From Marseilla massiliensis (GTDB taxonomy: Bacteria; Bacteroidota; Bacteroidia; Bacteroidales; Bacteroidaceae), in the NCBI RefSeq assembly GCF_016899855.1, contig NZ_JACJJG010000002.1, positions 1-64,000 on the forward strand: a DNA stretch of 64,000 nt, in the 5' to 3' direction. The translations under genes were made by a program, and so were the position numbers. The notes beneath the pieces are model-generated. The model made no database searches, had not been told where the DNA came from, and saw only the letters and a program-made list of their open reading frames with translations. Shown here piece by piece: positions 1-64,000 of the stretch; the stretch's first letter is position 1, and the number at the start of each line of letters is the position of its first letter.

Positions 1-64
1 CGACTTGCATGTGTTAAGCCTGTAGCTAGCGTTCATCCTGAGCCAGGATCAAACTCTACATTGT
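1..64 (-). rRNA. rrs: 16S ribosomal RNA, 5' end only
   Basis: The complement reads the universal 16S 5' sequence AGAGTTTGATCCTGGCTCAG from position 57 downwards, followed by GATGAACGCTAGCTACAGGC, which is typical of Bacteroidales. Matching E. coli numbering puts the mature 5' end near 64. Only the first ~60 nt are inside the window; the rest of the rRNA operon lies to the left. Confidence 0.96.
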
Positions 65-233
65 ATATCTCTTTTTTCTTTTTTACCTTCGATACGCCGC
101 CGGGCCAACGCCCGGCTTCTTACTCTCGGCATGACAACCGCCTTCTTTACATCCGGCGGCCGCTGCTCCTCGCCTGTGTCATCATTTCAAAGAACTTTTT
201 ACTTCATCAGGGGCAACCCCTGAAAAGCGGATG
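65..233 (-). other. rRNA operon leader
   Basis: Transcribed spacer between the rRNA promoter and 16S. It contains the complement of TTTCAAAGAA (185-194), i.e. TTCTTTGAAA, the antitermination/processing-type box commonly found in Bacteroidetes rRNA leaders, and GC-rich hairpin-forming sequence around 100-170 (GCCGGGC/GCCCGGC). An open frame over this stretch on the plus strand is not taken as a gene. Confidence 0.7.
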
Positions 234-265
234 CAAAAGTACACACTTCCGGACAAACCACCAAA
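234..265 (-). promoter_or_regulatory. rRNA operon promoter
   Basis: On the minus strand TTTG (262-265) is followed after 20 bp by TACTTTTG (234-241), an exact match to the Bacteroidetes sigma-ABfr consensus TTTG-N19-21-TAnnTTTG. Initiation is expected near 227, about 160 nt upstream of the mature 16S. Confidence 0.85.
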
Positions 266-616
266 CCTTTTCAAGAAAAAGTTTTAAATAATACCGTATT
301 TTAACATACGTTTACAAATAAAACGTCACAAAAGGGGCTTTCCACATTATTATATTATAGGGCAAAACAGATATTTTCAAGAACAGACGTAGAGCTATCA
401 ATGAGACTAATTTGTCGGAACTATAGCTTCAGATAAAAATTGGTTTTCATACCATTGACATATAAAAATATGCTATCAATATGCAAAAGGCGTTATTTTG
501 CATACCAAAAGGCCGTCTTTTATCAATGAAAACAGCACCTTTCACATTGCAATATGGCATATATTGCAAATTCATCAAAATGTAGAAAAAATTAAGTTAC
601 ATATATAAATAAAATA
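266..616. other. Geneless AT-rich spacer with one repeat copy
   Basis: Between the rRNA promoter and the mrcA terminator. No coding potential is seen. It holds one copy of the dispersed repeat core (AAAAGGCCGTCTTTTAT, 507-523) flanked by partial copies of TTGCA-rich sequence (GCAAAAGGCGTTATTTTGCA near 483-502; ATTGCAATATGG near 546). These are members of the family described under findings. Confidence 0.5.
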
Positions 617-649
617 AGGTAATGACTGTAAAGAGAACAATCATTACCT
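617..649 (-). terminator. mrcA terminator
   Basis: 9-bp perfect stem AGGTAATGA (617-625) with TCATTACCT (641-649) and a 15-nt loop, followed on the minus strand by TTATTTTATTTAT. It sits 48 bp after the mrcA stop codon. Confidence 0.7.
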
Positions 650-696
650 CAAATTATATGAACTTCATGCATTAAAATATCAAGACATACACCATG

Positions 697-2997
697 TCAT
701 TCGAAAACTTCCTCTATTCCACCAGGCAAATAATCATCCAACTCAGAGGAACATGGATTAAAATCCTCTGGAATATCGAATTTCTCGTTCGGATCATAAC
801 CTAATGACTTGTCAGCAAACACCTTTTTCATATAATACGCCCAAATAGGCAAGGCCATGTTGGCACCTTGACCCATCCGCGTAGAATCGAAATGGATGTC
901 GCGATCTTCACCACCGACCCAGCATCCGCTGACAAGTGACGGCGTAAAGCCCATGAACCAGGCATCAGCATTACGGTTGGTTGTACCGGTCTTTCCTCCC
1001 ATGTCACATTCTATATTATATCTGTAACGCATACGGCTACCGGTACCACCGTTCATCACCGCACGCAACATCTCAAGCATTTTGTAAGTACTTTCCTCAC
1101 TGATAACTTCGTTCATACGGGGCTGGAAGGTAGCAACGACGTTGCCCTCATTATCCTCTATCTTTGACACGTACATAGGATAACAATGTATTCCATGATT
1201 GGCAAATGTTGTATATGCGCTCACCATCTCGCTTACCGACACCTCATTAGGACCGAGACACAGTACCATCGAAGGATAAGCGTCATAAGTGTTTATACCA
1301 AAATCATTGAGAATACGCAAGAAGTCCTGCGGATTGAGGCGGCTCATAAGGTATGCGGATATCCAGTTGTTAGACTGCGCAAGCCCCCATTTCAACGTCA
1401 CCATCTGGCCATAACGTGCACGACTGCCGTTACGCGGAGTCCAATTACCATAAGTCTGCTGGACATTTGGAGCGACATCACAAGGTGACATTCCATTTGA
1501 CATGCATAAAGCATACAGGAACGGTTTAATTGTCGAACCAACCTGACGACGCCCTTGGGTCGCCATATCGTATGTAAAGTGTGTGAAGTCAACACCACCG
1601 ACATACGCCTTTACAGCACCTGTCTTCGCATCCATACTAACAAACCCGGAACGCAAGAACGACTTTATATAACGTATTGAGTCCAATGGTGTCATCACCG
1701 TGTCGACATCACCATGGTAAGTGAAAACTGACATCTCGACAGGAGTCCTGAACGATTTTTGTATCTCTTCATCCGTTGCCCCTTGTTCACGCATGACACG
1801 GTAACGTTCGCTTTGCCGTATCGAACGATTAAGTATGCCACGCACCTCCGAGGCAGTCAACGCATTTGTGAAAGGAGCATTAGGCTTAGCACGGTTCTCC
1901 TTTGTAAACGCTGGTTGCAGATAATGTCCGACATGTTGCAGCACTGCTTCCTCGGCATATCTCTGCATGCGTGAATCTATTGTAGTAAAGATTTTAAGTC
2001 CGTCAGTATAGACGTTATACGGCTCGCCGTTCTTCTTGAAATTCTTGTTACACCATCCATATAGGGGGTCATTCTCCCAAGCTGTCGAATCAATTGAATA
2101 TTGCACGCGGTTCCACGACGGATAATTACTTAGCTTCGGCTTCTCCGCCATTACATACTGGCGCAGGAACTCACGGAAATAAGTTGCTATACCGTCCTTA
2201 TGGTCTATGCGATGGAAGTTCAGAGCCAACGGCTCATCGTGTGCCGTACGATACTCTTCGTCCGAAATATAACCTGCCTTATGCATCTGCCCGAGCACTA
2301 CGTTACGGCGTTCAGTGCATCTTTCAGGATACCTGACAGGGTTAAAATAAGATGGATTCTTGCACAAGCCGATAAGCGTAGCAGCCTCAGTAAGAGTTAG
2401 GTCTTTGGGATTTTTCTTAAAATAAACGTCAGAAGCCGTCTTAATACCTACCGCGTTATGAAGAAAATCAAAATAATTAAGATACATTGTGATGATTTCC
2501 TCTTTTGTGTAAAAGCGTTCAAGCTTAACGGCAATTACCCACTCTATCGGTTTCTGCATTACACGTTCAAGAGTACTTTTTGCCGTGGCTGAATAAAGCT
2601 GCTTAGCCAACTGTTGTGTAATTGTTGACCCTCCTCCGGCACTCTTTTGGCCTAACAGTCCACGTTTTATCACAGCTCGAGTCAAAGCAATAAAATCAAT
2701 ACCTGAATGATCATAATATCTTTCGTCCTCGGTTGCAACAAGAGCTTCAACAAGATAAGGCGAAAGATTGTCAAAATCCACATGAACACGATTTTCACGG
2801 TTCATGCTATAAGTACCGAGTATCTTGCCGTCAACAGAATATACTTGAGATGCATATTTACTTATGGGATTCTGCAAATCAGCGATATCAGGCATATACC
2901 CAACCCATCCAAACCATATTGACGTAAACGCAACAGCCATGAAAATGACCACGGCACAAAGTAATCCCCACAATATGCGTACAAATGCTTTTCTCAT
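697..2997 (-). CDS. mrcA: Penicillin-binding protein 1A (bifunctional transglycosylase/transpeptidase)
   Basis: Class A PBP that polymerises and cross-links peptidoglycan in the periplasm while anchored in the inner membrane. About 766 residues: N-terminal membrane segment (AFVRILWGLL... residues ~5-30), glycosyltransferase domain with EDERYYDHSGID and GGSTITQQLAKQLY, then the transpeptidase domain with the catalytic serine in GSTIKPFLY, the SxN motif in QSNNW, and KTGTT before the C-terminus. The first in-frame start (GTG, 3018) lies only ~4 nt after the predicted transcription start, so ATG 2997 (MRKAFVRIL) was chosen; it also gives the usual short basic N-terminus. Monocistronic, with its own promoter and terminator. 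Divergent from pyrB. Confidence 0.95.
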   Translation of the reverse strand: MRKAFVRILWGLLCAVVIFMAVAFTSIWFGWVGYMPDIADLQNPISKYASQVYSVDGKILGTYSMNRENRVHVDFDNLSPYLVEALVATEDERYYDHSGIDFIALTRAVIKRGLLGQKSAGGGSTITQQLAKQLYSATAKSTLERVMQKPIEWVIAVKLERFYTKEEIITMYLNYFDFLHNAVGIKTASDVYFKKNPKDLTLTEAATLIGLCKNPSYFNPVRYPERCTERRNVVLGQMHKAGYISDEEYRTAHDEPLALNFHRIDHKDGIATYFREFLRQYVMAEKPKLSNYPSWNRVQYSIDSTAWENDPLYGWCNKNFKKNGEPYNVYTDGLKIFTTIDSRMQRYAEEAVLQHVGHYLQPAFTKENRAKPNAPFTNALTASEVRGILNRSIRQSERYRVMREQGATDEEIQKSFRTPVEMSVFTYHGDVDTVMTPLDSIRYIKSFLRSGFVSMDAKTGAVKAYVGGVDFTHFTYDMATQGRRQVGSTIKPFLYALCMSNGMSPCDVAPNVQQTYGNWTPRNGSRARYGQMVTLKWGLAQSNNWISAYLMSRLNPQDFLRILNDFGINTYDAYPSMVLCLGPNEVSVSEMVSAYTTFANHGIHCYPMYVSKIEDNEGNVVATFQPRMNEVISEESTYKMLEMLRAVMNGGTGSRMRYRYNIECDMGGKTGTTNRNADAWFMGFTPSLVSGCWVGGEDRDIHFDSTRMGQGANMALPIWAYYMKKVFADKSLGYDPNEKFDIPEDFNPCSSELDDYLPGGIEEVFE

Positions 2998-3028
2998 TAT
3001 GAATTTAAAGATAAACACTAATTAGCTG

Positions 3029-3036
3029 CAAAAATA
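3029..3036 (-). promoter_or_regulatory. mrcA promoter -7 box
   Basis: TATTTTTG on the minus strand, an exact TAnnTTTG match. It supports the 2997 start; no clear TTTG is seen 19-20 bp upstream. Confidence 0.6.
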
Positions 3037-3115
3037 CTACTTTTCTTTCGATTTATCCACCATAAATTAAAAATAATGCGTAACTTAGCGCTCGAATTTG
3101 AAATCACAACACTCA

Positions 3116-4063
3116 ATGGGAAAACATAATTTTGTTACTATTGCCGATTTATCACGTGAAAAAATACTTTATCTGATAAAATCGGCACAGGAGTTTGAAG
3201 CTCACCCAAACAGGGAAATCCTTAAAGGCAAAGTTGTGGCTACACTTTTTTTCGAGCCGTCAACCCGCACACGTCTTAGTTTTGAAACCGCAGCAAACCG
3301 TCTCGGGGCACGAGTAATAGGCTTCACCGACGCTAAAGTGACAAGCGCCACCAAGGGTGAAACACTCAAAGACACAATTCTGATGGTATCCAACTATGCC
3401 GACGTGATTGTAATGCGACACTATATCGAAGGAGCGGCGCAATACGCAAGCGAAGTAGCTCCCGTTCCCATTATAAATGCCGGTGACGGGGCACATCAAC
3501 ATCCGTCACAGTGCATGCTTGACCTTTATTCGATTTACAAGACACAAGGCACCCTTTCCAACCTAAACATCTGCCTGGTGGGAGACTTAAAATATGGCCG
3601 CACCGTGCATTCACTGATAATGGCTATGCGCCACTTCAACCCTACATTCCATTTCATTGCGCCTAAAGAACTCGCTATGCCGGACGAATATAAACTATAT
3701 TGCAGGGATAACGGCATAAAATATATTGAACACACGGAATTTACCGAAGAAACCATAAACCAGGCGGACATACTGTACATGACCCGTGTCCAAAAAGAAC
3801 GCTTTTCTGATTTGATGGAATATGAAAAGGTAAAAAACGTATATATTCTTAAGAATGACATGTTGACCAACGCGCGCGACAACATGAGGATTCTCCATCC
3901 ACTGCCACGAGTCAACGAAATAGAATATGATGTGGACGAGAATCCACACGCATATTATATCCAGCAGGCGCAAAACGGACTTTACGCACGTGAGGCAATA
4001 ATATGCGATGTCCTGGGAATCACATATGACGAAATCGTTAAAGACAAAACTATTATTGACTAA
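3116..4063 (+). CDS. pyrB: Aspartate carbamoyltransferase catalytic subunit
   Basis: Condenses carbamoyl phosphate with aspartate, the committed step of pyrimidine synthesis, in the cytoplasm. 315 residues, close to the 311 of E. coli PyrB. The carbamoyl-phosphate loop [13 protein letters not shown] is complete, and HPSQ with the [13 protein letters not shown] segment and [10 protein letters not shown] are all present. The open frame reaches back to a TTG at 3098, but ATG 3116 (MGKHNFVTI) matches the usual N-terminus. pyrI follows after 16 bp, so the holoenzyme is probably the allosteric PyrB-PyrI type. No exact TAnnTTTG box was found upstream. Confidence 0.96.
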
Positions 4064-4079
4064 AACACATCAGGTTACT

Positions 4080-4535
4080 ATGAGCAAGAAAGAAAGACTT
4101 GTGGCGGCAATAGAGAACGGAACCGTCATAGACCATATACCGTCGGAAAAGACATATGAAGTTGCAAACATCCTTGGGCTACAAAATCTTAATACAGTAG
4201 TCACGATCGGGTATAACTATCTTTCAAAAAAAATCGGACGAAAAGGAATAATTAAGATAGAAAACAAATTCTTTTCAGATGAAGAGATTTCACGATTGTC
4301 TGTAGTTGCGCCAAACGTCGTGCTCAACATCATAAAAAATTATGAAGTAGTTGAAAAGAAAAAGGTTGAGACACCCGACGTTTTAACTGGAATCGTGAAA
4401 TGCAACAATCCCAAATGCATAACTAACAACGAGCCTATGCAAACCGTCTTCAATGTAATAAACAAAAAAGACGGTACCATACGTTGCCATTACTGTGATA
4501 AAGAACAAGACATAAACGAAGTTGAATTAATCTGA
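4080..4535 (+). CDS. pyrI: Aspartate carbamoyltransferase regulatory subunit
   Basis: Binds nucleotide effectors (CTP, ATP) and docks on PyrB. 151 residues, against 153 in E. coli. The N-terminal allosteric domain (residues ~1-95) starts [18 protein letters not shown], and the C-terminal zinc domain has four cysteines, CNNPKC (C-x4-C) and CHYC (C-x2-C). The frame is open upstream into pyrB; ATG 4080, 16 bp after the pyrB stop, is chosen because it gives the family N-terminus. Cotranscribed with pyrB. Confidence 0.95.
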
Positions 4536-4641
4536 ATACAATCTGAGTCAAGCTCGTTTCAAGCCATAACAAATAAAGAGTTACGGCATAAATAAAATAA
4601 TAAGCGACAAAAAAGAATATTCACAAACAAAATATCACAAA

Positions 4642-5922
4642 ATGAAAAGAGACCAAGTTATTTTCGACCTTATCGAAAAAGAGCACCAAAGACAATTGAA
4701 AGGAATGGAGCTTATCGCTTCTGAGAACTTCGTAAGCGACGAAGTCATGCAGGCTATGGGCTCCTGGCTCACAAACAAATACGCCGAAGGACTGCCTGGA
4801 AAACGTTATTACGGAGGCTGCGAAGTAGTAGACGAGGTTGAAAACCTTGCTATTGAGCGTGTAAAAAAACTCTTCAATGCCGAGTTTGCCAATGTACAAC
4901 CCCACTCAGGAGCACAGGCCAATGCAGCAGTGCTGCTTACCGTCCTGAATCCAGGTGATACATTCTTGGGACTTAATCTCGCACATGGAGGCCACTTGTC
5001 ACATGGCTCCAACGTAAATACATCCGGCATTCTATACCATGCAGTAGGCTACAATCTCAACAAAGAGACCGGACGCGTGGATTATGACGAGATGGAACAG
5101 CTGGCGCTGGAGCATAAGCCCAAATTGATAATCGGCGGCGGTTCAGCTTACAGCCGTGAATGGGACTACAAACGTATGCGCGAAATAGCGGACAAGGTAG
5201 GCGCACTACTAATGATAGACATGGCTCACCCTGCCGGACTGATTGCGGCCGGACTGCTTGACAACCCCTTGAAATACGCTCATATAGTGACGTCAACCAC
5301 CCATAAGACGTTACGTGGTCCACGAGGAGGTATCATCCTTATGGGTAAGGACTTCGAGAATCCATGGGGAAAAACAACTCCGAAGGGCCAGATAAAGATG
5401 ATGAGCCAGTTGCTCAACAGCGCCGTATTCCCAGGCACACAGGGCGGACCGCTCGAGCATGTCATCGCCGCTAAGGCCGTTGCCTTCAACGAGGCTCTGC
5501 AACCGGAATTCAAGGAATGGGCAAAACAAGTGCAAAAGAACGCAGCCGTACTGGCTGAGGAACTTATCAAGCGTGGCTTCACCATAGTGAGCGGTGGTAC
5601 GGACAACCACTCAATGCTTGTTGACCTGCGCTCTAAATATCCTGACCTTACAGGTAAGGTAGCAGAGAAAGCCCTTGTATCTGCCGACATTACCGTAAAC
5701 AAGAACATGGTACCCTACGATACAAGGAGCGCATTCCAGACATCGGGAATACGTCTCGGTACACCGGCTATAACAACGCGTGGAGCAAAAGAGGACATGA
5801 TGGTACTCATTGCCGACCTTATAGAAGAAGTGCTCAATAACCCTGAAGACGAAAAGGTAATAGCGCGCGTACGTGAAAAGGTCAACGACACAATGTCGAA
5901 ATATCCATTATTCGCTTATTAA
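4642..5922 (+). CDS. glyA: Serine hydroxymethyltransferase
   Basis: PLP enzyme that converts serine and tetrahydrofolate to glycine and 5,10-methylene-THF; the main one-carbon source. 426 residues, a full-length family member. The PLP lysine is in [13 protein letters not shown]; the substrate region [12 protein letters not shown] and the HSGAQAN motif are present. It lies 106 bp after pyrI with no recognisable promoter between, so it may be read partly from the pyrBI transcript; this would join pyrimidine and folate-dependent thymidylate supply. A strong bidirectional terminator follows. Confidence 0.97.
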
Positions 5923-5940
5923 AAATATCAAGCCGCAAAA

Positions 5941-5980
5941 AGAAAGCGTGCCGAAGCTCTAAAGCTTCGGCACGCTTTCT
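5941..5980. terminator. Bidirectional terminator between glyA and the 6155 lipoprotein gene
   Basis: Perfect 18-bp inverted repeat (5941-5958 with 5963-5980), 4-nt loop CTAA, T tract on the plus side (TTTTT) and on the minus side (TTTTTGCGG). It can stop both glyA and the converging minus-strand operon. Confidence 0.92.
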
Positions 5981-6008
5981 TTTTATAAGGATGGCCAATG
6001 GCTATGCC

Positions 6009-6065
6009 AAGGGCCGTCTTCGGGCCGGCCAGAGGCGGCTTTTAACACTGTTAAAGACGGCCCTT
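6009..6065. repeat. AAAGGCCGTY-family palindrome
   Basis: Inverted repeat AAGGGCCGTCTT (6009-6020) with AAGACGGCCCTT (6054-6065), perfect over 12 bp, 33 nt apart; the inner part is GC-rich (GGGCCGGCC). It lies between two converging genes, after a separate terminator, so it is not needed as a terminator. Member of the dispersed family. Confidence 0.6.
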
Positions 6066-6154
6066 TATAAATCCGGCTAAACCGTCTTTCATATTAAAAG
6101 ACAAATATCCCTTTTTACTTACATAATCGCATTATACGAAGTTTATCGCTTGCT

Positions 6155-6961
6155 TCACTTCAAGACTTGCAAGCTCGTCTTGCCTTCATACGACACAACA
6201 AGTTCTACCAAAAAACTGCTCGGACTGTCAGGAATTGCCAATTGTGTCTGGTAATGGAATCCGTCATCTTTTAAAGACATCAGCACTATGTCGCTCAATA
6301 TGCTTTGCCTCAACATATTCTCAGGCACCGCCTCTGCAAAATCCGACTTCGTAAAATCTTTGGAGAAAAGTTTTTGCGCCCCCTTGAATATACTTATATG
6401 TATTATGTTGTCATAATAAATGTTCTCAATCTCCATTCCCTCGGCATTATAGAAAGAACGGTAAACCTTGTATGTCGTAGGGTTAACCTGAACATAACTA
6501 TGATATTTTGTCTCGGCAAACCATACAACAGTATCACTCTTGATTACCTTACCCTGGTTGAGAACTATCGGACGGTGACGCACAAACTGAAGAGTGTCGT
6601 TGGGATCTTCGCTCTTAACCAGCTTTACGATATCGTTGTTTTGATTCTTGAACTGAAAGATATGTACATCCTGCTTGACAATTGGATATTTGGACAAATT
6701 ATTACCGAGCAACACCATTGTATCCTCAATAATCTTGAACTCTACAGGCTGGCTGGTTGAGTCAGGATAATAAATAGTGTCACCTTTTATCCTGAATACT
6801 ACGGTTTCCTCGTCAGCATCTACCCAGATACCGGAAAGCATGTTTTTCGCCTTCAAGTTCTCCTCAGGCTCGGCCTTATGCTCGGCCTTACCGTTACACC
6901 CGCCTAATAAAGCGGCAAGCACAAGAACAACGATTATATGTAAAGCCTTAATACGTATCAT
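6155..6961 (-). CDS. Lipoprotein of unknown function (DUF4738-like)
   Basis: 268 residues. The N-terminus is a lipoprotein signal: a hydrophobic stretch (IIVVLVLAALLGGC) with lipobox LGGC, lipidated Cys at about residue 22, then a polar, charged linker (NGKAEHKAEPEEN). The remainder looks all-beta, with alternating VVFRIKGDTIYYP-type strands, and has no catalytic motif I recognise. I believe it belongs to the Bacteroidales DUF4738 group, but this rests on memory of the family only. The start overlaps the ugd stop by 4 nt (ATGA), so it is translationally coupled to ugd and is the last gene of rfbC-ugd-lipoprotein. A role in the envelope linked to surface polysaccharide is a guess from position. 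Confidence 0.75.
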   Translation of the reverse strand: MIRIKALHIIVVLVLAALLGGCNGKAEHKAEPEENLKAKNMLSGIWVDADEETVVFRIKGDTIYYPDSTSQPVEFKIIEDTMVLLGNNLSKYPIVKQDVHIFQFKNQNNDIVKLVKSEDPNDTLQFVRHRPIVLNQGKVIKSDTVVWFAETKYHSYVQVNPTTYKVYRSFYNAEGMEIENIYYDNIIHISIFKGAQKLFSKDFTKSDFAEAVPENMLRQSILSDIVLMSLKDDGFHYQTQLAIPDSPSSFLVELVVSYEGKTSLQVLK

Positions 6962-8274
6962 TTTCCAATACAGTGATACTCGAAACCATGCTCGTTCAAA
7001 TCTTCCTTATCATATATATTCCTACCGTCAAGCACCAGTTTACGGTTCATTGACCTGCCTATAGCCTCCCAGTCAGGCAACCTAAATTCCTTCCACTCCG
7101 TAAGCAGCAACAAGGCATCAGCTCCATTTACAGCTTCATACATATCATTACAATAAATAATACTGTCACCCATTATCCGCTTACATTCCTTCATCGCCTC
7201 AGGGTCATAAGCTGTTACGATACAACCTTCATCAAGCAGTTTCTTCATGACAACCAATGCCGTTGACTCACGCATATCGTCAGTTTCCGGCTTGAACGCC
7301 AATCCCCATAAAGCAATTTTCTTTCCAGCAAGCGACTCTCCGTTAAAAGAACGTTTCAACTTTTCAAACATTACGCCCTTCTGACGCTCGTTTACGCGTT
7401 CCACAGCCTTGAGAACCTCAAGTGAATAACCATTATCATCAGCTGTCTTAATCAGCGCTTTTACATCCTTCGGGAAACATGAGCCACCGTATCCACACCC
7501 CGCATACAAGAATTTACGGCCTATACGTGTGTCTGAACCTATACCGGCACGCACTTTATTCACGTCAGCACCGACAAGTTCACAAAGGTTGGCAATGTCA
7601 TTCATGAAACTGATACGGGTAGCAAGCATCGAATTAGCTGCATACTTTGTCATCTCGGCACTGGGAATATCCATAAAGATAACCCTGAAATTATTAATCA
7701 GGAAGGGTTTATACAACTTTGTCAGAATTTTCTTCGCCCTCTCGCTTTCCACTCCTATGACAACACGGTCTGGGCTCATGAAATCCTTGATGGCATTACC
7801 CTCTTTCAGGAATTCAGGATTGCTTGCGACGTCGAACTGAACATCCACGCCACGCTTATCAAGTTCTTTTTTGATAGCAGTATAGACTTTGCGTGAAGTA
7901 CCGACTGGCACTGTGCTCTTGGTGACAACGACCAAATATCTATTCAAGTTCTCGCCTATTGTCTTAGCGACCTGAAGCACATATTTCAGGTCTGCACTGC
8001 CATCCTCGTCAGGCGGAGTACCTACAGCAGTGAAGACAATTTCCTGTTCATTGATTATATCCGGCAAACATGTGGAAAATTTAAGCCTGCCAGCCCTGAC
8101 ATTCTTTACTACAAGTTCGTCAAGGCCTGGTTCATATATAGGAATTATACCTTTCTTCAAGGCCTCGATCTTATTCTCGTCAACATCCACACACGTAACC
8201 GTAGCGCCAGTCTCTGCAAAACATGCTCCAGAGACAAGGCCTACATATCCGGTACCTACTATTGCGATATTCAT
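6958..8274 (-). CDS. ugd: UDP-glucose 6-dehydrogenase
   Basis: Oxidises UDP-glucose to UDP-glucuronate with 2 NAD+, supplying acid sugars for capsule or other surface polysaccharide. 438 residues. N-terminal Rossmann motif GTGYVGLVSG at residues 7-16, the GTPPDEDGSAD segment, and the catalytic cysteine in GGSCFPKDV are present; the C-terminal UDP-binding domain is complete (GLAFKPETDDMRES). It follows rfbC after 12 bp and overlaps the next gene by 4 nt. The rest of a polysaccharide cluster (glycosyltransferases, Wzx/Wzy) is not in the window. Confidence 0.96.
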   Translation of the reverse strand: MNIAIVGTGYVGLVSGACFAETGATVTCVDVDENKIEALKKGIIPIYEPGLDELVVKNVRAGRLKFSTCLPDIINEQEIVFTAVGTPPDEDGSADLKYVLQVAKTIGENLNRYLVVVTKSTVPVGTSRKVYTAIKKELDKRGVDVQFDVASNPEFLKEGNAIKDFMSPDRVVIGVESERAKKILTKLYKPFLINNFRVIFMDIPSAEMTKYAANSMLATRISFMNDIANLCELVGADVNKVRAGIGSDTRIGRKFLYAGCGYGGSCFPKDVKALIKTADDNGYSLEVLKAVERVNERQKGVMFEKLKRSFNGESLAGKKIALWGLAFKPETDDMRESTALVVMKKLLDEGCIVTAYDPEAMKECKRIMGDSIIYCNDMYEAVNGADALLLLTEWKEFRLPDWEAIGRSMNRKLVLDGRNIYDKEDLNEHGFEYHCIGK

Positions 8275-8286
8275 ATAAACTGTAAA

Positions 8287-8835
8287 TTAATCAAAATATT
8301 CAGCCTTGTCAAACGGCAAAGCCTCCAAATCCTTCTTGCTTGTCAATATCTCAGATGAATCCATCGGCCATTCAATACCGAGAATTTCGTCGTCGAAACG
8401 TATTGAAGCCTCTTTATCCGGCGCATACACATTGTCCACTTTATATGTAAAAACGGCTTCATCGCTCAGCACAAGAAAACCATGCGCAAAACCACGAGGT
8501 ATAAAGAACTGCCTCTTGTTTTCATCACTAAGCTCAACCATGACATGCTTTCCAAACGTTGCAGAGCTCCTTCTTAAGTCAACGGCCACATCAAGCACAC
8601 GCCCTTTTATCACACGAACGAGCTTAGCCTGTGAATAGGCACCCCTTTGATAGTGCAAACCCCGCAACACGCCACGGCTTGACTTCGACTCATTATCTTG
8701 AATAAACTCTATGTCACCGACATTATTTTTGAAATCAGAACTTTTGAATGCCTCAAAAAAATACCCTCTGGCATCTTCAAAAACTTTAGGTTCTAAAATA
8801 TAAACACCTTCTATTTCAGTCTTTATGTATTTCAT
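8287..8835 (-). CDS. rfbC: dTDP-4-dehydrorhamnose 3,5-epimerase
   Basis: Epimerises the 4-keto-6-deoxyglucose nucleotide on the way to dTDP-L-rhamnose. 182 residues, cupin fold; the motif FFEAFKSSDF, the substrate loop DNESKSSRGVLRGLHYQ with the catalytic His, and FIPRGFAHGF are all seen. The frame extends 26 codons further upstream, but those would lie across the -7 box at 8859-8866; ATG 8835 (MKYIKTEIEGVYI) is the family start. rfbA, rfbB and rfbD are not in the window. First gene of the operon with ugd. Confidence 0.95.
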   Translation of the reverse strand: MKYIKTEIEGVYILEPKVFEDARGYFFEAFKSSDFKNNVGDIEFIQDNESKSSRGVLRGLHYQRGAYSQAKLVRVIKGRVLDVAVDLRRSSATFGKHVMVELSDENKRQFFIPRGFAHGFLVLSDEAVFTYKVDNVYAPDKEASIRFDDEILGIEWPMDSSEILTSKKDLEALPFDKAEYFD

Positions 8836-8858
8836 AAGAAAACGTTTGTAATCTTGTG

Positions 8859-8866
8859 CAAAAGTA
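8859..8866 (-). promoter_or_regulatory. rfbC promoter -7 box
   Basis: TACTTTTG on the minus strand, exact TAnnTTTG. Transcription is expected from about 8852, giving a ~17-nt leader to ATG 8835. The -33 element is not clear. Confidence 0.65.
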
Positions 8867-8951
8867 TAAAATATATCCGAATACTCGGTAATATAACCTG
8901 TTTTTTTAGCCATAAACAGCGTTTATATTTGCTTTTTTAAATGAAAATCAC

Positions 8952-8959
8952 TAATTTTG
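8952..8959 (+). promoter_or_regulatory. Promoter -7 box of the HU/SPOR gene
   Basis: TAATTTTG, exact TAnnTTTG, followed by CACACGTG where GTG 8965 is an in-frame start. A second exact box, TATATTTG (8924-8931), lies 28 bp upstream, so the ATG at 8941 remains possible from that promoter. The two readings differ by eight residues. Confidence 0.5.
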
Positions 8960-8964
8960 CACAC

Positions 8965-10062
8965 GTGATTGAATTAGAAAGACATATCGAGATATTGCTT
9001 TTAAAAAGTGATTGTGTCATCGTACCGGGCTTAGGAGGCTTCATAGCAAGCCATGTTGCAGCACGGTTCGATGAGGCAGACAGCATGTTCATACCACCGG
9101 TAAGAACTTTAGGTTTCAATCCTAAATTAAGCATTAACGATTCATTGTTAGTTCAGTCATATTCAGAGGCTTATGACCTAAGCTACCCTGAAGCGTACAA
9201 CCGCATTGAGAACGAGGTAAACGAGTTAAGGCAGCATATTGCCAACAATGGTTCATACGAATTGTATGATATAGGAACATTATATCTCAACGATGACGGC
9301 AATATGGAATTCACTCCATGCGAAGCAGGTATTCTGACCCCAGAGCTGTACAGCCTAAGCTCTTTCGAAATGAAGAAAATTACCTCTACGGATTTCGTTA
9401 CAACTGATAAAAAAGCTGTAGCCATACCATTCGATGCACACAATGGCATAACAAAACTAACAAAAGACAATGAATTTGGTGTGCAGACTGAAATCTCGGC
9501 AAATACATCAGAAGACAACGGAAAAATACAAATACGCATAAGCGCATTAAGGAATTTTGCCGCAGCTGTAATCGCCGTAATATTGTTCATGGTCTTGGGT
9601 ACACCTGTTAATGAAAATAGCGGAACGTTGATGACGAGTAATATCGACCATGGCTTTATCAATACGCTAATTAACAACGGTTACAATAACATTACAAAAA
9701 ACGACAATAGTTTAAACCTAAAAATAACAGGTACAACAAAATCACAAGGCGCAAAAACGAATAAAAAAGAAAATTCAACCGTAAACGCGCCAACAAAAAC
9801 AAATCAGTACTCGGTAAAGCAGGAAAAGGACTATTACTGCATCGTGCTTGCCAGTCAGGTAACAAAGAATAATGCAGAAGACTTCGTTAAACGCCTTGGC
9901 AAACAGGGATACGACGAGGCATCTGTATTGATTGAGAAAAATAGGTCTATAAAAGTTATCTACGGTCATTATACTACTCAGGGTGAAGCATATAACGAAT
10001 TAAACAATTTGCGTGGAAACGATAATTTTTATGATGCTTGGGTATATCAAGTAAAAAAATAA
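8965..10062 (+). CDS. HU-like (CCDC81-type) DNA-binding domain, membrane segment and SPOR domain protein
   Basis: About 365 residues from GTG 8965 (373 from ATG 8941). The N-terminal ~125 residues match the Bacteroidetes CCDC81-like HU domains: HIEILLL, DCVIVPGLGGFIASH, PPVRTLGFNPKL, then NDSLLVQSYSEAYDLSYPEA and a second beta part (YELYDIGTLYLNDDGN). A single membrane helix (NFAAAVIAVILFMVLGTPV, ~residues 195-215) follows, then an Asn/Lys/Thr-rich linker, then a C-terminal SPOR domain (YYCIVLASQV... to WVYQVKK). SPOR domains bind glycan strands stripped of stem peptides at division sites. Expected topology: HU domain in the cytoplasm, SPOR in the periplasm. GTG is favoured because it puts HIEILLL near the N-terminus, as in relatives I remember. 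The FHA gene follows after 1 bp. Confidence 0.85.
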   Translation: MIELERHIEILLLKSDCVIVPGLGGFIASHVAARFDEADSMFIPPVRTLGFNPKLSINDSLLVQSYSEAYDLSYPEAYNRIENEVNELRQHIANNGSYELYDIGTLYLNDDGNMEFTPCEAGILTPELYSLSSFEMKKITSTDFVTTDKKAVAIPFDAHNGITKLTKDNEFGVQTEISANTSEDNGKIQIRISALRNFAAAVIAVILFMVLGTPVNENSGTLMTSNIDHGFINTLINNGYNNITKNDNSLNLKITGTTKSQGAKTNKKENSTVNAPTKTNQYSVKQEKDYYCIVLASQVTKNNAEDFVKRLGKQGYDEASVLIEKNRSIKVIYGHYTTQGEAYNELNNLRGNDNFYDAWVYQVKK

Positions 10063-10063
10063 C

Positions 10064-10594
10064 ATGAAAAGAGTAAGATGTCCTAAATGCGACGAATTCA
10101 TCACATTTGATGAGACTAAATACCAAGAAGGGCAAGCGTTGGTTTTTGTATGCCCACAATGCGGGAAACAATTTGGTATAAGAATAGGCAAATCCAAACT
10201 CAGGAACATACAAAAAGAAGAGAATCCAGATGAAAACGCTGATGAGAACGGATATGGCTCAATCATTGTAATAGAAAATGTATTTCACTACAAACAGGTA
10301 ATACCATTAAAATGGGGTGATAATATAATAGGTAGATACATGAAAGGGAGCAAAGCTAACACCCCGATTGAGACTAACGACCCAAGCATTGACAATAACC
10401 ACTGCGTAATTAACGTGTCAAAAGACAAGAATGGCAATTTAAAATATACATTACGTGACGGGCCGAGTAACACAGGTACATTCGTTGATAACATGATTCT
10501 TGGCGACCGCGAAAGAAGGATAATATACGATGGGACGTTATTTACCATTGGAGCTACAAGTATTATATTGCGAGCTGCAAATAGTGAAGAATAA
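10064..10594 (+). CDS. Zinc-ribbon and FHA domain protein
   Basis: 176 residues, cytoplasmic, no signal. The N-terminal zinc ribbon has CPKC (residues 6-9) and CPQC (~31-34), an MJ0042-type finger. After a short acidic linker (EENPDENADENG) comes an FHA domain (~70-170) with IIGRY, the phosphothreonine-site NDPSIDNNHCVI and SNTGTFVDN. FHA domains bind phosphothreonine partners, so this is a likely reader of Ser/Thr phosphorylation; no kinase or phosphatase gene is in the window. One base separates it from the HU/SPOR gene, so the two are surely cotranscribed. Confidence 0.88.
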   Translation: MKRVRCPKCDEFITFDETKYQEGQALVFVCPQCGKQFGIRIGKSKLRNIQKEENPDENADENGYGSIIVIENVFHYKQVIPLKWGDNIIGRYMKGSKANTPIETNDPSIDNNHCVINVSKDKNGNLKYTLRDGPSNTGTFVDNMILGDRERRIIYDGTLFTIGATSIILRAANSEE

Positions 10595-10703
10595 CGACCA
10601 AGTTTCTCCACATATTTTGCGGTTGTTAAGTTAAATAATCATAAATACATATTATTTCAACAAGATTATAATAGTATAATTCTTTTAGAAGATTTAAAGA
10701 TTG

Positions 10704-10711
10704 TACCTTTG
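10704..10711 (+). promoter_or_regulatory. rpsA promoter -7 box
   Basis: TACCTTTG, exact TAnnTTTG, giving a leader of about 55 nt before rpsA. The AT-rich leader has no Shine-Dalgarno sequence. Confidence 0.7.
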
Positions 10712-10772
10712 CAGCCGATTTATAATAACGATATAAAGTCGAACTTTATTAATTAAAACTTAATTATTTTTT

Positions 10773-12542
10773 ATGTCAGATTTAAAGAACGTACAACCAT
10801 TGGCAGACTTCAATTGGGACGAGTTTGAAAATGGAAGTAATGTAAGCGTAAGCAAAGAAGAACTTGAAAAAGCTTACGATGAAACCCTTAACAAAGTAAG
10901 CGAGCATCAAGTTGTTGACGGAACGGTAATTTCTATCGACAAGAAAGAAGTTGTCGTAAACATCGGTTACAAAAGCGATGGTATCATTCCGGCAAGCGAA
11001 TTCCGTTACAATCCTGAACTCAAGGTTGGCGATACTGTTGAAGTATATGTTGAAAACCAAGAGGACAAGAAAGGTCAACTGTTACTTTCACACAAGAAAG
11101 CTCGTTTGAGCAAGAGCTGGGAACGTATCAACGCTGCTCTTGAGAACGAAGAAGTTATCCAGGGTTACATCAAATGCCGCACAAAGGGTGGCATGATTGT
11201 AGATGTGTTCGGTATTGAAGCATTCCTCCCGGGAAGCCAGATTGACGTTCACCCAATACGTGACTACGATGTATTCGTAGGAAAAACGATGGAATTCAAG
11301 GTCGTTAAGATTAATCAGGAATTCCGTAATGTAGTTGTTTCACATAAAGCACTCATCGAAGCTGAACTTGAAGCCCAGAAAAAGGAAATTATCAGCAAAC
11401 TCGAGAAAGGCCAGATACTTGAAGGTACAGTCAAGAACATCACTTCTTATGGTGTGTTTGTCGACCTCGGCGGCGTAGACGGACTCATTCACATCACAGA
11501 CCTTTCATGGGGTCGTGTCAGTGATCCTCACGAAGTCGTTTCTTTGGACCAGAAAATCAACGTTGTCATACTTGACTTCGATAACGATAAGAAACGTATT
11601 GCCCTCGGCTTGAAGCAACTCACTCCACATCCTTGGGATGCACTTGATCCTAACCTTAAGGTTGGCGACCATGTTAAGGGTAAAGTTGTTGTCATTGCTG
11701 ACTACGGTGCATTCGTAGAAATTGCTCCTGGTGTAGAAGGACTTATCCACGTTTCAGAAATGAGTTGGAGTCAGCATCTTCGCAGTGCACAGGAATTCCT
11801 GCATGTCGGAGATGAGGTTGAGGCTGTTATTCTCACGCTTGACCGTGAGGAGCGTAAGATGTCGCTTGGCATCAAACAACTCAAGGAAGACCCATGGGAA
11901 ACAATCGAAGTTAAATATCCTATCGGAAGCAAGCATACTGCAAAGGTACGCAACTTCACAAACTTCGGTATATTTGTTGAACTCGAAGAAGGCGTGGACG
12001 GCCTGATCCATATCAGCGACCTTTCTTGGACAAAGAAAGTTAAGCATCCATCAGAGTTCACTCAAGTTGGTGCGGACATCGATGTCGTAGTTCTAGAAAT
12101 AGACAAGGAGAACCGTCGTTTGAGCCTTGGCCACAAGCAGCTTGAAGACAATCCTTGGGATACATACGAAACGATCTATACTCCTGGCTCAATCCATACA
12201 GGCAAGATAACCGAAATTATGGACAAGGGTGCCGTAATCGCACTGAACGAAGGTGGCGAAGGCTTCGCAACTCCAAAACACCTTGTTAAGGAAGACGGTA
12301 GCCAGGCTCAACTCGGAGAAGAGTTGCAATTCAAGGTTATCGAATTCGTTAAAGAGACTAAGCGTATAATCCTTTCTCATAGCCGTACTTTCGAGGATGT
12401 AAAAGACGAGCCTAAGAAGGCAGCACGCAAGAAGTCAAAGAAAGAAGAAGCTCCTGCTATCAACAACGTTGCAGCCGGAACAACACTTGGCGATATCGAT
12501 GCTCTTGCTGAACTGAAAGCCAAAATGGAAAAAGGCGAATAA
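10773..12542 (+). CDS. rpsA: 30S ribosomal protein S1
   Basis: mRNA-binding ribosomal protein. 589 residues with six S1 (OB-fold) repeats: the first two divergent ones (HQVVDGTVISIDKKEVVVNIG; IQGYIKCRTKGGMIVDVFG), four strong copies (EGTVKNITSYGVFVDLGGVDG; KGKVVVIADYGAFVEI; TAKVRNFTNFGIFVELEEG; TGKITEIMDKGAVIAL), then a Lys/Ala-rich tail (KKAARKKSKKEE). Codon use is that of a highly expressed gene. It has its own promoter and a strong terminator. In Bacteroidetes, which mostly start translation without Shine-Dalgarno pairing, S1 is expected to be important for mRNA recruitment. Confidence 0.97.
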   Translation: MSDLKNVQPLADFNWDEFENGSNVSVSKEELEKAYDETLNKVSEHQVVDGTVISIDKKEVVVNIGYKSDGIIPASEFRYNPELKVGDTVEVYVENQEDKKGQLLLSHKKARLSKSWERINAALENEEVIQGYIKCRTKGGMIVDVFGIEAFLPGSQIDVHPIRDYDVFVGKTMEFKVVKINQEFRNVVVSHKALIEAELEAQKKEIISKLEKGQILEGTVKNITSYGVFVDLGGVDGLIHITDLSWGRVSDPHEVVSLDQKINVVILDFDNDKKRIALGLKQLTPHPWDALDPNLKVGDHVKGKVVVIADYGAFVEIAPGVEGLIHVSEMSWSQHLRSAQEFLHVGDEVEAVILTLDREERKMSLGIKQLKEDPWETIEVKYPIGSKHTAKVRNFTNFGIFVELEEGVDGLIHISDLSWTKKVKHPSEFTQVGADIDVVVLEIDKENRRLSLGHKQLEDNPWDTYETIYTPGSIHTGKITEIMDKGAVIALNEGGEGFATPKHLVKEDGSQAQLGEELQFKVIEFVKETKRIILSHSRTFEDVKDEPKKAARKKSKKEEAPAINNVAAGTTLGDIDALAELKAKMEKGE

Positions 12543-12569
12543 TTGAATAAATAATTTTATTCCATATCG

Positions 12570-12605
12570 AATCCCCATTGACAGTTTATCTTGTCAATGG
12601 GGATT
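12570..12605 (+). terminator. rpsA terminator
   Basis: Perfect 14-bp stem AATCCCCATTGACA (12570-12583) with TGTCAATGGGGATT (12592-12605), 8-nt loop, followed by TAAATTTTT. Confidence 0.9.
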
Positions 12606-12670
12606 TAAATTTTTGAGAAACACACAATAAGAAAAAAACTAAAAAGACAAGAGCTGTCATCTTTTTATCG

Positions 12671-12678
12671 TATCTTTG
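12671..12678 (+). promoter_or_regulatory. Promoter -7 box of the AddB-like gene
   Basis: TATCTTTG, exact TAnnTTTG, 22 bp before the ATG at 12701; short leader. Confidence 0.65.
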
Positions 12679-12700
12679 CATAAACACTTATCATGACCAA

Positions 12701-15568
12701 ATGAAAAAATTTCTTGAATACGTTGCAGAAGATATTATCAGCAAATACGGCACAGATCTGTCACGTATTGCTGTAGTATTCCCCAATAAACGCGCCTCAC
12801 TTTTCCTTAACGAACTACTTGCCAAACAAGCCGGACATCCGATATGGTCACCTGCATATATTACAATCAGCGAATTTTTCAACCAACATTCAAAACTTAC
12901 AATAGGCGACTCGATAAAACTCATTTGCGATATACACAAGTCTTTTACTGAATGCACTGGTATTGACGAGACACTTGACCACTTTTACGGTTGGGGACAA
13001 ATGCTTATATCTGACTTTGATGACATAGACAAAAACATGGCCGATGCATCACAAGTGTTCAGGAATGTGAAAAACTTACATGAGCTTGACGACATTTCAT
13101 ACCTCGACGATGAACAGAAAAAAATACTAAAACGTTTTTTCAGTAATTTCACGGACGACAATAACAGTGAATTAAAAAAACGTTTCATGCAATTATGGTG
13201 CCACCTTGAAGATATATATAACAACTTTAGAGTACGTCTTAAGCACCAAGGCATTGCATATGAAGGTATGATGTATCGCGAAGTAGCGTCAGACCCAGCT
13301 ATAGACTACCGTTATGACACCTACATTTTTATAGGCTTTAACGTAATACAGAAAGTTGAGCAACAAGTATTCATGCGACTCTACAAAGAGAAGAAGGCAC
13401 GTTTCTATTGGGATTTTGATAAATATTACATGCAAAAAAAGCAATCAGGTATCCTGATAAATGAAGCCGGACATTACATTTCAAGATATTTAGATAAATA
13501 TCCAAATGAATTGGACTGCTCAAATGACGCTATTTACGATAATCTTCACAAACCTAAAGAAATAACATACATCAGTGCCACAACAGAAAATATACAAGCA
13601 AGATACATAAATACTTGGCTAAAAGAAAATGAAAGATATAAATATGGGCGCAATACTGCTATCGTTTTATGCGACGAAGCATTACTGTCTACCGCAATAC
13701 ATTGCATACCGGAAGAAGTGGAAAGTGTGAACATAACAACAGGATACCCGCTTTTTCAAACATCCATATCATCATTCGTACTTCAATTATTAGATTTAAG
13801 GATAAATGGATACTCATCCGGCAAAGGAACATTCAGGACTAAACATGTCATGCAAATACTTTCACACCCGTATGCCCAATATGTATCCGGACAATCCACG
13901 ACGATAAAAGAGAAACTTGCTAATGAACGCATATACAACCCTACTCCTGCCATACTATCGCAAGACAAAGGGCTTTCTACCCTATTCCGCTCTCCTGACA
14001 ATAACCAACCATTGACACAGTGGCTCTTAGACGTCATTAGGACTATTGCGGATAAATGCGGAACAACTGAAAAAGATCAACTTACACAAGAATCGTTGTT
14101 CAGGATGTACACTTTGTGCAACAGGATGAATGAACTTGTAAAAAGCGGAGACCTTAATGTGGACATAATAACGCTGCAAAAGCTTATTGTCCAAATTATC
14201 AATTCCACTTCAATTCCATTTCATGGGGAACCTGCTGAAGGCATACAAATAATGGGAATACTTGAAACAAGAAACCTTGATTTCGACCATATCCTGATAC
14301 TTTCATGCAATGAGGGAAATATGCCAAAAGGCATTAATGACTCGTCTTTCATACCATATTCAATAAGAAAAGCAAACGGTCTTACTACCATTGACAACAA
14401 AGTTGCCATCTACGCCTATTATTTTTACAACTTAATACAAAGAGCCACAGATGTAACAATTGCCTATAATTGTTCCACTGAAAACGGACATACAGGCGAA
14501 ATGAGCCGATTCATGCTGCAACTTATGATAGAAAGCAACGCTAAAATCAGGCGAGTTTCACTCCAGGCGGGTCAACAAATGGAATTCAGCCATGCACCAA
14601 TAATTGCAAAAGACAAAAATATAAGACAAGCACTGGACGAGATTGGCTATCTATCGCCTACATCGATAAACCGTTACATGCGGTGTCCGTTACAATTCTA
14701 TTATAATAATGTGGCACAGATAACCGAGCCGGAAGAAGACATGGACGAAATGAGCAACAGGATTTTCGGAAATGTATTCCACAATGCTTCGGAAATATTA
14801 TACAAACAGTTAATGGATAAAGACGGAAGCATAACACGTGACAGCATTAACTATGCCATAAAACATAAAGAACTGATTGGGCGTATTGTTGACATGGCTT
14901 TCACCAAAGTTATCTTCGAAGGGAAATCGAACAAGAAGATCGAATACAACGGCTTACAACTAATCAATAGGGAGGTCATTATCAGATATATCGGCAGGCT
15001 GCTCGAAATAGACCTGCAACTCACTCCTTTTAAAATCAACAACGTTGAAGCCTCGGCATACACAGACATAACAATATATACCAGTCTCGGTGAACGCAAG
15101 TTACGTATCGGCGGACGAATAGACAGACTTGACCAGATTTACGACAAAAATACAGCCTGCACACGCCTGCGAATTATTGATTACAAAACCGGGCGATACA
15201 CAATGAAAAAAATCAATACTATCGACGAAATATTTAAAATGCCGATAGAGGCAGGCAAACATGCTGATTATTTCCTGCAGACCATGCTCTACGCAATGAT
15301 CATCAGGCACGATAAAGACTATAATCCTGAATCATTGCCTGTAAGTCCAGCGTTACTGTTTATCCAACATACATCTGAAGAAGGATATGACCCAACCATA
15401 TCCATCGGGAAAGAACGCATAATAGACATTTCCGACTTTGAAGATGAATTCACTGAAAGGTTGCTCAACATCATTACAGAAATATTCGAGCCAAAAATAC
15501 CTTTCAAACCTACAGAGGACAAATCCATCTGCGAATATTGTCCATATCACAGTTTATGCGGAAGATAA
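12701..15568 (+). CDS. AddB-like PD-(D/E)XK nuclease of the RecB/AddAB repair system
   Basis: 955 residues. Resembles the AddB subunit: an N-terminal helicase-like half in which the Walker A is lost (VVFPNKRASLFL in its place) and a C-terminal RecB-family nuclease. Nuclease residues are visible as FGNVFHNASE (His), GRIDRLDQI (Asp), LRIIDYKTG (Asp and Lys) and the QTMLY helix. The iron-sulfur cysteines typical of AddB are present: RCPLQFYYN near residue 665 and CEYCPYHSLC at the C-terminus. It should act with an AddA helicase-nuclease in double-strand break resection; in related genomes AddA is commonly adjacent, here it is not. The stop codon abuts the stop codon of cdd on the other strand with no bases between. 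Confidence 0.88.
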   Translation: MKKFLEYVAEDIISKYGTDLSRIAVVFPNKRASLFLNELLAKQAGHPIWSPAYITISEFFNQHSKLTIGDSIKLICDIHKSFTECTGIDETLDHFYGWGQMLISDFDDIDKNMADASQVFRNVKNLHELDDISYLDDEQKKILKRFFSNFTDDNNSELKKRFMQLWCHLEDIYNNFRVRLKHQGIAYEGMMYREVASDPAIDYRYDTYIFIGFNVIQKVEQQVFMRLYKEKKARFYWDFDKYYMQKKQSGILINEAGHYISRYLDKYPNELDCSNDAIYDNLHKPKEITYISATTENIQARYINTWLKENERYKYGRNTAIVLCDEALLSTAIHCIPEEVESVNITTGYPLFQTSISSFVLQLLDLRINGYSSGKGTFRTKHVMQILSHPYAQYVSGQSTTIKEKLANERIYNPTPAILSQDKGLSTLFRSPDNNQPLTQWLLDVIRTIADKCGTTEKDQLTQESLFRMYTLCNRMNELVKSGDLNVDIITLQKLIVQIINSTSIPFHGEPAEGIQIMGILETRNLDFDHILILSCNEGNMPKGINDSSFIPYSIRKANGLTTIDNKVAIYAYYFYNLIQRATDVTIAYNCSTENGHTGEMSRFMLQLMIESNAKIRRVSLQAGQQMEFSHAPIIAKDKNIRQALDEIGYLSPTSINRYMRCPLQFYYNNVAQITEPEEDMDEMSNRIFGNVFHNASEILYKQLMDKDGSITRDSINYAIKHKELIGRIVDMAFTKVIFEGKSNKKIEYNGLQLINREVIIRYIGRLLEIDLQLTPFKINNVEASAYTDITIYTSLGERKLRIGGRIDRLDQIYDKNTACTRLRIIDYKTGRYTMKKINTIDEIFKMPIEAGKHADYFLQTMLYAMIIRHDKDYNPESLPVSPALLFIQHTSEEGYDPTISIGKERIIDISDFEDEFTERLLNIITEIFEPKIPFKPTEDKSICEYCPYHSLCGR

Positions 15569-16048
15569 TCATCTCATCGAATCGTCAACGAACGATAATG
15601 GAAGCAAAGCCTTTATGCTGTCAAAGACATAAATGACATCTACACCACAAAGAAGAATCTTTATGTCACGGCCATAGCGTTGCTCTATTTCCAATATGGC
15701 CTGCCTGCATGATCCACACGGCGAAACCGGATTTTTCACAAATCCATCAATATTTTTTGCCGCTATGGCAATATGCGTTATCGCTAAATGCGGATAATTT
15801 GACTGCGCATTGAATATTGCCGAACGTTCCGCACACATTGTAACCGAAAAAGCTGCGTTTTCTTGATTGGCCCCACGGATTACTGTCCCATCCTCAAGCC
15901 TTACGGCTGCACCGACACAAAAATGAGAATACGGAGAATATGAGTTTGCCGTTGCTTCACGTGCGATATCCACCAGCATGCGGTCTTCCTCCGCAAGCTC
16001 GCCATAATGGAATATCATCAAGTCAGATTTTATAGTAACGTGTTCCAT
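15569..16048 (-). CDS. cdd: Cytidine deaminase
   Basis: Deaminates cytidine and deoxycytidine to uridine forms in pyrimidine salvage. 159 residues, tetrameric-type size. Zinc ligands are in the CAE motif (TMCAERSAIFNA, with the proton-shuttle Glu) and in PCGSCRQAI. SPYSHFCVGAAV is the usual N-terminal motif. It begins 19 bp after the beta-helix lipoprotein gene and is probably the last gene of that operon. Its end touches the AddB-like gene exactly. Confidence 0.95.
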   Translation of the reverse strand: MEHVTIKSDLMIFHYGELAEEDRMLVDIAREATANSYSPYSHFCVGAAVRLEDGTVIRGANQENAAFSVTMCAERSAIFNAQSNYPHLAITHIAIAAKNIDGFVKNPVSPCGSCRQAILEIEQRYGRDIKILLCGVDVIYVFDSIKALLPLSFVDDSMR

Positions 16049-16067
16049 ATATCAAAGTTTTAAATAA

Positions 16068-17522
16068 CTATTCTTCCTTGATAAATTCATAGCAACCCAT
16101 ATCCGGAGAGGCGTCACGCGTCTTCCCGTCGCGGTCGTCAGGCAATGAATAATCAGCCGCCCCATTGTCTATAGCAGGAGAGTCTTGTGAAAGGTGGAAA
16201 TCATATCTCTGCATGTCAATATCCACTAAACTGAAATTTTCTTCACCTGACACAGCCGCAGTGTCTTCAACATTTTCCCAAATCACGTCCACAAAGTTCT
16301 CGTCACCCTCGATTTCAGGCGTACGCAACAATGTGTTCACAAACCTATAATTAAATTTTACGTCCTCTTTTCCTTTTAAACCGCTCATCATATCTTCACC
16401 ATAACCCGTAACAATGCTGTTGACGCAATCCATCCTTTCAAGTGGAATGTCTGTATCCTCGAGAACATTCGTGTACATCAATGCGGCACCTCGATTAGAG
16501 TCAAACGGATAAAACTGTGCTATGGTACAATGCGTTAAAGACACGTCGCCGCCATATACGGCTACACAATTATTCAACGTATTGGTTATCTGGCAGTTCC
16601 TTACGTCAACCTTGCTGTTGACGGTCTTCAAACCAAATCCCTGGCAGTTATGCACCGTACTATTGTAAAGCTGGAGTTTCGCCCGCGTTACGTCGGAAGA
16701 ATCACATACTATTCCGTCAAACGTGCCATGGATATCTGTATAGGAGATTCTGTTGCCATAAGAAGATGCATGGAACTTAACTCCCTGCCACTGGCCGCTT
16801 ACCATGTCATATGGCAGATAGTCGAACATCCAGTCCGTACGGTCGCCACGAAGCACGATATTACTTTCTGCCGAACCTTCCGCAATCAATGTTCCATACA
16901 CGTCGATACCTGCGTCGGAATGGAAATACAACGTCGTCCCCGGAGTTATTCGCAATGTAGCAAGACTGTCAACCTTCAGTCCTCCATAAATGACTATTGG
17001 CCTCTCTGTTCCGTTGATAGTAGAATCGTTGGATATTTCGACATTCCTCAGCAATGTAGCGTTCCATGAATATGCGTTAAGGTTTACTTTCTGCTCTACC
17101 CCACTCTCAAGCAAGAACACAAGGTCGTCTTCTATCTCCTGCGGCCCTTCCTCGGCATTGACAGGTGAAGTCAACTCTACAAATACGCGTATGCTGTCAT
17201 TCTTCCTGATTTCGACATTCGACACCTGGTATCCTGCTGTAGGACTAAGATACTCACCGTCTACATTTACCCTGAAACCTGTCTGGTTGCCTCCCGCAAG
17301 GCGTACCGTAGTGCAGCGTATGCCGTCTCCTGACTTATTGTAAACCCAGAATGAGCGAGTTGAAGATGGTACAGTCGCAAAAACCGTATCCATTCGTACC
17401 GTATCGGTTGAAAAAGTAAGCCGGTTAGATGGCGACGAACTAAACGAATCGTCGTCTGTACAAGCGCTACAAGCCAGCAATACGGCAGCGGCGCATAACA
17501 TTATCTTAAAAATTTTACCCAT
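16068..17522 (-). CDS. Beta-helix repeat lipoprotein (choice-of-anchor Q type)
   Basis: 484 residues. Lipoprotein signal (MGKIFKIMLCAAAVLLACSAC); the modified Cys is at residue 18 or 21. After an Ig-like N-terminal region (~30-155), residues ~190-390 form a right-handed parallel beta-helix: repeated short strands such as ATLRITPGTTLYFHSDAGI, ISYTDIHGTFDGIVC and VDVRNCQITNTLNNCV. The C-terminal part (SPAIDNGAAD ... DMGCYEF) is the tail common in choice-of-anchor Q proteins. Such helices bind or cleave polysaccharides, but no pectate-lyase type catalytic set is evident, so binding or a structural role is more likely. Exported to the periplasm or cell surface. Between the GldB-like gene (45 bp) and cdd (19 bp). 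Confidence 0.8.
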   Translation of the reverse strand: MGKIFKIMLCAAAVLLACSACTDDDSFSSSPSNRLTFSTDTVRMDTVFATVPSSTRSFWVYNKSGDGIRCTTVRLAGGNQTGFRVNVDGEYLSPTAGYQVSNVEIRKNDSIRVFVELTSPVNAEEGPQEIEDDLVFLLESGVEQKVNLNAYSWNATLLRNVEISNDSTINGTERPIVIYGGLKVDSLATLRITPGTTLYFHSDAGIDVYGTLIAEGSAESNIVLRGDRTDWMFDYLPYDMVSGQWQGVKFHASSYGNRISYTDIHGTFDGIVCDSSDVTRAKLQLYNSTVHNCQGFGLKTVNSKVDVRNCQITNTLNNCVAVYGGDVSLTHCTIAQFYPFDSNRGAALMYTNVLEDTDIPLERMDCVNSIVTGYGEDMMSGLKGKEDVKFNYRFVNTLLRTPEIEGDENFVDVIWENVEDTAAVSGEENFSLVDIDMQRYDFHLSQDSPAIDNGAADYSLPDDRDGKTRDASPDMGCYEFIKEE

Positions 17523-17567
17523 GTGTTTATTAATAACGCCGACTGTACGATAATATTGCCTTCGACG

Positions 17568-18389
17568 TTATTTCATCATCCTGACAAGGTTTGAATAGTC
17601 GTTGTTTCTCAACAGGGTCTCCACTCCCGAAGCCTTGTTACCTCCCATATACTTGTCAACCACGCTTATATAGCGTGACTTGAAGAAGTTTCGTCCGAGC
17701 GCGATATTGCATACCCACATTATCTTGCCCATATGGAGGTCGCGCTCGAGCTGAGTGCGCGACTCGAAGTCATGCATCGGATATAGACTAAGCAAATAGA
17801 AACTGAGACAATCAGGCACGATATGTTCACGAGTCATAGTTTCAAGCTGCGACGGGAGATAATACCTCTTATATAATTCATAATCCTTGCCCAAGTACTT
17901 ATCAAGCGATATGCCGATAGTCTGGTTGCCGATTACAATGCTTTGGTCGAGAGCTCCAATCTGCGCATATACCTGCGGAATAGGCAATGACGGCACATGC
18001 GCCTTCAAACGGTCAAAAGCCGCATTCAACTGGGAATTTATATCGTCCATATTGGCATACTGCGACTCTGCGTCAGATACAATCTGCTGAAGTGTCGAAT
18101 CCTGGAAGAAAGCCAGAAACTTATGGTTTATCTGCGGGTCATTCACCTCTCCAAGCCTCAACACGTCCTCTATCAGGGTACGCGTCTCGATAGGATAGTC
18201 CATGTTCATCTGTTGAAGGGCTGAAAAATCACCCGTGGTAAGGTACTGGCTTTCAAGCCGGTCATAGCGGCATACTTCGATTTCATGCTCGCCCTCACCG
18301 TCCTCAAATGGCTTTAATTTCATGTCACACGACACGAAAACCATCATAACCATCGTCAATAGACAAAATACCTTTCTCACACTAAACAT
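17568..18389 (-). CDS. GldB-like gliding motility lipoprotein
   Basis: 273 residues. Signal FCLLTMVMMVFVSC with lipobox FVSC, Cys at ~19. The body matches GldB: an N-terminal region with EIEVCRYDR, then DKYLGKDYELY, followed by SFYLLSLYP and the C-terminal MGKIMWVCNIALG. GldB is needed for gliding in Flavobacterium and is retained in non-gliding Bacteroidales, where its role is unclear. The open frame begins at a TTG at 18431, but the -7 box at 18401-18408 lies inside that extension, so ATG 18389 (MFSVRKVF) was taken. Promoter-proximal gene of an operon with the beta-helix lipoprotein and cdd. Confidence 0.85.
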   Translation of the reverse strand: MFSVRKVFCLLTMVMMVFVSCDMKLKPFEDGEGEHEIEVCRYDRLESQYLTTGDFSALQQMNMDYPIETRTLIEDVLRLGEVNDPQINHKFLAFFQDSTLQQIVSDAESQYANMDDINSQLNAAFDRLKAHVPSLPIPQVYAQIGALDQSIVIGNQTIGISLDKYLGKDYELYKRYYLPSQLETMTREHIVPDCLSFYLLSLYPMHDFESRTQLERDLHMGKIMWVCNIALGRNFFKSRYISVVDKYMGGNKASGVETLLRNNDYSNLVRMMK

Positions 18390-18400
18390 GATTTGTTTTG

Positions 18401-18408
18401 CAAAAATA
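18401..18408 (-). promoter_or_regulatory. GldB-like gene promoter -7 box
   Basis: TATTTTTG on the minus strand, exact TAnnTTTG, 11 bp upstream of ATG 18389; the mRNA would be nearly leaderless. Confidence 0.65.
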
Positions 18409-18845
18409 CTAAAAAACATTAGTATTATCAAACATATTAGCTAAAAAAATTAAATTACAAGCTTAAATATCGCTTAATTTTTCTTTTATTATAAAAAATG
18501 GCTAAAATTGCAAAATATATTCAAAGAACAAATAATGTCTTTCCTACCTTAAAATGACATAAAACCAACAAAACAAGCACTATGTACGGAAGTCCGGCAA
18601 CAACATGCCGACAACATAAAATGCCAAGAACCGACGGATTTGCCAAAGACGGCATACTACAATGTGAAAGGCCGCCTTTTACATTACAAAAGGCCATCAA
18701 TTATAATGCGTTTTGCGGCCTTTCAGGATTAAACATGCACTTCCGGGAAATACGCACAAGAAAATATATCGCCAAGGACGTTGCATTAAGAAATTAAAAA
18801 ATCAAAACTCCAAGTTTTTCATTTCGCTCTATCGAAAATTTGAAT
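18409..18845. other. Geneless spacer between divergent genes, with a repeat copy
   Basis: 437 bp with no credible gene. It holds a copy of the dispersed repeat: GAAAGGCCGC (18666-18675) pairs with GCGGCCTTTC (18715-18724), with a third core AAAAGGCCATC (18689 on) and AAAGACGGC (18643 on) nearby. The short plus-strand frame over this region is made of repeat sequence and not taken as coding. Confidence 0.55.
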
Positions 18846-18853
18846 TATCTTTG
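18846..18853 (+). promoter_or_regulatory. DUF4861 gene promoter -7 box
   Basis: TATCTTTG, exact TAnnTTTG, 29 bp before the first ATG. Confidence 0.65.
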
Positions 18854-18882
18854 CACACAAGAAAGACTTTAGAAAATCGTAT

Positions 18883-20124
18883 ATGAACATGAAAAAGAAA
18901 CTACTGACCAACATGCTGGTATTGTTAGCTGCAATCCCGGCATTTCCACAAAAAACAATCAACATCAAGGTATCCAACGACAGCCAGAAACCAAAGGCCA
19001 ATGTACCCGTAGTACTACAACTCAAGGACTATGGAATGGATGTAAAATCTGCTCTCGTAACCGACGGAGGCAAGGAGATACCATGCCAGCTTGACGACAT
19101 CGACCAGGATGGCAAGATGGACGAGCTCTGTTTCATCACTGACGTAAAAGACAAAGCAGCAAAAAATTTCAGCATAACGCTGTATAGTGAAGGTAAACCA
19201 AGGTCATACGAGCCGCAAGTGTACGTGGAAATGTTGTTAAGCAACAAAAAGGTAAAAGAAAGCAATAAGCAGAACCTGTACATTTCGCAACTGACCGTTG
19301 ACAACGGAACTAATCCATATTGGACACTTCACCACCACGGCGCGGCATTCGAGAACGACATGGTGGCCTACCGCATTTACTTCGACCATCGCCAGACTGT
19401 CGACATATATGGAAAATACAAAAAACAGCTTGAACTGAAGCAAACACAGTTTTATCCGGACAAAGCCCAAAAGGCAGCACAATATGGCGACGACGTACTT
19501 TGGGTAGGCTCGACTCTCGGACTTGGAACGCTCCGCGGGTGGGACGGCCATAATCCTACAATGCTAACAGACGTTGACAAACGCAGTCAAAGAATAATAT
19601 CACGCGGCCCGATACGTACCATCGTTGAAGTAAAAGACAAAGGCTGGACACCGCAATCCATACGTCCAGACATGGCCCCAATCGACATGACAACACTCTA
19701 CACACTGTACGCAGGCCGACGCGAATGCAGTGTAGACGTAAAATTCAACAAACCAGCCGGCGACTACATGCTTTCAACAGGATTTATAAATGTCAAAAAC
19801 TCAACCGAATATTCTGACAAGAAAGGCCTAAGAGGCTGCTGGGGCACAGACTGGCCTGTATCTGCAAAAGACAGCGTAGGGCACAAACGTGAAACCGTTG
19901 GCCTCGGTATATACATACCTGAAAAGTATATCGTAAGCGAAGAACCCGCCAACAAGGACAATTACGGATACGTAATCAACACCACAACGGACGAGCTCCA
20001 CTACAAAATCACATTCTGCAGCGACAACGAGACTTTCGGATACCATAGCGATAAGGAATGGTTTGATTTTCTGAAAGAATGGAAAGACGATTTGTCACAT
20101 CCCGTAACAATTACAAAAGAATAA
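18883..20124 (+). CDS. DUF4861 family secreted protein
   Basis: 413 residues (start could also be the second ATG at 18889, MKKKLLTN). Cleavable signal peptide MLVLLAAIPAFPQ, so periplasmic or outer. The body is the DUF4861 fold: the QLDDIDQDGKMDELCF motif near residue 70, NPYWTLHHHGAAFENDMVAYRIYFDHRQ, WDGHNPTML and YGYVINTT. Members occur in Bacteroidetes polysaccharide-use loci and may be glycan hydrolases or lyases; the catalytic role is not known to me. Here no SusC/SusD pair, sulfatase or glycoside hydrolase is adjacent, so this copy is isolated. Own promoter, followed by a hairpin. Confidence 0.82.
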   Translation: MNMKKKLLTNMLVLLAAIPAFPQKTINIKVSNDSQKPKANVPVVLQLKDYGMDVKSALVTDGGKEIPCQLDDIDQDGKMDELCFITDVKDKAAKNFSITLYSEGKPRSYEPQVYVEMLLSNKKVKESNKQNLYISQLTVDNGTNPYWTLHHHGAAFENDMVAYRIYFDHRQTVDIYGKYKKQLELKQTQFYPDKAQKAAQYGDDVLWVGSTLGLGTLRGWDGHNPTMLTDVDKRSQRIISRGPIRTIVEVKDKGWTPQSIRPDMAPIDMTTLYTLYAGRRECSVDVKFNKPAGDYMLSTGFINVKNSTEYSDKKGLRGCWGTDWPVSAKDSVGHKRETVGLGIYIPEKYIVSEEPANKDNYGYVINTTTDELHYKITFCSDNETFGYHSDKEWFDFLKEWKDDLSHPVTITKE

Positions 20125-20130
20125 AATAAA

Positions 20131-20166
20131 TGCCGGCACATGATAAATATTCACCATGTGCCGGCA
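20131..20166. terminator. Hairpin between converging genes
   Basis: 12-bp perfect stem TGCCGGCACATG (20131-20142) with CATGTGCCGGCA (20155-20166), 12-nt loop. There is no long T tract on either side, so the terminator call is tentative; position between two converging genes supports it. Confidence 0.6.
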
Positions 20167-20248
20167 ATATATTAAGTTTAGTCTTCAGTTATACAATATC
20201 ATCCCGACCCTATTTTGTGTCCTTTTCAAGAAAACAAGAACCGACAAA

Positions 20249-21565
20249 TTAGCGTTTCTTCCGCTTTAATTCAAGTTTCGGTATTTTAAGACGCATACCC
20301 TCTTTAACCTCCGAAATACCATTATGCACTTGAATGTAACACTCCATGCCGGCACCAAGATAAAATCTTGAAATCTTTTCCAAAGTCTCTCCTCGCTTTA
20401 CTTCTACAGTTTGGGCAGTACCCGTAATCCTGTATGCGCCGGTATTGACCATAGCTTGGGCATTCTTCAATTCCAGGGATTGCCCTTTGGCAGTAGCCTT
20501 AGGTACAATTTCATCTATCGGTTCTTTGCCCTTAACTTCAGCCTTCTTCAAAGTGTCGGAAGAACGGTTTACGGTTTCATCAAGAGCAACAGTATCCGTA
20601 CGCTGTAAGGTATCTGCCTGCGACTTCGGTTGTGCCGATTTTACCACGACCCTCTCCGTCCGGTATTTTACAGCAGGAACAACAGTGCTCCTCCCCCAAT
20701 AATAACCGCCAGTAAAAGCAGCCGCGGCAATGACTATGGTTAATACTGTAAAACACGCCCACTTATTACGGGAAATAAAACCGGTGGATTGAATTTCTGA
20801 TTGTTCTTCAACCAAATTATCTGAATCATCTCCTTTTTCTGGTTCTACATCAGGTGAAATGCTTGATTCGCGTGAATTGTCACAAACTGTTCCATCGTCA
20901 TCAGCACCGGAACATACTGGCCCATCATCAGCAGGTAAACCTTCCGTAGTTTTTCCGTCATCTTGGCTCGCACTGTCTTCAGATAAGTCACCATCATCCG
21001 CAATTTCATTATCGTCCACAACGTCATCAACACTGCTGTCAGAAGGTGCTTCAACAGGTTCAGCCACAGAATTCTCATCCACTAAAACGTCATCTTGGAT
21101 AAGCCCTTCACTACTTTCTGTACCATTATTTTGTAACGCAGCTAAGTCTTGTTCCTCTTGTTCATCATCATATTCAACATCTCCGTCCTGGCCACTTATG
21201 TCTGTATCTGGAACATTCACCTTGCTTATTTCCTCTATATCAACACCCTCGTTTAAAACAACAGTCTCAAACTGGGCAAAAGGTTTGTTTACAAGATCTC
21301 GCATTATTGGGTCAGGCGTAAACGTTATCTTACCATGGCTTTCAATAACGACACGCTCACCGGTATTGACGTTAACGCTTTCACGTTCACGTACATCTAT
21401 CACTTTAAACGTTCCGAGACCTTTTACCTTGACTATTTTATCACGGTACAACCCTTCGTTTATGACATCAAAGAGAGCTGTCACAAACTTTTCTGCTTCT
21501 TGTTGAGATAATCCGTGTTTAGAGACAATGGCTTTCGCCATATCCACAATAGAAACCTTAGCCAT
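20249..21565 (-). CDS. HU domain, acidic linker, membrane segment and LysM protein
   Basis: 438 residues. Residues 1-~95 are an HU/IHF-family DNA-binding domain (SIVDMAKAIVSKHGLSQQEAEKF; VKVKGLGTFKVIDVRERESVN; GKITFTPDP). A very acidic linker rich in Asp, Glu, Ser (~105-262) leads to one membrane helix (WACFTVLTIVIAAAAFTGGYYWG, ~268-290). The C-terminal domain (~385-432) is LysM-like: VEVKRGETLEKISRFYLG ... NGISEVKEGMRLKIP. LysM binds peptidoglycan. Basic residues before the helix suggest a cytoplasmic N-terminus and a periplasmic LysM. ATG overlaps the stop of the upstream HU gene (TAATG), so the two are translationally coupled. Last gene of the ftsY operon. Confidence 0.85.
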   Translation of the reverse strand: MAKVSIVDMAKAIVSKHGLSQQEAEKFVTALFDVINEGLYRDKIVKVKGLGTFKVIDVRERESVNVNTGERVVIESHGKITFTPDPIMRDLVNKPFAQFETVVLNEGVDIEEISKVNVPDTDISGQDGDVEYDDEQEEQDLAALQNNGTESSEGLIQDDVLVDENSVAEPVEAPSDSSVDDVVDDNEIADDGDLSEDSASQDDGKTTEGLPADDGPVCSGADDDGTVCDNSRESSISPDVEPEKGDDSDNLVEEQSEIQSTGFISRNKWACFTVLTIVIAAAAFTGGYYWGRSTVVPAVKYRTERVVVKSAQPKSQADTLQRTDTVALDETVNRSSDTLKKAEVKGKEPIDEIVPKATAKGQSLELKNAQAMVNTGAYRITGTAQTVEVKRGETLEKISRFYLGAGMECYIQVHNGISEVKEGMRLKIPKLELKRKKR

Positions 21566-21852
21566 TATCCCTCACCTCCATTCTTTAATTTTTCCTTTAT
21601 CGCAGCTATCGGCTTGAATCCCAACACCAGTTTTGGGGGAACAAGCATCCGATGTTTTGTTCCAGGATTCACGACAATACGTTCCAAACGTTTCTTAACT
21701 TCAAAAGTTCCGAATTTTGGAACAGACACACTGTCACCTCGCTGAAAACCGTCGTTCATGGAATCGATGACAGTATGAATTATCTTTTGAGTGTCATCCT
21801 GAGTGTATCCCAAACGCTGGGATAATTCGGAAATAAAGCTTTTATTATTCAT
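21565..21852 (-). CDS. HU family DNA-binding protein
   Basis: 95 residues, one HU/IHF domain: SFISELSQRLGYTQDDTQKII for the helical part, SVSVPKFGTFEVKKR for the first strands, and VNPGTKHRMLVPPKL for the DNA-binding arm (the usual GR-NPxTG region is here VNPGTKHR). GFKPIAAIKEKL closes the fold. It starts 27 bp after rimO and its stop overlaps the ATG of the HU/LysM gene. The coupling suggests that this HU may form a heterodimer with the HU domain of its membrane-bound neighbour, an inference only. Confidence 0.9.
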   Translation of the reverse strand: MNNKSFISELSQRLGYTQDDTQKIIHTVIDSMNDGFQRGDSVSVPKFGTFEVKKRLERIVVNPGTKHRMLVPPKLVLGFKPIAAIKEKLKNGGEG

Positions 21853-21879
21853 TATAAATAAACTTTCATAATTATACCA

Positions 21880-23184
21880 TCAATGGGTAACAACAATGCC
21901 GTACAAATCAAACTCCTCGGAATCAGTAATCCGTACATCATAAAAAGCACCTGTACGCAACTGTTTCACATCGGCAGGGATGAGAACCTCAGGGTCAACT
22001 TCCGGAGAGCTGAACTCTGTTCGTCCGATATAATAGTCACCTTCTTTCCTGTCAATTATTACCCTAAAAACTTTTCCTACCTTAGAAGCAGCAATCTCGG
22101 TGCTTATTTCCTGTTGTAAAGCCATAAGCTTATCAAGCCTGGCTTGCTTAACGCTCTGGCTTATATTATCTTCGTAATGAATGGCACTATACGTCCCTTC
22201 TTCTTCAGAATACGCAAAAGCTCCCATACGCTCAAATCTGGCCCATTTGGTGAATTCCATCAATTCATTAAAATCATCATCACTTTCATTTGGGAAACCG
22301 ACCATTAATGTAGTGCGAATATGTATACCCGGCACTTCCTTTCGCAAACGCTCTATCAGAGCATATGTCTCAGCCTTCGTAATATGGCGACGCATTGCGG
22401 AAAGCATATTGTCGGAAATATGTTGCAATGCGATATCTAAATATTTGCAAACATTAGGTTTCTCGCGCATTACCGCCAACAGTTCATAAGGGAAACATGT
22501 TGGATAAGCATAATGCAGACGTATCCATTTTACACCAGGGATATCTGAAATATCTGATACTAAATCTGCTATATGCTGCTTACCGTCAATATCAATACCG
22601 TAATACGTTAGTTCTTGTGCTATTATTTGAAATTCCTTAACACCAGAAGCGACAAGCATTCTTACTTCATCAAGAATCTCGGATTTTGGCCTGCTGACAT
22701 GACGGCCTGTAATCAACGGTATAGCACAATATGCACAATGCCTGTCACATCCTTCACTTATCTTTATGTAAGCATAATGATGTGGTGTCGTCAATAGTCT
22801 TTGACCATTACAAGAAGGGACTTCTGCCTTTCCTAAGTCATTCAACAATTGCTTAAAATCAAATTTCCCGTAATATTTATCTACTTGTGGAATTTCCTTC
22901 TCCAGCTCAGATTTATACCTTTGCGACAGACATCCCATTACATATAATTTCCGTATACGTCCACACTCCTTGGCATCGGCGAATTCAAGGATAGTATTCA
23001 CGCTTTCCTCTTTGGCATCTCCGATAAATCCGCAAGTATTAATAACAACAATTTCACCATTAGGGTTCTTGCTGTCGTGAGTACATTTATACCCATTAGC
23101 CTCAAATTGCTTCATCAAGAGTTCACTGTCTACAAGATTCTTTGAGCAACCTAAGGTTATAAAATCAATCTGGTTCTTTTTCAC
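21880..23184 (-). CDS. rimO: Ribosomal protein S12 methylthiotransferase RimO
   Basis: Radical-SAM enzyme that adds a methylthio group to the conserved aspartate of ribosomal protein S12. 434 residues. N-terminal UPF0004 domain with its three cluster cysteines (TLGCSKN, NTCGFI, GCLSQRY), radical-SAM CxxxCxxC in SEGCDRHCAYCAIP, C-terminal TRAM domain (VFRVIIDRKEGDYYIGRTEFSSPE-like region). The ATG overlaps the ftsY stop by 4 nt, so it is coupled to ftsY. Confidence 0.96.
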   Translation of the reverse strand: MKKNQIDFITLGCSKNLVDSELLMKQFEANGYKCTHDSKNPNGEIVVINTCGFIGDAKEESVNTILEFADAKECGRIRKLYVMGCLSQRYKSELEKEIPQVDKYYGKFDFKQLLNDLGKAEVPSCNGQRLLTTPHHYAYIKISEGCDRHCAYCAIPLITGRHVSRPKSEILDEVRMLVASGVKEFQIIAQELTYYGIDIDGKQHIADLVSDISDIPGVKWIRLHYAYPTCFPYELLAVMREKPNVCKYLDIALQHISDNMLSAMRRHITKAETYALIERLRKEVPGIHIRTTLMVGFPNESDDDFNELMEFTKWARFERMGAFAYSEEEGTYSAIHYEDNISQSVKQARLDKLMALQQEISTEIAASKVGKVFRVIIDRKEGDYYIGRTEFSSPEVDPEVLIPADVKQLRTGAFYDVRITDSEEFDLYGIVVTH

Positions 23185-24140
23185 TTTTCTATATTAAAGA
23201 GTGAATCTACGAATTGTGTCTTGTTAAATAACTGCAAATCTTCCATTTTCTCGCCCAGTCCAATATACTTTACAGGCACTTTTAACTGGTCGGAAATGCC
23301 TATGACAACGCCTCCCTTGGCTGTCCCATCAAGTTTTGTAATTGCAAGACTTGTTATTTGTGTTACAGCAGAAAATTGTTTTGCCTGTTCAAAAGCATTT
23401 TGTCCGGTAGAACCATCAAGGACAAGCAAAACTTCATCTGGCGCTTGTGGAATGACTTTCTTCATTACATCCTTGATCTTCTTTAACTCATTCATCAAAC
23501 CAATTTTATTATGCAAGCGCCCTGCTGTATCAATCAATACTACATCGGCACCGTTTGCCTTAGCCGAACTCAATGTATCATAAGCTACGCTTGCAGGATC
23601 GGCACCCATTTGCTGTTTCACTACAGGAACCCCAACACGTTCTCCCCATATGGAAAGCTGTTCTACAGCGGCAGCACGAAAAGTGTCAGCAGCACCCAGA
23701 TAAACTTTCTTACCAGCCTTCTTAAACTGATATGCAAGTTTACCAATAGTAGTAGTCTTACCAACACCGTTGACACCTACAACGAGAATTACATAAGGGG
23801 CATGGTCTGACGGTAAATCCCAATTCTCATTATCAATAGAATTGTTCTCTGTCAACAATGCAGCAATCTCGTCACGAAGTATGGAATTAAGTTCGGAAAC
23901 AGAAACATATTTATCTCTTGCTACACGCTCTTCTATTCTACTGATAATCTTTAATGTCGTATCCACACCAACATCCGAAGTGATAAGCACCTCTTCAAGA
24001 TTATCCAAGACATCATCGTCTACCTTAGATTTACCTGCAACAGCCCTCGCAATTTTCGAAAAAACACTTTGCTTTGTCTTTTCAAGCCCCTTATCAAGCG
24101 TCTCCTTCTTACTCTTATTGAATATTCCAAATAATCCCAT
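23181..24140 (-). CDS. ftsY: Signal recognition particle receptor FtsY
   Basis: SRP receptor GTPase that delivers nascent inner-membrane proteins to the Sec translocon. 319 residues: short N-terminal region without the long acidic A domain of E. coli, NG domain with the GTP loop GVNGVGKTTTIGKLA, DTFRAAAVEQL, DTAGRLHN and TKLDGTAKGG. The open frame starts at 24158, but that codon overlaps the -7 box at 24158-24165, so ATG 24140 (MGLFGIFNKSKK) is the start. It leads the operon ftsY-rimO-HU-HU/LysM. Confidence 0.95.
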   Translation of the reverse strand: MGLFGIFNKSKKETLDKGLEKTKQSVFSKIARAVAGKSKVDDDVLDNLEEVLITSDVGVDTTLKIISRIEERVARDKYVSVSELNSILRDEIAALLTENNSIDNENWDLPSDHAPYVILVVGVNGVGKTTTIGKLAYQFKKAGKKVYLGAADTFRAAAVEQLSIWGERVGVPVVKQQMGADPASVAYDTLSSAKANGADVVLIDTAGRLHNKIGLMNELKKIKDVMKKVIPQAPDEVLLVLDGSTGQNAFEQAKQFSAVTQITSLAITKLDGTAKGGVVIGISDQLKVPVKYIGLGEKMEDLQLFNKTQFVDSLFNIEK

Positions 24141-24157
24141 ATCGCTGTATTTTGCCA

Positions 24158-24165
24158 CAAAATTA
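24158..24165 (-). promoter_or_regulatory. ftsY promoter -7 box
   Basis: TAATTTTG on the minus strand, exact TAnnTTTG. It lies just after the ribosomal-protein operon terminator, separating the two units. Confidence 0.7.
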
Positions 24166-24193
24166 GTAAAATGAACTCATATCTACAACAAAA

Positions 24194-24219
24194 AAGGTCG
24201 CAAAATTCATTGCGACCTT
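24194..24219 (-). terminator. Terminator of the rpmB-rpmG-DUF4295 operon
   Basis: 10-bp stem AAGGTCGCAA (24194-24203) with TTGCGACCTT (24210-24219), 6-nt loop, followed on the minus strand by TTTTTTGTTG. Confidence 0.88.
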
Positions 24220-24243
24220 CTTTTAATATTATATCATGAAATC

Positions 24244-24402
24244 TTAATTCTTGAAGAAATCCTTAACAGCCTCGTTGGGCACCATCTGCTCATCAAAGAT
24301 ATAAGCGCCAGTCTTAGGGCTCTTTACCATCTTGATAACCTTTGTATAAGCGCGACCATCCTTTGAACCTTCATGGAGGGTTGCGACGGTTTTCTTTGCC
24401 AT
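24244..24402 (-). CDS. DUF4295 small protein of the ribosomal operon
   Basis: 52 residues, MAKKTVATLHEGSKDGRAYT at the start and VPNEAVKDFFKN at the end; basic N-terminal half. I read it directly on the minus strand from ATG 24402 to TAA 24244-24246. It matches the Bacteroidetes-specific DUF4295 family, which regularly follows rpmB and rpmG. Position in an operon of large-subunit proteins and the size and charge suggest a lineage-specific ribosomal protein; I recall that a Bacteroidetes-only large-subunit protein (bL38) has been described in Flavobacterium, but cannot confirm that this is it. 20 bp after rpmG, terminator 24 bp downstream. Confidence 0.9.
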   Translation of the reverse strand: MAKKTVATLHEGSKDGRAYTKVIKMVKSPKTGAYIFDEQMVPNEAVKDFFKN

Positions 24403-24422
24403 TTTACGTTATATTTTAATTA

Positions 24423-24611
24423 TTATTTTATCTCCTTGTGAAGAGTCATTTTCTTCAGGATAGGATTATACTTCATTAACTCCATTCTTTCAGGTGTATT
24501 CTTACGGTTCTTTGTCGTAACATAACGACTTGTACCAGGAAGGCCGCTGTTCTTCATCTCAGTGCATTCCAATATTACCTGAACCCTATTGCCTTTAGCC
24601 TTTTTTGCCAT
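24423..24611 (-). CDS. rpmG: 50S ribosomal protein L33
   Basis: 62 residues. [28 protein letters not shown] is the bL33 core (positions ~8-35), with the conserved RMELMKYNP near the C-terminus. Only one cysteine remains, so it is the zinc-free form. Five bases separate it from rpmB. Confidence 0.96.
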
Positions 24612-24616
24612 GGTGG

Positions 24617-24880
24617 TTATTCTCCTATTACTTTAATGTCTTTCCAATCACAGTAGCCTTTTGAAACAGCCTGCTTGAGAGCTGCATCCAAGCCCACCTT
24701 ATTAATGAGACGCAGACCGGCAGCACTTATCTTCAAGCTTATCCAGCACTGTTCCTCAACATAATAGAACTTCTTTCTGAAAAGGTTTACATCAAAAGTA
24801 CGCTTTGTGCGGTGTTTTGAGTGTGAAACGTTATTTCCAATCTGGGCTTTCTTACCCGTTATTTGACAAATTTTAGACAT
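24617..24880 (-). CDS. rpmB: 50S ribosomal protein L28
   Basis: 87 residues. [20 protein letters not shown] followed by [11 protein letters not shown] and [18 protein letters not shown] are the family signature. The second zinc-type cysteine pair is absent (zinc-free form). First gene of rpmB-rpmG-DUF4295, from a full-consensus promoter. Confidence 0.97.
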
Positions 24881-24931
24881 CGCTATCTACTTTTTTTGTT
24901 TTAATTTTTGATACTTATTCCAAACAGAGTG

Positions 24932-24962
24932 CAAAATTACTAACTTTTTCCGAAAGTGCAAA
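24932..24962 (-). promoter_or_regulatory. rpmB operon promoter
   Basis: On the minus strand TTTG (24959-24962), 19 bp, TAATTTTG (24932-24939): both boxes at consensus spacing. The leader is ~45 nt. Confidence 0.85.
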
Positions 24963-25036
24963 ATATTTGCACCAATAATACAGCTTTTAATTATTTTTAG
25001 TATTAATAACGTCTCTCGTCACAACAAACATCTGCA

Positions 25037-25585
25037 TCAAACGCCTTGGAACGGAAATTTCACATTCCCCTCATCATCTTGAATGTCATCTATCTTCAGC
25101 CTTTCTTTCAGATAATCAAGGAATAACTGAAGTGCCTGGGTTGTTGCGTTCGAAAGATTCAACTCGCGGCCCTTATCCTGTTCTATTTTCAATGTAACTA
25201 TATCGTCCGCACTTCCACAAGCCAGCCATATTGTACCTACAGGTATCTCGGCTGTACCTCCGGAAGGCCCGGCTACACCTGTCGCAGATATTGCATAATC
25301 CACACCAAGTGCATTAATAGCACCCTTGACCATCGCAATTGCGACTTCCTCACATACGGCTGTCTTTTCCTCAAGCACGTCATGGCTAACACCCAATATC
25401 TTTTCCTTAATTTCATTAGTGTAAGAAACGATACTGCCCTTAAAATAATTTGACGCTCCTGGCATCAGTATTATTGCCTCGGCAATCCTTCCACCCGTAC
25501 AACTCTCCGCCGTCCCAAGAGTTTTACCTTTTTCCCAAATAAACTGGCTGATTTCCTTACTTAATATTTTATTCTCGAAATCCAT
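25037..25585 (-). CDS. pncC: CinA-family nicotinamide-nucleotide amidohydrolase
   Basis: Deamidates nicotinamide mononucleotide to nicotinate mononucleotide in NAD recycling. 182 residues, the stand-alone C-terminal CinA domain. GTAESCTGGRIAEAI, GSIVSYTNEIKEKILGV and ATGVAGPSGGTAEIPVGT are the conserved motifs; the catalytic Ser is in AESCTGG. The frame extends upstream into tsaD; ATG 25585 (MDFENKIL) lies 11 bp after the tsaD stop and fits the family. Last gene of map-tsaD-pncC. Confidence 0.93.
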   Translation of the reverse strand: MDFENKILSKEISQFIWEKGKTLGTAESCTGGRIAEAIILMPGASNYFKGSIVSYTNEIKEKILGVSHDVLEEKTAVCEEVAIAMVKGAINALGVDYAISATGVAGPSGGTAEIPVGTIWLACGSADDIVTLKIEQDKGRELNLSNATTQALQLFLDYLKERLKIDDIQDDEGNVKFPFQGV

Positions 25586-25596
25586 ATTCTTATATT

Positions 25597-26622
25597 TTAT
25601 TGAAATGTTACTTTTGAGAACGCCGGTTTGTCTATAGAACAAAAATCCTTGTCAAGATATTTATAGTAACCGGTAATACCTATCATCGCAGCATTGTCAG
25701 TAGTATAACTGAACTTCGGTATATATATTGTCCAGCCATACTTATCCGCATATTCATGAAAAGCATTACGCAATCCGGTATTGGCACTGACGCCGCCTGC
25801 CACGGCCACATGCTTAATACCTGTCTGCTTAACCGCAAGCTTCAGTTTTTTCATCAATATGTCGACAATCGTAAACTCAAGACTGGCCGCGAGATCTTCC
25901 TTATGGTGCTCAACAAAATCCGGATCATCCTTAACCCACTCTCGCAAACTATACAGGAAAGAGGTCTTCAAGCCACTGAAACTATAATCCAATCCTGGAA
26001 TGTGTGGTTCGGAAAAGCTGTATGCATGTGGATTGCCCAGACGTGCCAATTTGTCGATTATAGGTCCTCCGGGATACCCCAACCCCATAACTTTTGAGCA
26101 CTTATCAATTGCTTCGCCAGCCGCATCGTCTATTGTCTGTCCCAACACTTGCATGTCATTGTAAGCGTTAACCTTCACGATTTGTGAATTTCCACCACTC
26201 ACTAACAAACAAATAAACGGTAACGGAGGAGCCGATTTGTCATCGTCACTTTCCTTTATAAAATGTGCCATGACATGACCTTGCAAATGATTCACGTCTA
26301 TGAGCGGAATATTCAGGGAACGTGCAAATCCCTTGGCAAAACTGACGCCAACCAACAAAGAGCCCATCAGCCCCGGCCCTCGGGTAAAAGCGACAGCCGA
26401 CAATTGTTCCTTTACAATTCCCGCACGCTTTATTGCCTGGTCAACCACGGGCACAACATTCTGCTGGTGGGCCCGCGAAGCCAATTCCGGAACCACGCCA
26501 CCATAAGCCTTGTGCACTTCCTGAGAGGCAGTGACGTTGCTCAACAATACTCCGTTACGCAACACAGCGGCCGATGTATCGTCGCAACTGCTCTCAATAC
26601 CTAATATATATACGTCTTCCAT
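25597..26622 (-). CDS. tsaD: tRNA threonylcarbamoyladenosine transferase TsaD
   Basis: Transfers threonylcarbamoyl to A37 of ANN-decoding tRNAs, with TsaB and TsaE, which are not in the window. 341 residues. ASKHA fold; GIESSCDDTSAAV, the metal site VNHLQGHVMAHF (HxxxH), LLVSGGNSQI, and AGGVSANTGLR are seen. The open frame begins at a TTG (26631); ATG 26622 is chosen, 10 bp after the map stop. Confidence 0.96.
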   Translation of the reverse strand: MEDVYILGIESSCDDTSAAVLRNGVLLSNVTASQEVHKAYGGVVPELASRAHQQNVVPVVDQAIKRAGIVKEQLSAVAFTRGPGLMGSLLVGVSFAKGFARSLNIPLIDVNHLQGHVMAHFIKESDDDKSAPPLPFICLLVSGGNSQIVKVNAYNDMQVLGQTIDDAAGEAIDKCSKVMGLGYPGGPIIDKLARLGNPHAYSFSEPHIPGLDYSFSGLKTSFLYSLREWVKDDPDFVEHHKEDLAASLEFTIVDILMKKLKLAVKQTGIKHVAVAGGVSANTGLRNAFHEYADKYGWTIYIPKFSYTTDNAAMIGITGYYKYLDKDFCSIDKPAFSKVTFQ

Positions 26623-26632
26623 AACACACAAT

Positions 26633-27496
26633 TTAAGCGGAAAGTATCTCTACCCCATGCTCAGTCATCAAGAAAGTATGTTCCCACTGTGCACTCGGCT
26701 TCTCGTCTTCCGTTATTACTTCCCAGCCATAAGGGTCATCCGCATCAATAAAGACTCTCCACGTACCCATATTAATCATAGGCTCAATAGTAAACACCAT
26801 GCCCGGCACAAGCAGCATGCCAGACCCTTTATGGCCAAAATGCAATACTTCTGGCTCCTCGTGGAATTCAATACCTACCCCGTGCCCGCATAAGTCACGC
26901 ACGACGCCGTAATGATATTTCTCTGCATGTTTCTGTATAGCGTGGCCTATGTCCCCTACAAATCCGTATGGTCTTGCCGCTTCGGCACCAATCTCGAGGC
27001 ATTCTTTTGCCACACGTACAAGCTGTTCTTTTTCCGGAGTAGTCTTTCCTATAATGAACATACGCGATGCGTCTGCGTAATATCCGTCCAATATCGTTGT
27101 AAAGTCGACATTTACTATGTCGCCCTCCTGTAAGATGTCCGTTTCCTTTGGTATTCCGTGACACACCACTTCATTTATGCTGGTACATACGCTCTTCGGA
27201 TAGCCTTCATAATTAAGACACGCAGGCACCGCCCCATGTTCAGTGCAGTAGTCGTAACATATCTTGTCAATCTCGGCTGTACTCATACCTGCATGTATAC
27301 GTGCCGCCACTTCGTCCAGTACACCTGTGTTTATAACTCCACTCTTGCGGATACCATCTATCTGCTCAGGAGTCTTGATTAAATTGCGAGTAGGCACCAG
27401 TTTTCCCTTGTTTTCCCAGTACATCACCTGCTTATCCATTTCCGTAAGCGGTTGTCCTGGCACCGTATGCCACCTTCTTTTCTTCTTGAATACCAT
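26633..27496 (-). CDS. map: Methionine aminopeptidase, type I
   Basis: Removes the initiator methionine from new proteins. 287 residues; all five metal ligands can be placed: VNVDFTT and YYADASRMF (Asp pair), LCGHGVGIEFHEEP (His), FTIEPM (Glu), QWEHTFLM (Glu). EVVCHGIP carries the substrate His. About 40 residues precede the catalytic core (MVFKKKRRWHTVPGQPLTEM), an extension beyond the E. coli enzyme. The frame starts at a TTG at 27520, which lies inside the -7 box, so ATG 27496 is used. First gene of map-tsaD-pncC. Confidence 0.96.
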   Translation of the reverse strand: MVFKKKRRWHTVPGQPLTEMDKQVMYWENKGKLVPTRNLIKTPEQIDGIRKSGVINTGVLDEVAARIHAGMSTAEIDKICYDYCTEHGAVPACLNYEGYPKSVCTSINEVVCHGIPKETDILQEGDIVNVDFTTILDGYYADASRMFIIGKTTPEKEQLVRVAKECLEIGAEAARPYGFVGDIGHAIQKHAEKYHYGVVRDLCGHGVGIEFHEEPEVLHFGHKGSGMLLVPGMVFTIEPMINMGTWRVFIDADDPYGWEVITEDEKPSAQWEHTFLMTEHGVEILSA

Positions 27497-27517
27497 CTTT
27501 ACTATAAATATCTTTTG

Positions 27518-27525
27518 CAAAAGTA
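27518..27525 (-). promoter_or_regulatory. map promoter -7 box
   Basis: TACTTTTG on the minus strand, exact TAnnTTTG, 21 bp before ATG 27496. Confidence 0.7.
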
Positions 27526-27568
27526 CAAACTTTATCGCAAAATGAGTACTTTTACGAATGTTATTTTC

Positions 27569-28222
27569 CTAATATAAACCACGCGACGGAAGCTTGCCCG
27601 ACTTTTTAATAAAAGAATACAATTCACCCGTCCAGTCCTCACCGTTCTTAGGGCACATGGTATTGAAACCGAGCCGGCGAGCCGCCTCGATATTGCGAGG
27701 TCCGTCATCAACAAATAACGACTCCTCAGGATTTATAGCCTCATTGTCGATAACCGCCTGGAAGAATTTTAGGTCAGGTTTCATAACGCCAATGCGGAAA
27801 CTAAGGTAAAGCGCGTCAAAATAATCACTTAACGACGCTTTTCCGCCATCGAAATCATTACTTAACGCCCAACTCATCATGAATGGGTTTGTGTTTGACA
27901 GAAGTATCAGGCGATAACCTTTACCGCGCAAATTCCTCAATACGTCAAGATTACGTGCAGGCACTTCCTTACGATAGCCCAACCAGCAATACTTACACTC
28001 GTCGAATGTCAACTCGCGGCCTATAATACGGCTCAACTCCGCTCGGAATTCCTCCGCGGTAATCTTGCCTTCCTCCACGTCACCGAATATTCCAGACTGG
28101 GTATACGGGTCAAGATATGTCTCGGCGTCAGTCAGTCCGGTCTCCTTAAAGCGGCGCAAAGCCTCGCTTTGGTCTATTGTCATTATCACGCCGCCCAAAT
28201 CGAATATCAAGTTCTTTATCAT
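27569..28222 (-). CDS. HAD-superfamily hydrolase (YihX-like)
   Basis: 217 residues. Motif I is FDLGGVI, where the second Asp of DxD is Gly, as in the YihX/haloacid dehalogenase-like branch; motif II LILLSNTNP; motif III lysine in GVMKPDLKFF; motif IV LFVDDGPRNIEAA. Helical cap between residues ~15 and 85. Such enzymes dephosphorylate small sugar phosphates or nucleotides; the substrate cannot be read from sequence. It sits 47 bp upstream of the map promoter on the same strand and 99 bp after smpB, in what may be a smpB-HAD unit. Confidence 0.9.
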   Translation of the reverse strand: MIKNLIFDLGGVIMTIDQSEALRRFKETGLTDAETYLDPYTQSGIFGDVEEGKITAEEFRAELSRIIGRELTFDECKYCWLGYRKEVPARNLDVLRNLRGKGYRLILLSNTNPFMMSWALSNDFDGGKASLSDYFDALYLSFRIGVMKPDLKFFQAVIDNEAINPEESLFVDDGPRNIEAARRLGFNTMCPKNGEDWTGELYSFIKKSGKLPSRGLY

Positions 28223-28283
28223 TTTCTGCGGTTTTACGGTTATGTGGTTATGGGAGTTAAGGTCTTTAAAGTCATCATAAGTT

Positions 28284-28322
28284 ACTTTTTACCTTTTCAC
28301 TTTTCCGCCCTTTCACCTTTAT
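28284..28322. repeat. Degenerate heptamer repeats in the smpB-HAD spacer
   Basis: Successive units of the form ACYTTTT/C: ACTTTTT, ACCTTTTC, ACTTTTC, CCCTTTC, ACCTTTA. The same kind of short-unit repeat, with another sequence, fills the nuoN-nuoM spacer. They separate genes on the same strand. Confidence 0.5.
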
Positions 28323-28801
28323 TAATAATGCTTTATCGCCCGGTCCATCTCTCGGCGGTCTTCCTTTTCCTTCAAGGTCTGGCGTTTGTCGTATTCTTTC
28401 TTACCCTTGGCCAAGGCTATGTCGACCTTGGCGCGCCCCTTGGCATCAATGAATACAAGCGTCGGCACGATGGTGAATCCTACCTGTTTAGTAGCCTCCT
28501 GCAGCTTGTGTATCTCCTTTTTCGTCAACAGGAGTTTACGGTCGCGCTTCGCCTCGTGGTTGTTATACGAACCGAAAAAATACGGCGAAATGTTCATTCC
28601 CTTTACCCATATCTCGCCATTGTGGATATAGCAATAGCTGTCCACCAATGAGGCCTTACCCTGACGGATTGACTTTATTTCAGTACCCGTAAGCACAATG
28701 CCTGCCGTATATGTCTCGACAAAGAAATACTCGAACGAGGCTTTCTTGTTTCTTATGCTTACCGGACTTTTCTTTCTTATCTGTTCCTCTTGTTTGTTCA
28801 T
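28322..28801 (-). CDS. smpB: SsrA-binding protein SmpB
   Basis: Binds tmRNA and positions it in stalled ribosomes (trans-translation). 159 residues. [34 protein letters not shown], and [11 protein letters not shown] are the OB-fold motifs; the basic C-terminal tail ([10 protein letters not shown]...[11 protein letters not shown]) is complete. tmRNA itself (ssrA) is not in the window. Promoter box at 28846-28853. Confidence 0.97.
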
Positions 28802-28845
28802 CGTTCTCTTTTAGCAATAAAAAAGCTTGCCACTTCCTACCCTTA

Positions 28846-28853
28846 CAAAATTA
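28846..28853 (-). promoter_or_regulatory. smpB promoter -7 box
   Basis: TAATTTTG on the minus strand, exact TAnnTTTG; ~40-nt leader to the smpB ATG. Confidence 0.6.
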
Positions 28854-28871
28854 CGTTCAACGGCCACAGTT

Positions 28872-29378
28872 TTAAGGCACTACTTCCGCAAAGCGGTCAA
28901 TGTGTTCGTCAACATAATAAGCTATCTTCGCTACCCATTCCTCCTCATTTTCAACAAACTTATCGTCAAGTTCGTCAAACTCTGGATACTGCTCGAACAT
29001 TGCCATGAACTCCTCGTCAGTACAGTCGCGCTCTATTTCACGCCCATATTTACGGAACAGACGGCCGGCTTTGTTAACTAATGACGCCAAATCGTCAAGC
29101 CCCCATTCCCTTACAACCTTCACAAACGGGTTGAAAAACAAGAACGGACCGTATCCATTGTATATCAGCTGGACAAATCCGCCGTCCATAACCTCGTCAT
29201 GCATCGCCTTGAATGCCACCAGTGTCATTTGGTCCGCATTCAGTTCGCTCATCATCGGCTCGCCTATTTTACCGCCGTAACGAGTGAATATGGCATTGAA
29301 AAACACATCCAGGAATTCATCACTTCCTTTTTCGGCAGCCGCCTTGAGTTCGGGCTCGTTTATGGTAATAGCGTTCAT
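28872..29378 (-). CDS. DMP19-family (DNA-mimic type) protein
   Basis: 168 residues, cytoplasmic, very acidic, mostly helical. MTLVAFKAMHDEVMDGGFVQLIYNGYG and the PFLFF segment match the DMP19/DUF4375 family. Neisseria DMP19 is a dimeric DNA mimic that occupies a transcription factor; other members are found in many Bacteroidetes with no assigned target. The C-terminal half here is rich in Asp/Glu (CTDEEFMAMFEQYPEFDEL), in keeping with a mimic surface. Own consensus promoter; no adjacent regulator gene that would be an obvious target. Confidence 0.82.
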   Translation of the reverse strand: MNAITINEPELKAAAEKGSDEFLDVFFNAIFTRYGGKIGEPMMSELNADQMTLVAFKAMHDEVMDGGFVQLIYNGYGPFLFFNPFVKVVREWGLDDLASLVNKAGRLFRKYGREIERDCTDEEFMAMFEQYPEFDELDDKFVENEEEWVAKIAYYVDEHIDRFAEVVP

Positions 29379-29404
29379 ATCAAAACTTTATACGTTTCAA
29401 ACTG

Positions 29405-29435
29405 CAAAGATACTCCAAACCGAAGACAATGCAAA
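29405..29435 (-). promoter_or_regulatory. DMP19-like gene promoter
   Basis: On the minus strand TTTG (29432-29435), 19 bp, TATCTTTG (29405-29412); both boxes exact. Confidence 0.8.
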
Positions 29436-29512
29436 ATAAAAGGTGGTAAAATGCAGGTATTTTTCACAATGACATCTCCAACGCATTGAAATACAGCACT
29501 TTACAGCACACA

Positions 29513-29601
29513 TTGCGAAAGGCCGTCAAACGCATTGCAAAACATGGCCTTTCAGGCGATAAAAGACGGTATTTTGCAGTACATTTGACGGCCTTTCGCA
29601 A
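29513..29601. repeat. AAAGGCCGTY-family palindrome, 18-bp arms
   Basis: TTGCGAAAGGCCGTCAAA (29513-29530) is the exact inverse complement of TTTGACGGCCTTTCGCAA (29584-29601). The 53-nt centre has a further CATGGCCTTT core and AAAAGACGG. It fills most of the 312-bp gap between two divergent genes, so it is not a terminator. No gene is seen in this gap. Confidence 0.7.
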
Positions 29602-29690
29602 AACAGGGCACCGTTTGCTTTACCACACGACAACGCAACCGGATATACACAATAAAAACGCATGCCTGCCGTTATGGAATAAAAACACAT

Positions 29691-30941
29691 ATGAAGAAAA
29701 CCCTACTCATTCTTTTATCCCTAATTCTCGTTAAAAACGTATCGGCACAACGTAATGAAATCTACGACCGTGGCATTGCCAGCCTGCAAGTAGTCGCAGG
29801 CCAGCAATGGCTCTCGCTGCCGATAATCAAGCTCGGCAGCCATGGTCCTAACGAGCGGATAAACATAAGCTTCGACGACCTTACGCACACGTATCACCGT
29901 TACGTGTACCGAATTGAGCACTGCGAAGCTGACTGGACCGTATCCGACCAGCTGTTCTCAAGCGACTATATCGAGGGCTTCCAGGACGGCAACACCATTG
30001 ACGACATCGTTGAGTCTATCAACACGAACACACTTTACACTCATTATTCACTACAAATACCCAACGAACAATGCTCGTTGAAAATGAGCGGCAACTACAA
30101 GTTGACCGTATATGACGAGAACGATGGCGACCGGCCGATGTTTACAGCATGTTTTATGGTGATAGAACCGGCGATGGGAGTCGCGCTTGACGTAACCACG
30201 AATACCGACATCGACATAAACAAGGCCCACCAACAGGTTTCGATGCAGGTAAACTATGGTGGCATAAATGTTACGGATCCCATGTCGCAAATTAAAACCG
30301 TCATCATGCAAAACAGGCGCTGGGACAACGCAAAGGTTAACCCACGCCCGCAATACATCATGCCTGACGGACTGAAATGGGAACATAACCGCGACCTGAT
30401 ATTCCAGGCAGGAAACGAATACCATAAATATGAAATCCTGGATGTTGACCATCCTTCAATGGGCATCGACCGCATCGTATGGGACGGCAACGACTACCAG
30501 GTTTACCCGTACGTATGTACACCGCGCCCGAACTATCTTTACGACGAAGACGCCAACGGCGCATTCTACATCAGGAACAGCGACAACATCGAGAACGACA
30601 TTTCTTCCGAATACGTCTACGTTCACTACACGCTGAAGACTCCACAGCGTTTCGCTGGCGACATATACGTGAACGGCGCATGGACTAACGACCAGTTTAC
30701 GCCAGAATACCTGATGACTTACGACGAAATAAACAAATGTTATACCGCTACAATCAGGCAAAAACAAGGATATTACTCATACCAGTATGTCATGGTAGAC
30801 GACAACGGAGTAAGTCAGGCGGTTCCGTCAGAAGGGAGTTTTTACCAGACCGAGAATAAATACCAGGCCCTTGTCTACTACCGTGGACGTGGAGAGCGTA
30901 CCGACCGCCTCGTAGGCTATCAGGAAGTACAATTCAAATAA
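29691..30941 (+). CDS. DUF5103 family secreted protein
   Basis: 416 residues with a cleavable signal peptide (LLILLSLILVKNVSAQ). Family traits: GIASLQVVAGQQWLSLPIIKLG near the N-terminus, YHRYVYRIEHCEADW, and GGINVTDPMSQIKTVIMQN; several beta-rich, Ig-like segments follow, and the C-terminal part (YYSYQYVMVDD) is typical. DUF5103 is widespread in Bacteroidetes; its function is not established and I assign none. Probably periplasmic or exposed at the surface. Bidirectional terminator behind, receptor gene converging. Confidence 0.85.
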   Translation: MKKTLLILLSLILVKNVSAQRNEIYDRGIASLQVVAGQQWLSLPIIKLGSHGPNERINISFDDLTHTYHRYVYRIEHCEADWTVSDQLFSSDYIEGFQDGNTIDDIVESINTNTLYTHYSLQIPNEQCSLKMSGNYKLTVYDENDGDRPMFTACFMVIEPAMGVALDVTTNTDIDINKAHQQVSMQVNYGGINVTDPMSQIKTVIMQNRRWDNAKVNPRPQYIMPDGLKWEHNRDLIFQAGNEYHKYEILDVDHPSMGIDRIVWDGNDYQVYPYVCTPRPNYLYDEDANGAFYIRNSDNIENDISSEYVYVHYTLKTPQRFAGDIYVNGAWTNDQFTPEYLMTYDEINKCYTATIRQKQGYYSYQYVMVDDNGVSQAVPSEGSFYQTENKYQALVYYRGRGERTDRLVGYQEVQFK

Positions 30942-30960
30942 ACAACCGGAAAACTAAAAA

Positions 30961-31022
30961 AGAACCAAGATTCAGTTTGCAATTGCAGAATGTTGCATCG
31001 CTACAAACTGAATCTTGGTTCT
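30961..31022. terminator. Bidirectional terminator
   Basis: Perfect 19-bp stem (30961-30979 with 31004-31022), 24-nt loop, TTTTT on the plus side and TTTTT on the minus side. It serves the DUF5103 gene and the converging receptor gene. Confidence 0.9.
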
Positions 31023-31037
31023 TTTTCACGAGTGCCA

Positions 31038-33995
31038 TTAATGTCCTCCGAAGCCTCCTCCGCGGGGTCCGCCATGTCCGAAACCATGCGGCCTGCCGCC
31101 TGAACGTTCTTCTCTGTTGCCTCTGTCTCCACGCCCAGGACGCGCAGAACTGCCTTTACCACCGAACAGATTAAGCCTGTACACTGCATGCAACATGGCA
31201 TAGCTGTTAATGCTGTTATACCTTGTGTCGCTACGCTGCATTGCATTTATTGTACGGCTTAAGTTGCTCTGCTCATGCAGAATGTCATAAAACTGCAACG
31301 AAACAGTCAAAGCGTTTCCCTTGAGGAAACTTTGGCTTACCTGCAAGTTCCATATAAGCTCATTGGTATTCATCGAATTGTCGTTATAACCACGGCGGCT
31401 GTTCTGGTGTAAGTCTGTAGAAAGGCTCGTGCCCCACGGCAAGTACACATTCACGTAACCTCCGTAAGAAAACTGCCAAGTGTCAAGATTGCTGTTGCTT
31501 TGCAGCAGATTGCGTGTGTGGGTGTAGTCCAACGAACCGTCGAGCGACACTTCCAGCCAGCTGTTGCGGAAGCTCGCCGTAAGCTGTTCGCCTATTTGCA
31601 TTGTCTTGGTGGTGTTCTTCTGCGAATCAGAGTTGCTGTCGAGCGCAAGGTATCCAACATAATTATTGTACCTCACAGTAGTGAATGTATTGACAGTCCA
31701 GTGGCCTATAGAGTCAAGAGCAGTATTGAACATGAATGCTCCCGACACGTTCCAGTTGCCGTTGATGTTCTCAGGACGAGTGGTACGACCGCCTGTCTGT
31801 TCGTCGTATGTCACCATATTGCTTATGCTGTTGCGCGTGTTGCTGTAATTAAGGTTGACCATTATGGCCCGCTGGTGCTCTTGTATGTAGTTGTTGTAGA
31901 ACATGCGCAACGTATTGGTAAACGACGGTTTCAATCCGGGATTACCCATAGTAACGTTCAGCGGGTCGCTGTCGTCAACGATATCGAGCAAGTCCGACAT
32001 CGAGGGCTGTGACGTAGTACCACGATAATTAATGCGCAGGTTGCTCAACTGGCTGAATCTGTACCGGAAATCAAGCGTTGGCGTAACATTGACAACATTC
32101 CTCACTGTGTCGGTGCTCACACCCTGGTAACGCTGAACGAAACGTGTACGCTGAGGCTGCACCAACACACCGATGTTGAAATTGTACTTCTCACGTATTA
32201 AGCGGAGCATTACCCGTATGTCGTGAATATAATTCTTGTACTCGGAAAAGCGGCTAAGGTCACTGTCAAGATATGTGTCCAAAGGGTTGTCAAGGCGCTC
32301 GAAATAATTGTCCCAGCCCCTGTAAACGTTCGGAATACCCGAGAAAAAATCCTCGCCGAGATTACTGAAATCAAACGTAGAGCGGTCGCTCTTGTTGTAC
32401 TTGTAACTGAACTTATAGCTGAATTGAAGGAACGTGGCGCGGAAAATAGGCTCGCTGTAGTTGAACTGCAAGCTGTAATTAAGCGACTTGGTAGGAGTCA
32501 GGTTGTAACGGTTTGTCTGGTAGGTGGAGTCACGCCCTGTTTCGTCGAGAACTTGGTACAGATGTACGGCTGACGTGCTAAGGCTGCGTCCGTCATTCTC
32601 GTTGTAACTGACGTCAGCACGGGCCGTTACGTTACGTCCCTTGCTGTTCAGCTTGCGGTTGACCTGCAGCATCGCTCCTACCGACTTGCTGTCGGTATAA
32701 CTGATGGATGTGTTGTTGCGTGTGTTGACCATTATGCCGTCATCTGCCATAGAACTTATGGCATCAGCGTCAAGAGGGTCATCAGTATATTGATAAGGGT
32801 CTTCGTTGTATGATGCGCTGGCGCCGGTCGAACGGCTGTCGCTCTCGGTATAGCTGAATGTCGGGCGGAACATTATGTTCGTCATAGTGTCCGGTTTCCA
32901 TTCAAGACGTAACCGGGCGTCCCAGCCGTCAGAGCGCGTGTAACTCTGATTGAGGCTGTTGGAGAACGAACCGACGGTACTTACAAAATTCTCTGACGAC
33001 TGCTCAGTACGCGTGTCGCTATTAGAGTGGTTCCATCGGACACTTCCGTCGAGTTTAAACTTGTCTCCCGTGTCAATATTAAAGTTCGCTCCGACCATTT
33101 TGGAGGTATTCAAGCCCTGCCGTCCGGCACCAAAACGTCCGCCGCCCCCGCCTCCGGGAAATCCACGGTCATTAACATTATTTGCGTTGCCAAGCAGCAT
33201 TACACGAGTCTTATCATTGAACATTGCCCCCATGAGGCGCTCAGAATAACGGCTATGTGTGCCCACCGACACGTCTGCATTGCCGAACAAGCCCTTATTC
33301 ATGCCCTTTTTTATCCCGAAATCGAGCACTGTCTGCTCCTCGCCGTCATCTATGCCGGTAACGCGGGCCAGGTCGCTCTTCTCGTCGTAGGCCTTGACTT
33401 TCTCGATGATTGACGTAGGCAGGTTCTTCATGGCGGTCTTCGTGTCGCCCGTCATAAACTCCTTGCCGTCGACAAGTATCTTCTTCACTTCCTTGCCGTT
33501 GATGGTTATCGTGCCGTCATCGCTTACCTGAGCGCCAGGCAAACGCTTGACCAGCTCCTCAACGACGGAGCCTTCAGGCGTGCGGTAGGCCGAGGCATTG
33601 TACACGAAGGTATCCTCCTTGACCGTCACGCGGGCGGCCTGACCAACCACGGTGGCACCCTTTAGCATGATAGCGTCGGCCCCGAACTCGATGTTGCCGA
33701 GCGCCAAAGTGCTCTTGCCGCTTACCTTTACGTTCTTCATCAGTGTGACATAGCCCACACTTGACACCTTTAATATATATTGTCCGGCCGCCGGAGCCTT
33801 GACGGCAAAGCGCCCGTTGTCGTCGCTGAGCACACCGGTTATATACGTTGAGTCAGCCTTGAGCAGCTGTACGGTTGCCAGCATTACCCCCTCACGGGTG
33901 TCGCGGTCTACGAGCGTGCCGGTTATTTTCAGTTCTTGTGCATACGCTAAGGTGATGGCAAATAGTGCCAACGATAGCAGAAAGAGTCTTTTCAT
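31038..33995 (-). CDS. Outer-membrane beta-barrel (TonB-dependent receptor-like) protein
   Basis: 985 residues. Signal peptide (LFLLSLALFAITLAYAQ); CarboxypepD_reg-like domain (~22-110, ITGTLVDRDTREGVMLATV... FAVKAPAAGQYILKV); plug domain (~125-215: VEELVKRLPGAQVSDDGTI, INGKEVKKILVDGKEF); then a large beta-barrel of the OMP_b-brl_3 type. A Gly run (GFPGGGGGGRFG) lies near residue 265. The C-terminus is unusual: after the last strand about 40 residues are rich in Gly, Arg and His (GHGGPRGGGFGGH at the very end). There is no SusD partner beside it, so a SusC-type glycan transporter is unlikely; it is more like the stand-alone receptors of this group. The ligand is unknown. Confidence 0.87.
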   Translation of the reverse strand: MKRLFLLSLALFAITLAYAQELKITGTLVDRDTREGVMLATVQLLKADSTYITGVLSDDNGRFAVKAPAAGQYILKVSSVGYVTLMKNVKVSGKSTLALGNIEFGADAIMLKGATVVGQAARVTVKEDTFVYNASAYRTPEGSVVEELVKRLPGAQVSDDGTITINGKEVKKILVDGKEFMTGDTKTAMKNLPTSIIEKVKAYDEKSDLARVTGIDDGEEQTVLDFGIKKGMNKGLFGNADVSVGTHSRYSERLMGAMFNDKTRVMLLGNANNVNDRGFPGGGGGGRFGAGRQGLNTSKMVGANFNIDTGDKFKLDGSVRWNHSNSDTRTEQSSENFVSTVGSFSNSLNQSYTRSDGWDARLRLEWKPDTMTNIMFRPTFSYTESDSRSTGASASYNEDPYQYTDDPLDADAISSMADDGIMVNTRNNTSISYTDSKSVGAMLQVNRKLNSKGRNVTARADVSYNENDGRSLSTSAVHLYQVLDETGRDSTYQTNRYNLTPTKSLNYSLQFNYSEPIFRATFLQFSYKFSYKYNKSDRSTFDFSNLGEDFFSGIPNVYRGWDNYFERLDNPLDTYLDSDLSRFSEYKNYIHDIRVMLRLIREKYNFNIGVLVQPQRTRFVQRYQGVSTDTVRNVVNVTPTLDFRYRFSQLSNLRINYRGTTSQPSMSDLLDIVDDSDPLNVTMGNPGLKPSFTNTLRMFYNNYIQEHQRAIMVNLNYSNTRNSISNMVTYDEQTGGRTTRPENINGNWNVSGAFMFNTALDSIGHWTVNTFTTVRYNNYVGYLALDSNSDSQKNTTKTMQIGEQLTASFRNSWLEVSLDGSLDYTHTRNLLQSNSNLDTWQFSYGGYVNVYLPWGTSLSTDLHQNSRRGYNDNSMNTNELIWNLQVSQSFLKGNALTVSLQFYDILHEQSNLSRTINAMQRSDTRYNSINSYAMLHAVYRLNLFGGKGSSARPGRGDRGNREERSGGRPHGFGHGGPRGGGFGGH

Positions 33996-34094
33996 TTATG
34001 TTTTTTATTGTTTTTGACGGAGGAAAAAGCTTACGGTTTAATCATACAAATATTAAAAAATCAAACTTTAGCGTGTTTTATCTACAAAAATAAT

Positions 34095-34102
34095 TACTTT
34101 TG
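34095..34102 (+). promoter_or_regulatory. aroB promoter -7 box
   Basis: TACTTTTG, exact TAnnTTTG, 24 bp before ATG 34127. Confidence 0.7.
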
Positions 34103-34126
34103 CAACCATTGAAAGATAAATTGCAT

Positions 34127-35179
34127 ATGGAACAGGGTATTGTTATAACCAAATGTCTAAAAGAGGACGTGGCCGCGGCAGTGGCTGCCCGTCCACACGA
34201 CAGGACTTTCATAATAACCGACGACACTACACGACGCCTCTGCCTGCCGCTCATATCCGGAACGCGCGGCCTGGAGGGAGCTGACGTGATATCAATACAC
34301 CCAGGCGATGCGCATAAGGACATAGAGTCGCTCACGCACGTATGGACTGAACTGGGACGGCTCGGTGCCACGCGCCACTCGTGCGTAATCAACTTGGGAG
34401 GTGGCATGGTAACCGACCTGGGGGGCTTTGCAGCCTCGACATTCAAGCGCGGAGTCGACTTCATCAACATACCAACGACGCTGCTGTCGATGGTCGACGC
34501 CTCGGTGGGCGGCAAGACGGGCATAAACTTCAACGGCCTAAAAAACGAGGTGGGAGTGTTTAACAACGCACGGCGGGTTATCATCGACACATCGTTCCTC
34601 AAGACTTCCGACCGCGAAAATCTGCTATCGGGATACGCCGAAATGCTGAAACACGGACTGCTGAACGGCGACCCGGCATGGGCCGTACTGCTGACCTACG
34701 ACATAGAAAGTCCTGATCTTGAGCGCCTGAGCGCGCTCGTGGCCGACAGCATAGCCGTAAAAGAGCGCATAGTTAGCCTTGACCCGCACGAAGAAGGCCT
34801 GCGCAAGGCGCTTAACTTGGGACATACAATAGGCCACGCGTTCGAGTCGCATGCGCTGTCAGTCGGCCGCCCGATACTGCACGGATACGCCGTAGCGTAC
34901 GGGCTGACATGTGAGCTGTACCTAAGCTGCGTGAAAACGGGGTTCCCGGAGGGCAAGCTGCGGCAAACGGCAACTTTCGTCCGTGAACATTACGGCACGC
35001 CGGCCGTATCGTGCAAGGACTACGACGCACTAATAGAGCTCATGCGACACGACAAGAAGAACACCGGCACGGACATCAACTTCACCCTGCTGGCCGACAC
35101 GGGCGACATCCGCACCGACCGGACTGCCACCCCCGACGAAATCAAGGAGGCGCTCGACTTTATACGCGAGGGGCTCTGA
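34127..35179 (+). CDS. aroB: 3-Dehydroquinate synthase
   Basis: Second step of the shikimate pathway: converts DAHP to 3-dehydroquinate, NAD+- and metal-dependent. 350 residues. GGGMVTDLGGFAASTFKRG, FINIPTTLLSMVDASVGGKTGIN, and the metal ligands in LNLGHTIGHAFE and LHGYAVAYG are all in place. The frame is open to a TTG at 34100, inside the -7 box, so ATG 34127 is the start. Divergent from the receptor gene. Higher GC than most neighbours. Confidence 0.96.
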   Translation: MEQGIVITKCLKEDVAAAVAARPHDRTFIITDDTTRRLCLPLISGTRGLEGADVISIHPGDAHKDIESLTHVWTELGRLGATRHSCVINLGGGMVTDLGGFAASTFKRGVDFINIPTTLLSMVDASVGGKTGINFNGLKNEVGVFNNARRVIIDTSFLKTSDRENLLSGYAEMLKHGLLNGDPAWAVLLTYDIESPDLERLSALVADSIAVKERIVSLDPHEEGLRKALNLGHTIGHAFESHALSVGRPILHGYAVAYGLTCELYLSCVKTGFPEGKLRQTATFVREHYGTPAVSCKDYDALIELMRHDKKNTGTDINFTLLADTGDIRTDRTATPDEIKEALDFIREGL

Positions 35180-35293
35180 CGGCAAGTGGCACTTTGCGTG
35201 CGAATCACGGCAAAACGCCTACACATTGAAAAACGTTAACGCTGTAGAACGGGCGCGGCCAAAAATTTCCTTCCGACTGACCAAAATACGCCA

Positions 35294-35348
35294 ATCCTGC
35301 GTGTGCAACCATAACTCGTTGAACTACTTATGGTTACGCACGCAGGAT
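35294..35348. repeat. Inverted repeat after aroB
   Basis: 21-bp arms (35294-35314 and 35328-35348) that match at 19 of 21 positions with a 13-nt loop: ATCCTGCGTGTGCAACCATAA against TTATGGTTACGCACGCAGGAT. Followed by AGCTTTTGTG, so it may act as the aroB terminator, but the distance (115 bp) and lack of a T run make this uncertain. Confidence 0.5.
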
Positions 35349-35365
35349 AGCTTTTGTGCAATGAA

Positions 35366-35532
35366 AAAACGGCCTTTTTCGCTCGGAAAAGGCATGTTTT
35401 ACGTTGAGTACACTATGCTTTTTCATCGAGAAAACTATCTTCCTTCACCGAGAAAGCTATGTTCCCTCAATGAGAAAGCATAGTGTACTCAATTTAACAA
35501 ATAATTCTTTATAAAGAGAAAGGCCGTTTTGC
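35366..35532. repeat. Nested palindromic element with 22-bp tandem units
   Basis: Outer arms AAAACGGCCTTTTT (35366-35379) and AAAAAGGCCGTTTT (35519-35532) are exact inverse complements; inner arms of 22 bp (35404-35425 with 35471-35492, one G-T pair) lie inside them. Between the inner arms are near-identical 22-bp units beginning TTCATCGAGAAA (35422), TTCACCGAGAAA (35444) and CTCAATGAGAAA (35466). The outer core is the same as in the dispersed family. No transposase, no target-site duplication that I can define. It is the main content of the 517-bp gap after aroB. Confidence 0.65.
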
Positions 35533-35651
35533 TAAGTCAACATAGCATTTCCACAAAATCCGTTTCCAGATTGCGAGAAAAGCGTGGAATTTTTATTTTG
35601 ACATTATGCAACGCAATAACGCACAAAAGCGGCCATCTGTCAATACGAAAA

Positions 35652-35679
35652 AGCGTACGCCCGTCACCAGGCGTACGCT
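35652..35679 (-). terminator. Terminator of the ABC transporter operon
   Basis: Perfect 10-bp stem AGCGTACGCC (35652-35661) with GGCGTACGCT (35670-35679), 8-nt loop, followed on the minus strand by TTTTTCGTATTG. Confidence 0.8.
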
Positions 35680-35696
35680 GTACCATCGAGAACCAT

Positions 35697-36899
35697 CTAC
35701 ACATCCTTTCGCCACCAAATGCGCACTACCTTGCGGCGTATGGCAGCGAAATTAGCCAGCGACACCACAACGAATAGACACAGGCCTAACACTACGGACG
35801 GCCACATAGCGCCGAAATCGGCCTGCGGATAAAGCGCGGCGATAACGTCTGTATACTCACCGCGCGCCAAGGCTACAGCCAAGAGCGCAAGAACGAGCAC
35901 CACGCCATTGAGCACCACGGTCAGCAGTACATATGGCATGGCCACACGCATAGGCGAATAGCCTATAAGTAGAAGATTCTCAAGTTTCGAACTATTCTTC
36001 TGCACCAGAAGATACACGCTCAGCATGAGTATGTAGAAGCTTAGCAGGCTTATCACCCCGCCTACGGCCATCACAACAGTGACGGCAAGACGCAGGAAAT
36101 AAGCCGTCTTCTCGGCCTGCAGACGGTCTTGATCAACCTCGTAGCCCCGTGAAGAAAGATACTTGGCAATGTTGTCGGCTGTCGGGTTGCTAAGTTCGGC
36201 TACGAGCCGCGTCGGTGCCGGCGCACCGTCAGGAGAGTAGCGGTCATTGCTCCAGTCCATGAACGACTGCGGCACAAGTATAGTATTGAGCCTTCCAGAA
36301 AACCCTATGACACGTCCGCGGAAACCGTCGTGACGCCCGTTGCCGGTTATAAAGATGTCGAAGTCTATCATTCCGACAAGCCCCTCGCTTATCTTGGGCA
36401 ACGAATGCATACGCGCGAAGCCGAAGTTATACATATTAATATACGACCGCGGCAATATCACGGGCACCTCCTTGCTGCCCGGAGAGTACTTCCAGTCGTC
36501 AAGCGGAACGTCGACAAAACTGTCGGGCACACTCTCGAGAAACAGCTCAGAAGAAAGTATCGGCTGGCCGTCAATGCCCATACGTGCGTCGACACGATAG
36601 CCCGTCGACGTAAAGGCCGCCACGCGTCCCGTAAAGCGGCGGGCCGCAAGATCGTCAATCTCGGCCTGCGTGAACGTTCCGCCGCGCCCCGACAGCGAAC
36701 CGGCAGCGCCAACTTTCTTGTTGATTATTACATAACCTGATTTCATGAAGCTGTCCTGCGCGGTAAATACAGGCAGCACATCACGGTAAAGCTGGTAACC
36801 GAGTAATACGATGAGCATTCCGAACAGGTTCGCAAAGGCAAACCCCGCAAGCTGAGGCACACTGACATGCCTGCGCAACAATTTCCATACCAAAGTCAT
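35697..36899 (-). CDS. FtsX/LolE-type ABC transporter permease
   Basis: 400 residues. One N-terminal membrane helix (LAGFAFANLFGMLIVLLGY, ~18-36), a periplasmic domain of ~220 residues, then three C-terminal helices (LRLAVTVVMAVGGVISLLSFYILML; VLLTVVLNGVVLVLALLAVAL; VVLGLCLFVVVSLANFAA): the MacB/FtsX layout of a mechanotransmission permease. ATG 36899 overlaps the stop of the ATPase gene by 4 nt (ATGA); the earlier ATG at 36905 is less likely. It is the last gene of the operon. Only one permease is seen, so a homodimer is expected. Substrate unknown. Confidence 0.82.
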   Translation of the reverse strand: MTLVWKLLRRHVSVPQLAGFAFANLFGMLIVLLGYQLYRDVLPVFTAQDSFMKSGYVIINKKVGAAGSLSGRGGTFTQAEIDDLAARRFTGRVAAFTSTGYRVDARMGIDGQPILSSELFLESVPDSFVDVPLDDWKYSPGSKEVPVILPRSYINMYNFGFARMHSLPKISEGLVGMIDFDIFITGNGRHDGFRGRVIGFSGRLNTILVPQSFMDWSNDRYSPDGAPAPTRLVAELSNPTADNIAKYLSSRGYEVDQDRLQAEKTAYFLRLAVTVVMAVGGVISLLSFYILMLSVYLLVQKNSSKLENLLLIGYSPMRVAMPYVLLTVVLNGVVLVLALLAVALARGEYTDVIAALYPQADFGAMWPSVVLGLCLFVVVSLANFAAIRRKVVRIWWRKDV

Positions 36900-37540
36900 A
36901 AACAATACACTTTATCGTAATCAAGGTCAATGCGCCGCCCTATACTCGTAACTATCACGCCAGCGCCACGGCGTCGCGCCTCGTCGGTGAGTAGCTCTCC
37001 CATAAGGCGCGCGTTAGCATCGTCAAGATGACTGATAGGCTCATCGGCCAAAATGAAGTCGAAAGGTTGTGCCAGCGCACGCATCATCGCCACGCGTTGC
37101 TGCTGTCCGAACGACATGCGCCCCACGGGAGAATCAACCTTATCGGGTATTCTCAACATGTCGAACCAGCGCAGTATCTCCTCACGGTTCTTACAGCCCG
37201 TCAAACGGTTCTTAACCTCAACGTTCTCGTAAGCCGTCAGCTCGGGAAACAGGCGCAACTCCTGAAACAGGCACGCAACATGTCTGCGGCGTACCTCAGA
37301 CCATTCTTCAACCTTCAATCCACGGGCCTCGCGTCCGTCAAAAAGCACCTGCCCCGTATAGTCACGGCGGTATCCCATCACGTAACTGCAAAAAGTACTT
37401 TTGCCGCGACCGCTATCCGCCTCGACAAGATACAGCCGTCCTTTCTCAAACAAGGCGTCGCCCCGCCATACGTCAGACTTTATGCCGTCGTTACAAGAGA
37501 AGATATCGGGCAAAACCCCCTTGAATTCTATCCTTTTCAT
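36896..37540 (-). CDS. ABC transporter ATP-binding protein (LolD/FtsE-like, divergent motifs)
   Basis: 214 residues. Q-loop FQELRLFPELTAYENV, signature MSFGQQQRVAM (for LSGGQ), Walker B FILADEP and D-loop SHLDD are present. Walker A is ADSGRGKST, with Ala in place of the first Gly, and the H-loop His is Ser (VIVTSIGRR). The catalytic Glu after Walker B is kept. ATP hydrolysis may be slow or altered. It starts 5 bp after the DUF4836 lipoprotein gene and overlaps the permease gene by 4 nt, so the three form one unit. Confidence 0.87.
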   Translation of the reverse strand: MKRIEFKGVLPDIFSCNDGIKSDVWRGDALFEKGRLYLVEADSGRGKSTFCSYVMGYRRDYTGQVLFDGREARGLKVEEWSEVRRRHVACLFQELRLFPELTAYENVEVKNRLTGCKNREEILRWFDMLRIPDKVDSPVGRMSFGQQQRVAMMRALAQPFDFILADEPISHLDDANARLMGELLTDEARRRGAGVIVTSIGRRIDLDYDKVYCL

Positions 37541-37545
37541 AACAA

Positions 37546-38919
37546 CTACTCCATAATAAAAATAATGGTCTGGACTCCACCTGCAAGCGCCTTAAGATAA
37601 CTGCCGGCAGGTCCAACAATGGCCGACAGGGCACTGACATTGGCCACTACAGCCATCCGGCGCCCCATGACAAGACTGTCGGCAGCCGACGGCAACGACC
37701 ATCCAGACTGCACGGACGACAACCTGTCAACACCGGGAAACGTGCTTGCGTAAAACCTTTGATTATCCTTTACGCCGAACGTAAAATCCATATCGCCGCC
37801 GGAATACCGGTACGCGCCGTCGTCCAAGTCAGATATGCTCGTACCGGCAGGACATGATTGCTTCCAATAATCTATGTCTTCCATAAACGCCGTGCTACCC
37901 AGTTTTGCCAACATAAGCAGTCCAATATTGCTTCCACCGGTATTTTCGACTATCATAGCCATGTCGCCGTCAACACTCTTTATTATGTTGTCCATGTCAA
38001 CGGCCATGTTCATACCCGCAAGCAAAGCCTGGAATGTCTTGTCAGAATGCAGCAGACGGATGAAATGACCGCCTTCCACGTTGGCAAAAACACCAATAGC
38101 CGACGAAGGGGACATACTGTTCAGGTAATCACCCGCTATCGGGCGGAACACTTCACGTGAACGTCTCAATTCCGCATCAACCCTCTTGTCAGGCGAAAAC
38201 GTCGTGCCACGTATCACAATACATCCCTTCACGCCTGACGAAAGTCCTGCAGCCAACATCACTTTAGATCCATCAACGTCCTTGGGAGCGCCGAGCATGA
38301 ACGGAGCGACGAATTTCTCGGGCAAAGCGGAGACCTGTACAACCAATGCCACAGGCGCCTGTATGCTGTCAAGATAAGCCATCATTGGAGAAGCTTGAAT
38401 ACCCTCGTCCTCATTCTGGGCAAGATATTGGGCCACTTGACGACGCACCACAGCTTGAGCGGAAGGAAGAACGGGACCTAATACTACCAACGCTTCGGAA
38501 GAGTAGCCTGCAACCCATGAATCCTTCAAGACCGTAAAGCTATATCCACCATAGTCCTTTACTTCACTACAAAAACCTTTCTTTACCTGCAATGACAACC
38601 AGTCCGTAAGATCACCGCTGCTTTTTACCTTTGCCGCAAAACCAATATTGCCGTCAGCGGTCTCAAACATATATATCCTTGACGCAACGTCTATTCCGCA
38701 ATCAGATATATTATCCACACCCAAAAAACTTGTTATTACAGCCTGTGCGGAGGCACTACCTTCTTTCTCGGCATACTTCTGCACGTCAATGGAAACCAAG
38801 GCCGTGCTGTTTCCTGGTATTGCGTTCAAGTAATCGTCACCCGAACAAGAAGTGAACAAGGCAAAAAGCGGCATAAATAAAATGCTCGCCGCTATCAGCT
38901 TAAAATAATTCCTTTTCAT
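37546..38919 (-). CDS. DUF4836 family lipoprotein
   Basis: 457 residues. Signal with lipobox FTSC (Cys ~25): MKRNYFKLIAASILFMPLF leads into ALFTSCSGDDYLNAIPGN. The DUF4836 hallmark NAIPGNSTALVSIDVQKYA is right after the lipidation site, and the rest is the usual repeated alpha/beta body. No catalytic motif known. The gap to the ABC ATPase gene is 5 bp, so it may be the substrate-binding or accessory lipoprotein of that transporter; this is an inference from operon structure. rsmE ends 75 bp upstream. Confidence 0.85.
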   Translation of the reverse strand: MKRNYFKLIAASILFMPLFALFTSCSGDDYLNAIPGNSTALVSIDVQKYAEKEGSASAQAVITSFLGVDNISDCGIDVASRIYMFETADGNIGFAAKVKSSGDLTDWLSLQVKKGFCSEVKDYGGYSFTVLKDSWVAGYSSEALVVLGPVLPSAQAVVRRQVAQYLAQNEDEGIQASPMMAYLDSIQAPVALVVQVSALPEKFVAPFMLGAPKDVDGSKVMLAAGLSSGVKGCIVIRGTTFSPDKRVDAELRRSREVFRPIAGDYLNSMSPSSAIGVFANVEGGHFIRLLHSDKTFQALLAGMNMAVDMDNIIKSVDGDMAMIVENTGGSNIGLLMLAKLGSTAFMEDIDYWKQSCPAGTSISDLDDGAYRYSGGDMDFTFGVKDNQRFYASTFPGVDRLSSVQSGWSLPSAADSLVMGRRMAVVANVSALSAIVGPAGSYLKALAGGVQTIIFIME

Positions 38920-38994
38920 TTAAATACATATAATCCCGGCGGGTACTCCACCACGAAAAATTACTAACGTGAATTTCAGCCATGCGTACACACA

Positions 38995-39726
38995 TCACTT
39001 GCGTAACGCCAGCTGTGCCATCATCGTTGCCGAAAGGGCGGCCGTCTCGGTACGCAGGCGACTGTTACCCAACGAAACAGACTCATAGCCGTTATCAATA
39101 GCCATCTTTACCTCTTCAACAGAGAAATCGCCCTCCGGGCCAATGAGAACTGTCACATCTTCAGGAGCGGCAGATGACGACATGGAATATACTTCCGTGA
39201 AGAAATCCTTGCGTTCAATCTCCTCGTAACAATGCGCTATAAACTTACGGCCCGGTCGCTTGGCCATGACAAAATCCTTGAATGACAGCATTGCGTTCAA
39301 TCTTGGTTTCCACGGCTTATGGCTTTGCTTAACCGCCGCTACAACAATCTTGTCAAGGCGAACTGTACGCATAACCTTACGCTCTGAAAACTTGCAGTTT
39401 AGAAAAGTTACCTCATCTATGCCTATTTCTGTAGCCTTTTCGCAAAACCATTCTATGCGGTCCATCATCTTTGTGGGTGCTATCGCTATATGTATATTGC
39501 CCTTCCAGCCTTTTTCTTGCGGCAACACCTCCTTTATCTCATACATACAACGCTTTGTCGCGGCGATTGTTACGACTGCACGGTAGAAGTTTCCCTCACC
39601 GTCCATAAGGAACATTTCGTCACCGCTCTTAAGCCTAAGTACACGCAAAGCATGTAGAGCTTCATCCATTGGCATTTCCGTCAGGGTTGCTGCAGAGGGT
39701 ACATAAAAAAATCTTACTTCCTTCAT
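38995..39726 (-). CDS. rsmE: 16S rRNA (uracil-1498-N3) methyltransferase
   Basis: SPOUT-fold SAM methyltransferase that methylates U1498 of 16S rRNA. 243 residues. N-terminal PUA-like part, C-terminal knot with VLIGPEGDFSVEEV (usual GPEGG) and SLGNSRLRTETAAL. KMMDRIEWFCEKATEIGIDE is the conserved central helix. It follows the DUF151 gene after 12 bp. Confidence 0.95.
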   Translation of the reverse strand: MKEVRFFYVPSAATLTEMPMDEALHALRVLRLKSGDEMFLMDGEGNFYRAVVTIAATKRCMYEIKEVLPQEKGWKGNIHIAIAPTKMMDRIEWFCEKATEIGIDEVTFLNCKFSERKVMRTVRLDKIVVAAVKQSHKPWKPRLNAMLSFKDFVMAKRPGRKFIAHCYEEIERKDFFTEVYSMSSSAAPEDVTVLIGPEGDFSVEEVKMAIDNGYESVSLGNSRLRTETAALSATMMAQLALRK

Positions 39727-39738
39727 AGTAGAAATTTA

Positions 39739-40302
39739 CTAGTTAATTGGTTTCTCACCATTTTTGTTTCTTCGTTTCTTTTCGTCTAGCAGATGTGATG
39801 CGAGCTCATAATTCTCGTCAGCTATAGCTTTGTCCAACGCGGCTTGCAACATTTCGTCGCTTATTGTATTGACCGGAAGCGATACACCTCTTGAATTCTC
39901 ACGATAAGCTACGGACTGCCTCCTCATCAGGCCGGACTCGATATACAGCGGTATATCTCCCACTAATGATAAAAGAACTGCATCTGATGCCCGAATCAAC
40001 ATAGGCGTCAAAGTTGTCCTGTTATATAATAACGTACGGTACTGCCCATCTATTATATCGTCAATAAGCAATTCGAAATCGGAATCAGCATAACTACTAA
40101 GCAGTTTGCTCATCACTTCCGGGAGCATAATCCTTGTAATAGGTAACTTCTTGACACGCAATTCTATCTGCACAGCCATAGCCTTGTCACACACAATGGT
40201 TATCTGCCGTTCCTTTGATTCATCCGTCAATATAAGCAATCCAAGGTCATCTGTTCCGACAATCTCTGACACTCCCTTGAAAAAAAGTCGTTCCTTTGTC
40301 AT
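39739..40302 (-). CDS. DUF151 (bifunctional nuclease family) protein with UVR motif
   Basis: 187 residues. N-terminal DUF151/DNase-RNase domain (LRVKKLPITRIMLPEVMSKLL, FELLIDDIIDGQYRTLLY, RASDAVLLSLVGDIPLYI), then a C-terminal UVR-type helix pair (LDKAIADENYELASHLLDEKKRR) as in UvrB/UvrC-interacting proteins. The frame is open upstream; two ATGs are possible: 40317, coupled TGATG to the transporter stop, and 40302, which has GGAGG six bases before it. 40302 was chosen for this strong Shine-Dalgarno sequence, rare in this phylum, and because MTKERLFFKGV fits the family. Confidence 0.87.
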   Translation of the reverse strand: MTKERLFFKGVSEIVGTDDLGLLILTDESKERQITIVCDKAMAVQIELRVKKLPITRIMLPEVMSKLLSSYADSDFELLIDDIIDGQYRTLLYNRTTLTPMLIRASDAVLLSLVGDIPLYIESGLMRRQSVAYRENSRGVSLPVNTISDEMLQAALDKAIADENYELASHLLDEKKRRNKNGEKPIN

Positions 40303-40316
40303 AAAAAACCTCCGCA

Positions 40317-41588
40317 TCAATACTTGACATGCTCCTTCTTGGGTCTGAAAACGACGGCAAATACAAGACCTATCAACAACGCATAACCAGCAAAGATAAA
40401 CCAACACGTCTGCCAATCACCAACAGTATAAAAGTCGTCACCGACCTGCTCACTCATCGTATATGCATTAATAACGGCCTGTGCCCCCAAAGTTCCAATT
40501 GTTGCCCCTATTCCATTTGTCATGAGCATAAACAAACCTTGTGCACTGGAACGTATTGAAGGGTCTGTACTTTTATCAACATATAACGAACCGCTTATAT
40601 TAAAGAAATCAAAAGCGACACCGTAAACAAGCATTGAAAGAATAAACATCCATACACCGCTGCCAGGATTGCCAAGTCCGAAAAGGCCAAATCTCAATAC
40701 CCACGCAAACATAGCTATCAACATAACATTCTTAATACCGTAACGCTTCATAAAGAAAGGTATCAATAAAATACAACATGTCTCACTTATTTGCGACAAA
40801 GATATAAGAATATTAGCATGCTGTACTCCAAAAGTATCACTAAACTCAGGCAAAGCAGCAAAACTACTTATGAAAGGATTAGCAAAGCCATTGGTAATTT
40901 GAAGACTTACGCCCAGCAACATAGAGAATATAAAAAATATAGCCATATCCTTACGCTTGAACAACGTAAAAGCCTTAAGACCTAAAGCATCAACTACACT
41001 CTTCTTTTCACCAGACGCCGCTACCGGACAAGAAGGTAATGTAAACGTGTATAAAAACAATATTACCCCCAATATTCCGGATACAACAAACTGGTTTTGA
41101 TTGGCTTGAAATCCCATAAGGTCAACAAGCCACATCGAACAAATAAAACCTATTGTACCGAACACACGTATCGGAGGAAAATCCTTTACCGTATCAAGCC
41201 CCGCCTGTGTCAATGCGTTATATGCAACCGAATTACTCAATGCCAAGGTTGGCATGTAAAAAGCAACAGAAAAGGAATACAATATAAAAAGAATGGAGAA
41301 ATCGGAATCAATACCAAATGAAAGACCATACAATGCAGCAAAAATCATGAACAGCCCCGCTATAAGATGACAAAGGCCCAATAAACGCTGTGCCTGAACC
41401 CATCTGTCCGCTATTATTCCCATCAACGCAGGCATGAAAATAGACACAATACCCTGCATTGAATAAAACCAACCAATATCTGAGCCCAATCCTATATTTC
41501 CGAGATAGCGGCCCATTGAAGTCAAATAAGCGCCCCAAACCGCATACTCAAGAAAGTTCATGAGCGCTAAGCGAACTTTAAGATACAT
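40317..41588 (-). CDS. Major facilitator, nucleoside:H+ symporter family
   Basis: 423 residues, 12 predicted membrane helices, inner membrane. LALMNFLEYAVWGAYLTSMG at the N-terminus, YSMQGIVSIFMPALMGIIAD and FGTIGFICSMWLVDL are the marks of the NupG/XapB-like nucleoside transporter family. The C-terminal helix GLVFAVVFRPKKEHVKY ends in the cytoplasm. The frame starts at a TTG (41612); ATG 41588 is taken. Promoter with both consensus boxes just upstream. Next genes follow at 14 and 12 bp, so nucleoside uptake, DUF151 and rsmE share one message. Nucleoside uptake would suit cdd, which lies elsewhere. Confidence 0.85.
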   Translation of the reverse strand: MYLKVRLALMNFLEYAVWGAYLTSMGRYLGNIGLGSDIGWFYSMQGIVSIFMPALMGIIADRWVQAQRLLGLCHLIAGLFMIFAALYGLSFGIDSDFSILFILYSFSVAFYMPTLALSNSVAYNALTQAGLDTVKDFPPIRVFGTIGFICSMWLVDLMGFQANQNQFVVSGILGVILFLYTFTLPSCPVAASGEKKSVVDALGLKAFTLFKRKDMAIFFIFSMLLGVSLQITNGFANPFISSFAALPEFSDTFGVQHANILISLSQISETCCILLIPFFMKRYGIKNVMLIAMFAWVLRFGLFGLGNPGSGVWMFILSMLVYGVAFDFFNISGSLYVDKSTDPSIRSSAQGLFMLMTNGIGATIGTLGAQAVINAYTMSEQVGDDFYTVGDWQTCWFIFAGYALLIGLVFAVVFRPKKEHVKY

Positions 41589-41646
41589 AATTCCGATACT
41601 TTTAATCTTCAAAACGGCATGAAGCTACATACCGCCTATCTTTATG

Positions 41647-41677
41647 CAAAGATAACTCAAAAAAAAGTACCGTCAAA
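41647..41677 (-). promoter_or_regulatory. Nucleoside transporter operon promoter
   Basis: On the minus strand TTTG (41674-41677), 19 bp, TATCTTTG (41647-41654); both boxes exact. Confidence 0.85.
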
Positions 41678-41710
41678 AAAAATAACATTATTTTATAAAG
41701 AGAGCCAAGC

Positions 41711-42910
41711 TTACTCTCGCATTTTCCTCAATATATCGCTTATTTCTTCAAACTTGCGCCCCATATTAAGTTTCAGGTATATATTATAGAGTGAAGGAGC
41801 CCATCGTTCTTTATCGTCAGGCTCACATTCACGGTATTTTTCCATATAAGGCAATGCTTTCCTGTAATAACCAAGTATCTTTTTTCGATCAGTGCGCTTT
41901 GATTTTACATCTTTCTCAAGAGCCAAAGCCAGATTCAGATACGAAACTCCGGCATTAAGATAAACATCAGGCAAAGTGTCATTACGCGCCAAAAGCGTAT
42001 CACTTATTGCTATACAACCAGCATAATCACCAATATTGAGCAATATATTACTTTTCGCGAATAAAAACAATGCGTTCAGACTGTCGCTCTTAAGTGCCTC
42101 GTCAGCTATGCTCATTGCCGTATCAAGCTGATTGACGGCGTTATAATAATCCATCAAACGCTTAAAAAAGAATTTAGACTTTTTATTCTCATCAAAACCA
42201 CGGCGCAATGTCTCAACGTATTTCAATGTGTCCCCTTGCCACAAATAAGCAGACGACATATAAGCCAAGGTGCGGCGCCTGAATTTCTTTTCCTGTAATG
42301 CTATTGACGAGTATTTGAGTGTACTGTCCGGACTATTTAGCTTATATCCACAAAACACCGTCCAAAAAGCAGCTGGCACATATAACGGATCTTCATCCGC
42401 AGAATACTCAGCGAACAAAGGCTGCCGGCGGCAATCCATATAAGTATCCATCATTGCGAATGTCCTGACATAATCCTTCTTATGAAGAAAATACACTCCA
42501 CCATTATAAAGATTACGACGATACTTGTTTAAATATTCAGCATTTTTCTCACGATACTTCAGCTTTACACGGCCTTTCCTGTCAGGCAACATCTCTATGC
42601 TGTCAAGACTTTCATATGCAAGGAACATACGTCTGGCCGTATCAAAAAACGCGGCTGTATCATAGCCTTCTTTCAAATACAACTTTTCGTTAGCCTCCTC
42701 GTACTGTGCACGTACAGCCTCGGCAAGCGTTAAATATATCTTCACATTGCGTCTATTTGCCGAATCCGCAAGCAAGCCACGCATTGATGCCTCAGCCTGA
42801 CTGAGATTGCTGCGGCTCTTAATATTCGAACGTGCCTCACTTATCTCTTTTTTCTGTGCATACGCGGAAGAAAGTGACAATATTGCTAAAAACAATAACA
42901 ATAAACGCAT
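41711..42910 (-). CDS. Exported TPR-type protein, second copy after gyrA
   Basis: 399 residues with a cleavable signal peptide (LLLLFLAILSLSSAYAQ). Helical throughout, with TPR-like pairs in the C-terminal half (FFFKRLMDYYNAVNQLDTAMSIADEAL, ALFLFAKSNILLNIGDYAGC). Clear relative of the next gene upstream: both have GYDTAAFFDTARR/ PYDTVGLYDAVMQ near residue 95, then RKGRVKLKYR / EKGKVKPKFH, then GGVYFLHKKDY / AGIYYQTSNPE, and PLFAEYSADEDPLY / PLFKEQDKSKDPYL. The frame starts at a TTG; ATG 42910 was used. Function unknown; periplasmic scaffold likely. Separated from its relative by a 180-bp gap with an inverted repeat. Confidence 0.8.
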   Translation of the reverse strand: MRLLLLFLAILSLSSAYAQKKEISEARSNIKSRSNLSQAEASMRGLLADSANRRNVKIYLTLAEAVRAQYEEANEKLYLKEGYDTAAFFDTARRMFLAYESLDSIEMLPDRKGRVKLKYREKNAEYLNKYRRNLYNGGVYFLHKKDYVRTFAMMDTYMDCRRQPLFAEYSADEDPLYVPAAFWTVFCGYKLNSPDSTLKYSSIALQEKKFRRRTLAYMSSAYLWQGDTLKYVETLRRGFDENKKSKFFFKRLMDYYNAVNQLDTAMSIADEALKSDSLNALFLFAKSNILLNIGDYAGCIAISDTLLARNDTLPDVYLNAGVSYLNLALALEKDVKSKRTDRKKILGYYRKALPYMEKYRECEPDDKERWAPSLYNIYLKLNMGRKFEEISDILRKMRE

Positions 42911-42944
42911 TGTAAAAGACAAATTAGAAATCAAACAATAACCG

Positions 42945-43065
42945 TGGGAGTGTCAAGACAAAACCATGGCATGAGCACGATAAAAAACACGGCCGTCACG
43001 TCACATCAGCATGTACCGTAAAAACAATTCTAAACCGTACTGCCAATTTTGTCTTGGCACACCCA
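42945..43065. repeat. Long-range inverted repeat between the two TPR genes
   Basis: 19-bp arms (42945-42963 and 43047-43065), 17 of 19 paired plus one G-T pair, 83 nt apart: TGGGAGTGTCAAGACAAAA against TTTTGTCTTGGCACACCCA. It occupies most of the 180-bp intergenic region and may fold in the mRNA or mark a terminator/attenuator for the downstream TPR gene. Confidence 0.5.
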
Positions 43066-43090
43066 CTTTATAACCGTTAATGGATTATTA

Positions 43091-44332
43091 CTACTTTGTT
43101 AAGGCTTCTGCCTCTTTCGTCTTCGCATCGTCCGGACCCAAAGCCCTGTAACAGCAAGTGTAAAGAGAGTATGCCCAGAAGCTCTTGAACTGCATTGTCT
43201 TATCCAAATCCTTGGCTTTCTCAAGATAACCAATGGCCTGTTCATATATGCCGACAATCTCTTTTTCTGCGTCAGGAGTCAATGTCTTGCCATTAGCCAA
43301 AGCCTTTTCCGCAGTCTCCTGTGCCTTATACATATAGCAGTTGCCGACAGAAGCCAAAATCGCAACGTTGTCCGGCTGAGCAGTGGCGGCCTTGTTGAAT
43401 GACGAAATAGCGTCGTCCCACTTGCTGTCACTCATGTATGCCTGTCCTTGCATTGCCAATGCCGTGAAGTTATTGGGGTCTTTAGCAAGCTTTGCCTGCA
43501 CAATCTCGTTAAGGCCTGCTTTGTCGCTTATTGAAATAAGCATTGAGCAGATAGTACTGAACACCACGTCATTATTCTCGTCCTTTGCATAAATATCTTT
43601 CAACTTAGCGACATAATTGAGAGTATCCTCATGTGTCTTCAGCTGGTTCTGCATAATGGCAAGCTTCAACTGAAGCGCATCTTTTGACATTGCAGTATCC
43701 TGCATAGCAACGTCCGCATATTTTTCAGCTTTCGCATAGTCCTTTGCGAAATAAGCGTCACGGGCTGCATAATATGCCATCTGCGTCAGATATGGGTCCT
43801 TGCTCTTGTCCTGCTCCTTAAAGAGAGGGTAATCAGCGCTCTCAACATAAGTTGCGAGGTACTTGTATGACAACTCTGGATTTGACGTCTGGTAATAGAT
43901 ACCTGCGTTAACCAAATGGAAACGGATGGGATACAAGCGGTCGCCATTCGACTTATGGAACTTTGGCTTAACCTTTCCTTTCTCATTTGGCTGCATGTCA
44001 AACTCGTCGCAAGCCACACCGTTCTCCAATGCCTGCATCACGGCGTCATACAGACCGACGGTATCATATGGCTCGACTTTTGTCTTCAACTGCTCTGCCA
44101 TCTGGTTACTGGTTATCGTACCCTGTTCCTTGGCAACCTTATCCAGGGCCAGATCAACCAAGGCATTATAACACTTTGCCTTCTCTTCGGCCGACAGGCT
44201 GCCGAGATTTGCCTGCAAGAGATTATAAGCCTCCTTATAATCCTTGATCTTAGAAATTTGCTTATACACATCCTGTGCAAAAGCAGACGCGCTGAACACT
44301 GCAGCAAGCGCCAACATGGTTAATTTTTTCAT
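43091..44332 (-). CDS. Exported TPR protein, first copy after gyrA
   Basis: 413 residues. Signal peptide MKKLTMLALAAVFSASAFAQ. Two clear TPR blocks: FTALAMQGQAYMSDSKWDDAISSFNKAA and VAILASVGNCYMYKAQETAEKALANG ... IYEQAIGYLEKA; the N-terminal half is helical (KIKDYKEAYNLLQANLGSLS). Periplasmic. The open frame has a TTG two codons earlier; ATG 44332 is used. gyrA ends 24 bp upstream, so it is cotranscribed with gyrA. The following TPR gene is a diverged copy. Confidence 0.85.
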   Translation of the reverse strand: MKKLTMLALAAVFSASAFAQDVYKQISKIKDYKEAYNLLQANLGSLSAEEKAKCYNALVDLALDKVAKEQGTITSNQMAEQLKTKVEPYDTVGLYDAVMQALENGVACDEFDMQPNEKGKVKPKFHKSNGDRLYPIRFHLVNAGIYYQTSNPELSYKYLATYVESADYPLFKEQDKSKDPYLTQMAYYAARDAYFAKDYAKAEKYADVAMQDTAMSKDALQLKLAIMQNQLKTHEDTLNYVAKLKDIYAKDENNDVVFSTICSMLISISDKAGLNEIVQAKLAKDPNNFTALAMQGQAYMSDSKWDDAISSFNKAATAQPDNVAILASVGNCYMYKAQETAEKALANGKTLTPDAEKEIVGIYEQAIGYLEKAKDLDKTMQFKSFWAYSLYTCCYRALGPDDAKTKEAEALTK

Positions 44333-44356
44333 AATCAATGTATATTAAATTAAAAC

Positions 44357-46966
44357 CTAAATATTCTCTTCTTCGGTCAACCCTCCGGTGTTGTCGGTCA
44401 TGTCACTGTCATTTGTCGACAAGTCCGTAGTATCATCCACGGTTGCCTCGCCGTCAGTTTCCCAATCCTTGCGGCTCTCAGCCTCGGCCACAGCCTCAAG
44501 GTCAGAACCCATCACCTTGCAAACACTCGAGATTACATCGTTCTTCTTTGTCAGGTTTATCAGCCTTACGCCCTGCGTGGCGCGCCCCATGACACGGCAG
44601 TCGGAAACTTTCAAGCGTATGAGTATTCCGCTCTTATTAATAATCATGAGATCGTTTTCGTCGGTTACTACCTTTATGGCAACAAGCCGTCCGGTCTTGT
44701 CGGTTATATTGAGCGTCTTGACGCCCTTACCGCCCCTGTTCGTCATACGGTAGTCCTCTACTTGGCTGCGCTTGCCGTAGCCGTTCTCGCTGACCACCAT
44801 TATAGTCTCGACATCGGGTCTGTTAACCACAACCATGCCTACTACTTCGTCGTCGCCGTCGTCGAGCTTCATGCCACGGACGCCCGTAGACACTCGTCCC
44901 ATGGCACGCACCGTGTTCTCGTTAAACCTCACGGCACGTCCGTTACGGTCAGCCATGAGCAGTTCGTTGCGTCCGTTGGTGAGACGCACACCTACCACCT
45001 CGTCACCCTCGAGCACGTTGATGGCGATAACGCCGTTGGCGCGCGGACGGCTGTATGCCTCGAGGCTGGTTTTCTTGATGAGTCCGCGCTTGGTGGCGAA
45101 GACTACGTAGTGGCTGTTGATAAATTCCTCATCGTCAAGACTGCCGCGCAGGCGGAGGAAAGCCTTGATACTATCGTCACTCTCAATGTTAAGCAGATTC
45201 TGTATGGCGCGCCCTTTCGAGTTCTTCGCGCCCTCGGGTATCTCGTAGCACTTCAGCCAGTAGCAGCGGCCCTTCTGCGTGAAGAACATCATGGTGTTGT
45301 GCATGGTGGCCGGGTAGATGTACTCGGTGAAGTCGTTGTCACGGCTGTGCGCCCCCTTGCTGCCCACTCCGCCGCGGGCTTGCTCGCGGAATTCGGACAG
45401 TGGCGTACGCTTGATGTATCCGAGATGGCTTATAGTTATGACTACGGGGTCGTTTGGATAGAAGTCCTCGGGGTTGAATTCCTCGCTCGAGTACTTGATT
45501 TCCGTACGCCGCTCGTCGCCGTATTTTTCCTTGACGGCTTGCAGTTCGTCCTTCATGACCTTCTTGCACAGCTCGGGGTCGTCGAGTATCGACTGCAGGT
45601 AGGCAATGCGCCGCTCTATCTCCTCGTACTCTGCGCGGAGCTGCTCCATGCGCAGGCCCGTGAGCTGGCTAAGACGCATGTCGACGATGGCCTTGGACTG
45701 CACCTCGTCGAAGCCGAATCGGCTCTCAAGGTTGCGCTGTGCGTCGGACGGCGTCTTCGAGGCCCGTATTATGTGCACTACCTCGTCAATGTTGTCGCAG
45801 GCCGTTATGAGGGCCTGAAGTATGTGCTCGCGCTCTCGTGCCTTGCGCAGTTCGTAGCGTGTGCGGCGTATAGTTATGTCGTGCCTGTGGTCAACGAAGT
45901 AGCGCACGCAGTCCTTCAACGTGAGCAAGCGTGGGCGTCCCTTCACCAAGGCGATGCAGTTGACCGAGAACGAGCTTTGCAGCGCCGTCATCTTGAACAG
46001 CTTGTTCAGTATGACATTGGCGTTGGCGTCCTTCTTAACGTCTATTACTATCCGCATGCCGTGGTAGTCAGACTCGTCGTTGACATTGCTTATTCCGTCG
46101 AGCCGCCCCTCCTTCACCAGGTCGGCGATATACTCTATGAGCTGCGCCTTGTTGACACCGTAGGGTATCTCGGTGACGACAATCTTGTCGTGCGCCTCGC
46201 CGCTCTCTATTTCGGCCTTGGCGCGCATTACTATGCGCCCGCGCCCCGTCTCGTAGGCGTCGCGCACTCCCTGTATGCCGTAGATATATGCCCCGGTGGG
46301 GAAGTCGGGCGCCTTGATGTACTGCATCAGTCCGTCGGTGTCGATGTCGGGATTGTCTATGTAGGCGCAGCAGCCGTCTATCACCTCGCCGAGGTTGTGC
46401 GTAGGTATGTTGGTGGCCATGCCCACGGCTATTCCGTTGCCGCCGTTGACGAGCAGGTTGGGTATCTTCGTCGGCATGACGGTAGGCTCCTGCAGGGAGT
46501 CATCAAAGTTGTTGGTCATGTCGACGGTGTCCTTGTCGAGGTCGTCCATGATGTGCTCGCCCATCTTCGACAGGCGGCACTCGGTGTATCGCATGGCCGC
46601 CGGCGAGTCGCCGTCAATGCTGCCGAAGTTACCCTGGCCGTCAACGAGCGTGTAGCGCATGTTCCAGTCCTGCGCCATACGCACCAGCGCTCCGTAGACT
46701 GAGCTGTCGCCGTGAGGGTGGTACTTACCGAGCACCTCACCTACCACGCGGGCGCATTTCTTGTATGGCTTGTCGCTCGTGTTGCCTATGCCCAGCATGC
46801 CGTAGAGAATGCGGCGATGTACGGGCTTGAAGCCGTCACGCACGTCGGGCAGCGCACGGGCCACAATCACCGACATTGAGTAGTCGATGTACGACGAGCG
46901 CATCTCGTCCTCGATGTTAATCTTGATTATCCTGTCCTGGTCGAACGTGTTGTTGTTATTGTCCAT
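44357..46966 (-). CDS. gyrA: DNA gyrase subunit A
   Basis: Breaks and rejoins DNA in the gyrase A2B2 complex to introduce negative supercoils. 869 residues. N-terminal breakage-reunion domain with [39 protein letters not shown] and the active-site tyrosine in AAMRYTE; coiled-coil region ~430-490; C-terminal beta-pinwheel with GyrA-box-like Q-R-G-G-x-G elements ([11 protein letters not shown]) and an acidic tail ([15 protein letters not shown]). The residue aligned with E. coli Ser83 is Ser and that with Asp87 is Gly. First gene of gyrA-TPR-TPR. Confidence 0.97.
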
Positions 46967-47458
46967 TTATCAGTTAGTTAAAATTCTCGATAAACGCCGC
47001 CTGAGGCCATTTGCTTGCGCTCTGCGGCGTTCTTGGTTGTTTTCAGCGTGCTAAATTACTGCTTTTCCTCGAATTACGAAAGGCTTTTCACGCAAAAAAA
47101 GCAAAACACGGGCATATTCGTTCTCCCCTCCTCCACGCTTCTCGCATGACCGTAATAAAGATAAGGATACAGGTACAGCTTGTCGTAACATGACGAAAGG
47201 ATCCTACTAAAGGTACGTGCGCACGTTATTTTAGTAATTATACATCTGGATTAGAAAATTTAACATATCACATAGATCATGTCTTCAGAAACAGGGCATT
47301 TTGATTCTTAAAAAGTAATATAGTCGCACAGATATAAAACACGCTTTCTTAATGAGTAAAAATACTTTCTTAAGGCACAAAATATCAATTTTCATTTACA
47401 CAAATACACTTTATTTAATGTTAATGTAAATAAAATAAGAAAAAATGTTCTTTTCGCA
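46967..47458. other. Geneless spacer upstream of gyrA and the surface-protein gene
   Basis: Divergent intergenic region. Near gyrA the leader has an 8-bp stem AACGCCGC (46993-47000) with GCGGCGTT (47024-47031) and a near-consensus -7 box TAATTTAG (47051-47058, minus). An imperfect 32-bp palindrome lies at 47205-47236 (TACTAAA...TTTAGTA around ACGTGC/GCACGT). The rest (47240-47458) is very AT-rich with no gene. Confidence 0.5.
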
Positions 47459-47488
47459 TTGTCATTTGAAAACAAATCGCTATCTTTG
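47459..47488 (+). promoter_or_regulatory. Surface-protein gene promoter
   Basis: TTG (47459-47461), 19 bp, TATCTTTG (47481-47488). Start expected near 47495, giving a leader of ~128 nt. Confidence 0.75.
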
Positions 47489-47494
47489 CCAAAG

Positions 47495-47622
47495 ATGACC
47501 ATTTGTTGCGTTCAATGGGAAAAGCGGCGCCATTGAGCGTGGTTGGGCGACAGCACACCGACAGGAAGTCAAGATGTAGCCCGTTATCAACCGCCGCTTA
47601 ATCTTAAATCAAACACATTCCT
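47495..47622 (+). promoter_or_regulatory. Structured 5' leader of the surface-protein gene
   Basis: Longer than other leaders in the window (mostly 10-55 nt). AAGCGGCG (47522-47529) pairs with CGCCGCTT (47592-47599), enclosing ~62 nt, and CAATGG/CCATTG form an alternative hairpin with the left arm (47513-47518 with 47530-47535). Such mutually exclusive pairing is what a regulatory leader would show, but no known riboswitch core is recognised. Confidence 0.4.
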
Positions 47623-50600
47623 ATGAGAAAGAGCCTACTATTACGTGCAATGGCCTTAGTGTCAGTTGTTTACGGACTTTCGGGGGGGGGTAAAATCCAT
47701 GCTCAGAACGGACAACCTCACTCTTTAAAGGCCGATGTTACATTCCAAGACGTTACACTTAGTTGGAAATCACCTGCAGACGAGATTGTTTTGCAGTGGC
47801 ATGACGACGAGGATTACAACGGCCTTGACGGTGTATTGAAAGACCCGCAAGGGGCAGTTGAGTTTTATGCGGCAAGCAAGTTTACGGCGGATGAGCTTGC
47901 CCCATATTCAGGACAGACAATTGACGCCGTGCGGTATTGGGAATACCGCGAAGTATTCAAAGCCTCAGTAATTATTTTTGAAGACGGCAAGGCTGTATAT
48001 GAGCAGAACGCCGACTTGTCTGAATTTGAAAAGAATTCGTGGCGTAACGTAAAGTTTGACAAGCCTTACACAATCCCGGAGGGTAAGGAAGTAATGATAG
48101 CAGTGAAGTTTTCGTGCGGACGCAACATGAGCTTCGTGGCTATCTGTGATCGCATACCGACCATCGGCAAAGGTAATCTATACTCATACGACGGCCAAAC
48201 ATGGCACAACGACTGCCCAGGCGACTTCCTCATAACCGCGCTCTTGCACAACGAAGCTACAACAGCACCTACAGGTTACAACGTATACCGTGACGATACA
48301 AAGGTCAATACCGAACTTTTGACCGACGCCACAAGCTATACATTGACTGGCGAGACGGAAGGAACGCATAAATATAAAGTAGGCGCTGTATATACTTCCG
48401 ACGAAAAGATGTCCGCCGAAGTTACTGCAAACGCAATGTCTGTATACAGTTGTCTGCCGTCCGTATCTGGCATTTCAGGCACTGCTGACCATCTTTCAGG
48501 CACGCTAACTTGGGCCACACCGCTTAAACGTGGCAGTGAAATGACTTGGAGCAACAAGGAATTGGCAAACGGAATAGGCGGAACTTCGTCGACAAATCCG
48601 CAGGTATGGATCATCCAACAGTTCTCACCAACAGACCTCGCGGCTTTCCCCGACCACCAGATAACAGCCATCAACTCTTACATCAAGAATGACGGAACAA
48701 TCACGACGGCCACGGCTTTCGTGATGAAAAACGGCGTGATAGACTATTTCGAGGAAATAAGCGCCGACGCAGTGGAGGCCATCAGCCCCGACGCCTGGAA
48801 CAAGTTTACGCTCGCAGAGCCGTACAAGATGGAACTGGGCAACGAATACGCCTTCGGCCTTTATTACAAACACACGACGGGCGGACACCCCGTAGGCGTT
48901 GACAACGGCGTCACCGTTGAAGGCAAAGGCAACACATTCTCTACCTCCGGGCCGTCATCAAGCGACTTTGGAAAGAGCGATCCTTACTGGAAAACACTGT
49001 CAAGCGGCGACATTGCAGGCAATTTCATGCTTACGGCCGACGTCGAGGCAATGAGCCCCGAGGCTGCAGAGCCCCAGACTATAGCCGGCTATGACGTTTA
49101 TCGTGACGGTGAAATAATAGCTTCAAACTTGACGGAAACCACATACAAAGATGAGGTGCCAGACCTCGGAACATACACTTATGCCATTGTGGAAAATGGC
49201 GAAAGCGGCGAGAAGTCAGAGCCCGCATCCTTCAATATGACATATACGCTGCCTTCTGAGTACACCGCTCCCGTGATAGTTGACTACGAACAGACTGGCA
49301 AAGACATTTCAATGTCATGGAGCTCGAACGCATATGAAATGAAAAAATACAGCACCGCAACCTACATCGCAGGCTTCGCCGAAGAAATTGCAATGATGTA
49401 TGGAGCAAGGTTTACCGCCGAAGAACTTGCCGACTATGCAGGCTACAAGCTCTATTCGATGACTTTCGGTATCGGCGAAGAACTTGATGCGTTCAGCCTG
49501 AAGGTAATAACAGAAGACGGAGAAGTACTTTATGAAGAACCGTTTGTCAAGGGTGACATCGAGCCCGGATACATTTACACTCTTACTTTTGAGGCTGACA
49601 AAGCCATAAAAATACCTGAAGGCAAGGACATTTACCTCGCTTATGATGCCACGTTGCCCGCAGGAGTGTCAGCGATACTGCTCGACGGTGGTCCCGAAGT
49701 CAATGGCGGAGCCGTTGTCAACCTGACCGGCGGCACGGGTCCATGGCTCAATCTCGGCACCATTGCCTCTGACTTTGCCGGCACGAATATCGTCATCAGC
49801 GCACTGGCTGTGGCAGACAATGCGAGCCAAAGCATGGCCAAGGCCCAGGCCGTACGCCTTAACGGCACGAAGCTTGACGGCCAAAGAATAGAGAAACTTG
49901 CTGCGGCAAAGATACGCAACGTCAATCTTGACGATGCAACCTTTGGCGTAGAACCGCTTATGAAGCAGGCAAAAACTCCGGCGAAATCCGCAGAAAAGCC
50001 TGTGGCAAAGAGCTATCGAATATACAGCAACGGCGAAATAGTGACTGAGACCGAAGCAACGGAATACACTACGACGTTGACCGACTACGGCGTATTCGAC
50101 TATTACATAACCACCGTATATGAAAACGGTTGGGAGTCGCCGGCGAGCGACGTGATGCGATTCACCAACACCATAGCACAGCGCACTGAAGCGCCCTACG
50201 ACCTGAAAGGAACGCCAGACGGCAAGAACCTGAACCTGACGTGGAAGCCAGTGTCCTCTGCGCCAGTGTTGACCTACAACACAGGCGAAGGTACGCTGAG
50301 AGGCATAGCAATGACCGGCAGTAGCGTTATCGAAAGTTACGTTGCTGTGAAATTCCCGGCATCAGAGATAGCCGATAAAGTAGGACAAGAGGTGTCACAC
50401 ATCACTTTCGGACTATATGAAAACGTTGCACTTACATTGTCCGTTTATGTCATGTATGGTGAGAATATTATTTACATGCAGGACGTAGATCCGTCAACTC
50501 TCGGCGAAAGGTTCACGACTGTGCGTCTTGACAAACCCGTGCCAGTTATTGCAGGGCAAGACCTGTCAGTGGGCTATTTCATCACATATAATTCAGGAGG

Positions 50601-51114
50601 CCATCCTTTACTTGGCTATGAAGGAGTAACGGTGACACCATATTACAGCGACCTCATCTCGTCATCGGCAACTCCTGATTACTGGAGATCGCTTACAGAA
50701 AACTACGGCTACGCCTGGAACTGGGCGATTTCTGCCACACTGAAGACGGCAGACCAGCAGCTTGAACCGCTGAAAGCCAAAGCTGCTGGCGACGAAGGCA
50801 TAACTTACACTGTCTACAGAGACGGTACACCTGTGCAGACAGGTATAACCGCTACCGAATTTGTTGTTGAGAATGCGGCGGAGGGAGTATACACCGTTAC
50901 CGCAACAGTTGACGGTGACGAGTCAGCCGAGTCCAACTCTGTAAATTACAGCACGCCAACCGGCATCGATGACGTGACAACAGCAGATGTCGACAGCCTC
51001 AAGCGTGGCCCGGTTTATACCGTTGACGGACGCATGGTGAACAGTGACGGCGACCTCAAAAAATTACCAAAGGGCATTTATATCATGGACGGGAAGAAGT
51101 TTATTGTCAAGTAA
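47623..51114 (+). CDS. Large secreted multi-domain surface protein with a poly-G tract
   Basis: 1163 residues. Signal peptide about residues 1-28 (MRKSLLLRAMALVSVVYG ... HAQ). Four homologous beta-rich modules of ~100 residues (about 83-165, 326-425, 581-680, 905-985) with a shared K/RFTADELAxYxGxxI pattern (ASKFTADELAPYSGQTI, ARFTAEELADYAGYKL), each followed by an FnIII-like segment starting GYNVYRD/GYDVYRD/YRIYSNG/YTVYRDG (about 213, 487, 796, 1060). The C-terminus (YTVDGRMVNSDGDL ... GIYIMDGKKFIVK) resembles the sorting tails of T9SS cargo. Nine G (47682-47690) lie in codons 20-23, in frame. Not an enzyme that I recognise; adhesion or glycan binding is possible. Own promoter, hairpin terminator behind. 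Confidence 0.82.
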   Translation: MRKSLLLRAMALVSVVYGLSGGGKIHAQNGQPHSLKADVTFQDVTLSWKSPADEIVLQWHDDEDYNGLDGVLKDPQGAVEFYAASKFTADELAPYSGQTIDAVRYWEYREVFKASVIIFEDGKAVYEQNADLSEFEKNSWRNVKFDKPYTIPEGKEVMIAVKFSCGRNMSFVAICDRIPTIGKGNLYSYDGQTWHNDCPGDFLITALLHNEATTAPTGYNVYRDDTKVNTELLTDATSYTLTGETEGTHKYKVGAVYTSDEKMSAEVTANAMSVYSCLPSVSGISGTADHLSGTLTWATPLKRGSEMTWSNKELANGIGGTSSTNPQVWIIQQFSPTDLAAFPDHQITAINSYIKNDGTITTATAFVMKNGVIDYFEEISADAVEAISPDAWNKFTLAEPYKMELGNEYAFGLYYKHTTGGHPVGVDNGVTVEGKGNTFSTSGPSSSDFGKSDPYWKTLSSGDIAGNFMLTADVEAMSPEAAEPQTIAGYDVYRDGEIIASNLTETTYKDEVPDLGTYTYAIVENGESGEKSEPASFNMTYTLPSEYTAPVIVDYEQTGKDISMSWSSNAYEMKKYSTATYIAGFAEEIAMMYGARFTAEELADYAGYKLYSMTFGIGEELDAFSLKVITEDGEVLYEEPFVKGDIEPGYIYTLTFEADKAIKIPEGKDIYLAYDATLPAGVSAILLDGGPEVNGGAVVNLTGGTGPWLNLGTIASDFAGTNIVISALAVADNASQSMAKAQAVRLNGTKLDGQRIEKLAAAKIRNVNLDDATFGVEPLMKQAKTPAKSAEKPVAKSYRIYSNGEIVTETEATEYTTTLTDYGVFDYYITTVYENGWESPASDVMRFTNTIAQRTEAPYDLKGTPDGKNLNLTWKPVSSAPVLTYNTGEGTLRGIAMTGSSVIESYVAVKFPASEIADKVGQEVSHITFGLYENVALTLSVYVMYGENIIYMQDVDPSTLGERFTTVRLDKPVPVIAGQDLSVGYFITYNSGGHPLLGYEGVTVTPYYSDLISSSATPDYWRSLTENYGYAWNWAISATLKTADQQLEPLKAKAAGDEGITYTVYRDGTPVQTGITATEFVVENAAEGVYTVTATVDGDESAESNSVNYSTPTGIDDVTTADVDSLKRGPVYTVDGRMVNSDGDLKKLPKGIYIMDGKKFIVK
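47682..47690 (+). repeat. Homopolymer G9 inside the signal peptide codons
   Basis: TCG GGG GGG GGT is in frame with nine G. Ten G give TAA immediately after the tract; eight G give a frame that stops at TAA after 11 further codons. Either change would end translation before residue 40. Confidence 0.9.
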
Positions 51115-51146
51115 CCGCATAATATACTGACATCCTGATACTTACA

Positions 51147-51181
51147 AAAGGCCGCAGTTTGCAATGCAAACTGCGGCCTTT
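51147..51181 (+). terminator. Surface-protein gene terminator, AAAGGCCG-family hairpin
   Basis: 16-bp perfect stem (51147-51162 with 51166-51181), loop AAT, core AAAGGCCGCAGTTTGC. Located 33 bp after the stop codon. The sequence belongs to the dispersed repeat family, so here a family copy seems to serve as terminator. A second core, GCGGTCTTTTGCGC, follows at 51194. Confidence 0.7.
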
Positions 51182-51424
51182 CATCATGCGTTTTGCGGTC
51201 TTTTGCGCTTCTAAAGGGCGCTAACGGGGGTCATTTGCAATTTGATTGTATGAAATATTACAATATAAGAACGTCGAAAAAGCCGATATGAATGTATATT
51301 CCCGCATGCACTAAACAGCGGATGAACCAATAATGCGACAGGCCGGTGACTTGCCGACGACGGTTAAAGAATTTGGCTGACGACACAGCTTTGCGTGTAA
51401 AGACATTTTCGGTAAATATCTGTC

Positions 51425-51542
51425 ATCTTTCAGTCTTGCGCTTAACAGCCTGGCCATCAGCTGTTTACAGACTGCCAGATGCCGTACTTACATCTGTCAG
51501 CCCGTTTCCCGTCAGTTGCAGGGATGAAGGAGACTGAAAGAT
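51425..51542. ncRNA. Candidate structured RNA in the geneless gap
   Basis: Closing stem ATCTTTCAGTCT (51425-51436) with AGACTGAAAGAT (51531-51542), 12 bp perfect. Inside: hairpin AACAGC (51444-51449) with GCTGTT (51460-51465), and CTGCCAGATG (51472-51481) with CATCTGTCAG (51491-51500), 9 of 10 paired. A further hairpin CAGCGT (51580-51585) with ATGCTG (51596-51601) follows. Strand and promoter not resolved; no known family recognised. No gene is seen in the surrounding 51182-52021. Confidence 0.35.
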
Positions 51543-52021
51543 ACTTACTCAATCTTTCAGCAGCAAACGTCTTGATAAACAGCGTGTTATCCTCTATGCT
51601 GACAGACTGACGGAGATTTAGCGAAAATTATCATCATTTGTTTACTTATAAAACACGGCTTTTTACCTTGCGATTCGCGTTCTTTTATATGGTAAAAGGC
51701 CACAAACGGATGTATCACTTGTTAATCAACGCTTTGCATCATAACGCTTTACAATCAACAAGTGCAAAATTAAATAGGAGTTAGAAGAACCGCCATTGAA
51801 TATTGGCGTTATTGACAATAACGGGCTTGAAACAAGATCTCTCTTATGCAGGAATTACGTTTTTTCGCTACTCATTTAAGCGTAAAGTCAAAAGAAATGA
51901 AAAGTGTACGTAAGGGATTATAAACAAAGCTACAACAGCAAACTGTTCCATATCGCCTAATACTGCATATCACACTGCGTTCAACTGATTACATCATTCA
52001 ATTTTCTGGCTCAAACCCACG
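51543..52021. other. Geneless region between the surface protein and nuoN
   Basis: Remainder of a 975-bp gap. It includes a repeat-family core (AAAAGGCCACAAAC near 51693) and otherwise mixed AT-rich sequence. One short plus-strand frame earlier in the gap (51346-51537) is not supported as a gene. Confidence 0.4.
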
Positions 52022-52078
52022 CATACATTAAGGCGGGCGGGCAGGGCTTACGCCCGGGCCCGTCCGCCTTAATGTATG
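52022..52078 (-). terminator. Strong hairpin after nuoN
   Basis: 21-bp stem (52022-52042 with 52058-52078) with one G-T pair, 15-nt loop, GC-rich top. It begins 11 bp after the nuoN stop. No T run follows, so it may be a 3'-end stabiliser rather than an intrinsic terminator. Confidence 0.65.
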
Positions 52079-52089
52079 TGACTATATGA

Positions 52090-53526
52090 CTATGCTGCTG
52101 CGGCAATCCAGTCGTAGAAGCAGCTGCATACGCCGAAGAGCAGTATGCCTGCCGTGCAAAGCGCGAGAGCCAGTTTTGTATTGCCGTCACTCTTAAACGT
52201 AGGCAGCGGCGCATCTGACTTCTTGATGTACATAGCCTTGACAATCAGCAGGTAGTAGTAAAGGCTCACCACAGTGTTTACCAACGCTATGAACACCACT
52301 ACGTACGTCAGCGGAGAGCCCTCGTGGGCAGCCGCCATGAACACGAAGAACTTGCTGAACATGCCGGCAAAAGGCGGTATGCCCGCCAGCGAGAACAGCG
52401 CGAAGGTCATCAGCAGCGAGAGCTTCGGGTTTGTGGTATAAAGACCGTCGTAAGCGTCCATGTCGGTAACGCCCCCGTTGTTCTCCTCAACAACTCCTAT
52501 CACTGCGAAGACAGCCATGTTAGCCACTACGTAAACCAGCACGTAGTACGACAGGGCGGCCACGCCCATGGCACTGTCGCCAATCGCCGCAAGCATGATA
52601 TATCCTGCCTGGGATATGGAGCTGAACGCCATGAAGCGCTTGAGGTCCTTCTGGCGTATGGCGAAGAGGTTGCCCACCGTTATCGTAAGCGCCACGAGAA
52701 TGTAGAGCACGTACGTCCAATACTCGGTAAGCGGCGCAAAAACCTTCATGAGAATGGCCATAAGCGTAAACGCAGCGGCTCCCTTGGAGATGACGCTCAA
52801 GTAGCCCGTAACCGTTGTAGGCGCTCCCTGGTAGGCATCAGCCGTCCAGAAGTGGAACGGCACGAGGCTTATCTTGAAGCCCAGACCGCTGAAGAAGAAC
52901 ACAAGACCCATCACACTCATCGTGAGATGCTGTTTCTGCGCAAGCGCCAAGGCAACGTCGTCAAAGTAAAGGGTGCCTGCCGCGCCGTATATGAACGATA
53001 TGCCGAACAGCATTACGCCGCTTGAGAACATGGCCGTAAGTATGAACTTGGCAGCGCCCTCAGCCGAGTTGTGGCGGTATTTGTCAAGAGCCACGAGACA
53101 CGCCATAGGCACAGACGCCATCTCAAGGCCGAGGAAGAACATCAGGAAGTGGCCCGCGCTCATCATCATGTTCATTCCGAGCAACGTGGATATTACCAGC
53201 ATGTAGAACTCGCCCTCCTTGAAGCTCGTGTCGGGACGGCTCAGCCACTTACGTGCCTGTATCGTCACGATTAGCGTACCGCCGGCGAGTATTGCCTTCA
53301 TCACGTTGACGGCCGCTGTGGTAACATACATGCCGCCGAAGGCCGACGTAGGCTCCTGAGGCACAGCAGACACTACCGTCTGCACAAGCAAGAGCAGGCA
53401 CACCAGCGGATTGAACCACCTGCGCTCCTGGCTGCGGCTCGACGCGAAGTCGGCAATGAAGACGATAATTAGGATAGCCATCAACGTGGCTTCCGGTATC
53501 ATGTTTAAAAATTGACTGTAATTCAT
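52090..53526 (-). CDS. nuoN: NADH-quinone oxidoreductase subunit N
   Basis: Antiporter-like membrane subunit of complex I that takes part in proton (or ion) pumping. 478 residues, about 14 helices. [27 protein letters not shown] carries the conserved Lys/His region, and [13 protein letters not shown] is the discontinuous helix typical for the Mrp-type subunits. Last gene of the operon; it is 129 bp after nuoM, a spacer filled with short repeats. Confidence 0.95.
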
Positions 53527-53540
53527 TGTTCTTGTTTTTT

Positions 53541-53650
53541 AAGTTGACAAGTTGACGAGAGACGGGCAAACAAGGAGATTTCACTTGTAGCATTTCGGCC
53601 GTCAAGCAGGCATTTCTCCTCGTCTGCTTGTTTACTTGTCACTTGTCTGC
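53541..53650. repeat. Heptamer-type repeats between nuoM and nuoN
   Basis: Units such as AGTTGAC, AAGTTGAC and, on the other side, ACTTGTC, ACTTGTC, TACTTGTC. The two halves are roughly inverse complements of each other (GACAAGTTGACGAG against CTCGTCTGCTTGTTTACTTGTC), so the spacer could fold into one long hairpin within the operon message. Confidence 0.5.
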
Positions 53651-53655
53651 TTTCA

Positions 53656-55161
53656 TCAAATTGCCGCTATAGCTGAAACGTTATTAATATGGTCGAGTAT
53701 CGGCACAAGCGCGTTGTCGATAACGTCGCTCGCCCAAAGCGGGGCGATACCGAGGCCTGCCACACAGAATATCAGGCAGCATACAGCCACGCGCTCGTCC
53801 CATGTAGCGTCGGTGAGAGTCTCGTAATGCGGATCGGCCACCTTACCATAAAGAATCTTGCCCACTACACGAAGAATGTACACAGCCGTAACGACTATAC
53901 TCGTGCAGGCTATTATCGTAGCGGTGCGGTGGAATACGTCGTTGTTCATGAACGAACCTACGAATATCGTCATCTCGGCAACGAAGCCCGAGAAGCCCGG
54001 CAAACCAAGATTGGCAAGACCGGCAACGACATAGCCGACACTAAGGAACGGCATAATCTTCATCAAGCCGCCAAGCTGGCGTACATCACGGGTATGTGTA
54101 CGACCGTAAATCATACCGATAAGTGCGAAGAACAAGGCCGTCATCAATCCGTGTGAAAGCATCTGGAGGATTGCTCCCGTGCATGCCGTCTTTGTCATCA
54201 TCAGCAGAGCGAAGAGCACCAAACCGCAGTGCGACACTGAAGAATACGCGTTGATGTACTTCAAGTCGGTCTGCACACATGCAGACAACGCTCCGTACAC
54301 AACTGAGATGGTAGTGAGGATAAGGAATATCCATGCCAACTCATGGGCAGCCTCGGGCAGGAGGAACATTGCGATGCGGAAACAGCCATAGCCTCCAAGC
54401 TTCATCAGCACGCCGGCGTGAAGCATTGACACCGCAGTGGGGGCTGAAGCGTGACCGTCAGGACTCCATGTATGGAACGGGAACAGTGCCCCGAGAACTC
54501 CGAATCCTATGAAAACAAACGGGAAGAACACCTTTTGCATGTCCACCGGGATATTATGCATACGCGCAATCTCAAGCACGTTCATTGTAGTAGCGCCACT
54601 GCCGAAATATATTCCGAGGATTCCGAGAATAAGCAGGGCCGAACCTCCCATAAGCATAAGGGTAAGCTTCATTGCCGAATACTCCTTATGACCGCTGCCC
54701 CAAACACCAATAAGAAGATACATCGGTATGAGCGCAACCTCATAGAACATGAACATCGTGAACATGTCGGTAGTGATGAAGAAACCGTACACACCTGTGC
54801 TAAGCAGCGTGAACCAAAGGAAATACTCCTTTGTAAGCGGCTTCAACTGCCATGAAGCGAACGTACCGGTAAACACGATAATGCTCGACAACAGCAACAT
54901 TACGACAGAGATACCGTCAACACCTACAGAATAGGCAATATTCAAAGGCTCGAACCAAGGTATGCTGTATGTAAACAACATCTCGTCTGTGTTGCCTCCC
55001 GCACGCATCTGTATGAATGTAACAGTCAACCAAATTGACAAGAGCAACAAACAAGACGCTCCGGTCACCATTACACCGCGCACTTGGTTAAGATTGCGTG
55101 CCAGCCACAGGCCAAGCAACATCAGCGCGGGTATCAATACGAATAAACTTAATATACTCAT
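53656..55161 (-). CDS. nuoM: NADH-quinone oxidoreductase subunit M
   Basis: Antiporter-like membrane subunit of complex I. 501 residues, ~14 helices. YEVALIPMYLLIGVWG, FPFHTWSPDGHASAPTAVSMLHAGVLMKLGGYG and SVSHCGLVLFALLM are the family motifs, with the pumping-channel Glu and Lys in place. 15 bp after nuoL. Confidence 0.96.
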   Translation of the reverse strand: MSILSLFVLIPALMLLGLWLARNLNQVRGVMVTGASCLLLLSIWLTVTFIQMRAGGNTDEMLFTYSIPWFEPLNIAYSVGVDGISVVMLLLSSIIVFTGTFASWQLKPLTKEYFLWFTLLSTGVYGFFITTDMFTMFMFYEVALIPMYLLIGVWGSGHKEYSAMKLTLMLMGGSALLILGILGIYFGSGATTMNVLEIARMHNIPVDMQKVFFPFVFIGFGVLGALFPFHTWSPDGHASAPTAVSMLHAGVLMKLGGYGCFRIAMFLLPEAAHELAWIFLILTTISVVYGALSACVQTDLKYINAYSSVSHCGLVLFALLMMTKTACTGAILQMLSHGLMTALFFALIGMIYGRTHTRDVRQLGGLMKIMPFLSVGYVVAGLANLGLPGFSGFVAEMTIFVGSFMNNDVFHRTATIIACTSIVVTAVYILRVVGKILYGKVADPHYETLTDATWDERVAVCCLIFCVAGLGIAPLWASDVIDNALVPILDHINNVSAIAAI

Positions 55162-55176
55162 TTTACCGGTTTTCTT

Positions 55177-57156
55177 TTATAGACAAATACATATCAGGAC
55201 TAATGCAACAGCTCCAGTGAGGAACCACACGGCATATTGGCGAACGTCGCCACTCTGCCATCCGCGAATGCTCTCTCCTGCCTCGTTAGCTCCCCAAGCC
55301 ATGAAGTTCATGGCTCCGTCAACAACATGACGGTCGAACCATGCCAAAGGACGGCTCACGCAACGGAAGATAATCTTATGGGTAACAAACATCCACACTT
55401 CATCAAGATAGAAGCGGCGGTATGCGGCCTCATGCAGGCGCGGGAATTTCTTTGCCAACATATCTGCAACAGGTGTTTCCTCGCCTTTGTACATATATGT
55501 CGCAAGGGCGATACCACACAATGCCAATATCGTGCTCGACGCTGCCACAGCCCAGTTAGTATGGGTACCGAAACCTATACCATTGGCTGATACGAACTCA
55601 CCGAACTCGAATACATGCAACGTTCCGAATATACCGACAAGCATGGTAATTGCCGAAAGAACAATAAGTGGTATGGTCATCGTTGCCGGAGCCTCGTGAG
55701 GCTGGTGCGCGCCTTCGGCCTTGTGAGTCTCGTAATAGCTCTTGCCCCAGAAGATAGAGTAATACAGACGGAACATATAGAACGCTGTCATGGCAGCGAT
55801 TCCACTCATTATTACGCCCATCACGGGAGAGAAATTGTAGCAAGCCACAAGGATTTCATCCTTTGAGCAGAAGCCCGAGAAGAACGGAATACCTGCAATG
55901 GCTAGACATGAGATAAGGAATGTCCAATGGGTAACGGGCATATACTTGCGCAAACCACCCATGTACATTTTTTCATTAGAATGTACCGCGTGAATGATAC
56001 AACCAGCGCCAAGGAACAAGCAAGCCTTGAACATAGCGTGTGTGAACAAGTGGTACATTCCGGCCATATAGCCAAGGCCGTTAACGTCAGCATACTCCTC
56101 TGTCATTGCAACCTTGCCAAGTTCGGGGTCGGGCATGCAAACGCCAAGCGCAACGAGCATGAAACCGATCTGTGAAATGGTAGAGAAAGCAAGTACACGC
56201 TTGATGTCGCTCTGGCAACATGCAACAGCAGCAGCATAGAATGCCGTGAAAGCGGCAATATAAGCAACCCAATGCAAAGCCTGGGGAGCAAATTCAATGA
56301 ACAGCGGGAAGAGGCTTGCCACAAGGTAAACGCCCGCAACAACCATCGTAGCCGCATGGATAAGTGCACTGACAGGAGTCGGACCTTCCATTGCATCCGG
56401 CAACCAAATATGCAACGGGAACATCGCACTTTTACCGGCACCACCGATGAACATCAGGAAGAGTGCCGTAGGCATAATCCAACTTGCCTGCTGGAGTGCA
56501 CCCGCCTGCGCAGGAGCCATTGCTGTCAAATCGTAATTGAACGTTCCAACATAGAAACTGTAGAACAGAATACCTATAAGGAAGAACAAATCGGCAAATC
56601 GTGTAACGATAAATGCCTTCTTTGAAGCTGCCACAGCCGCATGCAACGGATAATAGAAACCGATAAGCAAATATGAGCTTACACCCACGAGCTCCCAGAA
56701 CAAGTACATCTGGAAGATGTTGGTAGCGACAACCAATCCAAGCATTGACATCGTAAAGAGGCTAAGGAAAGCGTAATAACGCTGGAAGCCTTTTTCACCG
56801 TGCATATATCCGAACGAATAAATGTGAACCATAAAACTTACCGTGGAAATGACGATAAGCATCATGGCCGAAATCGGAGTTATACGGAAACCGATGTTAA
56901 AAGTAAGAAGTTCAGAAAACTTAAGCCAAGTGACATCAAACACGGTAACTGTCGGATAAAGTCCCGTAGCCGCGTCTCTTCCTTGCACAAGGAAATACTC
57001 AAATGCCGTATAGTAACACAGCACTGTTATAATGGCCAATGAACATGTGCCGATAAGACCTGCCGTCTTATGCGACATCTTCATTCCGGCCAATCCCAAC
57101 AGCACAAACGTGAGAGCAGGCAACAAGAGTATCAGAAATACATAACTATAATCCAT
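55177..57156 (-). CDS. nuoL: NADH-quinone oxidoreductase subunit L
   Basis: Largest antiporter-like subunit of complex I, with the long lateral helix at its C-terminus. 659 residues. FWELVGVSSYLLIGFYY, FPLHIWLPDAMEGPTPVSALIHAATMV and LAFSTISQIGFMLVALG match the family. Start MDYSYVFLILLLP is 7 bp after the nuoK stop. Confidence 0.96.
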   Translation of the reverse strand: MDYSYVFLILLLPALTFVLLGLAGMKMSHKTAGLIGTCSLAIITVLCYYTAFEYFLVQGRDAATGLYPTVTVFDVTWLKFSELLTFNIGFRITPISAMMLIVISTVSFMVHIYSFGYMHGEKGFQRYYAFLSLFTMSMLGLVVATNIFQMYLFWELVGVSSYLLIGFYYPLHAAVAASKKAFIVTRFADLFFLIGILFYSFYVGTFNYDLTAMAPAQAGALQQASWIMPTALFLMFIGGAGKSAMFPLHIWLPDAMEGPTPVSALIHAATMVVAGVYLVASLFPLFIEFAPQALHWVAYIAAFTAFYAAAVACCQSDIKRVLAFSTISQIGFMLVALGVCMPDPELGKVAMTEEYADVNGLGYMAGMYHLFTHAMFKACLFLGAGCIIHAVHSNEKMYMGGLRKYMPVTHWTFLISCLAIAGIPFFSGFCSKDEILVACYNFSPVMGVIMSGIAAMTAFYMFRLYYSIFWGKSYYETHKAEGAHQPHEAPATMTIPLIVLSAITMLVGIFGTLHVFEFGEFVSANGIGFGTHTNWAVAASSTILALCGIALATYMYKGEETPVADMLAKKFPRLHEAAYRRFYLDEVWMFVTHKIIFRCVSRPLAWFDRHVVDGAMNFMAWGANEAGESIRGWQSGDVRQYAVWFLTGAVALVLICICL

Positions 57157-57163
57157 AACTCAA

Positions 57164-57472
57164 TTAATTTTTCATGTTTTCAATACAGTTCACCTGGTCA
57201 CTGTGGAAATTACGGTAAACATTAATAATAATAGCTATTGCCACGGCTGTCTCGGCTGCACTCACACCAATACTGAACAGGGTGAAAAAGAATCCCTCGA
57301 ACTGTCCGGGGAACAACAGACGGTTGAAAGCCGCGAAGTTAATATCGACCGAGTTGAGTATCAACTCTACGGAAATAAGCATGGCAATCAGGTTGCGTCT
57401 CGTAATGAACCCGAATACGCCAATAAAAAACAACAGTGCTGAAAGCACGAAGAAACATTCTACCGGTACCAT
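57164..57472 (-). CDS. nuoK: NADH-quinone oxidoreductase subunit K
   Basis: Small membrane subunit with three helices and the two conserved glutamates. 102 residues. GFITRRNLIAMLISVELILNSVDINF is the signature (positions ~20-45); AAETAVAIAIIINVYR is the third helix. Six bp after nuoJ. Confidence 0.96.
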   Translation of the reverse strand: MVPVECFFVLSALLFFIGVFGFITRRNLIAMLISVELILNSVDINFAAFNRLLFPGQFEGFFFTLFSIGVSAAETAVAIAIIINVYRNFHSDQVNCIENMKN

Positions 57473-57478
57473 ACTATA

Positions 57479-57997
57479 TTACTCCTTTCTCGATATTACA
57501 ATTCCACCTATGATACATGCGAGCAGGAACACAGAGATAAACTCGAACGGCAACACATACTGGTATTTTTCCGATCCCATAAGAGTCTTGCCTATTACGT
57601 TCATCGGAACTTCTGCGTCAGTCATCTGCATCGACATATCTATAAACTTGTTCTTGAAAAACACCGCTACAACCGTAACCAGTCCAACCAAGGTCATCAA
57701 AGCTCCAAAAGCCACACGACTTCCCTTAAGGCGCTCAACCATTCCCTGAAGGGTACGCTTGCTTACAAGTTGTATAGCAAAAATGTAAATCATGGTTATA
57801 CCTCCTGCATATACGCTAATTTGAGCTGCACCCAAGAACGTATAGTCAAGCAAGAAGTACAATCCAGCCACACCTAAGAGAACGAACAGCAAGAAAGTGG
57901 CCGCTCTCATAATCCGCTTTGTCGTTATACATACTAAAGCTGAACCTAGTATTACGGCAGCGAGAATAATAAACATTACCATATTAGCCATATTCAC
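57479..57997 (-). CDS. nuoJ: NADH-quinone oxidoreductase subunit J
   Basis: Five-helix membrane subunit of complex I. 172 residues. AAVILGSALVCITTKRIMRAATFLLFVLLGVAG and YAGGITMIYIFAI (helix with the pi-bulge) are conserved. Ten bp after nuoI. Confidence 0.95.
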   Translation of the reverse strand: MNMANMVMFIILAAVILGSALVCITTKRIMRAATFLLFVLLGVAGLYFLLDYTFLGAAQISVYAGGITMIYIFAIQLVSKRTLQGMVERLKGSRVAFGALMTLVGLVTVVAVFFKNKFIDMSMQMTDAEVPMNVIGKTLMGSEKYQYVLPFEFISVFLLACIIGGIVISRKE

Positions 57998-58006
57998 GTT
58001 CTCCTC

Positions 58007-58537
58007 TTACTTAATTTTCGTATTGAATGTACCTATTTCGAATGGAGCACCTCCGTCTGTTATATTAGGGAGTGCAGGTTCGAACTTTTCTTTGTTAAGA
58101 TGCAATACAAGAGAGTCGCGGCTGAATGTAGAGTTCTCGAAATCATTGACAAACTTAATAGCGCCATGAGGACACGCGTTTACGCAAAGCTCGCAGAACA
58201 TACACTCTCCAAGATCGTAAACGTAGTCTTCAAGAACACGTTTTTTCTTACCGTCCTCGGTCTCGACCATCTTCTGTACAATCCTTATTGTCCCATTAGG
58301 ACAAGCCATCTCGCATAATTTACATGCGATACACTTGTTATTACCTTCAGCGTCTTGCGGCATTATCAGTCTGCCACGATGGCGCGCAGCCACGTGTAAC
58401 GTAGTCTTTCTGTTTTCCGGATACTGCTCGGTAATTTTCTTCGTGAGATATTCACGAAAGGTAACGCCAAGTCCGGTCAACAAAGACTTCACACCGTCTT
58501 TTATTCCGCCGAAATATGATTTGTTATTTTCTTCCAT
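58007..58537 (-). CDS. nuoI: NADH-quinone oxidoreductase subunit I
   Basis: Carries the two [4Fe-4S] clusters N6a and N6b that pass electrons to NuoB. 176 residues. Cluster motifs CIACKLCEMACPNGTI and CMFCELCVNACPHGAI. The N-terminal amphipathic helix (GVKSLLTGLGVTFREYL) docks it on the membrane arm. 36 bp after nuoH. Confidence 0.96.
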   Translation of the reverse strand: MEENNKSYFGGIKDGVKSLLTGLGVTFREYLTKKITEQYPENRKTTLHVAARHRGRLIMPQDAEGNNKCIACKLCEMACPNGTIRIVQKMVETEDGKKKRVLEDYVYDLGECMFCELCVNACPHGAIKFVNDFENSTFSRDSLVLHLNKEKFEPALPNITDGGAPFEIGTFNTKIK

Positions 58538-58573
58538 TATTAAATGAATTCAATCCTTAAACACAGTTACTCC

Positions 58574-59656
58574 TTAGAAATGCCAACCTAAAGCTACAAC
58601 AATGGTCATTATGACTAAGTTAAGCAAACTTAACGGCATGAGATACTTCCACTCAAGCTTAAGTATCTGGTCGATACGCAAGCGTGGATATGTCCACTTA
58701 ATCCAAAGCAATATCCAGATCAGGAAGAATGTCTTAGCCAAGAACCACACAATGCCAGGAATATAATCCATGACTGTATTAAAACCATCGAGTCCCACGA
58801 TGTGCAGCGGCATCCAACCGCCAAGGAACACAGTCGCCGCTACACCGGCAATGATAAACAGATTGAGATACTCAGCAAGATAGAAAAATCCGAAACCCAT
58901 ACCTGAATATTCGGTATGATAACCCGCAGTAAGCTCACTCTCAGCCTCAGCTAAGTCGAACGGGCCACGGTTTGCTTCTGCATTACCGGCAATAAGGAAT
59001 ACCAAGAATGCGATGATTGCCGGGATATGTCCTTTGAAAATCAACCATCCGTCGTTCTGTGATTCAACAATACCTGAAAGACTCATTGTGCCAGTCAATG
59101 CCACAGCTGTAATAAGACAAAGGCAAAGCGACATTTCGTATGAAATCATCTGTACGGCACCACGCATTGCAGATACGACCGAATACTTATTGTTAGAGCC
59201 CCATCCAGCAAGGAAGATACCGACAACGCCGATACTTGAAATCGCAGTTAGAAGGAATACTCCAACATTGAAATCAAGGATTTCAGCCCCCTTGTTCCAC
59301 GGCATGAAAGCAAAAGCTCCTACACTGCCTATTATCACAAGGAAAGGTGCAATGATATAAAGCAGTTTGTCTGCCTTATCAACAAGGAAGATTTCCTTAA
59401 TAAGCATCTTCAGCACGTCAGCGAAAACCTGGAATATACCCCACTTTCCGACACGCATCGGGCCAAGACGGCATTGGAAGAAAGCGCAGACCTTACGTTC
59501 CATATATATAAGCACGATTGCCAGCATGGCATAAGCCACCAATATAAGAAGGCCGACAATAACGCACTCAATAAGGATTGACAAGAAATTGCCAAGTCCC
59601 AGGGTATCCCTGAGCAGGCTGTCAAACCATGTTGTTACTATACTAAAATCAAACAC
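58574..59656 (-). CDS. nuoH: NADH-quinone oxidoreductase subunit H
   Basis: Membrane subunit that forms part of the quinone-binding site. 360 residues, 8-9 helices. [48 protein letters not shown] (quinone-site loop) and [20 protein letters not shown] match NuoH. Translation begins at GTG 59656; no ATG is available near the N-terminus. It comes 44 bp after nuoCD, at the place where nuoE, F and G would be in many genomes. Confidence 0.95.
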
Positions 59657-59700
59657 TTTGTTTAAAGTTTAAGTTTATAAAATCAAAGCAAAACCCTGAA

Positions 59701-61269
59701 TTACCTGTCTATATCAGGAATCACATAGTCGAGCGTCGCACCGATTGAGATAAGGTCGGCAATCTTCTCGCCACGGCAAATCGTATCCATGGCCGATACA
59801 AGAGGCAAACCCATCGGACGGAATTTCAACCTACAAGGATTCTTCCCTCCATCGCTGCGCAGATAAACACCAATTTCACCACGACTACCCTCACAGCTTG
59901 TATACCAAGAGCCTTCAGGCACTTTAATGATAGGCTTCTGCTTGATATAGAACTCTCCGGCAGGAATATTGTCAATCAACTGCTCAAGGATTCGGACGCT
60001 TTGGCGCATTTCACCAAGACGGACCATATAGCGGTCAAAGCAATCTCCGTGCGTATATGTGATTTCATCAAAATCAACTTGACCATACAAATCGTAAGGA
60101 TGGTTCTTTCTGACATCATTGTGCCATCCTGAAGCACGTCCGGTACCACCTGTACAACCGTAGGAAATAGCATCTTCCATTGAAAGCACACCTACATTCT
60201 TGAAACGGTTTTGCAGGATTACGTTGCCTGTGAACACATCATCATATTCCTTGAACATTGGCTTGATATATTCACACAGTTTCTTTACGTTAGAAACCAA
60301 ATTCGGGTCTATATCAGCCTGACATCCACCTATTCTATAATAGTTCTGGATAAGGCGTCCTCCTGTTGTTTCCTCCATTACGTTGAGAACTTGCTCACGG
60401 TCACGCATACCGTAAATAAATGCAGTCAACGCACCAAGGTCCTGTGCGCAACATCCAAAATACAACAAGTGTGAATCAAGACGCTGAAGTTCATCCATAA
60501 TTGTACGGATGTACTTAATACGGTCAGACAATTCTATACCCATACCCTCCTCTATTACGGAAACAAGGGCATGGCGGTTCATCATGGCCGAAAGGTAATC
60601 AAGACGATCCGTCAGTGCCAAAGTCTGAGGATAAGTATAGCTTTCGCACATTTTTTCAATGCCACGATGAATATAACCGCAATGCGGGTATACCTTTCTA
60701 ACATATTCTCCGTCGAGAACCGTCTGAAGGCGAAGCACACCATGTGTCGCAGGGTGCTGAGGACCGATGTTTATAACATAATCATCATCGGTAAAAAGCT
60801 TGTGCTTCGTAGCTTTAAGGTTGCCATCCTCATCAAGATTATACTCTAATGTATAATCCAACTCCGTATCGCCATCAAGCGTATATTGGTTGTTCTCCGG
60901 ACGCATGTCGTAATCTTTCCTCATAGGATACCCATTGAAGTCGTTACGCAAGTACAGACGACGCATATCCTTGTTGCCAAGGAACTTTATACCATAAAAA
61001 TCATACACTTCACGCTCAAGGAATTCAGCACCTTTCCACAAGTTGCTTACTGTTGGAATGTAAGCATTGTCACGGTCGGCATTCACAGCCTTGACACTTG
61101 TGCGTTCGTGTGTCTCGGTATTTTCGAGGATGTATACGGCACCGAGTCCTTCCTCTCCAAAATCTTCACCTACTATAGTTACGAGGAAGTCAAAATGCTT
61201 CTCATTCTTGAGTTTTGCCATTTCAGAGGCAAAATCCTTCAATTCGAATATTTTGTTTTCTAATTTCAT
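59701..61269 (-). CDS. nuoCD: NADH-quinone oxidoreductase fused subunits C and D
   Basis: 522 residues. N-terminal ~130 residues are NuoC (VSNLWKGAEFLEREVYDFYGIKFLG, LYLRNDFNGYPMRKDY); a ~35-residue linker follows; then NuoD with IGPQHPATHGVLRL, CGYIHRGIEKMCES, DYLSAMMNRHAL and SRGEIGVYLRSDG. NuoD forms the quinone cavity with NuoB and NuoH. C-D fusion occurs in E. coli and in Bacteroidetes. 11 bp after nuoB. Confidence 0.96.
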   Translation of the reverse strand: MKLENKIFELKDFASEMAKLKNEKHFDFLVTIVGEDFGEEGLGAVYILENTETHERTSVKAVNADRDNAYIPTVSNLWKGAEFLEREVYDFYGIKFLGNKDMRRLYLRNDFNGYPMRKDYDMRPENNQYTLDGDTELDYTLEYNLDEDGNLKATKHKLFTDDDYVINIGPQHPATHGVLRLQTVLDGEYVRKVYPHCGYIHRGIEKMCESYTYPQTLALTDRLDYLSAMMNRHALVSVIEEGMGIELSDRIKYIRTIMDELQRLDSHLLYFGCCAQDLGALTAFIYGMRDREQVLNVMEETTGGRLIQNYYRIGGCQADIDPNLVSNVKKLCEYIKPMFKEYDDVFTGNVILQNRFKNVGVLSMEDAISYGCTGGTGRASGWHNDVRKNHPYDLYGQVDFDEITYTHGDCFDRYMVRLGEMRQSVRILEQLIDNIPAGEFYIKQKPIIKVPEGSWYTSCEGSRGEIGVYLRSDGGKNPCRLKFRPMGLPLVSAMDTICRGEKIADLISIGATLDYVIPDIDR

Positions 61270-61280
61270 CGCTTCCTTTA

Positions 61281-61952
61281 TTAAATATTAGATGCCGACG
61301 ACGTGTTCACCAAATTGAGCGCAGCCGAAGCTTCTTTCAACTTTTCATCATCAACATCGTTACCGTTGATGATGATAGGCTTTTTCTCTTTGTGATTCAC
61401 TCCGCCGAAGAACTTTTCAACCTTGACTTTTCTCTGTAGTTGCATCATGCCGTATAATATAGCCTCAGGTCTTGGAGGGCATCCCGGAATGTACACATCG
61501 ACAGGAACAATCTCACCTATGCCCCGTACCACATGATAACTACTCTTAAACGGGCCGCCAGAAATAGCACAACCACCTACGGCTACCACATACTTCGGCT
61601 CCGCCATCTGGTCATAAAGACGCTTAAAGGCTGGCGCCATCTTATGCGTGATGGTACCGGCACACATAATAAGGTCTGCCTGACGTGGAGAGTTACGTGT
61701 CACCTCGAAACCGAAACGGGCGAAATCATAACGGGCACAACCTACGGCCATGAACTCGATACCGCAACAACTTGTTGCAAACGTAAGCGACCACAACGAA
61801 TTGCTACGGCCCCAGTTTATCATACTGTCAAGTGAGCCGACAACTACATTAACACCCCCCTCGTGAAGCTCATCAACGATTTTCTCGAGAGACTCATTAT
61901 CCTTAAACTCTGAGTAAGGAATACTCTTGATAACGGGTTTTCTTACTTCCAT
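61281..61952 (-). CDS. nuoB: NADH-quinone oxidoreductase subunit B
   Basis: Binds terminal cluster N2 next to the quinone site. 223 residues. The four cluster ligands are in FATSCCGIEFMA (adjacent Cys pair), VVAVGGCAISGG and YIPGCPPRPEAI. The frame has an earlier ATG at 61973, but ATG 61952 (MEVRKPVIKSI) overlaps nuoA by only 10 nt and is preferred. The C-terminus is ~50 residues longer than usual, Lys/Asp-rich (NHKEKKPIIINGNDVDDEKL). Confidence 0.94.
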   Translation of the reverse strand: MEVRKPVIKSIPYSEFKDNESLEKIVDELHEGGVNVVVGSLDSMINWGRSNSLWSLTFATSCCGIEFMAVGCARYDFARFGFEVTRNSPRQADLIMCAGTITHKMAPAFKRLYDQMAEPKYVVAVGGCAISGGPFKSSYHVVRGIGEIVPVDVYIPGCPPRPEAILYGMMQLQRKVKVEKFFGGVNHKEKKPIIINGNDVDDEKLKEASAALNLVNTSSASNI

Positions 61953-62293
61953 TCCAATGCTCCTTTCCGCCAAGCATATGCAAGGCCAAATACTAAGACT
62001 AACAAAAAGAATCCAATGCTGACCATTGCCATTACGCCGAACTCCTTAACGACGACAGCCCACGGATAGAGGAACACCGTCTCCACGTCGAACACGAGGA
62101 ACAGGATGGCGAAAAGATAATAGCCCACGTGTACAGGCAGCCAAGAAGAACCATGCGTGGGAATACCACACTCAAAAGGCTCTCCCTTCACCTTGTTATA
62201 AGTACGCGGACCCATTAACTTAGCGATGACAAAAGCAGCCACTACCAAGAAAACAGCCGTTATCAAAACGGTAATTAACAAGATAAAATACAT
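61943..62293 (-). CDS. nuoA: NADH-quinone oxidoreductase subunit A
   Basis: Three-helix membrane subunit next to the quinone site. 116 residues. The loop KGEPFECGIPTHGSSWLPVHVGYYLFA with its conserved Cys, and FLVFDVETVFLYPWAVV, are the signature. First gene of the nuo operon, with a promoter box 42 bp upstream. Confidence 0.96.
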   Translation of the reverse strand: MYFILLITVLITAVFLVVAAFVIAKLMGPRTYNKVKGEPFECGIPTHGSSWLPVHVGYYLFAILFLVFDVETVFLYPWAVVVKEFGVMAMVSIGFFLLVLVFGLAYAWRKGALEWK

Positions 62294-62334
62294 ATATATT
62301 TTATTTAATAAAACGTAGCACTACTAAACGTGTG

Positions 62335-62342
62335 CAAAGTTA
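62335..62342 (-). promoter_or_regulatory. nuo operon promoter -7 box
   Basis: TAACTTTG on the minus strand, exact TAnnTTTG. Leader ~35 nt, AT-rich, without a Shine-Dalgarno sequence. A second CTTTG lies 17 bp upstream but is not preceded by TA at the right distance. Confidence 0.65.
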
Positions 62343-62641
62343 CAATTTATTTTGCAAAGATTAAACAATAATATGTATTTTTCTTTTGACAAAAATCATA
62401 TTTATCAAGTCGGCAAAGGCTTTATCTAAACTAAATGCCAACATCTGTATTTAACGAGAAATAAAATTACACACTTGCAGTATAAACGTGCAATTTAAAT
62501 TCCACAAATATTATAGCTTCATGCTTCGTTATACTGACGACATATACAATCCCAACATGTCGGCACTCTTTCAGATGGGAAGTCAATAAACATTAAATTT
62601 GACCAATATTGATATAAGCTTATAACATTATAACTTTCAAT
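62343..62641. other. Geneless AT-rich spacer before the nuo operon
   Basis: About 300 bp between the kinase gene stop and the nuo promoter. Nothing definite is seen: no gene, no strong hairpin, no repeat-family copy. Confidence 0.5.
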
Positions 62642-63472
62642 TTAGAACTTAATAAGACCATCCATAGGGCTCTTCATCACGTTAACCAACTTATAGCCCA
62701 AGGACATCGCCGCTTCCTCAAGTTCCTCCTTATAATAAAAAGCAATACTTCCAACTGCACTTACAGGTAAGTCTTGCCTTCTATACATCATAACATTATG
62801 CTTGAAGAAGTTTTTAAAATTCCTTATTACAAGATCTTTCATTTCCTTATTATCCAAATGTTTATGAATAAAAACCGAAAGACCGGCAAGAAAACGGTTA
62901 GCCATAGGCTCTCTATACACCTTATTTATTATATAAGCTTGGTCATATCCCGTTTCTTCCTGAAACCTATAACGGATTTCATCAGGCAACAGCCCTTTAA
63001 ACAACGCATTCACGAATAACCGACCAAGTACTGCCCCACTTCCCTCATCACCAAGAATATACCCAAGCGGCGGCACATTGGCTGTAATCCGTTTTCCGTC
63101 ATACAGACATGAGTTAGACCCGGTTCCAAGAATACATGCAATGCCTTCACTCTCTCCGAACAACGCACGTGCTGCACCAAGCATATCAGAACAAACTTCT
63201 ATCCTATCAGCCTTGTCGAAGGCATTGCTCAACAGCTTTTCCAACACACATATCATCCTGTCACGACATCCCGCACCGTAAAAACATATTTCATCTATCA
63301 AATATACATCTTTCAATCGGCGCACCACATCATTATGTATTATATCTCTTATCGTTTCTTCATCTTGCTGGAATGGGTTTATTCCCTGTCCGGTCACACG
63401 GCAAATTTCCATGCCATCATCAACAACACACCAATCGGTCTTTGTACTTCCACTGTCGGCTATAAGTCTCAT
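62642..63472 (-). CDS. BadF/BcrA-type ATPase, N-acetylglucosamine kinase-like
   Basis: 276 residues, ASKHA fold. ADSGSTKTDWCVVD is the phosphate-1 loop; GQGINPFQQDEE, GTGSNSCLYDG and PPLGYILGDEGSGAVLGR are the marks of the GlcNAc kinase branch of the BadF family. The predicted activity is phosphorylation of an amino sugar, perhaps from peptidoglycan recycling, but the substrate is not proven. The frame begins at a TTG at 63559; the -7 box at 63499-63506 lies downstream of it, so ATG 63472 (MRLIADSGSTKTDW) is used. The phosphohexomutase gene upstream has its own terminator. Confidence 0.9.
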   Translation of the reverse strand: MRLIADSGSTKTDWCVVDDGMEICRVTGQGINPFQQDEETIRDIIHNDVVRRLKDVYLIDEICFYGAGCRDRMICVLEKLLSNAFDKADRIEVCSDMLGAARALFGESEGIACILGTGSNSCLYDGKRITANVPPLGYILGDEGSGAVLGRLFVNALFKGLLPDEIRYRFQEETGYDQAYIINKVYREPMANRFLAGLSVFIHKHLDNKEMKDLVIRNFKNFFKHNVMMYRRQDLPVSAVGSIAFYYKEELEEAAMSLGYKLVNVMKSPMDGLIKF

Positions 63473-63498
63473 AGCTATATACTTTGAAAAATATACTG

Positions 63499-63529
63499 CA
63501 AATATACGCAAAAAATAAGAGCAACACAA
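63499..63529 (-). promoter_or_regulatory. Kinase gene promoter
   Basis: On the minus strand TTG (63527-63529), 20 bp, TATATTTG (63499-63506). Confidence 0.75.
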
Positions 63530-63542
63530 CCTTAATACAAAA

Positions 63543-63576
63543 AGAGGACGTATCCTCATTTTAAGATGCGTCCTCT
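63543..63576 (-). terminator. Phosphohexomutase terminator
   Basis: 12-bp stem (63543-63554 with 63565-63576, one G-T pair), 10-nt loop, TTTTTG on the minus strand. Located 20 bp after the stop codon. Confidence 0.85.
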
Positions 63577-63596
63577 AATTATATATTATGTGATGG

Positions 63597-64000
63597 TTAT
63601 TCCAAATTCAGCGATTTCTTTATAGCCTCAATCTTGGCTACGGCCTCATTTGTACAACGCTCATAGCAACCAGAACATTTCATTGTGCCTTTTACCTCAA
63701 TATAGAACTTAATCTTAGGCTCAGTTCCTGAGGGGCGCACGCTTATCTTTGTCTCGTCGTCGCAGAACCACTGTAACACATTGCTCGTCGTAGGCATGTC
63801 TATTTTTGTGACATTGCCTGAATCGTCACGCTGCTCAAGCGACTGGTAATCTTTCCATAAAACGACCTTGCTGCCTCCGAGCTCCTTAGGAGGATTATTA
63901 CGGAAGTCCGTCATCATCTGCTTAATTTCATCAGCACCTGTCTTTCCAGGCTTAACAACATTTACTGTGAACTCTTTTGAGAAACCATACTCAAGGTAAA
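63597..64000 (-). CDS. Phospho-sugar mutase (phosphoglucomutase/phosphomannomutase), C-terminal part
   Basis: The reading frame is open to the right edge, so only the last ~133 residues are visible: YGFSKEFTVNVVKPGKTGAD leads into EIKQMMTDFRNNPPKELGGS and the domain-IV phosphate-binding loop RPSGTEPKIKFYIEV. Alpha-D-phosphohexomutase family, probably the ~580-residue Bacteroides-type phospho-sugar mutase that moves phosphate between C1 and C6 of hexoses. After the final beta-strand there is a cysteine cluster C-x2-C-x3-C (KCSGCYERC). Its own terminator follows; the start lies outside the window. Confidence 0.9.
   Translation of the reverse strand, partial: YLEYGFSKEFTVNVVKPGKTGADEIKQMMTDFRNNPPKELGGSKVVLWKDYQSLEQRDDSGNVTKIDMPTTSNVLQWFCDDETKISVRPSGTEPKIKFYIEVKGTMKCSGCYERCTNEAVAKIEAIKKSLNLE

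Follow-up and report, generated by a model that had tools for sequence, protein, structure and literature searches.

A putative poly-G contingency tract in the signal-peptide codons of a large secreted protein of Marseilla massiliensis, with similar tracts elsewhere in the genus

Nine consecutive G residues within the signal-peptide codons of a 1163-codon open reading frame (ORF) of M. massiliensis most probably form a simple-sequence contingency tract, at which slippage would switch the encoded protein ON and OFF, and which is one of a set of poly-G runs in this genome. The window, i.e., the whole stretch of DNA that was analysed, is 64,000 nucleotides long, and all positions given without a contig refer to it. 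The following features of the locus are considered below:

47481..47488, plus strand: TATCTTTG, which fits TAnnTTTG; putative promoter 5' of the gene
47623..51114, plus strand: ORF for a secreted protein of 1163 amino acids, open in the present assembly
47623..47706, plus strand: predicted signal peptide MRKSLLLRAMALVSVVYGLSGGGKIHAQ, with putative cleavage after AQ
47682..47690, plus strand: putative contingency tract G9, codons 20-23 of the ORF
47691..47693, plus strand: TAA abutting G9, a stop in one off-frame and currently read as part of GGT AAA
47726..47728, plus strand: TAA closing the other off-frame, read directly from the sequence
47704..50757, plus strand: total span of four related, beta-rich repeat modules (self-comparison, alignment and a model of the first module)
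48244..48417, plus strand: match to PF18370 (rhamnogalacturonan lyase beta-sheet domain), the best of three matching stretches
50884..51111, plus strand: C-terminal tail of about 75 amino acids, apparently sorting-domain-like and common to many ORFs of the genus

The initial annotation, which had described nine consecutive in-frame G residues in signal-peptide codons, was confirmed: the run occupies 47682-47690 (codons 20-23) and is read as TCG GGG GGG GGT AAA. The off-frame stops it had named also agree with the sequence, since one additional base brings the TAA at 47691-47693 into frame and the loss of one base leads to the TAA at 47726-47728. As expected of a contingency locus, the run falls in the range of at least 8-9 bases, lies early (codons 20-23 of 1163), and a change of one base in either direction would abolish the product. 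In the proposed mechanism, strand slippage during replication would add or remove single G residues in the tract; with the present nine, the 1163-residue protein is in frame (ON), and any length change other than a multiple of three would stop translation just after the tract and preclude export (OFF). The switch would act on the export of a large repeat protein. Replication slippage is the simplest account, as for the poly-G tracts of Neisseria and Campylobacter (PMC5953494, PMC6321876 and PMC11868660). Such phase variation is well supported by analogy and putative at the window locus; we infer frequent, reversible slippage, its occurrence at 47682-47690, and a surface location of the protein. 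Speaking against this reading, runs of G8-G9 are near the lower length limit for such calls, the cut-offs being at least 9 for Neisseria (PMC5953494) and at least 7 for Campylobacter (PMC6321876) in the available portions of these two reports.

The four modules lie approximately at residues 28-208, 290-475, 555-715 and 855-1045. The whole protein had no match in NCBIfam or in a sequence search of the PDB. A structure model of the first module reached a mean pLDDT of 76.7, and Foldseek returned weak matches to beta-sandwich and FN3 folds (TM of at most 0.43 among the best 50); owing to this poor superposition, a function was not read from the fold. Many weak matches to ORFs of the genus were found over approximately residues 1055-1163. 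The C-terminal sorting domain expected of type IX secretion cargo had no match in NCBIfam or Pfam, and the tail is therefore claimed as a resemblance only. The TAnnTTTG box upstream of the gene is what we take to be the Bacteroidetes -7 element. Rfam searches of the 5' region gave no match, and the folding energy of the 5' untranslated region was no better than that of shuffled sequences. A hairpin in this region (47508-47540) has a differently spelled counterpart in Xylanibacter rarus (locus L055, about 2880-2920).

The length of the run was compared with several expectations. Runs of G in the window number 28 of length four, four of length five, one of six and one of nine, and runs of C number 69, 14 and one for lengths four, five and six. 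The longest G or C run apart from G9 is thus six, in keeping with the earlier remark that no comparable run was noticed elsewhere in the coding sequences of the window. Against dinucleotide shuffles the run is not unusual (three G7 matches against 2.52 expected; at least three in 41 of 100 shuffles), yet such shuffles overpredict long G runs for the window. From an order-4 Markov model, for which the training sequence was the window with G9 included, 0.05 runs of at least nine are expected per window. GGG is a rare glycine codon here (18 of 324), and when synonymous codons were drawn according to the pooled usage of seven window genes, a run of at least nine arose at the G9 site at a frequency of 0.00085 (20,000 draws); none of 2000 draws had such a run at any place in the gene. 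A chance origin was rejected on the synonymous-codon value of 0.00085, with the dinucleotide shuffle dissenting.

Two orthologues of the gene were found. The only one from a named species belongs to X. rarus (Prevotellaceae; 64% amino acid identity in the best segment), hence the designation of the present genome as Prevotella-type, and the other, G088, was found among 398 genus genomes (51% identity over residues 6-325). Both share the AQ end of the signal peptide. Conservation in homologues, on which the initial annotation had made its reading depend, was contradicted by these sequences: the poly-G tract is absent from both, and at its place the X. rarus gene is G-rich, of equal length and interrupted. 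Because neither orthologue carries it, the tract is lineage-specific, either gained here or lost there. Homologues with interrupted or absent tracts are likewise described for phase-variable genes of Campylobacter in the portion of PMC6321876 available. The interrupted, equally long G-rich stretch in X. rarus and the borderline length of G9 would also suit a static in-frame glycine stretch, built by point substitutions in G-rich codons and slipping too rarely to matter. Such a stretch would account for the fact that 32 of 41 signal-peptide tracts in the genus are in frame as well. We nevertheless consider it unlikely, given the rarity of GGG and the probability of 0.00085, the recurrence of the tract in unrelated signal peptides, and a G8/G9 difference that leaves the frame broken in one of two 99.9% identical copies of another gene.

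The genome of the window (G000), a draft assembly in 321 contigs, contains 17 runs of at least eight G: twelve of eight, four of nine and one of 11. Thirteen of the 17 are directly followed by TAA, and the reversed G8TAA control has one match; among the 15 GGGGGGTAA sites, two have fewer than eight G, i.e., shorter runs before TAA are rare. On one contig, a GT4 glycosyltransferase contains a tract, a hexapeptide transferase carries one at its start, and another separates a GT4 protein from a second GT4 domain. On another contig, the frame of a glycosyltransferase breaks at G8. The best match of its 5' piece is Gly_transf_sug (PF04488), with weaker matches to two further glycosyltransferase models, of which PF12919 is above its cut-off, and its downstream piece had no Pfam match; we regard it as a glycosyltransferase of the ordinary capsule type. 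The same contig has an ORF, weakly matched by Hexapep, that terminates at a G7 run. A SusC-type receptor, a second TonB-type protein and a Porph_ging protein are each preceded by a tract near a TAnnTTTG box, and such a tract also lies 385 bases before a DUF3575 protein. The longest of the 17 runs, G11TAA (contig 111, 26301-26311; locus L142, 3002-3012), lies near the 5' end, in the coding sequence or the leader, of a regulator with Reg_prop, Y_Y_Y and AraC-type HTH matches. One G8 run falls within an AraC-type regulator, and for several runs a target is not evident.

A tally of 127 of the 299 genus genomes searched, including that of the window, comprised 272 G8TAA and 79 control matches among 1478 runs; in the other 126 genomes, TAA follows 0.18 of the runs of at least eight G, versus 0.05 for the control. 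Some genus genomes are rich in G runs without this signature (1 of 67 runs in G083 and 0 of 61 in G121), and in X. rarus, G7TAA occurs twice and the control once. A phylum-wide signature was rejected on the basis of 197 genomes, all from other orders and classes of the phylum: 104 G8TAA matches were found versus 102 control matches, with any G8TAA in 71 of the genomes and five at most.

Four genomes were examined completely, with 17 (G000), 27 (G006), 15 (G089) and 12 (G102) runs. Of these 71 runs, 34 are not wholly inside an ORF of at least 100 codons by a mechanical rule. A TAnnTTTG box lies within 30 bases on one side of 14 of the 34 (6 of 11 in G000, 1 of 8 in G006, 4 of 8 in G089 and 3 of 7 in G102), compared with 419 of 6269 control intergenic positions, and 21 of the 34 are followed by TAA. 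A stop codon after coding tracts fits an immediate off-frame stop, or the G-N, G-S and G-K residues with which signal peptides end. The intergenic tracts, of which 21 of 34 carry TAA, are explained by neither; selection of TAA simply as a stop was accordingly kept for coding tracts only. Behind intergenic tracts TAA has no stop function, and the element may thus have an origin or maintenance mechanism of its own. We therefore entertain, tentatively and as the less probable option, a lineage-level contingency element (G8-11 plus TAA) deployed in signal peptides, glycan-enzyme genes, regulators and promoters, perhaps with its own origin or maintenance, in place of runs that arose independently. 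By eye, GTTAA/TTAAC was seen in an A/T-rich stretch 5-15 bases before the C that precedes several G8-10TAA runs (e.g., loci L063, L087, L089 and L099); this stretch may be an upstream promoter element.

Tracts of this kind recur in signal peptides. A search of 329 genus genomes for MK codons followed after 18-48 bases by G8 gave matches in 105 of them. By a hydropathy rule, 42 of 116 sites among the matches listed, from 27 genomes, were signal-peptide-like, versus 47 of 575 background MK segments taken from the window and the fetched loci (p about 3e-17). In secreted and TonB-type proteins of the genus, the tract recurrently lies where the hydrophobic core of the signal peptide ends. Forty of the genus sites together with the window's own gave 41 signal-peptide tracts with flanks, of which 32 are in frame, six are broken (including L311, doubtful as a signal peptide) and three are undecidable. 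The excess in frame over one third implies either strong selection for ON or modest or slow slippage. A stop codon follows 26 of the 41 (TAA in 18, TAG in seven and TGA in one). Fourteen tract proteins were compared with Pfam: four are SusC-type receptors, four have repeat or small domains above or near the cut-offs (Big_2, InlB-like, beta-flower and DUF5013), five were unmatched, and one is a glycan ATP-grasp protein that is not a signal-peptide case. In G006, seven of 27 runs were assigned by eye to signal peptides, one of them frame-broken. Two further observations concern individual runs. Contigs 62 and 77 of G297 (loci L135 and L218) share a 1273-base repeat, 95.6% identical, with the same G9TAA in both copies, and contig 93 of G138 (4023-4054) has a run of at least 21 G right after ATGAAAAAAAT, possibly an assembly or sequencing artefact.

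A difference in tract length between near-identical copies was found at another locus of the genus. All-against-all BLAST of the retrieved loci revealed a single near-identical pair, G101 and G299, whose 3349 aligned bases are 99.9% identical and differ in length by one indel only, a single G in a signal-peptide tract (nine vs eight G; BLAST agrees). The SusC-type ORF of G299 extends through 1068 codons until the stretch ends, and that of G101 meets a stop after 19 codons, with 1032 codons open in another frame. At this sister locus, a length difference in near-identical copies, as expected of a contingency tract, is seen.

Frame breaks at shared positions were found among more distant homologues. 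In an FrhB-type gene (PF04432), the tract occupies one place, between GTTAA and TAAAATG, in four genomes whose loci are only about 70% identical at the DNA level. The frame is open in G082 (nine G) and broken in the other three: G089 (eight G), G352 (one A and seven G) and G309 (one C and nine G). What separates G089 from G352 is a substitution and not an indel; the others differ in length. The two halves in G089 and G309 match consecutive parts of PF04432. Among FrhB-type genes without the tract, that of G188 is broken by another stop and those of G001, G233, G216 and G193 are open. Acyl_transf_3 proteins of G149 and G006 are split exactly at the tract (profile positions 2-61 then 69-324, and 3-61 then 71-321, respectively). 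In contig 25 of G006 (L110, 5067-5075), G9TAA lies inside a protein kinase domain whose frame ends there, at profile position 191 of 263, and the BspA-type leucine-rich-repeat region that follows is in another frame. Tracts also seem to break two genes of G089, one for a Branch-type enzyme and one for a C5 DNA methyltransferase; no Pfam match was obtained for the upstream piece of the former and the downstream piece of the latter. The PF00145 frame of this methyltransferase (contig 11; L133, and L214 about 2721-2755, on two strands) ends near a nine-base G/C run, about 270 bases from which lies a G8TAA tract; the C5 cytosine DNA methyltransferase is a candidate phase-variable methyltransferase.

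Since G000 and many of the genus genomes are drafts, in which homopolymer errors give false frame breaks, assembly or sequencing artefacts (homopolymer miscounts or poly-G artefacts) might have produced the tract or the breaks, and the single G8/G9 pair could be such a case. We regard this as very improbable, because the directional TAA (13 vs 1) and the shared tract positions (a single site common to homologues from four genomes, and a single profile position common to two acyltransferases) are not expected from artefacts; moreover, the frame in the window is open through 1163 codons. Long homopolymers can also cause transcriptional slippage, and a polymerase or ribosome slipping on the G run could give mixed frames in every cell from a fixed DNA sequence. 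Such RNA-level slippage is, in our judgement, slightly less probable still: lengths differ in the DNA itself, between near-identical copies and between homologues, and 34 of the 71 runs in the four genomes lie outside mechanically defined ORFs. Phase variation by replication slippage, as the initial annotation had proposed, is supported: the layout is as described, recurs in the genus and is accompanied by a G8/G9 pair at another gene, with the reservation that the tract itself is not conserved.

Tracts are also clustered among glycan-type genes. Contig 107 of G006 (loci L199 and L200, about 8.1-37.6 kb) carries eight of the 27 runs of at least eight G of this genome in about 30 kb of glycan-type genes. 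Pfam matches there comprise three hexapeptide transferases, Acyl_transf_3, MBOAT, a TupA-like protein, a sugar-transfer ATP-grasp and a weak GNAT; two upstream pieces had no Pfam match. The frame is broken at five of the eight runs, intact at two and undecided at one, which makes this region a candidate multi-gene phase-variable glycan locus. In contig 49 of G006, two consecutive GT2 genes each have a tract after codon 14, both in frame.

If this reading is true, SusC-type receptors, secreted repeat proteins and glycan enzymes would be switchable by single-base slippage in Prevotella-type bacteria; such switching could be read directly in metagenomes that already exist, and it would be relevant to phage escape, immune recognition and strain phenotypes. 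Switches of this kind are already known. No report of a poly-G set in Prevotella-type bacteria was found in the literature searched, which was open literature screened by title and the start of the abstract, with subscription journals and preprints outside its scope.

In Neisseria, the tract of pilC lies in the signal-peptide region, and in Campylobacter, surface glycan genes dominate the poly-G phasome. The resemblance to pilC and the Neisseria phasome, as far as the available text of PMC5953494 describes the latter, lies in a poly-G/C tract within a reading frame that determines ON and OFF by frame; a meningococcal genome has on average 15.4 poly-G tracts of at least nine (modal length nine), and poly-G/C targets include surface and glycosylation genes. 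However, the gene is unrelated and belongs to another phylum, 12 of the 17 runs of at least eight are exactly eight here, and tracts recur in many different signal peptides, including those of SusC-type receptors. The Campylobacter phasome, according to the accessible part of PMC6321876, is likewise dominated by poly-G, with 77% of tracts in reading frames and with homologues that lack the tract; in contrast to the shorter runs found here, tract lengths peak at 9 and 10, and that part of the text mentions no TAA signature. Within the Bacteroidota, a putative phase variation mechanism has been mentioned for the FSD genes of Ornithobacterium hominis, without being named in the text available (PMC13183296). 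In the Bacteroidales, phase variation is known mainly as DNA inversion, which acts on SusC/SusD and capsule loci in Bacteroides (PMC11868660, as available in part). The phylum and the class of targets (SusC-type receptors and surface polysaccharides) are therefore the same, whereas the means differ: site-specific invertases operate there, and a single-base change in tract length would do so here.
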